A DNA stretch of 37,584 bases, from assembly GCA_019637105.1 (NCBI GenBank), contig JAHBWF010000072.1, positions 1-37,584 of the forward strand. The letters run 5' to 3'. This document shows, in pieces, positions 1-37,584 of this stretch. The stretch comes from Labilithrix sp. Its GTDB lineage: Bacteria > Myxococcota_A > Polyangia > Polyangiales > Polyangiaceae. Below the pieces are notes generated by a model that saw only the letters and a program-made list of their open reading frames with translations, ran no database searches and had not been told where the DNA came from. The translations under genes and the position numbers were made by a program. Every line of letters starts with the position of its first letter. Positions within the stretch are counted from its first letter, which is position 1.

Positions 1-16
1 GGCGCGCGCGCCTCGA

Positions 17-56
17 CGCGCGCCGCGAACACGACGCGCGTCGCGCGCCGCGAACA
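17..56. repeat. 15-bp direct repeat upstream of the haem-copper lipoprotein
   Basis: The 15-mer CGCGCGCCGCGAACA occurs at 17-31 and again at 42-56, 25 bp apart. It ends about 40 bp before the ATG at 97. It could be a regulatory repeat or part of a gene lying before the window. The window start hides the context. Confidence 0.4.
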
Positions 57-96
57 TGGCGCGCGGTTGGGTCACACCCGCGACAAGGAGATCGGT

Positions 97-1482
97 ATGA
101 ACGCACGAGCGCTCGGCATCACGGTCCTCGCAGGCGGCGTCGCGGCCTCGCTGGCCGTCGCGTGCACGGTGGCGGAGCCGCTCGGCGCGGGCGGCGGCGG
201 CGAGGACACCGCGACCGATCCGAGCGAGATCGTGGGCGGTAAGGACTCGAGCGGTGAGCCCCCGGTCGAGACGGCCACGGGGCTCCCGTGCGACGTCGAC
301 GCCGTCCTCAAGACGCGGTGCCAGACGTGCCACGCGAGCGAGCCGAAGTACGGCGCCTCGACGAGCCTCGTCACGTACGACGACCTGCAGAAGGCGGGTC
401 CCGGCGGCAGCTCGAACAAGAAGGTCTACGAGCTGCTGCAGGAGCGCATCCACGACGAGGCGCGTCCGATGCCGCCGAGCCCGCAGCCCCTCCTCACCGG
501 CGCGGAGGCCGGCGTGATCGACGCGTGGCTCGCCGCCGGCGCGAAGTCGTCGTCGGCGCGCTGCACGAACGAGGCGCCCGCCGACGGTGTCAAGCCGCTC
601 TCGTGCAAGCCCGACACCGTGCTCAAGGCGTCGAAGCCGTTCACGATGCAGCCCGGGAGCGCGCTCGATCAGTACGTGTGCTTCGGCGTCGACGTGAACC
701 TCGCGAAGAAGCGCCACGTGACCGGCCTCGCGCCGATCGTCGACAACAAGCAGATCGTGCACCACATCCTCCTCTTCCAGACGAAGAAGGCCGAGAGCCC
801 GGAGCCCTTCCCGTGCGACGCCTTCGGCTCCGCGGCGTGGAAGCTCGTCGCCGGCTGGGCGCCCGGCGGCGACAACCTCGAGCTCCCGCCCGAGGCCGGC
901 TTCCCTCAGGAGCAAGGCACGACGCACTGGGTCCTGCAGATCCACTACAACAACGCGACGGCGAAGACCGGCACCGATCAGAGCGGCTACGAGCTCTGCA
1001 CGACCGAGGACCTGAGGCAGCACGACGCCGGGGTCCTCGCGTTCGGCTCGACCAAGTTCAACATCCCTCCGCGATCGACGCACACGATCCGGTGCGACTA
1101 CAAGCTGGGCAGGGACTTCAAGGACGTGAAGCTGTTCAACGCCTCGCCGCACATGCACACGCGCGGGCAGTCGATGAAGACCGAGCGCATCCCTGGCGGC
1201 AACGGGACGCCGGAGACGGTCTTCGAGCAGAAGTCGTTCAGCTTCGAGGCGCAGGCGAACTTCCCCATCTCGAAGTCCGTCGCGCAGGGCGACGTCATGC
1301 GCACCCGTTGCACCTGGAAGAACCCCAGCGACGTGACGGTCCCCTTCGGCGAGGGCACCGAAGAAGAGATGTGCTTCAACTTCATCGGGTACTACCCCAA
1401 CATCCCCGACCGCACGCCCCTCGGCCTGCCGGTCTTCACGTGGGTGACGCCCTCGGCGAGCGCGAGCTGCACGACCGAGTGA
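97..1482 (+). CDS. Lipoprotein: cytochrome c-type haem site plus copper type II (PHM/DBH-like) monooxygenase domain
   Basis: A 461-aa exported lipoprotein. The ATG at 97 is chosen over a TTG at 67 because AAGGAG (85-90) lies 6 nt upstream and the lipobox LAVAC (Cys23) then sits correctly. Residues 65-150 carry one haem c motif, CQTCH (75-79), and a possible axial Met in RPMPPSP (Met125). Residues 170-461 match peptidylglycine/dopamine monooxygenases: VHHILLF (His222, His223), LQIHY (His283), SPHMH (His352, His354) and EEMCFNF (Met425). These correspond in order to the CuH and CuM ligands of PHM, and all six are present. Family enzymes hydroxylate C-H bonds with O2 and an electron donor. The fused haem could supply electrons (inference). 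The substrate is unknown. No partner gene is visible. Confidence 0.88.
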   Translation: MNARALGITVLAGGVAASLAVACTVAEPLGAGGGGEDTATDPSEIVGGKDSSGEPPVETATGLPCDVDAVLKTRCQTCHASEPKYGASTSLVTYDDLQKAGPGGSSNKKVYELLQERIHDEARPMPPSPQPLLTGAEAGVIDAWLAAGAKSSSARCTNEAPADGVKPLSCKPDTVLKASKPFTMQPGSALDQYVCFGVDVNLAKKRHVTGLAPIVDNKQIVHHILLFQTKKAESPEPFPCDAFGSAAWKLVAGWAPGGDNLELPPEAGFPQEQGTTHWVLQIHYNNATAKTGTDQSGYELCTTEDLRQHDAGVLAFGSTKFNIPPRSTHTIRCDYKLGRDFKDVKLFNASPHMHTRGQSMKTERIPGGNGTPETVFEQKSFSFEAQANFPISKSVAQGDVMRTRCTWKNPSDVTVPFGEGTEEEMCFNFIGYYPNIPDRTPLGLPVFTWVTPSASASCTTE

Positions 1483-2044
1483 GACGCGCGCGCCTTCGCC
1501 ATCGATCCCGTTCCCCTCCCCTCTCCTCTCCTCCCCCAACCTCAACCCCCAGGACACGCCACGATCTTCGGTCTGGAGTCGAAACCGAGCAGGACTTCCG
1601 GATCGACCGCACCCACGAGGGAACCGAGCCCCCGCGTGACGTGCATCCCCCCGGCGGGGTCGGTCACGAGCACGACACGGACAGGCGACCGCGAGCGAGA
1701 CACATGACCTGAATCCGAGCCGCGCTCTCCCGACCCCGCCCGGGCGGGCCCTAGGCCCCGCGCCCACGCGCCTCCCGGCAGGCGGCGGACCGCGACCGCC
1801 GCGCCCAAGACTCTCCTCATCGATATCGATCCCCGAACCCTCCACCAAGACGAGGCCACGCCCCGGAGAAGCCCACCCATCCATCCCATCCCGAGGAACG
1901 CCGGTCCGCCCCTGGTGCCGGCGTTTCGCTTCATCGTGTCGTGGGCTCCTCGTCCGAGGACGCGGCGCGGCGCGTGGTGACGGAGCGCGGAGGCGCGTGG
2001 CGGGCCGAGCGTCCCTTCGCGGGGCGATCCGGCGCGACGAGCGC
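1483..2044. other. Intergenic stretch without a supported gene
   Basis: About 560 bp between the convergent haem-copper lipoprotein and the permease gene. It opens with a 27-nt pure pyrimidine run (1511-1537). A locally less GC-rich patch lies around 1800-1900. The reading frames through it have Arg/Ala/Pro-rich translations typical of non-coding GC-rich DNA. I see no convincing start with a ribosome-binding site, no RNA gene and no repeat. Confidence 0.5.
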
Positions 2045-2869
2045 TCAGGCGCGACCCGCGACGCCTCGGATCAGGTGCCTCTGCGCGATCGCGAAGAGCG
2101 CGAGCACCGGGAGCGAGAGGATGACGTTGCCCGCCATGACCACGTGCCAGCGGACGCCGCTGCCCGGCTCCTTCAAGAGGGCGATCCCGAGCGGGAGCGT
2201 CCTCACCGTGTCGTCGGTCGTCATGACCAGCGGCCAGAAGTAGTCCGAGTAGTGGTAGACGAAGCTCACGAGGAAGACCGACACCAGCGTGGGCCGGAGG
2301 AGCGGCGCGAGGATGCGGTAGATGATCGTGAGCTCGGAGGCGCCGTCGAGCCGCGCGGCCTCGATGATCTCGTCGGGGACCGAGAGCAGCGCCTGACGCA
2401 CCAGGAAGGTCCCGAGGGCGCTCGCGGCGAACGGCAGGACGAGCGCGCCGAACGTGTTCGTCAGCGAGACCTTCGCGAACATCAAGAACACCGAGACGAA
2501 CGTCACTTGCGGCGGGACGAGCAAGCACGCCACGACGAGGCCGAACGCCGTCTTCTTGCCGACGAAGCGGAGCTTGGCGAGCGCGTAGCCGGCGGGGAGC
2601 GCGAGCGCGATCTGGAGCAGGCCGATGGCGACGGCGACGGCGACGGTGACGAGCGTGTACCGGGCGACCGGCAGCTGCGCGAAGACCTCGCGGTACGCGT
2701 CGAGCTGCGGACGCGCGGGCAGCGGCGCGGTCGGATCGCGCGCGATCTCGTCGAGCGGCTTGAGCGAGGTCACCACCATCCACGCGTACGGCAGCACCCA
2801 GACCGCCGCCGCGACGAGCGCGAGGACGGTCGCCCAGGACGGCGCCCGCCGCGACGACGCGCCCGTCAC
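2045..2869 (-). CDS. ABC sugar/glycerophosphate importer permease (UgpE/MalG type)
   Basis: A 274-aa inner-membrane permease, the second membrane subunit of a carbohydrate-type (CUT1) importer. It has about six hydrophobic helices. The EAA loop (EAARLDGASELTIIY, then LAPLLRP) contacts the ATPase. The GTG start at 2869 overlaps the TGA of the upstream permease as GTGA (2866-2869), implying translational coupling. No binding-protein or ATPase gene follows; the only matching ones in the window are at 9334-11791. UgpE is the closest named family, but the substrate cannot be read from a permease. Confidence 0.9.
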   Translation of the reverse strand: MTGASSRRAPSWATVLALVAAAVWVLPYAWMVVTSLKPLDEIARDPTAPLPARPQLDAYREVFAQLPVARYTLVTVAVAVAIGLLQIALALPAGYALAKLRFVGKKTAFGLVVACLLVPPQVTFVSVFLMFAKVSLTNTFGALVLPFAASALGTFLVRQALLSVPDEIIEAARLDGASELTIIYRILAPLLRPTLVSVFLVSFVYHYSDYFWPLVMTTDDTVRTLPLGIALLKEPGSGVRWHVVMAGNVILSLPVLALFAIAQRHLIRGVAGRA

Positions 2870-3750
2870 GCGGCCGTCCCCCGCGTGCCCGGAGGCCGCG
2901 AGCGCCACGCGCGGAGCTGGAGCGCGGCGAGGACGCAGAGGACGAGGAAGTAGACGACCGCCAGGGCGCTCGCCTTGCCGACGCTCAGGTTCATGAAGAC
3001 CTGCTCGTAGACGGCGTACACGAAGAGGGTCGTCGCGCGCGCCGGGCCGCCGCCCGTCATGATGCGGACGACGTCGAACGCCTGGAAGCTGACGATGAGG
3101 CTCGTCGTGGCGACGAAGGCCGCCGTCGGACGGAGCAGCGGCCAGGTCACCCAGCGGAAGCGGGCGAGCGCGCCGGCGCCGTCGAGCGCGGCCGCCTCGT
3201 GGAGCGAGCGGGGCACCGCGCGGAGCCCCGCGAGGAAGACGATCATCGCGTACCCGGTGATCTTCCAGACCGTGACCCCGGCGAGCGTCGGTATCGCCGC
3301 CGCGGGGTCGCTGAGGAAGCCCACGCGCGGCAGGTGCAGCGCGCGGAGGACGGCGGCCGCGACGCCGCGATCGGGATCGAGCAACAGCACCCAGAGGAGC
3401 GCCACGGCGACCCACGAGACGACGTAGGCGCTGAAGATCGCCCCGCGCACGAACGCGAAGAGCCGGCCGGGCCGGTCGAGCAGGAGCGCGAGCAGCAGGC
3501 CGAGCGTCATCGATCCCGCGACGACGAGCACGCTGAAGCCGAGCGTGCGGCCGAGGATCCGCCAGAGCTCGCCGCCCTCGGCCAGCGCGGCGTAGTTCGC
3601 CGCGCCGACCCACTCGGGCTCGGTCAGCATGTCCCACGCGAAGAGGCTCTGGTAGGCCGCGAGCCCGAGCGGGACGAACACGAACAGGATCCACGCCGCG
3701 AGCGACGGCCCGAGCATGAGCCACGGGTGGGAGCGCGCGCGCGGCCTCAT
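2866..3750 (-). CDS. ABC sugar/glycerophosphate importer permease (UgpA/MalF type)
   Basis: A 294-aa inner-membrane permease, the first membrane subunit of a CUT1 importer. It starts with an N-terminal helix (LMLGPSLAAWILFVFVPLG) and has about six helices. The EAA loop reads EAAALDGAGALARFRW followed by TWPLLRP. It is the first gene of a two-gene unit with the UgpE-type permease. It is separated from the YfhO-like gene upstream by a 353-bp gap that holds a small plus-strand gene, so it probably has its own promoter in that gap. Confidence 0.9.
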   Translation of the reverse strand: MRPRARSHPWLMLGPSLAAWILFVFVPLGLAAYQSLFAWDMLTEPEWVGAANYAALAEGGELWRILGRTLGFSVLVVAGSMTLGLLLALLLDRPGRLFAFVRGAIFSAYVVSWVAVALLWVLLLDPDRGVAAAVLRALHLPRVGFLSDPAAAIPTLAGVTVWKITGYAMIVFLAGLRAVPRSLHEAAALDGAGALARFRWVTWPLLRPTAAFVATTSLIVSFQAFDVVRIMTGGGPARATTLFVYAVYEQVFMNLSVGKASALAVVYFLVLCVLAALQLRAWRSRPPGTRGTAA

Positions 3751-3950
3751 GACGCGCTCGCACGTTACTACGACCCTCGCGGGTTCGGGCAGCCTCCTCG
3801 CGCGGGTGCGGAGGACCTCGCTCGAGCTCGCGCGCGCCGAGGTCGAGCGCTAGGTCCGAAAAAGGACGGAGCACGCGTGGGCATGGTCCCTGCGTAAAAC
3901 GAACCCTACGTGCGATCGCGGCCGCGGCGCCGCGGGAAAGGAGCGAGCGA

Positions 3951-4055
3951 ATGTTGCCGGTGAACACGAACACGGGGATGGCGAGGCACGCGAGGACGGC
4001 AGGGCTGATCGTGGTCGCGTTGCTCGTCCTCGGCATCCTCGCCGACATCGTCTGA
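3951..4055 (+). CDS. Small single-pass membrane protein (34 aa)
   Basis: A 34-codon ORF. A clear Shine-Dalgarno AAAGGAG (3938-3944) stands 6 nt before the ATG at 3951. The N-terminal half is polar and basic (MLPVNTNTGMARHARTAG). The C-terminal half is one hydrophobic helix (LIVVALLVLGILADIV), so the predicted topology is Nin. An A-rich patch (TAAAAC, around 3894) upstream may be part of a promoter. It is divergent from the importer permeases and convergent with the YfhO-like gene. It matches no family I know. The ribosome-binding site, helix and clean stop make it a plausible real microprotein. Confidence 0.5.
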   Translation: MLPVNTNTGMARHARTAGLIVVALLVLGILADIV

Positions 4056-4083
4056 CCGCGCCGACAGGCCCGCGTGGCTTCGC

Positions 4084-4103
4084 CGACGCCCGCCGAGGCG
4101 TCG
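4084..4103. terminator. Hairpin in convergent gap (small ORF / YfhO-like gene)
   Basis: A perfect 7-bp stem CGACGCC / GGCGTCG with a 6-nt loop abuts the stop codon of the YfhO-like gene (4104). It has no T-tract, so it may stop transcription only weakly or with help from Rho. Confidence 0.4.
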
Positions 4104-6323
4104 TCAGGCGTCGCGCTCGGGGTCCGCGCCGTCGGGCTCGGCCTTCGGCGTGTCGGCGGGCTCGGGGTCCGCGGCGTCGGGCTCGGCCCTCGGCGCGCCG
4201 GCGTCAGGCTCGGCCTTCGGCGCGTCGGCGGCGGGCTCGGGGTCCGCGGCGGCCGGCTCGACCTTTGGCGTGTCGGCGGCGAGCTCGGCCCGCGGCGCCG
4301 ATGCGGCAGACGTGTCGCCTCGCGCGGCCGCCGGCGCGTCGTTCGGCGCGGCCGCGCGCGCGTCGTCCCGCGCCGCCGGCGCGTCGTTCGACGCGGCCGC
4401 CTCGTCCGGCCAGAGCGGGAGCGTGCCCCATCGCGCGCGCTCGCGCTTCGCCCAGCGGACGACGTCGCGGCCGAGCACGAACGTGACGCCGAGCAGCGAC
4501 GCGAGCGAGACGAGGAGGCAGAAGCCGAGGAACCGATCCTTGTACGAGAGGACGAGGACGTTCTTGCCGGCCGGGACGTCCACGGCGAGCAGCTTCTCCA
4601 CGCTCTTGACGGCGCCGACGCTGCTCCGCCACTGAGGCGCCCAGTTCTGGTTGACGAGCACGGTGGTCGGCTCCTTGGCGTCGACCTCGAGCGTGATCTC
4701 GTTGGGCGTCCAGTCGAGCCGCTTCACCGTCGCCTTCGTCGGATCCTGCGGGTACTCCTCCTGGGCGAGATCGCCGCGCAGCAGCGCCGACTCGGGCAGC
4801 GGGTTGCCGGCGACGCAGTAGATGGACCCCATGTTCGCCGTCGTGAACAGGTGCACGTCGCGCCGGTTTCCGCGGCTCTGCTTGAACGGAGCGTCGTAGC
4901 TCCGCGGGCCCTCCTGCACGTACATCGTGCCGGGCCGGATGTGCACGCCGGTCAGGATCTCGTCGGCGGACGGCAGCGCGACGCGCGAGTACACGACGAA
5001 CGCCGCGACGCCCACCATGATCCAGCCGATCTCCGCCGGGTACGGGACCGACGCGCCCCCGAACGTGCGCCGCCGCCAGTCGAAGAACCGCTCCCAAGCG
5101 CGCCTCGCCGCCGCCGGGATCGCGTCCTCGAGGCGCGTGATCCCACGCGAGGCCGCGACGCTCGAGAAGAGCAGGACGCCGACCATGAAGCGATCGGGGA
5201 AGCGGAGCTGCCCGAAGATCGGCAGCGACTTCAGGACGTGGAACGGCGACGAGTCGCCGAAGTCGCCCATCGCGAGGGAGAAGAAGAGCAGCGCCCCGCC
5301 GAAAAACACGCCGGCGGCGACGTCCGCCGTGACGACGCCGACGAGCGCCAGCACGAGGACGACCGAGTACCGCGCCCAGAAGCCGGTGAACATCTCCGCC
5401 GCCGTGTGGGTCTCGACCGGCGTGAAGACGCGCGGGAACTGCACGAGGAACGAGAGCGTCGGGATCATCTTGCCGGCGCACAGCCCCAGCGCGACGACGC
5501 CGATCGTCGCGGCCGTGACCCACGGGGCGAGCCACGGAGCGCGGAGGAGCCGCAGCCAGCGGCGGGCGCGCGAGCCCTCCCGGTCGAACTCGACGTCTCG
5601 ACCGCTCCGCCCGCGGAAGAAGCCGTGGAGGCTCATCGCCGTCGTGACGTAGCCGACCGAGAGCATCGCGTAGGGCGTGGGGTACGTCCCCGCCGACAGG
5701 ACGATCCACGCGACGAAGAACCCGCCGAGCAAACGCGCGCGCCGGACGCGCTCCGCCCGCTCCACCGCGCCCACGCCCTCGTCGGCCGGGCCGAGCGTGC
5801 CCTCGACGAGGAAGTAGAGGACGAGCGGGATGAGCTCGAAGCCCATGAAGTTCACCCACCCGTCGTGGATGAAGCTCACGAAGCGGTCGCAGGTGCCGTA
5901 GACGACGGCGGCGAACGTCGCGCCCACCGCGGAGGCGTGGAGGCGCCGGCACAGCCGGTACATCCCCTCGAACCCGAGGACGACGAGCAGCACGATCGCG
6001 AGGCGGCGCCCGTGCGACACGCCGAACGCGAGCCGCAAGAGGAAGTCGGGCCCGAGGAACGGATCCTCCGGCGCCGCGATGCCGACGGTCCCTCCGCACC
6101 AGTAGGGGTTCCACGCGGGGAGCTGGTGGTACCGGAGCAGCGTCATGCGGTCCGACTGCTCCCAGGAGTAAAACTGGTGGTCATCCATCCAGTCGGCGAC
6201 CTTGAACGGATCGCTCAGGATGCCCTCGTGGCTGAACGCGGCCACCGTCACCCAGAGGATGAGGCGCAGCGCCATGAACGACATGACGCGGTCGGGCCAG
6301 CGCAGCGTCGCCTTGCCGATCAT
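4104..6323 (-). CDS. YfhO-like polytopic membrane glycosyltransferase (GT-C fold) with repetitive acidic tail
   Basis: A 739-aa membrane protein with many hydrophobic helices and an early acidic loop (WMDDHQ, Asp47-Asp48). The following segment, PAWNPYWCGGTVGI (69-82) then PEDPFLGPDFLL, is the hallmark of the YfhO family. In Bacillus and Listeria, YfhO-type GT-C enzymes transfer a sugar from undecaprenyl phosphate to a cell-surface polymer. Here the acceptor is unknown. The last about 100 residues (641-739) are a low-complexity Ala/Pro/Asp/Glu tail of repeated blocks such as DTPKAEPD and ADPEPA, unusual for the family. The start lies 4 nt after the stop of the single-pass protein gene, and a GT2 gene lies upstream in the same direction. 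Confidence 0.8.
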   Translation of the reverse strand: MIGKATLRWPDRVMSFMALRLILWVTVAAFSHEGILSDPFKVADWMDDHQFYSWEQSDRMTLLRYHQLPAWNPYWCGGTVGIAAPEDPFLGPDFLLRLAFGVSHGRRLAIVLLVVLGFEGMYRLCRRLHASAVGATFAAVVYGTCDRFVSFIHDGWVNFMGFELIPLVLYFLVEGTLGPADEGVGAVERAERVRRARLLGGFFVAWIVLSAGTYPTPYAMLSVGYVTTAMSLHGFFRGRSGRDVEFDREGSRARRWLRLLRAPWLAPWVTAATIGVVALGLCAGKMIPTLSFLVQFPRVFTPVETHTAAEMFTGFWARYSVVLVLALVGVVTADVAAGVFFGGALLFFSLAMGDFGDSSPFHVLKSLPIFGQLRFPDRFMVGVLLFSSVAASRGITRLEDAIPAAARRAWERFFDWRRRTFGGASVPYPAEIGWIMVGVAAFVVYSRVALPSADEILTGVHIRPGTMYVQEGPRSYDAPFKQSRGNRRDVHLFTTANMGSIYCVAGNPLPESALLRGDLAQEEYPQDPTKATVKRLDWTPNEITLEVDAKEPTTVLVNQNWAPQWRSSVGAVKSVEKLLAVDVPAGKNVLVLSYKDRFLGFCLLVSLASLLGVTFVLGRDVVRWAKRERARWGTLPLWPDEAAASNDAPAARDDARAAAPNDAPAAARGDTSAASAPRAELAADTPKVEPAAADPEPAADAPKAEPDAGAPRAEPDAADPEPADTPKAEPDGADPERDA
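4110..4330. repeat. Imperfect repeats encoding the YfhO-like acidic tail
   Basis: Inside the 3' end of the YfhO-like gene, plus-strand blocks such as GTCGGGCTCGGCC and CGGGCTCGGGGTCCGCGGC recur with small variations at roughly 15 to 75 bp spacing. They encode Pro-Lys-x-Glu-Pro-Asp-type units. Slippage or unequal recombination could change the tail length between strains (inference). Confidence 0.6.
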
Positions 6324-6327
6324 CGAC

Positions 6328-6936
6328 TCACCAGTTCGACCGAATATCGAGCGCGGGGGTCGTGGCCGGCAGGGGCTTGCCGTCCGGCCCCGGCCAGCGC
6401 TCGCGGATCCCCTCGTCGAGCACGAGGTACGTCTGCGTCAGCGAGATCTTGTGCTTCGCGGCGGCGGCCCGGACGGCGACGCGCTCGTAGTGACCGCGAT
6501 CGTCCTCGCGCGACCAGAGGTGGCCCTTCCACGTGTTCGCCTGGATCGCGCGGGCGCGCTCGGCGAGCTCGGCGGCCGCGAGCTCGGCGAAGATCGCGCG
6601 CCGCGTACGCTCCGGCAGGCGGAAGCGATAGTCGTCGATCTCCTCGGTGGGGATCGCGGGGGGCGGCTTCGCCGAGAGGAGCGGGAGCGTCGCGGCCTCG
6701 ACCCGGCGCCAGAGGACGACGAGCGCGACGCCCAGCGCGGCGACCCGCACGGCCCAGGCCGCCTTCGATCGCGGGCTCCCCGCGAAGTCGAACATGCGGA
6801 GGTACGGGAGGAGCCGCCGCGCCTCGCGCAGCGCGACGGGCTCTCGCCCTTCGCCTGCCTCGTCGACGCCCGCCGCTGGCGCGTCGCGAGCAGGCGACGC
6901 CTCCCCACCGGCGCTGGGCCGCTCGTCGCCGCTCAT
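6328..6936 (-). CDS. Single-pass membrane protein of unknown function
   Basis: A 202-aa protein with one helix (AAWAVRVAALGVALVVLW). A polar, Gly/Ala/Pro-rich N-terminus of about 55 residues precedes it, and an Arg/Ala-rich domain rich in predicted helix follows (for example FRLPERTRRAIFAELAAAEL). No family was recognised. It lies between a GT2 gene and a YfhO-like gene, so a helper role in the same envelope glycosylation unit is likely (inference). The ATG at 6936 is preferred over an upstream in-frame ATG at 6972, whose extra residues (MRHPCDSSRSVP) look non-coding. Neither start has a clear ribosome-binding site. Confidence 0.7.
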   Translation of the reverse strand: MSGDERPSAGGEASPARDAPAAGVDEAGEGREPVALREARRLLPYLRMFDFAGSPRSKAAWAVRVAALGVALVVLWRRVEAATLPLLSAKPPPAIPTEEIDDYRFRLPERTRRAIFAELAAAELAERARAIQANTWKGHLWSREDDRGHYERVAVRAAAAKHKISLTQTYLVLDEGIRERWPGPDGKPLPATTPALDIRSNW

Positions 6937-7017
6937 CGGGACGGATCTAGATGAGTCGCACGGGTGGCGCAAGCACGCGTGCGCGGCCCGCGTCCGGCGG
7001 GTGATCGTGCCGTCCGC

Positions 7018-7740
7018 TCAGCGACGACGCCGCACGCGCTTTCGCAGCTCGAGGAGCTCCTTGCTCATCGTCCACCCGTCGCTCACCACCGAGACCGAGC
7101 TCTTGTGCGGGTTGTGCTCGACGGCGATCGGGAGCTCGACGACGTGGCCGCCGCGCTCCAGGTGCAGGGTCGCGAGCTCGAGCGAGCAGAGGTAGTGATC
7201 GTAGACGAGCTCGCGCCCGAGCTCCTGCGCGAGCGACGTCCGCAGGATCAAGCTCCCCTGCGAGTCGCCCGGCGTGCCCCAGCCGAGCACGAGCCGGCGG
7301 AGCGTCAAGAACGTCAGCGACGCGAGCCTGCGCTTGAGCGGCAGTCCGGCGAGCCGCGACTCGGGGTGCGCCTTCGAGCCGATCGCGAAGTCGGGGCGCC
7401 CCGCCCTCTCGAAGGCGATCACGTCCGACCAGCCGAAAGGAAGATCGTCCGCGGACAAGATCACGTACGGCTCGCGCGCCTCGCGGATGCCGAGCTTGTA
7501 GCCGGCGCCGATCCCTCTGTCCGTCGTGTCGACGAGGCGCACCTCCGGCATGTCGCCGTCGCGCGGCGCAGAGAGCCGCTCCACCTTCCCCCGCGCTTCG
7601 GGCGAGAGGGGCGCGCCGTTGTGCGCGAGCAGCACCTCGCGGACGCCGTGCCGCGGCCCTCCCTCCTCGCGCGCGCGACGGACCGTCTCGCCGATCGACG
7701 TGAGGTCCGCGTGGAAAGGGAGGACGAGCGTGTACGCCAT
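7018..7740 (-). CDS. Family 2 (GT-A) glycosyltransferase
   Basis: A 240-aa soluble GT-A protein resembling dolichyl/polyprenyl-phosphate sugar synthases. The N-terminal nucleotide-binding strand is MAYTLVLPFH. GIGAGYKLGI (76-85) resembles the conserved GxGxxxxxG stretch of DPM1/GtrB-type enzymes. ILSADDLPFG carries the metal-binding Asp98-Asp99 pair. It lacks the C-terminal membrane helices of CsbB/GtrB, so it may act at the membrane through a partner. It heads the unit with the single-pass and YfhO-like genes and is divergent from the flippase-like gene. Predicted role: load a sugar onto a lipid phosphate on the cytoplasmic side (inference from family and neighbours). Confidence 0.8.
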   Translation of the reverse strand: MAYTLVLPFHADLTSIGETVRRAREEGGPRHGVREVLLAHNGAPLSPEARGKVERLSAPRDGDMPEVRLVDTTDRGIGAGYKLGIREAREPYVILSADDLPFGWSDVIAFERAGRPDFAIGSKAHPESRLAGLPLKRRLASLTFLTLRRLVLGWGTPGDSQGSLILRTSLAQELGRELVYDHYLCSLELATLHLERGGHVVELPIAVEHNPHKSSVSVVSDGWTMSKELLELRKRVRRRR

Positions 7741-8145
7741 CGCGTCAGCCCCCTGCGCCGTGCGCGGCAGAGGCGCCGGCGGCGCGATCCCGTGCTCCAG
7801 GCTCGTGCGGGAGGGTCCTCGTGGTCATGCGGAGGCGCGTACGATACTCGCCCGAGCGCGTCCGACGCCAGGTCTCGGGGCGCGGCGAGCCTCGGGGCGC
7901 GGCGAGACGACGGCTGCGCCACGGCGCGGCGACGAGCGTCGCGAGGGGGGCGCGCCCGCCCTCGCGACCTCCGCGCGAGCGCTGCCGTCGTGCCGGCGTT
8001 GAAGCGTCCGGGGAGACTGTGTATTTGTCGGCGCGTTGAGCTCTCTCCGCCGATCACGGTCGGCGGCTTCGTCGAAGCGGCGGCTCGCGCGAGCGCGCCG
8101 CCCTCGCGCAGCCGCACGTGGCTGCCGACCCGAACGGCGGCCCCG
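7741..8145. other. Divergent spacer between GT2 and flippase-like genes
   Basis: About 400 bp. TTGAAG (7999-8004) and TATTTG (8022-8027), 17 bp apart, form a weak sigma70-like pair pointing at the flippase-like gene. The start of that gene is uncertain, so part of this stretch (about 8041-8145, high GC at third positions in the gene frame) could be coding. A 72-codon plus-strand frame at 7821-8039 looks like chance. Confidence 0.35.
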
Positions 8146-9231
8146 TTGAAGCGCGCGCCATCGTCCCGCCGGAACGTCCTGCTCTTCGCGGCGAAGGCGT
8201 GCGGCGCCGCGCTGCTCATCGGCTGGCTCGTGCGGAGCGGCAACCTCGACCTCCGCGCGCTCCGGGTCCTCTTCGATCGCCCGTCGTTGCTCGCGATGGA
8301 CCTCGGCCTGTTCGCCCTCGGGGCGACGGTCGCGACGCTCCGGTTCCGCGTCCTCTTGGGGATCGCGGACGTGGCGGTGCCGTTCTTCACCGTGCTCCGC
8401 CTGCAGATGACGGCGTTCTTCTTCAACACCGTCATCCCCGGCAGCGTCGGCGGCGACCTCGTGAAGGCGCTCTACGTCGCCCGGGACGCGCCGAAGGAGA
8501 AGCGGACGACGATCCTGCTCATCGCCTTCGTCGAGCGCCTGCTCGGCCTCGTCGCCCTCGTCCTCATGGGCACGCTCGTCACGCTCGCGCGGCCCGGCAT
8601 CTGGGCCGATCCGCTCCTCCGGCCCCTCGCGACCGTCGTCGCGGCGCTCGGCGGGGCGACGCTCTTCGGCGGCGCGCTCGCGCTCCTCGTCGTCCGCAAG
8701 GCCGGCGCTCGGCTCGACGCCTACACGAGCGGGCCCTCGAAGATCAGCAAGCTTTTGAACCAGCTCGTCGCGTCGATGCGCCTGCTCTCGGCCGGACCGA
8801 AGCGGCTTTTCGTCGCGCTCGCGCTGTCGATGGCGTTCCACGCGCTCGGGATGGCCTTCTTCACCGTGCTCACGAAGGCTCTCCTCGACCGCGACGTCCC
8901 GTACTCGTCCGTCGCGACGGTCTTCCCGCTCGGCCTCCTCACGCTGGCGCTCCCGATCTCGCCGTCCGGGCTCGGCGTCGGGCACGTCGCGTTCAAGCGC
9001 CTCTTCGAGGCGATCGGCCTCGCGGGCGGCGCCACGGTCTTCAACGTGTACCTGCTGGGGCAGATCGTGCCGGGCCTGCTCGGCGTCTTTCCGTTCCTCT
9101 CGCTCCGCCGCCGCGGCGAGCTGCCGACGAACGACGCGACGGCCGACGCTGCCCCCGCGGCGCCTCCCTCCTCTCACGACGACGGATCGCCGGCGCGCCC
9201 GGGCCGACGGGACGCCGGCGAGTCGGGTTGA
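8146..9231 (+). CDS. Flippase-like integral membrane protein (LPG synthase TM / UPF0104, AglD type)
   Basis: About 361 aa with seven or eight hydrophobic helices. Family features seen are FFFNTVIPGSVGGDLVKALY near the first third and TLALPISPSGLGVGHVAF near the C-terminus. This family is often annotated as a flippase-like or lysylphosphatidylglycerol synthase transmembrane region and is common next to polyprenyl-phosphate glycosyltransferases. Here it is divergent from such a GT2 gene, so moving or handling the lipid-linked sugar is a reasonable inference. The start is uncertain: there is no ATG, TTG 8146 gives a short basic N-terminus (KRAPSSRRN) before the first helix, and in-frame TTG 7999 and GTG 7990 are alternatives. 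The last about 40 residues are polar and disordered. Confidence 0.8.
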   Translation: MKRAPSSRRNVLLFAAKACGAALLIGWLVRSGNLDLRALRVLFDRPSLLAMDLGLFALGATVATLRFRVLLGIADVAVPFFTVLRLQMTAFFFNTVIPGSVGGDLVKALYVARDAPKEKRTTILLIAFVERLLGLVALVLMGTLVTLARPGIWADPLLRPLATVVAALGGATLFGGALALLVVRKAGARLDAYTSGPSKISKLLNQLVASMRLLSAGPKRLFVALALSMAFHALGMAFFTVLTKALLDRDVPYSSVATVFPLGLLTLALPISPSGLGVGHVAFKRLFEAIGLAGGATVFNVYLLGQIVPGLLGVFPFLSLRRRGELPTNDATADAAPAAPPSSHDDGSPARPGRRDAGESG

Positions 9232-9265
9232 TCGCCGGCGCGCTCGGGCCGACGGGACGCCGGCG
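9186..9265. repeat. 45-bp-spaced direct repeat at the end of the flippase-like gene
   Basis: A 35-nt block starting ATCGCCGGCGCGC occurs at 9186-9220 and 9231-9265 with one C/T difference. The first copy is coding; the second begins on the last base of the stop codon. A partial relative (CTCGGGCCGACGG, then CGCCGGCC) lies at about 9309-9330. Each copy ends in the palindrome CGCCGGCG. This is probably a recent local duplication; the palindromes may form hairpins in this convergent gap. Confidence 0.7.
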
Positions 9266-9333
9266 CGTCCGCCGGACGAGCGCCTCACGCGGACGGCTCG
9301 CCGACCCTCTCGGGCCGACGGTCGCCGGCCGGA

Positions 9334-10593
9334 TCAGCCGGGGCGGGCCGCCAGCGCGCGCGCGTGATCGAGCACCGCGCGCGCGTCGCGGTCGAGCAGG
9401 ACCGCCTCCTCGAGGCGCGGATCGACGATGTCGCGCTCGATCCGGAAGAGCATCGGCTCCCAAGGCCACGGGTCGACGCTCGCGAGCTGGCGCTGCGCGA
9501 CGTCGTCGTTCGGGTGCGCCGCGAAGAACCCGTCCGCGCGCATCTTGTCGACCGCGGGGACCGTGGTCGGGAGGTAGCCGGTGCGCGTCGAGACGTACGC
9601 GGCCTGCTCGGCCTCGCAGAAGAACCGGAGGAAGCGCGCCGCGGCGGCCCTCTCCTCGTCCGGCGCCTGCCGCACGACGACGAAGAACGTGCCGCCCGTG
9701 GGCACCGAGGCGCGGACGTCGCGCGGGAGCGGCGCGGCGACCACCGGGAACCTCGCGTTGTCCTCGAGGTAACGGATGTACGCCGTCGACGTCCAGATGA
9801 ACGCCGCGCGCCCGCCGAGGAAGTCCTGGTTGGTGACGTTCCAGGCGTCGTAGTCACGGCCGGGCGGCGGGCGCATGACGCGCTCGCGGTGGATGAGATC
9901 CTGCCAGAGCCGCAGCGCGCGCTCGCCGGCCTCGCCGCCGAGCGTCGGACGGCCGTCGGCGTCGAACACCTCCCCCCCGGCCTGCCCGACGAGCGCGACC
10001 CAGAACCACCAGGAGATCGGCACCTCGTGACCCCAACGCTCGCCCGGGCGCGTCAGCGCGCGCGCCGCGAGGCGGAGCTCGTCCCAGGTCTCGGGCGGGC
10101 GGAGGCCCTCCTTCGCGAAGAGCTCGCCGTTGCAGTACATGAGCGGCGTCGAGCGGTTGAGCGGCACGCCGTAGAGCGGGGCGCGCCCTCCTCCGCGGAA
10201 CGCGCCGGCCTGCCCGAGCGCAGGGACGAACGGGATCTCCTTCATGCCCGGGTAAGCGTCGAGCGGCTCGAGGGTGTTCGCGCGCGCGAGGTACGGCACG
10301 ACCTCGGCGACGACGTGGCTCAGCGCCGGCGCGGCCTTCGCGGCGATCGCCGTCCTGAGCTTCGCGAGCGACTCGAAGTAGTCGCCCTGGTAGGTCGCCT
10401 CGACGCGGACGTCGTCCTGCGCGGCGTGGAAGCGACGGATGATCTCGAGGAGGACCTCGCGGTTGCGCCCGCCGAGCGTGTACCAGAAGCGGAGCCTCAC
10501 GCGGCCGCGCTCGTCCCGCTCCCGGCGGCGGCAGCCCGCCGCGAGCGCCGCGCCTCCCGCGACGAGCGCGCGTCGACCGATGAGCGCGCTCAC
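9334..10593 (-). CDS. ABC importer solute-binding lipoprotein (UgpB-like)
   Basis: A 419-aa extracytoplasmic binding lipoprotein of the bacterial family 1 solute-binding proteins. The GTG start at 10593 gives a short signal peptide with lipobox LAAGC (Cys21). GGGGAGGA lies about 4 nt upstream. RFWYTLGGRNREVLLEIIRRF followed by TYQGDYFESLAKLRTAIAA matches the N-terminal lobe of glycerol-3-phosphate-binding UgpB. GVPLNRSTPLMYCNGELF is the usual hinge region. Expected ligands are glycerophosphates, glycerophosphodiesters or sugars. It lies 25 bp after the ATPase gene. The matching permeases are 6 kb away at 2045-3750, an unusual split. Confidence 0.88.
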   Translation of the reverse strand: MSALIGRRALVAGGAALAAGCRRRERDERGRVRLRFWYTLGGRNREVLLEIIRRFHAAQDDVRVEATYQGDYFESLAKLRTAIAAKAAPALSHVVAEVVPYLARANTLEPLDAYPGMKEIPFVPALGQAGAFRGGGRAPLYGVPLNRSTPLMYCNGELFAKEGLRPPETWDELRLAARALTRPGERWGHEVPISWWFWVALVGQAGGEVFDADGRPTLGGEAGERALRLWQDLIHRERVMRPPPGRDYDAWNVTNQDFLGGRAAFIWTSTAYIRYLEDNARFPVVAAPLPRDVRASVPTGGTFFVVVRQAPDEERAAAARFLRFFCEAEQAAYVSTRTGYLPTTVPAVDKMRADGFFAAHPNDDVAQRQLASVDPWPWEPMLFRIERDIVDPRLEEAVLLDRDARAVLDHARALAARPG

Positions 10594-10622
10594 GCGTCCT
10601 CCCCGGCCGGATCGCGCGTCAT
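10590..10622 (-). other. 10-codon bridging ORF between ATPase and binding-protein genes
   Basis: An ATG at 10622 overlaps the TGA of the ATPase gene (ATGA). It reads MTRDPAGEDA and stops at a TGA overlapping the GTG of the binding protein (GTGA, 10590-10593). The Shine-Dalgarno of the binding protein lies inside it. It may pass ribosomes from one gene to the next rather than make a functional peptide, or be accidental. Confidence 0.35.
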
Positions 10623-11791
10623 GCGATGCGCGCTCCGGCCTCGCCGGCGTCGAAGAAGTGGAGCGCCGCGCCGGCGAGCGACGCGTGGACCGCCGCGCCC
10701 TTGTCGCGCGGGTCGAAGCCGGGCGCGCGCGCGCGGAGCTCGACGTCGCCGGCGCGCAGGACGAAGTTGGTCTCCGCACCGAGCGGCTCCGCCACGGCGA
10801 CCTCGAGCTTCGTCGCGCCCTCGTCGCCCGCGCCCACGAGCCGGACGTCCTCCGGCCGCACGCCGACGACGACGCGCTCCGGCAGGCTCTTCCCCTCCGG
10901 CGCCGCGAGCGTGAAGGGCCCGCACGCGATCGCGCCTCCCGTCACCGTGCCCTCGAGCAGGTTCATCTTCGGCGCGCCGATGAACGTCGCGACGAAGCTC
11001 GTCGCCGGCGCCTCGTAGATCGTCCGCGGCGGCGCGACCTGCTGGATCTCGCCCTTGTTCATGATGCAGATGCGGTCGGCGAGCGTCATCGCCTCGACCT
11101 GATCGTGCGTCACGTAGATCGCCGTGACGCCGAGCTCGCGGACGAGCACGCCGATCTCGACGCGCAGCTCCTGGCGGAGCGCGGCGTCCAGGTTCGAGAG
11201 CGGCTCGTCGAAGAGGAACACGCGCGGCCGGCGGACGATCGCCCGCCCCATCGCGACGCGCTGGCGCTCGCCGCCGGAGAGCTCCGACGGGAGGCGGTCC
11301 ATCAGGCGTCCGAGCGCGAGGAGCTCGGCGGCCTCGCTCGAGCGCCTCCGCCGCTCCGCCGGATCGACCTTGCGCATCTTGAGCGGGAACTCCATGTTCT
11401 CGCGCACGGTCATCGTCGGGTAGAGGGCGTAGCCCTGGAAGACCATCGCCACGTCGCGGTCCTGCGGCGCGACGCCGGCCATCGACTTGCCGCCGATGCG
11501 GACGGCGCCCGCGTCGGCCTCCTCGAGGCCGGCGACGATCCGGAGCGTCGTCGACTTCCCGCACCCCGACGGACCGACGACGACGACGAGCTCTCCCTTC
11601 TCGACGCCGAGCGAGATCCCGCGGAGCGCGGCGCCCTCCCCTCGCTCGAAGCGCTTCGTCACGCCGTCGAGCTCGACCTCGGGCGACCTCGGGCGGGCGG
11701 CGGGCGCCGCCTCGCCGTCGCGCGCCGACGGCGCCCCACCGGCATGCGCCGACGGCGCCGCACCGCCACGGGTCGCCCCCGCGGTCGTCAC
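10619..11791 (-). CDS. ABC importer ATPase (UgpC/MalK/MsmK type)
   Basis: A 390-aa nucleotide-binding subunit of a CUT1 importer. It has Walker A GPSGCGKST (73-81), Q-loop VFQGYALYPTMTVREN, signature LSGGERQR (171-178), Walker B VFLFDEP (191-197), a D-loop SNLDA and an H-loop YVTHD. The C-terminal about 130 residues form the MalK-type regulatory OB/TOBE domain (VVGVRPEDVRLV). The GTG start at 11791 overlaps the nucleotidyltransferase stop as GTGA (11788-11791). The first about 36 residues are an Ala/Gly-rich extension not usual in the family, so the true start could be later, although no good internal start is seen. Such ATPases are often shared between importers. Confidence 0.9.
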   Translation of the reverse strand: MTTAGATRGGAAPSAHAGGAPSARDGEAAPAARPRSPEVELDGVTKRFERGEGAALRGISLGVEKGELVVVVGPSGCGKSTTLRIVAGLEEADAGAVRIGGKSMAGVAPQDRDVAMVFQGYALYPTMTVRENMEFPLKMRKVDPAERRRRSSEAAELLALGRLMDRLPSELSGGERQRVAMGRAIVRRPRVFLFDEPLSNLDAALRQELRVEIGVLVRELGVTAIYVTHDQVEAMTLADRICIMNKGEIQQVAPPRTIYEAPATSFVATFIGAPKMNLLEGTVTGGAIACGPFTLAAPEGKSLPERVVVGVRPEDVRLVGAGDEGATKLEVAVAEPLGAETNFVLRAGDVELRARAPGFDPRDKGAAVHASLAGAALHFFDAGEAGARIA

Positions 11792-12543
11792 GACCCGCCT
11801 TGCCACCAGGTCTCGGCGAGCGACAGGTCCTCGAGCGTGTCGAGCTCCATGTAGCCGCCGGGCGTGTCGACGCGGTGGAAGACCGCGCCCCGCTCGATCA
11901 TCCACTGCCAGAGGTGGATCAGGTAGGCCTTCTGGAACGGCCGGTCGCCGAGCGTCGGGCACGTGGCCTTCGCCTCGTCGTACGCGGCGAGCATCTCCTT
12001 CGCGCCGTCGGCCGTGAGCTTGGCGACGCCGATGAACTCGCCGCAGGCGGCCTCGCTCGCGATCGTGCGCGACAGCTCGACGACGCGCTCGCCGTCGGCG
12101 CGCATCTTCTCGGCGTCGGTCTCGGGGTGCTTCGTGCGCCGGACGTAGCGCCGCCGCCAGTCGGTGTCGCAGACGAGGACCTTGTCGCGCTTCGCGGCGA
12201 CGGCGTCCTTCACGGCGCTGCCGCGGTAGACGATGTCCGTGTACGACGACAAGAAGCCGCCGCCGAGGTAGTCGCGCGCGTAGACGAGCGACTCGAGGAT
12301 GTTGTTGTTCTCCCAGTCGTGGTTCTCGACGTAGGTAAACTCCGGGTAGCGCGCCCGGAGGACGTCGCCCCGGTAACCGCAGACGAAGACGACGTCGCGC
12401 CGCGTGAACCCGGCCTCGGCCAGCGCGTCGAGGATCCAGTCGAGCATCGGGCGCCCCATCACGGGGACGAGCGTCTTCGGGATCTCGTCGGTCCTGTGTT
12501 CGAGGCGGCTACCTCTGCCGGCGCCAATGAGGACGGGACGCAT
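11788..12543 (-). CDS. Sugar-phosphate/phosphocholine-type nucleotidyltransferase (LicC-like)
   Basis: A 251-aa single-domain nucleotidyltransferase. GAGRGSRL (7-14) and PKTLVPVMGRPML (22-34) form the nucleotide-binding and pyrophosphorylase signature. NHDWENNNILESLVYARDYL resembles the NNI-SLY-A segment of LicC-type CTP:phosphocholine cytidylyltransferases. SSYTDIVYRGS holds the metal-binding Asp in the position of the usual GD(I/V). It first activates a phosphorylated head-group or sugar with CTP or another NTP. It heads the unit with the importer ATPase and binding protein, suggesting that the activated compound relates to the imported one (inference). A hexose-1-phosphate substrate is the alternative. 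Confidence 0.8.
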   Translation of the reverse strand: MRPVLIGAGRGSRLEHRTDEIPKTLVPVMGRPMLDWILDALAEAGFTRRDVVFVCGYRGDVLRARYPEFTYVENHDWENNNILESLVYARDYLGGGFLSSYTDIVYRGSAVKDAVAAKRDKVLVCDTDWRRRYVRRTKHPETDAEKMRADGERVVELSRTIASEAACGEFIGVAKLTADGAKEMLAAYDEAKATCPTLGDRPFQKAYLIHLWQWMIERGAVFHRVDTPGGYMELDTLEDLSLAETWWQGGS

Positions 12544-12552
12544 GGTGAAGGC

Positions 12553-12562
12553 ACGCTACCAT
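12553..12562. promoter_or_regulatory. Overlapping divergent -10-like hexamers
   Basis: On the plus strand TACCAT (12557-12562) stands 8 nt before the metallophosphoesterase ATG (12571). On the minus strand TAGCGT (12558-12553) stands 9 nt before the nucleotidyltransferase ATG (12543). Neither gene has a Shine-Dalgarno. The spacing suggests leaderless or near-leaderless transcripts from overlapping divergent promoters. Confidence 0.4.
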
Positions 12563-12570
12563 GGGCCGCC

Positions 12571-13410
12571 ATGGCCCTGAAGATCGGCTTCGTCACCGAC
12601 CTCCACTTCGGGCCCGAGGCGTACCACGACGGCAAGCTCCGGAAGCTGACGCACCACGCGGCCGAGCTGACGCGCGCGGTCGTCCGCCGGATGAACGAGG
12701 AGCTCCACCCCGACCTCCTCGTCAACCTCGGCGACGACATCGAGGACGAGAGCCGCGACGCGGACCTCGCCCGCTACGGCGAGTGCCAGCGGATCCTCCG
12801 GACGGCGCGCGCCGAGCTCGTGAACGTCGCCGGCAACCACGACACGATCCACCTGACCCGCGACGACCTCACGCGGATCTGGACGCCGGACGGCGCCGCG
12901 GACGCGCCGCACGGCGGGCGCCTGTTCTATTCGCTCGATCGCGGCGGGTTCCACCTCGTCGTCCTGCACACGATCGAGCAGAAGGACGTCGCGGTCCGGA
13001 TCCCCGAGGCGCAGCTCGCGTGGCTCCGCGACGATCTCGCGAGGACGCGCCTCCCGGTCGTCGTGATGATGCATCACTCGGCGAGCGAGCAGGACCTGTC
13101 CGACTCGCTCTGGTTCGCGGGCCTCCCGCACCTCGCGCTCGTCCAGGAGCGCGCCGCCCTCCGGGCGATCCTCGAGGAGAGCGGCAAGGTCCGCGCCGTC
13201 TTCAACGGGCACGTCCACAGGAACCACCTCGACGTCATCGCCGGCGTCCCGTACGTCACGGTGCAGAGCCTCATCGAGAACCTCGACGAGGACGCGCCGG
13301 GTCGGCCCGCCGCGGCGTGCGCGGTGGCGACGCTCGAGGCCGAGCGGACGACGGTCCGCGTGCTCGGCGCCGATCCGGCGCGTTACCAGCTCGAGCACCG
13401 CCGAGCGTGA
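12571..13410 (+). CDS. Calcineurin-like metallophosphoesterase (CpdA/GpdQ class)
   Basis: A 279-aa cytoplasmic (no signal peptide) binuclear metallophosphoesterase. All five metal motifs are visible in order: DLH (10-12), GDD (54-56), GNHD (88-91), MHH (167-169) and GHVH (213-216). Class III members hydrolyse cyclic nucleotides (CpdA) or glycerophosphodiesters (GpdQ). The neighbours, a UgpB-like importer and a LicC-like nucleotidyltransferase, favour a phosphodiester from phospholipid head-groups, but this is inference. It is divergent from the nucleotidyltransferase with only 27 bp between start codons. ATG 12571 is preferred because the frame begins cleanly with MALKIGFVTDLHFG. Confidence 0.88.
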   Translation: MALKIGFVTDLHFGPEAYHDGKLRKLTHHAAELTRAVVRRMNEELHPDLLVNLGDDIEDESRDADLARYGECQRILRTARAELVNVAGNHDTIHLTRDDLTRIWTPDGAADAPHGGRLFYSLDRGGFHLVVLHTIEQKDVAVRIPEAQLAWLRDDLARTRLPVVVMMHHSASEQDLSDSLWFAGLPHLALVQERAALRAILEESGKVRAVFNGHVHRNHLDVIAGVPYVTVQSLIENLDEDAPGRPAAACAVATLEAERTTVRVLGADPARYQLEHRRA

Positions 13411-13415
13411 GCGAC

Positions 13416-13433
13416 GCGGCGCGCGCGCGCCGC
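13416..13433. other. 18-bp perfect GC palindrome in convergent gap
   Basis: GCGGCGCGCGCGCGCCGC is a perfect palindrome 6 bp after the metallophosphoesterase stop. It could act as a transcription-end hairpin or be a simple CG run. There is no T-tract. Confidence 0.3.
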
Positions 13434-13481
13434 CCGGACGTGACCGCGCGGACCGCGCGACGCCGCTCGCGCCCGGCGACC

Positions 13482-13856
13482 TCAGGGCGCGCCGCACGCG
13501 AGCCACTCGGCGAGCTTCTCCCGCTCGGCCGCCGGCGGATCGTCGGGCCCTGGAGGCATCGTCGTGTTGTCGGCGGCCGCGCGGGAGAAGATGCGGCTCC
13601 GCCAGCGCCGCACGTCCTCGACGGTCGCGAAGTCGTAGCCGCTCGGCGCGCCCTTGCGGTCCTTCGTCGGCGCGCCGTGGCAGCCCTGGCAGTGCGCGTC
13701 CAGGAATCCCTCGCCGAAGCCGTCGTAGGTGAGCGTCGTGCCCTCGGGCGGGCACGGGCGGTCCTCGAGCGTCGTCTCCTTGCACGCGCCCGCGCCGAGC
13801 GCGATCGCCGCGAGGCCTAGCGCGAGGCCTAGAGCGCGTAGTCGAGCCCGGCCCAA
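13482..13856 (-). CDS. Small mono-haem cytochrome c-type lipoprotein
   Basis: 124 aa with an N-terminal hydrophobic segment (LGLALGLAAIALGAGAC). Its Cys25 may be lipidated, although the lipobox is weak. One haem c motif, CQGCH (56-60), and TTMPPGPDDPP, with a Met typical of the axial ligand in short PSCyt1/cytochrome c domains, follow. The TTG start at 13856 is chosen because GGAGG lies 6 nt upstream, inside the end of the outer-membrane protein gene, and no ATG/GTG gives a sensible signal peptide. It overlaps that gene by 28 bp, so the two are coupled. Likely an envelope electron carrier or metal/haem sensor; the partner is unknown. Confidence 0.75.
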   Translation of the reverse strand: MGRARLRALGLALGLAAIALGAGACKETTLEDRPCPPEGTTLTYDGFGEGFLDAHCQGCHGAPTKDRKGAPSGYDFATVEDVRRWRSRIFSRAAADNTTMPPGPDDPPAAEREKLAEWLACGAP

Positions 13857-14416
13857 AGGCCACCTCCGAAGTACACCGCCGGTCCGCGCGGATCGGGAAA
13901 CCACGTGCTGTTGACGTCGACGCCGAGCAGAAAGGCCGACGACGCTCCCCGCGCGATGACGAGATCGGTCCCGAGGCTCCCCGCGAAGCCGCCGCGGTGC
14001 CGGATGCCGTCGCCGACGCCGAAGAGCGCGCCGAAGGGATCGTGCCGGTACGCCGACAGCGGCTCCTCGTGCTGATGCACCAGCGCGAGGCGGCCGAACG
14101 GGCGGAGTCGGCCTCCCGCGAGCTTGCCGTAGACGCTCGCGCCGAGCGAAAGGTACGTGAGCACCCGCTGGTCGACGGTCGCGTAGCCGAGGCGCGTGAG
14201 CGCGTCGATCGCGACGATCTCCTTGAAGCGGACGCCCAGCTTGAGCGACTGCGCGACGGCGGCGTCGCCGCGCCACGACGAGCCCTGCACGTTCGGCCCC
14301 GAGGCCACCTGGACCTCGGCGCCCGCGCGTGCCGAGGCGGAGAAGGAGAAGGGAGCGGCGAGCGCGGCGGTGAAGATCACGGCCGCGCGCCGCCTCGAAG
14401 AGCGTCTCATGCCCAT
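13829..14416 (-). CDS. Small outer-membrane beta-barrel-like protein
   Basis: A 195-aa exported protein. The N-terminal signal peptide has an Arg-rich head (MRRSSRRR), a hydrophobic core and a cleavage site near SASARAGA. The mature part alternates short amphipathic strands rich in Gly, Leu and aromatic residues and ends in WAGLDYAL, consistent with a porin-like or OmpA-like eight-stranded barrel. It is followed with overlap by the mono-haem lipoprotein. CATAAT (14443-14438 on this strand) is a good -10 about 21 nt before the ATG. ATG 14410 is a possible alternative start. No family was recognised. Confidence 0.7.
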   Translation of the reverse strand: MGMRRSSRRRAAVIFTAALAAPFSFSASARAGAEVQVASGPNVQGSSWRGDAAVAQSLKLGVRFKEIVAIDALTRLGYATVDQRVLTYLSLGASVYGKLAGGRLRPFGRLALVHQHEEPLSAYRHDPFGALFGVGDGIRHRGGFAGSLGTDLVIARGASSAFLLGVDVNSTWFPDPRGPAVYFGGGLWAGLDYAL

Positions 14417-14437
14417 GAGTGGGCCAGGCGACGACCG

Positions 14438-14443
14438 ATTATG
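14438..14443 (-). promoter_or_regulatory. -10-like hexamer for the outer-membrane protein gene
   Basis: CATAAT on the minus strand, 21 nt upstream of ATG 14416, matches the sigma70 -10 at five of six positions in an otherwise GC-rich gap. No clear -35 is seen. Confidence 0.35.
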
Positions 14444-14479
14444 ATCGCGCGCGCTCCCGACGAATCACATCGCGGCGCA

Positions 14480-14971
14480 TCAAGCGCGCGGCGGATCGGA
14501 CCGGAGGAGCCCGTGGAGGGCCTTGCGCCGCGCGTCGTCGAGGCGCGCGCGCAGCTCCTTCGCGTTCTTCCCGGCGAACCACCGGACGGGCGGCGCGCCC
14601 TTGCGCTCGAAGACGACGACGCCGGCCGTCGCGTCGGCGGAGATCGCGTCGAGCTCCGCCCACGCGATGCTCGTCTCCTTGCCGTTCTCGTGGCAGAGGA
14701 CGCCCTCCTCCTGGATGAGGAGGTAGACGTTCTCGAAGAGCAGCATCGCCATCGCGCCGAAGCCGAGGATGAGCCCGACCATCACGACGAGGCCGCCGAC
14801 GAGGCTGACGACGTGCCCGACGTCCGGGGGGAGCCGGCTCACGAGGTGCGCGCCGATCGACGTGGCCCCGACGGCGACCAGCACGCCGGCGACGAGCAAC
14901 AGGCGGCGCGTCGCCCCCGATCGATCGACGCGGAAGAAGTCGACGCCTGCGGTCGCCACGAGGCGCGTCAC
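14480..14971 (-). CDS. Two-helix membrane protein with PH-like cytoplasmic domain
   Basis: 163 aa from a GTG start (14971). Two adjacent hydrophobic helices (about residues 23-43 and 52-80) are followed by a soluble part: YLLIQEEGVLCHENGKETSI, then AWAELDAI and VVVFERKGAPPVRWFAG. This beta-rich pattern resembles bacterial PH-domain (bPH-like) membrane proteins. The function is unknown. It lies 41 bp downstream of the Gly/Tyr-rich lipoprotein gene in the same direction. Confidence 0.65.
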   Translation of the reverse strand: MTRLVATAGVDFFRVDRSGATRRLLLVAGVLVAVGATSIGAHLVSRLPPDVGHVVSLVGGLVVMVGLILGFGAMAMLLFENVYLLIQEEGVLCHENGKETSIAWAELDAISADATAGVVVFERKGAPPVRWFAGKNAKELRARLDDARRKALHGLLRSDPPRA

Positions 14972-15012
14972 GTTAGGGCGCCGCGCGCGCCGTGGCTACC
15001 GCCGGGCTCCGC

Positions 15013-15537
15013 CTACCTCATCGGCGCCGGGCCGTAGCTCGGCGGAGGCGACCAGTTGCCGCCGATCCCGGGCGTCTGCCCGGGCGCCGCGGTGCGCCGC
15101 GCGCCCTCCCAGCCGCTCGACCCCCACTGCGGCGCTCCCCGGACGGCGCCCGAGCGGCCGTCCCCGCCGAGCGACGTCGTCGTGCGCCCGAAGCCGCCGT
15201 ACCCGCCGAAGCCGACGCCGTATCCGTAGTAGCCGGGCGCGCCCTGCACGACGACGTTGTTGTTCACGATCACGTTCTGCGTCGGCCCGCCCGCCTGCGG
15301 TCGCGGCGCCGACGGCGTGTACTGCGCCTCGGTCCCCTGCCCGAGCGTGACCGTGCGCGAGAGCCGCGGCCGCGCGACCGGCGCGTCCTCCGGCGGCGGG
15401 CTCTCGACGACGACCGCCGCGGGCTCGAACGTCACCGGCGCAAATTCGGCCGACGGCATGCGCGCGTCGTCCTGCGCGTGCGCGCACGCGACGAGGAGGA
15501 CCGCCGACAGGGCCGTGACGAGGTTCGGGTGACGCAC
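15013..15537 (-). CDS. Lipoprotein with Gly/Tyr-rich and Pro-rich tail
   Basis: 174 aa. The GTG start at 15537 gives MRHPNLVTALSAVLLVAC with lipobox LLVAC (Cys18). A purine run (GAAGGG) lies immediately upstream, closer than usual. The mature part is disordered: a Pro/Glu stretch (VVESPPPEDAP), NVIVNNNVVVQ, then GYYGYGVGFGGYGGFG and a Ser/Gly/Pro tail. No family was recognised. Gly/Tyr-rich segments suggest a surface or self-associating protein (inference). A start further upstream at an in-frame GTG would place acidic residues before the signal core and is less likely. Confidence 0.65.
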   Translation of the reverse strand: MRHPNLVTALSAVLLVACAHAQDDARMPSAEFAPVTFEPAAVVVESPPPEDAPVARPRLSRTVTLGQGTEAQYTPSAPRPQAGGPTQNVIVNNNVVVQGAPGYYGYGVGFGGYGGFGRTTTSLGGDGRSGAVRGAPQWGSSGWEGARRTAAPGQTPGIGGNWSPPPSYGPAPMR

Positions 15538-15620
15538 CCCTTCATCTTGGATCACGGCCGGGGCCGGCACCATCGAACTCGCGTCTCCGCGCGCTTTCGT
15601 TGCGATTTGCCACGAACGGA

Positions 15621-15637
15621 GGCCGCGGCGCGCGGCC
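15621..15637. terminator. Hairpin after the CBS-pair gene
   Basis: A perfect 7-bp stem GGCCGCG / CGCGGCC with a 3-nt loop begins 2 nt after the CBS gene stop. It probably ends the DUF2804-permease-CBS transcript. Only a weak T-containing stretch follows. Confidence 0.45.
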
Positions 15638-15639
15638 GT

Positions 15640-16050
15640 TCACGCCTCGGTTCCGCTCTCGAGGCGCAGGCGTCCGTCGTGGATGGCCTTCAAGATGTCG
15701 AGCGGCGACAGGATCCCGACGACGTGCTCGTCGTCGTCGACGACGAGCAGACGGTGGATCGAGCGCTCGGCCATGACGCTCACGGCCCTCGTGACGGGAT
15801 CGCCCGCGCGCAGCGAGACGGTCACCTTCGTCATGTGGTCCTTCACGACCGCGTCCGGCCGGAGCCGCCCCTCGACGAGCCCGCCGACGACGTCCGACTT
15901 CGAGAAGACGCCGATCGCGCGCGCGCCGGCGTCGCAGACCGGCGCGCCGCTGACGCCCATCATGGCGAGCGTGTCGGCGGCTTGGGCGAGGGGCTCGAAC
16001 GGCGAGAGCGTCACGACGCTCTTGGTCATGATGTCGGCGACGGTCAGCAT
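15640..16050 (-). CDS. CBS-pair domain protein
   Basis: A 136-aa protein made of two CBS motifs (Bateman module): MLTVADIMTKSVVTLSP to VVGGLVEG and VVKDHMTKVTVSLRAG to LDILKAIHDG. Stand-alone CBS pairs usually sense adenine nucleotides or regulate a partner protein. It starts 15 bp after the stop of the APC permease gene, so ligand-dependent control of that transporter is possible (inference). GAGGG lies about 7 nt before the ATG, and TAGACT (T at 16068) lies further upstream. Length and motif spacing are complete. Confidence 0.88.
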   Translation of the reverse strand: MLTVADIMTKSVVTLSPFEPLAQAADTLAMMGVSGAPVCDAGARAIGVFSKSDVVGGLVEGRLRPDAVVKDHMTKVTVSLRAGDPVTRAVSVMAERSIHRLLVVDDDEHVVGILSPLDILKAIHDGRLRLESGTEA

Positions 16051-16065
16051 GGCGTGCCCTCGAGT

Positions 16066-17400
16066 CTACGCGCGCCGCCGGGCGAAGAGCAGGTAGATCG
16101 GCGCCCCGGAGAGCAGGACGCCGACGCTGGTGAGGCATTCGACCGGTTTGCCGTGGATCATCGAGATCGCGATCGCGACGTTGGCGAGGATGTAGACGAA
16201 CGGGACGACGGGGTATCCCCATGCGCGGTACGGGCGCTCGCGCTCCGGCTCGCGGCGGCGGAGCACGTAGAGCGCCGTCGTGTCGGCGATCGTCGCGAGG
16301 ACGATCGCGAAGGTCGTGTAGTTGAGGACGCCGCCGAGGCTCTCGATGTTCGCCTCGAACGCGACGACCAGGACGGTCGCGACGGCGGCCTGTCCGATCA
16401 CGGCCACGTGCGGCGTCCTCGCCGCGTTGAGCCTGGCTGCGGCGCGGAAGAAGAGGCCGTCGATCGCCATCGCGTAGGCGATGCGGGGGCCGACGAGGAC
16501 GTTGGCGTTCACCGTCCCGAAGATCGACGCCATCATGATGACGGCCAGGATCGGCCCGCCGCTCGTCCCGAAGAGGACGTGACCGGCCTGGATGCCGACG
16601 ACGGGCATCCCCGGCAGCGACCTCATCCCGAGGGCGTAGACGTACGTGGCGGTCACGAGGACGTAGATGAGCGTGCAGATGCCCAGGCCCACGAAGAGCG
16701 ACCTGGGGAGGTTCTTCCCCGGCGACTCGATCTCGCCGGCGACGAAGACGCTGGCGTTCCATCCGAGGTACGAGAACAGGACCGGGGCGAGCCCCACGCC
16801 GAACGACGAGAACGACGCGCTGCCCTCGCCGGCGAACGCCTCCGGAGCCACGCGATCGCGCCCGAGGATCGGCCCGACGACGACGAGGAGCACCATCGCG
16901 CCGATCTTGAGGTACGCCGTCGACGTGTTGACCGCGGCGCCGGTCTTCGTGGCGGACGCGTTCACCGCCGAGGCGATCCAGATGACGGCGATCGCCACGC
17001 CGATCTTCGCCGCCGGCGCGAGCGGGACGAGGCTCGAGAGCGAGATCGTGAAGCCGATGGCGAGCGTCGCGACCGTCCCGGCGAAGATGCCGAAGAACGA
17101 GAGCCACCCGACCAGGAAGCCGGCCATCGGGTGGTAGGCGGCCGTGAGGTAGACGTAGTTCCCGCCCGCCTTCGGGAACATCGCGCCGAGCTCGGCGTTC
17201 GCGAGCGCGCCCGCGAGCGCGAGCGCGCCGCCGAGGAGCCACGCGGAGAAGAAGCCGCCGGCGCTCGGGAACTGCGCCGCGACGTCTCCGGGCGTGAGGA
17301 AGATGCCCACGCCGATGACCGACGAGACGACGAGCATCGTCGCGTCGCGGAGCGAGAGGACGCGCGGGAGGTCCTGCGTCCCGGCGGCGCGCTCCGTCAC
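16066..17400 (-). CDS. APC-superfamily amino-acid permease
   Basis: A 444-aa inner-membrane transporter with about twelve helices. The N-terminal VVSSVIGVGIFLTPGDVA is the APC substrate-binding G(S/V)(G)IF segment in helix 1. ELGAMFPKAGGNYVYLTAAY and VVAGE-type FVAGEIESPGKNLPR (loop 6-7) are family hallmarks. It resembles LAT/SteT-type amino-acid exchangers. The GTG start at 17400 overlaps the stop of the DUF2804 gene as GTGA (17397-17400). It is followed after 15 bp by a CBS-pair gene. Confidence 0.9.
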   Translation of the reverse strand: MTERAAGTQDLPRVLSLRDATMLVVSSVIGVGIFLTPGDVAAQFPSAGGFFSAWLLGGALALAGALANAELGAMFPKAGGNYVYLTAAYHPMAGFLVGWLSFFGIFAGTVATLAIGFTISLSSLVPLAPAAKIGVAIAVIWIASAVNASATKTGAAVNTSTAYLKIGAMVLLVVVGPILGRDRVAPEAFAGEGSASFSSFGVGLAPVLFSYLGWNASVFVAGEIESPGKNLPRSLFVGLGICTLIYVLVTATYVYALGMRSLPGMPVVGIQAGHVLFGTSGGPILAVIMMASIFGTVNANVLVGPRIAYAMAIDGLFFRAAARLNAARTPHVAVIGQAAVATVLVVAFEANIESLGGVLNYTTFAIVLATIADTTALYVLRRREPERERPYRAWGYPVVPFVYILANVAIAISMIHGKPVECLTSVGVLLSGAPIYLLFARRRA

Positions 17401-18416
17401 CAGAGGACGTCCTGGTCCTCGACGACGCCGGGCACGCCCTCGAGCGCGACGTCGCGGCCGTCGATCCGGAGCGTGCCCCGGAACGTGCCCGCGGGCTGGA
17501 GGAAGCGCGAGCGGACGAGCACGAGGTTCGTGCGCTGCGCGTGCACCGCGCCGACGTCGAACGTGAGGTCGATCCCCTCGCCGACGAGGCGCCAGGGGGC
17601 GTCGGGGCGCGCGGCGTCGAAGTCGAAGCGCGGCTCGCGGATCGGGAACACGCCGCCCGGCGCGAACGCGGCGCACTCGGCCTCGCCGACGAAGCCCTCG
17701 ACCACGTTGAAGGCCACGGCGGCGCCGTCCGCCGCGCGCCCCATCGCGAACGCCCAGCGCCAGCGCGTGTGTCGCGGCATCAGCCCGTGCGTGTAGTCGT
17801 ACCCGCCGAGCGCGCCGTCGAGCGACACGCGACGGCCGCTCGCCACGAGGCTCCCGCGGACGGCCGCGAGCGCGCGCTTCTCGGTCGCCGAGGCGAGCGA
17901 CGGACCGATCTCGGCGATCGCGGAGATCGCCGGGGGCGCGGTCGCCTCGTCGATCGCCACGTCGACGTCGAGATCGGCGAAGCGCGCGCGGAGCTCGAGC
18001 GCGTCCGGCCCCGCGGCGCCCGCCCGCGCGCCGCCCGTCGCGGGGCGCCGCTCCACCGCGATGCTCGTCCGGCCGGAGCCGAAGCGCGCGACCGGCCCCG
18101 GACCGTGGGGATCGTCGGCCACCTCCGCCGCGCGCGGGGGCCCGACGACGCTCCGGTCGACGAGCATGCGCCGCGACGCGAGGTCGAAGACGAACGCGAA
18201 CGCGCTGGTCGCGTAGCCCATGCGGACCACCGCGAGCGACACCCACACCTCGTCGGACGCCAGCGCGACGTAAAACCATTTCTTCCGCCGGAGCGCGCGA
18301 TCGACCAGCGCGCGGCCGAGGTCGATCGGCGGGAGCGGGCCCGCGTACGAGCCGAAGGCGGGAGCGCGGGTCGCCGGATCGACGAACGCGGGCGGCGCGG
18401 GCGAGAGGATCCTCAT
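17397..18416 (-). CDS. DUF2804 family protein
   Basis: 339 aa. Family features are an early KKWFYVAL stretch, GYDYTHGLMPRHTRWRWAF in the middle and VVEDQDVLW at the very C-terminus. No signal peptide or membrane helix is seen; beta-rich sequence predominates. The biochemical function of DUF2804 is unknown. The fold looks like a lipocalin/tocopherol-cyclase-type beta structure from its alternation (weak inference). Coupling to an APC permease by GTGA overlap suggests the two are made together. An Ala/Gly-rich insertion lies around residues 120-140. Confidence 0.85.
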   Translation of the reverse strand: MRILSPAPPAFVDPATRAPAFGSYAGPLPPIDLGRALVDRALRRKKWFYVALASDEVWVSLAVVRMGYATSAFAFVFDLASRRMLVDRSVVGPPRAAEVADDPHGPGPVARFGSGRTSIAVERRPATGGARAGAAGPDALELRARFADLDVDVAIDEATAPPAISAIAEIGPSLASATEKRALAAVRGSLVASGRRVSLDGALGGYDYTHGLMPRHTRWRWAFAMGRAADGAAVAFNVVEGFVGEAECAAFAPGGVFPIREPRFDFDAARPDAPWRLVGEGIDLTFDVGAVHAQRTNLVLVRSRFLQPAGTFRGTLRIDGRDVALEGVPGVVEDQDVLW

Positions 18417-18425
18417 CGGGCCTAG

Positions 18426-18431
18426 AGTCTA
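18426..18431 (-). promoter_or_regulatory. -10-like TAGACT of the DUF2804 gene
   Basis: TAGACT lies 9 nt upstream of ATG 18416 with no Shine-Dalgarno between. It is part of the TAGAGTCTA element readable on both strands in this 57-bp divergent spacer. Confidence 0.35.
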
Positions 18432-18461
18432 CCGCGGTTGTCGAGCGCCTCTCGGACGGAG

Positions 18462-18467
18462 TAGAAG
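18462..18467 (+). promoter_or_regulatory. -10-like TAGAAG of the lipoprotein gene
   Basis: TAGAAG lies 6 nt before ATG 18474. Its last base departs from TANNNT. A GGAG directly before it is about 12 nt from the ATG, too far for an ideal ribosome-binding site. Confidence 0.25.
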
Positions 18468-18473
18468 ATCCGC

Positions 18474-19064
18474 ATGCGTGCCGCGCTCCCACTCCTCGCA
18501 GCTCTCGTCGTCCTCGGCGCGTGTGGACCTGCCGCGGAGCCGGAGTCCACCGCCGGGGCCGGGCCGTCGCGGCGGGCGCGCGGCGACACCCCGCCGGTGC
18601 CGCCCGACTCGACGAAGGTGACGGCGTTCTCCGTCGACGTCGAGAACCTGAACGTCGACAAGATCGCGATGCGCGACGGCGGCATCCGCCCGGACGGCAA
18701 CCGCGACCTCGTCTTCCGCGCGACCGTCGAGGGGCCGGCGGACGCGCTCTACATCGTGACCACGTCGGAGAAGGGTGAGCCCCACTACGGCTTCCGGGCG
18801 GACACCATCGCCGGCCACGAGGAGCTCCCGAGCGAGCTCGGCAGCGTCGTCGACGTCGGGCGCCTCACCGTCTGGATCGCCGTCGTCGAGGACGGGAAGT
18901 TCATCAACACGGAGGGCGGCGCCCTCGGGAGCCTCTCGCCCGGCCCGCACCAGCTCAAGCTGTACGTGCCGAACACCGGGAACCTGCACCCGGGCAGCCA
19001 CCTGCGCCTCTACGCGCGCGCGCCGAACGGCGGGCTGGCCAAGGGGCCGGTCATCGCCTACTGA
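18474..19064 (+). CDS. Lipoprotein of unknown function
   Basis: 196 aa. The N-terminus MRAALPLLAALVVLGACG has a lipobox (LGAC, Cys17), so it should be a lipid-anchored envelope protein. A Pro/Arg-rich linker follows, then a beta-rich domain (VTAFSVDVENLNVDKIAM, LTVWIAVVEDGKF, HQLKLYVPNTGNLHPG). No known domain was recognised; the strand pattern suggests an Ig-like or C2-like sandwich (weak). It is divergent from the DUF2804 gene. Confidence 0.7.
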   Translation: MRAALPLLAALVVLGACGPAAEPESTAGAGPSRRARGDTPPVPPDSTKVTAFSVDVENLNVDKIAMRDGGIRPDGNRDLVFRATVEGPADALYIVTTSEKGEPHYGFRADTIAGHEELPSELGSVVDVGRLTVWIAVVEDGKFINTEGGALGSLSPGPHQLKLYVPNTGNLHPGSHLRLYARAPNGGLAKGPVIAY

Positions 19065-19126
19065 CCCCGAGCGCGGGCGGCGCGCATTTCCGCGCAGATC
19101 ATCCGTCGTGATTCTCGAGACTGGTC

Positions 19127-19132
19127 TACACT
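19127..19132 (+). promoter_or_regulatory. -10-like TACACT, probable leaderless start
   Basis: TACACT lies 7 nt before ATG 19140. No Shine-Dalgarno is present. Transcription would start at or one base before the ATG. Confidence 0.4.
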
Positions 19133-19139
19133 GCCCCGC

Positions 19140-19565
19140 ATGACCATTCGTGGTTGGAACGAGGCCTGGCAGCCGCTCTTCGACAGCCTGGCCCGGATGA
19201 AGGCCGCGTGGCCCACGCGGGGGTGGAGCTGGGATCCGCGTCTGCTCTGCGTCACGTCGTCGTTCACGACGGAGCAGGAGCCGGCGGCGCGCAAGGCGAC
19301 GCAGATCGCGCACCAGAACGAGTGGACCTCCGCCACGATCGTCCGTGCTCCGCAGCCGCTCCGCGACGTCGTCGAGCGCGCCGGCGGGATCCGCCAGGGC
19401 CAGCTCGCGCTGTCGACCGGCCCGATCAACGGGCTCCTCGTCTACGGGCTCTGGTGGCCGTGGGGCGACGGCGAGACCGTCTCGCTCCGCGTCGGCCTCG
19501 CCGACGTCGACCCGAACCGCGAGCCCTACATCCGCTTCCGCGACGTCTTCGGCGTCACGTTCTGA
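19140..19565 (+). CDS. Conserved-looking hypothetical protein
   Basis: 141 aa, no signal peptide or membrane helix. It is rich in Trp and Arg (GWNEAWQPLF, PTRGWSWDPR, YGLWWPWGDGETVSLRVGLAD). It looks like a compact alpha/beta cytoplasmic protein. No family was recognised. The GC bias at third positions is consistent with a real gene. It follows the lipoprotein gene by 75 bp with its own -10-like element. Confidence 0.7.
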   Translation: MTIRGWNEAWQPLFDSLARMKAAWPTRGWSWDPRLLCVTSSFTTEQEPAARKATQIAHQNEWTSATIVRAPQPLRDVVERAGGIRQGQLALSTGPINGLLVYGLWWPWGDGETVSLRVGLADVDPNREPYIRFRDVFGVTF

Positions 19566-19579
19566 GGTCGGACGCTCGC

Positions 19580-19594
19580 CGCTCCGGCGGAGCG
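19580..19594. terminator. Hairpin in convergent gap before the exonuclease gene end
   Basis: CGCTCC and GGAGCG pair over a GGC loop, 15 bp after the stop of the hypothetical gene. No T-tract. Confidence 0.3.
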
Positions 19595-19637
19595 CCGCGG
19601 CCCGGCGCGGGCGCTCCGGCCCGGGCCGCGTCGTCGA

Positions 19638-20504
19638 TCAATCGCGGAAGCGGACCGCGCGCGGCTTGATCTCGAGCCGCGCGCAGAGCTCCTCGAACGG
19701 GCCGCGCGGCGCGCCCCTGTACTCGAGGTCCGCCAGCGACTCGGCGAGCGGGACGTCGCGCGCCAGCGTCGCGAGGCGCTTGTAGAGGAGCGCGTCCTCG
19801 CGCCGCGCGGCGAGCGTCGCCGCGAGGCGCGGCGCGCCCGCGACCTTGACGTCCCACGCGCTCGCGTCGTCCGGGATCGCCTCGATCGTCTCGTAGCGGG
19901 CGAGCAGCGTCGCGGACGACTTCTCCCCGAAGCCGGGGATCCCCGGGATGCCGTCCGAGGCGTCGCCGGTCAAGGCGAGCAGGTCCGGGATGCTCTGGGG
20001 GCCGACGCCGCGACGCGCGCGCATCGCGGCCTCGTCGACGACCTTGCGGCGGATGCGGTCGACCTGGACGATCCGGTCGCCCCGGAGGACCTGCCCGAGG
20101 TCCTTGTCCGGGGTGAGGATCCGGACGTGCGCGCCCTGCTCGGCGAAGCGCGTCGCCGCCGTCGCGAGGGCGTCGTCGGCCTCCCAGCGGTCCATCGACC
20201 ACACCACGATCCCGAGCGCGCGCGCCGCGACCTCGACGAGATCGAACTGGGCGCGGAGCGACGGCGGGACCCCCGCGTCGGTCTTGTAGCCGTCGAAGAG
20301 CTCGTTCCGGAAGCTGACGATCGGGTTGTCGAACGCGACGGCGAGGTGCGTCACCTCCTCGGCCGCGTCCTCGAGGAGCGCGAGCATGGAGCCGACCACC
20401 CCGGCGGTGGCCTTCACGTCGACCCCGCCCACGACCTTCCCCGGCCGCGGCGCGAAGTGAGCGCGGAAAAGCTCGAAGGTCCCGTCGACGAGGTGGACTC
20501 TCAT
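19638..20504 (-). CDS. Stand-alone 5'-3' exonuclease / flap endonuclease (Pol I N-terminal type)
   Basis: A 288-aa nuclease like the N-terminal domain of DNA polymerase I or T5 FEN. It removes 5' flaps and RNA primers during replication and repair. The metal-binding acidic residues are visible in order: Asp7 (VDGT), Asp59 (AFDN), Glu109-Asp110-Asp111 (WEADDALAT), Asp133/Asp135 (TPDKDLGQ) and Asp181/Asp184 (TGDASDGIPG). A helix-hairpin-helix (GIPGIPGFGEKSSATLLARY) follows. The length is normal for stand-alone forms, and no polymerase domain follows. It is divergent from the kinase gene. Confidence 0.92.
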   Translation of the reverse strand: MRVHLVDGTFELFRAHFAPRPGKVVGGVDVKATAGVVGSMLALLEDAAEEVTHLAVAFDNPIVSFRNELFDGYKTDAGVPPSLRAQFDLVEVAARALGIVVWSMDRWEADDALATAATRFAEQGAHVRILTPDKDLGQVLRGDRIVQVDRIRRKVVDEAAMRARRGVGPQSIPDLLALTGDASDGIPGIPGFGEKSSATLLARYETIEAIPDDASAWDVKVAGAPRLAATLAARREDALLYKRLATLARDVPLAESLADLEYRGAPRGPFEELCARLEIKPRAVRFRD

Positions 20505-20520
20505 GGGCGCGGGCAAGGCA

Positions 20521-20550
20521 TGGTACGATTCCGGACCGGGAGCGAGGAGG
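20521..20550 (+). promoter_or_regulatory. Extended -10 promoter and ribosome-binding site of the kinase gene
   Basis: TGG followed by TACGAT (20524-20529) fits an extended -10 (TGnTATAAT). AGGAGG (20545-20550) stands 5 nt before TTG 20556. Together they favour TTG 20556 over the ATG at 20520, which lies upstream of the promoter element. Confidence 0.45.
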
Positions 20551-20555
20551 AGACG

Positions 20556-23006
20556 TTGGCGGAGGGGCCGGGACAGCGCGCGCACCGCCGGATCGGGACG
20601 ATGGTCCGGGACAAGTACCGGATCGACGCGTTCATCGCCACCGGCTCGATGGCGAACGTGTACGCGGCGACCCACCGGAACGGCAGCCGCGTCGCGCTGA
20701 AGATCCTCCACCGCGAGCTCGCGCGCGATCCCGCGATGGCGGAGCGCTTCCGCCGCGAGGGCTACTTCGCGAACGCCATCGGCCACCCCGGCGTCGTCCG
20801 CGCGATCGACGACGACGTGGCCGAGGACGGCTGCGTCTTCATCGTGATGGAGCTGCTCGAGGGCGAGAACCTGGAGGAGCGCCGCCGGCGCCTCGGCGGA
20901 CGCGTACCGCTGCCGGAGGCGCTGCAGATCGCCGACGCCATGCTCGACGTGCTCTCCGCCGCGCACGCGCACGAGGTCCTCCACCGCGACCTCAAGCCCG
21001 AGAACGTCTTCATCACGCGGAAGAACGAGGTCAAGCTCCTCGACTTCGGCGTCGCCCGCTTCAACGACGGGCGGAGCTCGAGCGACATGACCGCGGTGGG
21101 CATGGTCCTCGGCACGCCCGCCTTCATGCCGCCGGAGCAGGCGCTCGGACGGCGCGAGGACGTCGACGCGCGGAGCGACATCTGGGGCGTCGGGGCGACG
21201 CTGTTCACGGTCCTCACGGGCGAGGCGGTCCACGCCGGGGGCGACGCGAAGACGAAGCTCATCGCGACGGCGCGGACGCCCGCGCGGCCGATCCGCGACG
21301 TCGCGCCCGAGACGCCGCGGGCGGTCGCGCAGGTCGTCGACCGCGCGCTCGCGTTCGACAAGCTGGATCGCTGGGCGGACGCGGAGGCGATGCGCGAAGC
21401 GCTGCGCTGGGCGCGGATGTCGCTCGACGGGGACGTCGCGTCGCAGCTCGAGCGCTTCGACGGCGACGCCTTCGTGCCGCCGGTCCCGACCCGGAGGACG
21501 GCCGAGGACGAGCCCACCCTGGCGGGCGACCCGTCGAGCGCGTTCACCGACTCCGCCTTCGAGGATCGGACCGAGAAGCGCAAGGCGGTCGCGGCGCTGC
21601 GGCGCCAGCCGATGAGCGACGGCGTGCTCACGAGCGCGCCGCCGGTCACGCAGCGCGACCTGCCGCCGTCGATGGCCGCCAGCGAGGACCCGACGTTCTC
21701 GCTCCGCAACGATCCGGTCTTCTCGCTCCGTCGCGGCTCCGAGCCCGCCCGAGGCGCGGAGGACGGGCGGCGCGCCGAGGCGGCGCCGATCACCGAGCGG
21801 ATCCCTCGTCGCGCCGAGGCGGGAGCCGACGAGCGGCCGATCGCGGCGCTTCACTCGGCCGAGGCCGCCATGGACGCCGCGGCGCTGATCAAGGCCGCCC
21901 TCGCGAGCACCGCGCTCGCGTCCGACGACGACGGCCCGGAGCTCCGCACGTTGCCGAGGTTCGACGCGCGACGGGCGGCGGAGGGTGGACCGCCGCGGCC
22001 CGCGGCGGGCTCGGCGGCGGACGCGCGCCACGACGGCGGGGCGCCGCCGACGCTCGCGACGCCGGTGACGCCGCCGGGCTTCGGGGTGCCGCGGGGCTTC
22101 GCGTCGACGCCGGCGATGTTTCCCGTCGAGCCGGCCGCGGCGGCCCCTCCGTACGGCGCACGAGGCGCCGGGCGGCGATCGCGCGGCGCCGGCGCCGGCG
22201 AGGTTCACGCGGACGGTGCCGCTGGGCGAGTCCGCCTCCGCGAGCATCCCCGCGGCCGCGCTCGCGGACACGCGCCGCCGCCCGCAGACGCCCGAAGGCC
22301 CCGGCCCGTTGCTCGCCACGATCGTCCCGGAAGAAGTCGGGCGGCGCGCTCCGCATCCTCGTGCCGATCGCGATCGGCGTCCTCGCGGGCGTGGTCACCT
22401 ACGCGATCGTCCGCCAGCGCGCGGCGAACGCGAGCCACGCCGTGGCCGCGCCCGCCGAGCCCTCCTCCCCGCCCTCGGCGGCGCCGGAGCGCCGTCGCGA
22501 CCGCGCCGCTCGATGCCCCGGAGCGCCTCGGCGGAGAGCCCCGCGGCGCCGTCCGCCGAGGCCGCCCCGCCGGCCAGCGTCGCGGCCCACGCACCGAGCG
22601 CCGCGCCGAAGAAGCCCCGACCCCGACCGTGGCACCAAGCCGCCAAGCGGCTATCCACCGCCGGCGCTCCCACCTCCGACGCGCCGACCGCCGAGCCGCC
22701 GCCCGCTCTGTCCCGACGCCGCCCGACCCACCCTCGCCGACGATCCCGAGTAGCGGCCTCGACGCGCCGGCGCCGTCCGCGCCGCGACGCCCGCCGCGAC
22801 GGCGCGCCCTACGCCCGCCGCCGCGCGCCCTCGCCGTCCGCCCGCGGCGCGCGCGTCACCGCCACTTGAAGAACCGCACCGCGAGGACGAACGACACGGC
22901 GCCCCACACCGCGCAGAGGCCGATCTTGCCCGAGACGTCCGCGAGCGACGCGCCGTCGATCATGACGGCGCGGAGCGCGTCGTTGAGGGCGGTGAGCGGC
23001 ATGTAG
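20556..23006 (+). CDS. Ser/Thr protein kinase, 3' part frame-disrupted
   Basis: A Hanks-type kinase. From TTG 20556 the motifs are a glycine-loop variant ATGSMANVYAA (28-38), VALK (Lys49), HRDLKPEN (143-150), DFG (163-165) and GTPAFMPPEQA (186-196), so the domain (about 20-275) looks active. A long Ala/Pro/Asp linker follows. The intact frame looks coding only to about 22140. Beyond that, coding character moves through other frames, and the literal frame runs to 23006, overlapping the exporter gene on the other strand by 150 bp. The expected protein, kinase-linker-one membrane helix-Pro-rich tail, is the usual bacterial receptor-kinase layout. An alternative ATG is at 20520. Confidence 0.8.
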   Translation: MAEGPGQRAHRRIGTMVRDKYRIDAFIATGSMANVYAATHRNGSRVALKILHRELARDPAMAERFRREGYFANAIGHPGVVRAIDDDVAEDGCVFIVMELLEGENLEERRRRLGGRVPLPEALQIADAMLDVLSAAHAHEVLHRDLKPENVFITRKNEVKLLDFGVARFNDGRSSSDMTAVGMVLGTPAFMPPEQALGRREDVDARSDIWGVGATLFTVLTGEAVHAGGDAKTKLIATARTPARPIRDVAPETPRAVAQVVDRALAFDKLDRWADAEAMREALRWARMSLDGDVASQLERFDGDAFVPPVPTRRTAEDEPTLAGDPSSAFTDSAFEDRTEKRKAVAALRRQPMSDGVLTSAPPVTQRDLPPSMAASEDPTFSLRNDPVFSLRRGSEPARGAEDGRRAEAAPITERIPRRAEAGADERPIAALHSAEAAMDAAALIKAALASTALASDDDGPELRTLPRFDARRAAEGGPPRPAAGSAADARHDGGAPPTLATPVTPPGFGVPRGFASTPAMFPVEPAAAAPPYGARGAGRRSRGAGAGEVHADGAAGRVRLREHPRGRARGHAPPPADARRPRPVARHDRPGRSRAARSASSCRSRSASSRAWSPTRSSASARRTRATPWPRPPSPPPRPRRRRSAVATAPLDAPERLGGEPRGAVRRGRPAGQRRGPRTERRAEEAPTPTVAPSRQAAIHRRRSHLRRADRRAAARSVPTPPDPPSPTIPSSGLDAPAPSAPRRPPRRRALRPPPRALAVRPRRARHRHLKNRTARTNDTAPHTAQRPILPETSASDAPSIMTARSASLRAVSGM
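22140..22855 (+). pseudogene. Frame-broken C-terminal region of the kinase gene
   Basis: Third-position GC bias and sensible protein move between frames. About 22142-22320 reads best in the second frame (VPLGESASASIPAAALAD, GPGPLLATIV). About 22325-22485 reads in the third, and holds the membrane helix ILVPIAIGVLAGVVTYAIV after RKKSGG. About 22490-22520 is back in the kinase frame (AVATAPLDAPERLGGE), and about 22520-22615 in the second (SPAAPSAEAAPPASVAAHAP). The rest is ambiguous. At least four shifts are needed. Either the gene is decaying here, or the assembly has indels in very GC-rich sequence. Confidence 0.6.
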
Positions 23007-23960
23007 CGGATCACCGGCTGGACCGCGTCGGGGAAGCGCGACGACGAGAAGAACACGCCCGAGCAGAGGTACATCGGGAACGAGACGACGTTGATGAGCC
23101 CGCTCACGATCTGCGGGTTCTCCGCGCGGCACGCCAAGAACAGCCCCATCACCGCGAACGTGAGCCCGCCGACGAGCGCCGTCAGCGCGAGCGTCAGGAG
23201 GTTGCCGCGCACGCCGACGTCGAAGACGATCCGCGAGAAGAGGAGCAGCGGCGCGAGCTCGATCGGCAAGAGGACCGCGCGGACGAGGAGGAACGAGAGC
23301 AAGAAGTCGCTCCGGCGCATCGGCGTGGCGGTGAGCCGCTTGATGAGCTTCTTCGTACGCATCTCCGCGAGCGAGAAGCCGATGCCCCATAGCCCGGTCG
23401 ACATCAGCCCGAGGCCGACGAGGCCCGGGATCAAGAAGTCGATGTAGCGCGACCCCGGCTCGGTGACGGTCTTCTCGACCGGCGCGAAGGCGTCGCTCCG
23501 ACCCTCGCCGCGCTGCAGGACGTCGTCCGTCACCGACCGCGCCAGCCGGCTCTCCGGCCGCGTCGGATCGAAGCGGTAGGCGTAGCCGGCCTCGCCCTCC
23601 GCGGGGACGACGACGAGGCTCACCTTCCCCGTGCGGAGCTCGGCGTCCGCCTCCGCGGGAGGCAGCACCTTCACCTTCACGTCGTCGGCCTTCGCGAGGA
23701 TCTCGCGCGCCCGCTCGGCGCGCGCCAGCGTCGCCGCCGACGAGGACTCGACGGCGACGACGACCGGCTCGGGATCGCGGTTGCGGAACGCGATCCCGAG
23801 GACGATCGACAGGACGAGCGGGAAGCCGAACGTCCAGAACATCGAGCCGGGCTCGCGGTAGAAGAGGCGAAACCGCGAGAGCGCGAGCTCGGTGATCGCG
23901 TTGAGCCGCGCGCGCTGGACGCTGACGGGCGCGCTCCTGGGCGGCGCGCGCTTCGACGGC

Positions 23961-23968
<8 letters not shown>
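22856..23968 (-). CDS. ABC-2 type exporter permease
   Basis: A 370-aa inner-membrane protein of the ABC-2 family (DrrB/YhfH-like). One N-terminal helix (FWTFGFPLVLSIVLGIAF) is followed by a large extracytoplasmic domain (about residues 60-175). Five C-terminal helices follow, with EMRTKKLIKRLTATPMRRSDFLLS, a typical coupling segment, and VSGLINVVSFPMYLCSGVFF. It overlaps the upstream ATPase gene by 8 bp, so the two are coupled. Likely exports a lipid, drug or other hydrophobic compound. The 3' end abuts the broken kinase tail. Confidence 0.92.
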
Positions 23969-26718
<2,750 letters not shown>

Positions 26719-26732
26719 GTCGTCGCCTCGCC

Positions 26733-26757
26733 GAGCCGGAGCCCGTGTCCGCGGCTC
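26733..26757. terminator. Hairpin between pgi and the reductase gene
   Basis: GAGCCG and CGGCTC pair across a 13-nt loop in the 37-bp convergent gap, overlapping the reductase stop codon. No T-tract. Confidence 0.3.
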
Positions 26758-27667
26758 AGGACGGGGGCGCGAGCGCGGCGCGGTGCTGCGCGAGGAAGTC
26801 GGCCAGGCTCGTGGCGGGCTGCCCGGTGAGCTCGCGGACCGCGTCCGTCGCCACGTCGAGCTGCCCCTTCGCCGTCGCGGCGTCGAAGGACGCGTAGATC
26901 GCCGCGACCGGCGCGGGCAGGCCTGCGCCCTCGAGGTTCTTCTGCGCCGTCGCGACGTCCACCGGCACGTACTCCACCTTCTTGCCGGTGAGCTCGCCGA
27001 CGAGGCGCGCGACGTCCGCCTGGGTCGCCGTCGACGGACCGGTGACGTCGAGCGTCCGCTTCCCCTCGAACGACGACGCGAGCGCCGCCGCCGCCGCCCG
27101 CGCGCAGTCCTCCCGCGTCACGTAGCCGATCGCGCCGTCCCCGCTCGCGTTCACGAGCTTCGACGAGGCGACGGCGTACGGCAGGCCCGCGAGGAGGATC
27201 TCGGCGTAGACGTTGTTCCTGAGGATCGTGTGGCCGAGGCCGGACTCGACGATCCGCGTCTCGGTCGCGTGGTGATCCGGCGCCAGCCCGATCAGCGACT
27301 CGGGCCCCGGGTTCGTGAGCGAGGTGTAGAGGACGTGCCGGACCCCCGCGGCCTTCGCGGCGCGGACGGCGTTCGCGTGCTGCGCGGCGCGGCGGCCCGG
27401 GCGATCGAGCGCGTCCGTGCTCACGATCAAGAGGCGCTCCGCCCCCGCGAACGCCCGCTCGAGCGACGCCTCGTCGTCGAAGTCGGCGGCGCGGACGACG
27501 ACGCCGCGGGCGGCGAGGTCGGCGAGCTTGTCGGGGGAGCGCGTGGTCGCGATGATCGGGCGCTCTTCCCCGCGTTCGAGGAGGAGCTCGACGACGCGCC
27601 GCCCGAGCTGCCCGGAGGCGCCGGTCACGAGGAGCGCGCCGCGAGGTTCGGTGTTCGTGGTGGTCAT
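26756..27667 (-). CDS. NmrA-like / QOR2-type NAD(P)H-dependent oxidoreductase
   Basis: 303 aa with an atypical SDR fold. The N-terminal nucleotide motif ALLVTGASGQLGRRVVELLL fits GxxGxxG, and TTRSPDKLADLAARGVVVRAADF supplies the second strand. GVRHVLYTSLTNPGPESL and ILRNNVYAEILLAGLPYAV match the YtfG/QOR2 quinone oxidoreductase group, which reduces quinones with NADPH. It lacks the SDR Tyr-x3-Lys pair, as expected for this group. ATG 27667 is the usual start; ATGs at 27676 and 27679 and a start at 27700 are alternatives. Divergence from a LysR regulator is a common arrangement for this family, so induction by quinones or electrophiles is likely (inference). Confidence 0.85.
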   Translation of the reverse strand: MTTTNTEPRGALLVTGASGQLGRRVVELLLERGEERPIIATTRSPDKLADLAARGVVVRAADFDDEASLERAFAGAERLLIVSTDALDRPGRRAAQHANAVRAAKAAGVRHVLYTSLTNPGPESLIGLAPDHHATETRIVESGLGHTILRNNVYAEILLAGLPYAVASSKLVNASGDGAIGYVTREDCARAAAAALASSFEGKRTLDVTGPSTATQADVARLVGELTGKKVEYVPVDVATAQKNLEGAGLPAPVAAIYASFDAATAKGQLDVATDAVRELTGQPATSLADFLAQHRAALAPPS

Positions 27668-27720
27668 GCCCGCCATCATCGCGCGATCCGATTCATGCAC
27701 AACTGCGCCTTTTGAGACAC

Positions 27721-27741
27721 TATCGTTCCAATATGGGAACG
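27721..27741. promoter_or_regulatory. lysR start region: -10-like TATCGT and inverted repeat over the start codon
   Basis: TATCGT (27721-27726) lies 6 nt before ATG 27733. CGTTCC (27724-27729) and GGAACG (27736-27741) form a perfect inverted repeat with a 6-nt spacer that holds most of the start codon. LysR proteins often bind and repress their own start region. The motif is not a standard T-N11-A box, so the binding protein is inferred. Confidence 0.45.
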
Positions 27742-28695
27742 ACGACCCGTACGGGAACGACGACCCGGGCCGCCTCGCCGTCGCGCGCGCGCCGCGCCGA
27801 GCACGCCAGCCTCGACGATCTGGCCGTGTTCGTCGCCGTCGGCGAGACGCTCGGGATCTCGGCCGCGGCGGCGCGCCTGCGCGTGCCGAAGTCGTCGGTG
27901 AGCCGCGCCCTCGCGCGCCTCGAGGACGCCATGGGCGCGCGGCTCGTCCACCGGACGACGCGGCGCCTCTCGCTCAGCACCGCGGGCGCCGAGCTCCTCG
28001 AGCGGGCCGGGCCGATGGTCGCGACGCTCGGCGAGACGCTCCGCGCCGCGCACGAGGCCGAGGAGGCGCCCGCCGGACGCCTCCGCATCACCTGCACGGT
28101 CGACTTCGGAGCGACGGTCCTCGCGGAGATCGTCACGAGGTTCATGGCGCGCCACCCGCGCGTCGAGGTCGACGTCGTCCTCTCGAACTCGGTCGTCGAC
28201 CTCGTCCGCCACGGCGTCGATCTCGCGATCCGCTTCTCGCCGAAGCGGCTCCGCGACTCGTCGCTGGTGGCGAAGCGGATCGGATCGCTCACGACGATGC
28301 TCGTGGCGTCGCCGGCGTACCTCAAGCGCCGCGGCGCTCCCCGATCGCCGCGGGACCTCGCCGAGCACGACTGGGTCACGTACTCCGGCGTCGCGTCGAT
28401 CGTGCTCGAGGCCCCCGAGGGCGCGGCGTCGCTCGCGGCGCGCGGGCGCCTGCGCTGCGACGACATGTTCTTCGCGCGCGCCGCGAGCCGCGCGGGCGCC
28501 GGGATCGTCGCGCTGCCGGCGTTCCTCGCCGAAGAGGACGTCGCGGCCGGCCTGCTCGTGCCGGTGCTCCCGCGCTGGCGCGCGTCCCGCGGCGCGATGT
28601 GGCTCGTCTCGCCGGCGTCGCGCAACGTGCCGGCGAAGGTGACCGCGTTCAGCGCCTTCCTCGTCGAGGAGCTGACCCGGGCGCGCGCCGGCTGA
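27733..28695 (+). CDS. LysR-family transcriptional regulator
   Basis: 320 aa. After an odd Thr/Arg-rich N-terminus comes the winged helix-turn-helix (about 29-88): LDDLAVFVAVGETLGISAAA, then RLRVPKSSVSRALARLEDAM and RLVHRTTRRLSLSTAG. The periplasmic-binding-like effector domain follows (GRLRITCTVDFG, LAIRFSPKRLRDSSLVAKRI, GAGIVALPAFLAEEDV), of the AaeR/DmlR-like branch. The first 12 codons hold an 18-bp tandem duplication encoding GTTTRT-like units, which lengthens the N-terminus. It is divergent from the QOR2-like reductase and probably controls it and itself. No ribosome-binding site precedes the ATG. Confidence 0.92.
   Translation: MGTTTRTGTTTRAASPSRARRAEHASLDDLAVFVAVGETLGISAAAARLRVPKSSVSRALARLEDAMGARLVHRTTRRLSLSTAGAELLERAGPMVATLGETLRAAHEAEEAPAGRLRITCTVDFGATVLAEIVTRFMARHPRVEVDVVLSNSVVDLVRHGVDLAIRFSPKRLRDSSLVAKRIGSLTTMLVASPAYLKRRGAPRSPRDLAEHDWVTYSGVASIVLEAPEGAASLAARGRLRCDDMFFARAASRAGAGIVALPAFLAEEDVAAGLLVPVLPRWRASRGAMWLVSPASRNVPAKVTAFSAFLVEELTRARAG
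27735..27770. repeat. 18-bp tandem duplication at the lysR 5' end
   Basis: GGGAACGACGACCCG occurs at 27735-27749 and 27753-27767, an 18-bp period, in frame, giving Gly-Thr-Thr-Thr-Arg twice. It also duplicates half of the inverted repeat (GGAACG). Confidence 0.7.
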
Positions 28696-28728
28696 GCGCG
28701 CGGCCGACCAAGGCGCCCGACGCGCTCG

Positions 28729-28801
28729 GACGGCGTCGACGCTCTCCCGCCGCGCGCCCGAGCGCGCGACGGCGCACCCGATCAGACGGCGTCGACGCTC
28801 T
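28729..28801. repeat. 17-bp direct repeat, one copy being the 3' end of the TPR gene
   Basis: GACGGCGTCGACGCTCT occurs exactly at 28729-28745 and 28785-28801. The second copy encodes the last codons (SVDAV) of the TPR gene; the first lies 36 bp beyond its stop, in the convergent gap. It suggests that a small duplication moved or copied the end of the gene. Confidence 0.65.
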
Positions 28802-29219
28802 TCGTCTTGTCGAGCAGGCTCGGGAGCTCGCCGCGGAGGCGCTTCTGCCAGTCTCGGCTCTCGACGGCGTGCGCGCCCTCGGGCAAGAGCGCGCGGTAGC
28901 GATCGAGCCGCGCGAGCGCCTTCGCGAGGTCGTCCTTCGCCTCCGCGCGCGCGGCCGCGAGCGTCGCGCTGAAGTACGCGTCGTCGAGCACGAACGGATC
29001 GAGCTCCTTCTCGGCCTCGTTCTTCACGATCGCCTGCTCGAGGTCGGCGACGGCCTCGGCGTACCGCTCCGCCAGCTCGTACGCGGTCCCGCGGTCGAAC
29101 AGCGGCTCGGGTCCGTCGTTGCCGCCGGCGATCTCCTCGGTCGCCGCCGCGATCGCCTCCTCGTAGTCCCCCTGCTCGATGTGCTTCTTCGCGAACGACA
29201 TTCCGTAACGGCCGGCCAT
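28782..29219 (-). CDS. TPR-repeat protein
   Basis: 145 aa, cytoplasmic. Two clear tetratricopeptide repeats are seen: FAKKHIEQGDYEEAIAAATE and PLFDRGTAYELAERYAEAVADLEQAI; a degenerate third begins at LDDAYFSATLAAARAEAK. Such proteins are scaffolds. The partner is unknown. The ATG at 29219 is preferred because codons upstream look non-coding. TACCGT lies 10 nt before it. Confidence 0.8.
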   Translation of the reverse strand: MAGRYGMSFAKKHIEQGDYEEAIAAATEEIAGGNDGPEPLFDRGTAYELAERYAEAVADLEQAIVKNEAEKELDPFVLDDAYFSATLAAARAEAKDDLAKALARLDRYRALLPEGAHAVESRDWQKRLRGELPSLLDKTKSVDAV

Positions 29220-29229
29220 GATGGCGCCG

Positions 29230-29235
29230 ACGGTA
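29230..29235 (-). promoter_or_regulatory. -10-like TACCGT of the TPR gene
   Basis: TACCGT on the minus strand lies 10 nt before ATG 29219, with no Shine-Dalgarno between. Confidence 0.3.
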
Positions 29236-29280
29236 GCGGAAGCGCGGGCCCGCCTCAATCGGCGCGCGGCGGCTCGCCCC

Positions 29281-29366
29281 ACGCCCGACCGACGCGCCCC
29301 GACCGAACGCGCCACCCCGACCGAACGCGCCGCCCCGACCGACGCGCGCCCCGTCCGAACGCGCCG
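29281..29366. repeat. 18-bp tandem repeat array upstream of the SDR gene
   Basis: Five degenerate units of CCCCGACCGAACGCGCC(A/G): 29281-29296 (partial), 29297-29314, 29315-29332, 29333-29348 (two bases short) and 29349-29366. The array fills most of the divergent spacer and ends 5 bp before the -10-like TAGAGT of the SDR gene. It could bind a regulator in phase or simply be a slippage-prone tract. Confidence 0.75.
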
Positions 29367-29371
29367 CCTGG

Positions 29372-29377
29372 TAGAGT
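29372..29377 (+). promoter_or_regulatory. -10-like TAGAGT, probable leaderless start of the SDR gene
   Basis: TGG then TAGAGT, with 6 nt to ATG 29384. The same GGTAGAGTG with the same spacing precedes aceB. No Shine-Dalgarno is present. Confidence 0.45.
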
Positions 29378-29383
29378 GAGCCC

Positions 29384-30169
29384 ATGAAGGCGATCTTCGT
29401 GACGGGGGCCGCGTCGGGGATCGGACGCGCGACGGCGCTGCTCTTCTCGCGGCGCGGCTTCAAGGTCGGCTGCTACGACGTCGACGTCGAGGGCGCGCGC
29501 CGCGTCGCCGAGGAGATCGACGCCGGAGCGGGCAAGGGCACGAGCCGACACGGCCGCATCGACGTGACGAACGAGGAGTCCTGGACGTCGGCGCTCGAGG
29601 ACTTCGAGGCGCACGCGCATCGCCTCGACGTGCTCTTCAACTGCGCCGGCGTCCTCCGCACCGGCCGCTTCGAGGACGTGTCGCCGACGGAGTGCAGGAG
29701 GCAGCTCGACGTCAACGTGATGGGCGTCGTCCTCGGCGTCCAGAAAAGCCTCCCGCTCTTGGAGCGCACGGCCGCCGAGCACGGCGAGAGCGTGATCGTG
29801 AACATGTCGAGCGCGTCGGCGACCTACGGCCAGCCCGAGCTCGCGGTGTACTCGGCGACCAAGTTCGCCGTCCGCGCGCTCACCGAGGCCCTCGACGTCG
29901 AGCTCGCGGGGCGGAAGATCCGCGTCTGCGACGTGATGCCGAGCTACGTCGACACGCCGATGGTCGCGTCCCAGACCCACACGCCGAAATCGCTCGCTCG
30001 CCTCGGCGTCAACCTCACCGCGGAGGGCGTCGCCGAGACGGTGTGGAAGGCCGCCCACGGGCGCGGCCTGCACTACATCCCGCAGGTCAACGTCGCCCTG
30101 ATGGACCGCCTCGGCGGCCTGCTCCCCGAGCTCGGCCGCGTCGTGACGCGCCAGATCGCGAAGCGCTAG
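29384..30169 (+). CDS. Short-chain dehydrogenase/reductase (classical SDR)
   Basis: 261 aa. Classical SDR features are the cofactor motif TGAASGIG (7-14), NCAG (86-89), Asn111 and the catalytic Ser143, Tyr156 and Lys160 in the Tyr-x3-Lys arrangement. Asp at the end of strand 2 (CYDVD, 30-34) suggests NAD(H) preference. The C-terminal part (YVDTPMVASQTHTPKSLARL, then RGLHYIPQVNVALMDRL) resembles SDRs of lipid or retinoid type. The substrate is unknown. It is transcribed alone between tandem repeats and a convergent FHA gene. Confidence 0.93.
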   Translation: MKAIFVTGAASGIGRATALLFSRRGFKVGCYDVDVEGARRVAEEIDAGAGKGTSRHGRIDVTNEESWTSALEDFEAHAHRLDVLFNCAGVLRTGRFEDVSPTECRRQLDVNVMGVVLGVQKSLPLLERTAAEHGESVIVNMSSASATYGQPELAVYSATKFAVRALTEALDVELAGRKIRVCDVMPSYVDTPMVASQTHTPKSLARLGVNLTAEGVAETVWKAAHGRGLHYIPQVNVALMDRLGGLLPELGRVVTRQIAKR

Positions 30170-30177
30170 TGTCCAGG

Positions 30178-30200
30178 CTCCCGGCCTCGCGCGGCGGGAG
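30178..30200. terminator. Hairpin after the SDR gene
   Basis: CTCCCG and CGGGAG pair across an 11-nt loop, 8 bp after the SDR stop, in the convergent gap with the FHA gene. No T-tract. Confidence 0.35.
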
Positions 30201-30272
30201 AGCACGCGTCCCGCGAGCCGCCTCGGACGCCCCGAGCCCGCGCCGGCTTCGAGGGACGAACACGGGCGCGGT

Positions 30273-31721
30273 TCAGACCGCGAGCGCCTCGAGCGACATG
30301 CGCGTGCGCCCGACGATGATCTCGTCGCCGGCGAGCAGCTCCTGCTCGCCCTTGATGCGGACGAAGACGCCCGTGCGCGAGCCGAGGTCCGACAGGACGA
30401 TCGACCCCGCCTGCTCCTCGACGAGGCAGTGCTGGTCCTCGACGAGCGGGTCGGCCGTGAACACGAAGTCGCCGATGGCCGACCCGATCTGCATCGTCGT
30501 CCCGCGCGCGACGACGCAGGCGCCCTTGGCGCCGCCCTCGAAGAGCTGCACCACGCGGAACGACGAAGGCCACTTGGGCGAGGAGTAGAAGTAGGTCGGG
30601 CCGGGCCCGGGGCCGTCGTTGGGCTCGGGGTTGCGCTCGATGAGGAGCACCTGGTCGCCGACCATGAACTCGTCGCCGATCTCGAGCTCGACCGGCTGGC
30701 GGATGCGGAGGAAGACCCCGTTGCCCGCCTCGAGGTCGACGAGCCACATCCGGCCCTTCTGCCAGCGGATCTGCGCCTCGCGCGGGTGGCAGAAGCGCTC
30801 GTTCTCGAGCGCGATCGCGCCGTCGCGGCCGATGATCGCGGCGTCGCCGAGCGGCTCGTAGTACGCCGGACCGCCGGTCAGGCTCCGCACCACGTTCAAG
30901 CGGAAGCGCGCCTTCTGCGACTTCGGCGTGGGCTTGCCGACGAGCTTCGCGATCGTCTGCGAGGGCTCGGCGACCGGCGGCGGCGGCGGCGGCGCGGCGA
31001 TCGGCGAGGGCTCCGCGGCGGGCGGAGGGGGGATCGAGCGCGCGGCGGGCGCCGCCTCGACGCGCTCCTCCTTCTTGGTCGCGAGCTTCTGGACCTCGAG
31101 GCGCGGCGGCGTCTCGAAGAGCTCCATCCCGCCGACGGCGCGGCCCGCGATGATCTCGTCGAAGCGGCCCTCGCGCAGCATGATCGCCATCTCCATGTGC
31201 TGGCCCTTCATGAGGGCACGCACGTACTTGGCGATGTCGTCGCGCTTCACCTCGCTCGCGTACACGCGCTTGTGGCTCTTGATGATGCGCCCGCCGTCCG
31301 CGAAGAGGTGCGTGATGATGTGCGGGCGGTCGAGCCCCGAGTCCTCGGTCTGGATGTGGAAGACCAGGCCGTTGAACTTGACGTTGTTGTTGAATCCGAC
31401 CTGCGCCCGCATGAAGTTCGGGCGCGCGATCTGCTTCTCGAGCTTGGCGATCTCCTCGGCGGTCCACCGCGCGATGGCGTCGTCGAGGGGGCCGTGGTCC
31501 TTCGCGGAGATCCCCTCCATCCGCTCGAACGCGAGCTGCGCGAGCTGCGAGCCGGGGTCGAGGCGGAACGCCTCCGCGAGCAGCTCCTGGCCCTCCTTGT
31601 CGTTGGCGCCGTTGGCGGCCCAGGAGCACAGGAGGGCGACCGCTTCGTCGCGCTTTTCCTTGCCGACAAGCCAACGCGCGACTTTGGCCGCCGAGCTCCG
31701 AGACATGGTCGAGGACATCAT
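30273..31721 (-). CDS. Tandem-FHA domain protein with N-terminal myxobacterial-type module
   Basis: 482 aa. Residues 1-100 are helical (AAKVARWLVGKEKRDEAVAL, TPR-like). Residues 105-195 are a module with VGFNNNVKFNGLVFHIQTED and PHIITHLFADGGRIIKSH, a pattern I associate with deltaproteobacterial FHA/TPR proteins. A Pro-rich linker (228-255) follows, then FHA1 (272-362) and FHA2 (387-478). FHA domains normally bind phosphothreonine. Here FHA1 keeps GR (299) but has CHPREA for SxxH. FHA2 has GS for GR, keeps the His (EDQHC) and has Thr in place of the usual Asn (SRTGVFV). Binding may therefore be altered. The start is uncertain: ATG 31721, 31718 or 31706, none with a ribosome-binding site. Confidence 0.85.
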   Translation of the reverse strand: MMSSTMSRSSAAKVARWLVGKEKRDEAVALLCSWAANGANDKEGQELLAEAFRLDPGSQLAQLAFERMEGISAKDHGPLDDAIARWTAEEIAKLEKQIARPNFMRAQVGFNNNVKFNGLVFHIQTEDSGLDRPHIITHLFADGGRIIKSHKRVYASEVKRDDIAKYVRALMKGQHMEMAIMLREGRFDEIIAGRAVGGMELFETPPRLEVQKLATKKEERVEAAPAARSIPPPPAAEPSPIAAPPPPPPVAEPSQTIAKLVGKPTPKSQKARFRLNVVRSLTGGPAYYEPLGDAAIIGRDGAIALENERFCHPREAQIRWQKGRMWLVDLEAGNGVFLRIRQPVELEIGDEFMVGDQVLLIERNPEPNDGPGPGPTYFYSSPKWPSSFRVVQLFEGGAKGACVVARGTTMQIGSAIGDFVFTADPLVEDQHCLVEEQAGSIVLSDLGSRTGVFVRIKGEQELLAGDEIIVGRTRMSLEALAV

Positions 31722-31862
31722 CGATGGGGCCCCGCGTCCGTGCAAGCCCCTTTCGTCGTCCGCGGCGAGAAGCTCGAGCGGGCCGGCGCGAAGGGGCTCC
31801 GGCGACCGCGCGCGCTCCGTCGCGCTCCGTCGCGCGGGGCGCGCGGGGCGCGCGCGACGGGC

Positions 31863-31880
31863 CGTCCGCGAAGACGGACG
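31863..31880. terminator. Hairpin after the regulator gene
   Basis: CGTCCG and CGGACG pair across a 6-nt loop (TCTTCG on the regulator strand), 1 bp after the regulator stop. Probably ends that transcript before the FHA gene. No T-tract. Confidence 0.4.
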
Positions 31881-31881
31881 C

Positions 31882-33327
31882 TCAGCGGGCGACCGGGGCG
31901 TAGAGCGACACGCCGCGCACGTTCTCGTCGACCCGGAGCGGCACCTTGAGCGACGGCAGCGCCCGCTGCTCGCAGTCGGTGCGCTCGCACAGGCGGCAGG
32001 TCACCCCGACGGGGACGCAGGTGTCGGGGTTCGCCATGTCGATCCCGTCGGAGTACACGAGCTCGCGGGCGTGCTCGACCTTGCACCCGAGGCCGATCGC
32101 CTGGACCGGGTGCTGGGCGTGGTAGCCGCCGGAGTCTTTCTGGATCGTCCGCGCGATGCAGAAGAACTCGTCGCCTTCGGGCATGCGCGAGACCTGGATG
32201 CGGATCATCCCGGGCGTCAAAAAGGCGCTGAAGATGTTCCAGCGCGGGCAGGCGCCCGAGAAGCGCGCGAAGCGGATCCCCGAGGCGCTGAAGCGCTTCG
32301 AGATGTTCCCGGCGACGTCGATGCGGATCATGTGGAACGGCACGCCCTCGGCGCCCGGGCGGCGGAGCGTCGTCAGGCGGTGGCAGACCTGCTCGAAGCC
32401 GACGCGGAAGCGCCGTCCGAGCACGTCGATGTCGTAGCGCTCGGCCCTCGCCGCCTCGAGGAACGGCGCGTACGGCATCAGCACCGCGCCGGCGAAGTAG
32501 TTCGCGAGCGCGACCCGCGCCAGGCCGCGGGACTCCTCGGTGGTGAGCCGCGCGTCGGCGGTGATGCGGTCCATCAGCGCGCCCTGCGTCATCACGGCGA
32601 TCTGGTTCGCGAGCTGGAACGTGCGGCTGCGCGTGGGCAAGAGCTCCGAGAGGACGAGCAGCTTGCGGTGCGGATCGAAGCGCCGGAGGACGCCGCGCTC
32701 CGAGCCCCAGCGCGCGATCTGCACCTGGATGCCGAGGTGCTTCTCGAGGTAGCGGATCAGCCCCGGATACAGATCGTCGCTCGTCAGCTTCGCGCGCGCC
32801 GCCATCGCCTCCGCGGCGGCCTCGAGCTCGGGGAAGTGGTTCGAGCAGCGCTGGATGAGATCCGTCACCTCCTCGCTCGGCAGGTGGGCGCCCGGCGAGG
32901 CGAGCTCCTCGCCGTCCGACAGACGCGACGAGAGATCGTCCGCCGAGGCGCGCGCGGCCCGATACGCGCGGTAGAGCGAGAGGACGGCGCGCGCGGCGCT
33001 CGGGCTGGCGACCGCCATCTCGCGGACGTCGACGGACGTGAGGTCTTGCTCTTCGAAGAGCGGGTCGGCGAACGCCTCGGTGAGATCGGCGACGAGCCGC
33101 GCGTCCTCGTCGGTCGCGAACGAGTGCACGTCGACGTTGCACAGCTGCGCCAGCTTGATGAGCAGGTTCGCCGGGAGCGGACGGCGGTTGTTCTCGATCA
33201 AGTTCAGGTAGCTCGGCGAGATCCCGAGCTTGTCCGCGAGCTGGACCTGACTGAGCGCTTCACGCCGCCGGAGCGCGCGGACCTTCGCTCCGAACCGAGG
33301 GGCTTCGGCAGTTTGACGCAGTGGCAC
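31882..33327 (-). CDS. XRE-type regulator of the RamB/PrpR/ScfR family
   Basis: 481 aa. An N-terminal helix-turn-helix (12-68: RREALSQVQLADKLGISPSY, NLIENNRRPLP) is followed by an IrrE/ImmA-like middle domain without the HExxH protease motif (RTFQLANQIAVM). The C-terminal domain is the acyl-CoA-sensing type (GYHAQHPVQAIGLGCKVEHA). Four cysteines, Cys437, Cys444, Cys447 and Cys452 (DTCVPVGVTCRLCERTDCEQ), form a cluster. Mycobacterial PrpR of this family binds short-chain acyl-CoA and an Fe-S cluster, and RamB controls glyoxylate-shunt genes. The GTG start at 33327 has GGAGG 6 nt upstream. Divergence from aceB-aceA makes these its likely target. Confidence 0.93.
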   Translation of the reverse strand: MPLRQTAEAPRFGAKVRALRRREALSQVQLADKLGISPSYLNLIENNRRPLPANLLIKLAQLCNVDVHSFATDEDARLVADLTEAFADPLFEEQDLTSVDVREMAVASPSAARAVLSLYRAYRAARASADDLSSRLSDGEELASPGAHLPSEEVTDLIQRCSNHFPELEAAAEAMAARAKLTSDDLYPGLIRYLEKHLGIQVQIARWGSERGVLRRFDPHRKLLVLSELLPTRSRTFQLANQIAVMTQGALMDRITADARLTTEESRGLARVALANYFAGAVLMPYAPFLEAARAERYDIDVLGRRFRVGFEQVCHRLTTLRRPGAEGVPFHMIRIDVAGNISKRFSASGIRFARFSGACPRWNIFSAFLTPGMIRIQVSRMPEGDEFFCIARTIQKDSGGYHAQHPVQAIGLGCKVEHARELVYSDGIDMANPDTCVPVGVTCRLCERTDCEQRALPSLKVPLRVDENVRGVSLYAPVAR

Positions 33328-33348
33328 AATTCACCTCCGTGGCGTTCC

Positions 33349-33359
33349 TGTCATTGACA
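33349..33359. promoter_or_regulatory. Operator copy 1, TGTCATTGACA
   Basis: A palindrome of two TGTCA arms around one base. It lies just downstream of the regulator -10, at or beside its expected transcription start. The flanks extend identity with copy 2 to CCTGTCATTGACA (33347-33359). Confidence 0.6.
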
Positions 33360-33362
33360 CAA

Positions 33363-33391
33363 TTTACAATGCTACAGCCTGTCATTGACAA
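33363..33391 (-). promoter_or_regulatory. Promoter of the RamB-like regulator gene
   Basis: On the minus strand, -35 TTGTCA (33391-33386; five of six) and -10 TGTAAA (33368-33363; four of six) are 17 bp apart. The leader would be about 25-30 nt with GGAGG before GTG 33327. The two palindromes flank or overlap these boxes. Confidence 0.55.
33380..33390. promoter_or_regulatory. Operator copy 2, TGTCATTGACA
   Basis: A second exact copy, 31 bp from the first (about three helical turns). It overlaps the -35 of the regulator promoter, so binding should block its RNA polymerase. The TTGACA within it could also be read toward aceB, but no -10 follows at 16-18 bp. Confidence 0.6.
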
Positions 33392-33434
33392 GCCAAAACG
33401 GCTGTTTCTTCCGTATCAACTGAGCAATCTTGAC

Positions 33435-33441
33435 TGCAAAG
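33435..33441. promoter_or_regulatory. Partial RamB-type box upstream of aceB
   Basis: TGCAAAG (CTTTGCA on the other strand) matches the core of the corynebacterial RamB box (A/G)AACTTTGCAAA at seven positions. It may be chance in this AT-rich spacer. Confidence 0.25.
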
Positions 33442-33484
33442 CGACCTCACCGCAATCTCCTAACACGTTGCATCAAGGCGACGG

Positions 33485-33490
33485 TAGAGT
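33485..33490 (+). promoter_or_regulatory. -10-like TAGAGT, probable leaderless start of aceB
   Basis: GGTAGAGTG with 6 nt between TAGAGT and ATG 33497, exactly as before the SDR gene. aceB has no Shine-Dalgarno. Confidence 0.45.
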
Positions 33491-33496
33491 GCGGAC

Positions 33497-35125
33497 ATGA
33501 CGACCCCCGCTGCCCCCTACTCCCTCCACGCCAAGCCGGTCCCGGGACAGGACTCCATCCTCACCCCGGACGCGCTCGCGTTCGTCGTCGAGCTCGTCCG
33601 CAAGTTCCGGCCGCGGGTCGTCGAGCTGCTTGCGAAGCGCGCGGCGCGCCAGGCGGACTTCGACGCGGGCAAGGCCCCCGACTTCCTCCCCGAGACCGCG
33701 GACGTCCGCGCGGGCGATTGGCGCTGCGCGCCGGTGCCCGAGGTGATCGCCGACCGCCGCGTCGAGATCACGGGTCCCGTCGATCGCAAGATGATCATCA
33801 ACGCGCTCAACTCGGGCGCGAGCGTCTTCATGGCGGACTTCGAGGACGCGACGACGCCGACCTGGCAGAACCTCGTCGAGGGCCAGGTGAACCTCCGCGA
33901 CGCCGTCCGCCGGACGATCGCCTTCGAGCAGCCCGGCGCGACGCCGGACGCCCCGCCGAAAAAGTACGCCCTCAAGGACCAGACCGCCGTCCTGTTCGTC
34001 CGCCCGCGCGGCTGGCACCTCCCGGAGAAGCACCTCCGCGTCGACGGCGAGACGGTCCCCGGCGCGCTCGTCGACTTCGGCCTCTTCTTCTTCCACAACG
34101 CCAAGGAGCAGCTCGCGCGCGGCGCGGGCCCCTTCTTCTACCTGCCGAAGATGGAGAGCCACCTCGAGGCGCGGCTCTGGAACGACGTCTTCGTGTTCGC
34201 CCAGGACGAGCTCGGGATCCCGCGCGGGACCATCAAGGCGACCTGCCTCATCGAGACGCTGCCCGCCGCGTTCGAGATGAACGAGCTGCTCTACGAGCTC
34301 CGCGACCACTCGGCGGGCCTCAACTGCGGGCGCTGGGACTACATCTTCAGCTTCATCAAGAAGCGCGCGAACGACGCGTCGGCGCTCCTGCCCGATCGCG
34401 GCGAGGTCACGATGGACAAGGCGTTCCTCGACGCCTACGTGACGCTCCTCATCGAGACGTGCCACCGCCGCGGCGTCCACGCGATGGGCGGGATGGCCGC
34501 GCAGATCCCGATCAAGAACGACCCGGCGAGGAACGAGCAGGCGCTCGCGAAGGTGCGCGCCGACAAGCTCCGCGAGGTCACGAAGGGCCACGACGGCACG
34601 TGGGTGGCGCACCCGGGCCTCGTCCCGGTCGCCAAGGCGATCTTCGACGAGCACATGCCCGGGAAGAACCAGCTCGGCGCGCACGCCTCGGGCGGGGCGA
34701 CGGTCGGCCGCGAGGACCTCCTCCGGCCGCACCAGGGGAAGCGCACCGACGCGGGGCTCCGCCACAACATCCGCGTCGGCATCCAGTACCTCGAGGCCTG
34801 GCTGCGCGGTCAGGGCTGCGTCCCGATCTACGACCTCATGGAGGACGCCGCGACGGCCGAGATCTCGCGCGCCCAGGTCTGGCAGTGGATCCACCACGCC
34901 GCGCCGCTCGACGACGGCAGCACGGTCTCGCGCGAGCGCTTCGAGCGCGCCGTCTCCGAGGAGATGAAGCGCATCGAGGGCGAGGTCGGCCAGGAGCGCT
35001 TCGCCGCCGGAAAATTCGACGAGGCCTGCAAGCTGTTCGTGCGCCTCTCTCTCGCTCCTCGGTTCGAGGAGTTCCTCACCCTCCCCGCCTACGAGATCGT
35101 CACCCAAGACACCCTCGGGGCCTGA
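33497..35125 (+). CDS. aceB: Malate synthase A
   Basis: A 542-aa malate synthase, condensing glyoxylate and acetyl-CoA to malate in the glyoxylate shunt. The length and motifs fit isoform A (E. coli AceB about 530 aa). Visible are the catalytic Arg in RPRGWH (169-174), [16 protein letters not shown] (217-232), [13 protein letters not shown] (251-263) with the Mg-binding Glu, and [16 protein letters not shown] (274-289) with the Mg-binding Asp281. It is the first gene of aceB-aceA and divergent from a RamB/PrpR-type regulator. The AT-rich spacer with twin palindromes is the probable control region, so induction by acetate or fatty acids is expected (inference). Confidence 0.96.
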
Positions 35126-35157
35126 CGCCAGCACCTCGCCCGACCAGGAGACCGCCC

Positions 35158-36474
<1,317 letters not shown>

Positions 36475-36487
36475 GCGCCGCGCCGGG

Positions 36488-36515
36488 CGGCCGATCGCTC
36501 CGGCGCGATCGGCCG
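36488..36515. terminator. Strong 11-bp hairpin after aceA
   Basis: CGGCCGATCGC (36488-36498) and GCGATCGGCCG (36505-36515) pair perfectly across a 6-nt loop, 13 bp after the aceA stop. The gap is convergent, so it may work in both directions. No T-tract. Confidence 0.55.
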
Positions 36516-36524
36516 TCGCCCGCG

Positions 36525-36550
36525 GTCGGCGTCGCGCGCGCGACGCCGAC
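36525..36550. terminator. 26-bp perfect palindrome before the Cys-rich lipoprotein stop
   Basis: Two 13-base arms, beginning GTCGGCGTCGCGC, form a perfect 26-bp palindrome 3 bp before the stop codon of the opposite gene. With the 11-bp hairpin it fills the 79-bp convergent gap. Confidence 0.5.
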
Positions 36551-36553
36551 GCC

Positions 36554-36973
36554 TCACCGGCACTCGCCCTCCTCGCAGACGAGCGAGTGGCAGTCCCAGT
36601 CGGCCTCGCACGGGCTGCCGCACTTGCGCGCGCGGCTGCACATCCCCGTCGAGCGCTTCGGCGCCGTGACGCAGAACGTGTCGGGCTGGCACTGGCACGG
36701 ATCGAGGCACGGCGTGCCGACCATGAAGCCCGTGAACTTCCCGGTCGCGCACTTCGTGACGTCGATCGTCTCGGCGCAGGCTCCGCCGTCCTTCGAGGCC
36801 GGGACCTTGTCCGCCGGGATCTTTCCGGGCGCGCCGGCGTCGTCGGGCTCCTCGGCCTGCTCCACGATGACCACGTCCTCGATGCCGACGAGCGACGCGC
36901 ACGCGGTCGAAAGGAGCGTCGCGGCGAGCGCCCCGAGCAGCGACGCCGCGAGCGCGGCGCGCGGCGCTACCAC
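36554..36973 (-). CDS. Cys-rich lipoprotein
   Basis: 139 aa. The signal peptide ends in lipobox LSTAC (Cys25), followed by ASLVGIEDV, a start seen in many myxobacterial surface lipoproteins. After a Pro/Asp-rich linker comes a Cys-rich module: DPCQCQPDTFC, SRARKCGSPC, EADWDCHSLVCEEGECR, likely disulfide-bonded and EGF-like in spacing. The GTG start at 36973 overlaps the end of the upstream membrane-protein gene by 7 bp, so the two are coupled. The function is unknown; a cell-surface binding role is likely (inference). Confidence 0.75.
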   Translation of the reverse strand: MVAPRAALAASLLGALAATLLSTACASLVGIEDVVIVEQAEEPDDAGAPGKIPADKVPASKDGGACAETIDVTKCATGKFTGFMVGTPCLDPCQCQPDTFCVTAPKRSTGMCSRARKCGSPCEADWDCHSLVCEEGECR

Positions 36974-37584
36974 GCGAGCCTCGGCGGCAGGAGCTCGGCG
37001 CGCGCGCGGCCGGTCGACGGCGGCGCCTTGGTCGCGCGCGGGGTCGTGAAGAGGACGTACGCCCCGGCCACGACGAGGACGACGCCGGCGACGACGGCGA
37101 CGTTCGCGACCGTCGCCGACGTCCGCGCCCCCTCGGCGTCGGCGCGCGCGCTCGCGTCGGCGCACGCGGCCGGCTCGCACTTGGCCTCGACGGTCGCCCA
37201 CTGATCGAAGGCGCGGACGCCGAAGAACGCCCCCACGCCGAGCGCGACCACGCCGGCGCCGCCGAGCACGAAGCCGAGCGTCGGGACGCCGGCCTCTTCG
37301 TCGCCGGAGGCGCTCCGCGTCGTGCGCGGCGCCCCGTCGCCCCGCGCCGCGGCCGCGTCGGCGCGCGCCGGATCGCCGAGCGCGCCGGCGGGGCCCGCGG
37401 CAGGGACGACGACGACGCCGAGCGCGCCGGCGGACAGCGCGACCGTCTCGGCCCAGGGAGCGACGCGCCCGCGCTCGCAGGCGACGCGGTGCGACCCGGG
37501 CTCCACCGGGAGCTCGACGCCGAGCTCGCGGGGCCCGAGCGGCGCGCCGTCGAGGGTGACGCGCTCGCACCCGCCCCGATCGCC
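36967..37584 (-). CDS. PEGA-like membrane protein, 5' end outside the window
   Basis: 206 residues visible; the frame is open to the window edge, so the start is missing. The first visible part, VTLDGAPLGPRELGVELPVE then PGSHRVACE, matches the PEGA repeat (a surface beta domain with LDG and PGxHxV). Then follow a hydrophobic segment (VALSAGALGVVVVPAAG), an Ala-rich linker, a helix (LGFVLGGAGVVALGVGAFFG), a Cys-containing loop (CEPAACADA) and a last helix (VANVAVVAGVVLVVAGAYVLF). This layout is common in Myxococcota. It is coupled to the Cys-rich lipoprotein. Confidence 0.75.
   Translation of the reverse strand, partial: GDRGGCERVTLDGAPLGPRELGVELPVEPGSHRVACERGRVAPWAETVALSAGALGVVVVPAAGPAGALGDPARADAAAARGDGAPRTTRSASGDEEAGVPTLGFVLGGAGVVALGVGAFFGVRAFDQWATVEAKCEPAACADASARADAEGARTSATVANVAVVAGVVLVVAGAYVLFTTPRATKAPPSTGRARAELLPPRLAW

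Follow-up and report, generated by a model that had tools for sequence, protein, structure and literature searches.

The twin repeats that lie between the gene of an ScfR-family regulator and aceB in this Labilithrix DNA are, judging from sequence comparison, very probably the true operator of the adjacent regulator, and we consider it likely that this protein is a relative of class 2 RamB that uses them to repress itself and for acyl-CoA-gated control of aceBA. The direct TGTMA array to which the repeats belong matches the two boxes that class 2 RamB of Paracoccus denitrificans needs (PMC10370305). The suggestion of an earlier note that the operator may be new for the family is mostly not upheld, since TGTMA-type boxes at a 32-bp pitch are known for class 2 RamB (PMC10370305). 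The palindrome twin is a variant on known boxes and not a new operator class; what is new is a spacing grammar across phyla together with an association between the repeat unit and a residue of the recognition helix. Among the literature matches listed for the exact 11-mer palindrome, none was related by title, and among those listed for myxococcal RamB, no title pointed to such an operator. A single promoter observation becomes in this way a predictive operator grammar for an acyl-CoA-sensing family that steers acetate and propionate use.

The window (the whole stretch of DNA that was analysed, 37,584 nt) carries the regulator gene at 31882-33327 on the minus strand (481 aa), aceB for malate synthase A at 33497-35125 on the plus strand (TIGR01344, 838 bits) and aceA for isocitrate lyase at 35158-36474, also on the plus strand (NF011645, 767 bits). 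The spacer is common to the regulator and aceB, as the earlier note had it, and its two exact 13-bp repeats with an internal palindrome, said to lie on one face of the helix, were confirmed: identical copies of CCTGTCATTGACA stand at 33347-33359 and 33378-33390, 31 bp apart from start to start (32 bp in one relative). Each holds the strandless palindrome TGTCATTGACA, in box 1 at 33380-33390, where it overlaps the possible -35, and in box 2 at 33349-33359, beyond the possible -10. As direct repeats on the minus strand, the units are TGTCA of box 1 (33386-33390; exact in 11 of 11 genus members), an extra unit (33372-33376; TGTAG in the window, TGTMA in 7 of 11), TGTAA of box 2 (33364-33368; TGTMA in all 11) and, 9 bp after it, TGTCA of box 2 (33355-33359; exact in 10 of 11). 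A degenerate first unit of box 1 (33395-33399, minus strand), 9 bp before TGTCA, reads GTTTT in the window and GTTCA in some relatives; it is a weak candidate, proposed from the spacer alignment and by analogy with the Paracoccus box.

The two hexamers previously assigned to the promoter of the regulator do lie where they had been placed on the minus strand (TTGTCA at 33391-33386, TGTAAA at 33368-33363, gap 17 bp), while a sigma-70 consensus scan found no promoter for the regulator at its threshold. The putative promoter TTGTCA-N17-TGTAAA (33363-33391, minus strand), read from the sequence and the 22-bp unit spacing, is plausible but unproven. TGTAAA has neither the A at position 2 nor the T at position 6 sought by the scan, and the TGTAA inside it is a conserved operator unit as well, that of box 2. 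For aceB, we infer a possible weak promoter, TTGACT-N17-CAATCT (33430-33458, plus strand), whose second hexamer is poor and whose TTGAC aligns in 11 of 11 genus members (as GTCAA on the minus strand).

The regulator has the architecture that defines the ScfR family: an HTH domain (XRE-type, related to SinR and others), an IrrE-like domain and an ScfR C-terminal domain with C-X2-C-X4-C, the profile matches being PF09856 (216.4 bits; cut-off 24), PF06114 (82.8) and HTH_31 (47.6). Its best PDB relative by sequence is Mycobacterium tuberculosis PrpR (6cz6, E 3.9e-93), and the four [4Fe4S] cluster cysteines of that protein (C363 and C447-X2-C-X4-C455 in MtPrpR) all align in the window protein. Because it scores 425.6 bits with the RamB equivalog NF038139, under the curated cut-off of 700, it is not RamB in the curated-model sense. 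Its closest named loci, with 98 and 96% identity, are in MAGs of Labilithrix sp.

On both strands of the window, TGTCATTGACA with at most one mismatch occurs at the two repeat positions only, against 0.05 matches expected in the shuffled window. A genome search for further sites had been proposed as a check, and in the whole assembly (8,454,228 bases, Labilithrix-like, 91.5% complete) it returned just two copies of TGTCANTGACA, both in the regulator-aceB spacer, and no copy of the reversed control pattern. The same assembly holds one ScfR match above the Pfam cut-off and one TGTMA triple (one mismatch allowed); we regard this genome as a minimal case, with a single regulator, a single site and a single operon. 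A lone exact TGTCANTGACA is not rare, as at least one copy is found in 32 of 59 related genomes, with 11 copies in one; the unusual point is that both of two exact sites fall inside one 42-bp stretch.

The regulator is present in 11 of the 13 genus genomes searched (its own included) and absent from G002 (97% complete) and G005 (72% complete). Eight of the 11 regulator-bearing genomes have the exact palindrome twin, with a pitch of 31 bp in seven and 32 bp in one, which supports the expectation of conservation in relatives keeping the regulator; six of these eight have no further exact TGTCANTGACA site genome-wide. In the three genomes without the twin, the inverted halves are partly decayed and the direct TGTCA is kept, except for one CGTCA; over all 11 members, the TGACA halves are exact in 8 and 9 and the TGTCA halves in 11 and 10. 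Columns in which at least 10 rows agree make up 26/43 of the array and 25/126 of the other spacer columns (Fisher P 1.7e-6, which is optimistic, as the 11 aligned spacers are kin and one is partial; conservation within the genus is inflated by relatedness). The 22-bp spacing between TGTMA units recurs in 11 of 11 genus spacers. As had been expected of them, the repeats go with the regulator: they overlap its 5' region, and in G002, where aceBA is kept and the regulator is absent, neither TGTMA nor TKACA was found in the 300 bp upstream of the aceB match. At 29 aceB loci (L260 duplicating L258), the array pair stands upstream of aceB in 20 of the 23 that have a divergent regulator, three of the 23 showing no pair, and in 1 of the 6 that lack one. 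The conservation of the array, its spacing and strand, its linkage to the regulator and their joint absence are direct observations.

Beyond the genus, the regulator has a match at E 1e-60 or better in 108 of 377 genomes of the phylum. It faces aceB or aceA in the fetched stretch of 73 of 79 non-duplicate loci with at least 49% identity (searches of the phylum and of relatives) and of 46 of 62 non-duplicate named-genome loci (L150-L218), which include Acidobacteriota (Geothrix), Eisenbacteria, Planctomycetota and Alphaproteobacteria (Azospirillum and others). These arrangements argue against an operator that serves autorepression only, with aceBA under other control, as does the Paracoccus RamB, which both activates and represses its operon (PMC10370305); we hold such a restricted role to be unlikely, even though the array lies over the start region of the regulator and a separate conserved TTGAC belongs to aceB about 40 bp off. 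Of the autorepression layout proposed in the earlier note, the overlap with the 5' region of the regulator stands, and autorepression can be at most half of the role, because P. denitrificans RamB activates and represses the divergent glyoxylate operon (PMC10370305).

Spacers were counted without the duplicates L031, L150-L155 and L170 and without loci lacking a divergent aceB/aceA match. The 6-mers enriched in the 73 myxococcal spacers include TGTAAA, TTGTAA, GTCAAT and TGTCAA, and a TGTMA pair at 8-9 bp occurs on the regulator strand of 47 of these spacers and on the ace strand of 1 (shuffle mean 0.5), with none in 26. The pair is found in 11 of 22 alphaproteobacterial-type spacers (<49% identity), all on the regulator strand and none on the ace strand, and is absent from the other 11; in 24 other spacers (at least 49% identity) it is seen on the regulator strand in 3, on the ace strand in 1, and is absent from 21. 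TTGTMAA stands on the regulator strand of 19 of those 24, where the commoner unit spacings are 10, 16, 17, 24, 40 and 41 bp; in Geothrix-type loci the units of a pair are 10 bp apart, and Azospirillum has a wider set of spacings. In 88 thinned class 2-like loci, 50 spacings were of 8 or 9 bp, where 500 random trials gave a mean of 9.8 and a maximum of 19, and 30 were of 31 or 32 bp, where the trials gave a mean of 7.7 and a maximum of 17. A composite pattern, which had been shaped on three of its five matching genomes, gave 6 hits in 5 of 377 genomes, each no more than 120 bp upstream of a regulator match, and its control gave none. The conserved element in these comparisons is a directional TGTMA array on the regulator strand with some freedom of spacing, its units often 8-9 bp and its boxes often 31-32 bp apart.

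This recurrence also bears on the idea that the conserved letters are mainly the regulator promoter TTGTCA-N17-TGTAAA, around which the palindromes arose without regulatory meaning. The 22-bp unit spacing of all 11 genus spacers is indeed that of a 17-bp -35/-10 spacer, but other taxa have units that recur at 8, 9, 31, 32 and 41 bp, the TGTCA of box 2, which is exact in 10 of 11 members, is situated beyond the possible -10, the consensus scan gave no promoter, and the matching Paracoccus boxes are required for RamB binding (PMC10370305). We find this idea improbable and prefer the array as an operator.

The palindrome itself is a much more local feature. TGTCANTGACA occurs in 10 of 130 spacers (the 130 including 11 distant actinobacterial ones), by group in 9 of 73 myxococcal, 1 of 24 other and 0 of 22 alphaproteobacterial-type spacers; a single palindrome is also present in L062 and L157, and one with C at position 7 in L064, L067 and L156. 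We had considered the palindrome as the core unit, which is ruled out by its presence in 10/130 spacers and by the inverted half decaying first. The twin palindrome is instead a genus-level elaboration, a local addition to the array. That the palindromes are bound by another factor (e.g., a GntR-type dimer), the site of the ScfR protein being elsewhere, is very unlikely: a perfect palindrome of 11 bp is what a dimer classically binds, and exact TGTCANTGACA occurs somewhere in 32 of 59 related genomes, mostly outside this spacer, but six of the eight twin-bearing genus genomes have no further exact site and would thus offer a second factor no additional exact target, G002 lacks array and regulator together, and the ScfR unit grammar accommodates the TGTCA half as well.

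Several loci outside the main series deserve mention. A second ScfR subfamily (L019-L029, L131-L149), 32-39% identical to the window protein and with a helix that is typically AYL[SN]LIE, occurs commonly across the order and class and has no aceB/aceA match in the fetched stretch; several members have TGTAAA or TTTACA in their own upstream regions, with an 8-9-bp pair in 1 of 18 thinned loci. In four genomes of one family (f3; L253, L256, L257 and L259), aceBA stands without a divergent regulator and has TTTACA and TTGACA upstream of aceB; the second-subfamily ScfR that these genomes encode at another place may regulate in trans there. One in-frame TGA is reported for each of the aceB homologues L249 and L255 (in G019 and G021), and the regulator match of G021 begins only at residue 128.

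The unit can be compared with the recognition helix of the regulator, S-x-S-Y-L-N-X-[LIM]-E, in which X is Leu in the window protein; this position may correspond to Gln33 in the 434 repressor, which contacts bases. Leu occupies X in 166 of 201 loci, with TTGTMAA in 123 and the TTGCRAA type in 5. Gln occupies X in 16 loci (L032 plus 15 of 18 plasmid loci hand-picked from two listings), with the TTGCRAA type in 12 and TTGTMAA in 0; because the Gln rows form one clade (99% SH-aLRT) among Leu rows, with 1 change on the midpoint-rooted tree, these 12 of 16 are not independent and the association rests on one evolutionary event. The residue is otherwise Met (3) or His (1), and 15 of the 201 loci, 11 of them distant actinobacterial, have no helix pattern match and fall outside both classes. 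After thinning, 106 Leu rows have TTGTMAA in 70 and TTGCRAA in 6, and 13 Gln rows have 0 and 10, respectively. The first eight Gln loci, from which the idea came (L032 and the first plasmid batch), are of the TTGCRAA type in 8/8; a second batch of eight, fetched once the idea had formed but before helix or upstream region was known, has that type in 4/8 and TTGTMAA in 0. The commonest TGCRAA spacings in Gln loci are 8, 20, 9, 31, 22, 41, 12 and 29 bp (each at most 5 times), and the commonest TGTMAA spacings in Leu loci are 9, 32, 41, 17, 16, 31, 22, 8 and 10 bp. We hypothesize that the unit type may be tied to this one residue, Leu with TTGTMAA and Gln with TTGCRAA, which would give a one-residue handle on the change of DNA specificity in this family. 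A wider scenario is tentative and perhaps has the odds against it: TTGTMAA units at an 8-9-bp pitch in boxes 31-32 bp apart could be the older, Leu-read ScfR operator, from which the TTTGCRAA box of RamB/PrpR/PccR would have come as a later branch through one Leu-to-Gln change with spacing unchanged, and the Labilithrix array would have gone on to twin palindromes; "older" and "later" are guesses here, the midpoint root serving drawing only. In the tree, which was built without Pden_1365, the ace-linked alphaproteobacterial members lie in one large part with the window protein, and this part also holds the Gln clade.

Some of these loci stand apart. Three alphaproteobacterial loci (L204, L206 and L272) have TTGTGAA or TTGTGAT repeats upstream of the regulator, a possible third unit variant, with helix SNSYVNMLE in two and SPSYMSQIE in one; L272, with TTGTGAA repeats, is one of the second-batch Gln exceptions. 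At the Gln locus L278, the start, and hence the upstream stretch, is probably wrong. L032, in the same-genus assembly G004, encodes an ScfR protein of the Gln type and has TTTGCGAA boxes; Novosphingobium (61.9% identity) heads the plasmid listing, and proteins like it were found at E 1e-130 in 0 of 235 phylum genomes, G004 being outside the genomes listed. Either a stray contig, G004 having 6% contamination, or a transfer could account for L032.

In the mechanism that we propose, by analogy with known relatives, the regulator would read TTGTMAA-type units 8-9 bp apart, and, with the boxes 31 bp (three turns) apart, one bridging tetramer or two same-face dimers would span about 33349-33399. From the layout we infer both self-limitation and control of aceBA: the array covers the start region of the regulator, so binding should limit regulator synthesis, and it lies about 80-110 bp upstream of the weak aceB promoter, so the bound protein should control aceBA. 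Without ligand, aceBA would be held down by the bound regulator; a short-chain acyl-CoA would alter the oligomer, and aceBA would be activated. In Labilithrix, each outer TGTCA would have been extended to the perfect inverted repeat TGTCANTGACA, probably with higher affinity.

The ligand probably differs from that in Paracoccus. Of the MtPrpR residues compared for acyl-CoA binding (numbering derived from a protein alignment), R338, K347 and R348 are kept in the window protein and K217 and K410 are not, while Phe155 is Ser and Arg159 is Thr. In MtPrpR, Phe155 selects the acyl group (PMC6765138); the position is Ser/Thr in 50 of 60 related rows and Phe, Tyr, His or Trp in 13 Gln-clade rows. Paracoccus has the crotonyl-CoA carboxylase/reductase (Ccr) of the ethylmalonyl-CoA pathway, whereas the window assembly has no match over the family cut-off and 18 weaker ones to enzymes related to it; the ligand route of Paracoccus is thus probably missing, and the same signal is unlikely.

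Among known systems, the class 1 RamB of Corynebacterium glutamicum belongs to the same family and controls aceA and aceB, but its site, AA/GAACTTTGCAAA, is made of another unit, and variants of it lie upstream of many genes rather than in one place as here (PMC4448153). M. tuberculosis PrpR shares the architecture and the four cluster cysteines; it differs in its core, TTTGCRAA against TTGTMAA in the window, and in its target, the methylcitrate operon, and its 17-bp site is TTTGCAAA-N-TTTGCgAA with a 9-bp pitch (PMC6765138). No exact copy of TTTGCAAA is present in the window spacer, in agreement with the earlier note's view that the operator differs from the corynebacterial box, and the window regulator does not have the TTTGCAAA-type operator of class 1 RamB/PrpR; the sequence occurs in 1 of 73 myxococcal, 0 of 24 other and 0 of 22 alphaproteobacterial-type spacers. 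PccR, another bearer of the TTTGCRAA box, is reportedly the subject of Carter and Alber 2015.

The closest counterpart is class 2 RamB. Its motif, which Kremer et al. (2023; PMC10370305) obtained with MEME on 67 genomes, is a pair of near-identical boxes separated by 18 bp, and in P. denitrificans both boxes are needed for activation in vivo, while mutating both abolishes binding in vitro (PMC10370305). The Paracoccus protein activates the glyoxylate operon on acetate and apparently represses it on succinate, and methylmalyl-CoA converts it from tetramer to dimer (PMC10370305). On the ramB strand, the oligonucleotides read AGTCAGTATTGTCA-N18-TGTAAGGTTTGTCA and then CATGGCC (orientation read from oligos 46, 47 and 26); the boxes have the same direction as ramB and lie directly against its start codon, because oligo 26 has codons after ATG (PMC10370305). 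From TGTCA to TGTCA these oligonucleotides measure 32 bp and from unit to unit 9 bp (PMC10370305); the window counterpart has TGTAA-N4-TGTCA in box 2 and 31 bp from TGTCA to TGTCA. The box sequences given for Pden_1365 differ in having no TGTCANTGACA palindrome and a pitch of 32 bp against 31 bp, and the window has an extra unit between the boxes (PMC10370305). In two marks of class 2 RamB the window regulator agrees with it, being divergent from glyoxylate-cycle genes and having two boxes about 18 bp apart on its own strand (the first unit of box 1 degenerate); like Pden_1365, it is an ScfR-family protein divergent from the genes for malate synthase and isocitrate lyase, with two boxes of TGTMA-type units on the regulator strand beside its start (PMC10370305).
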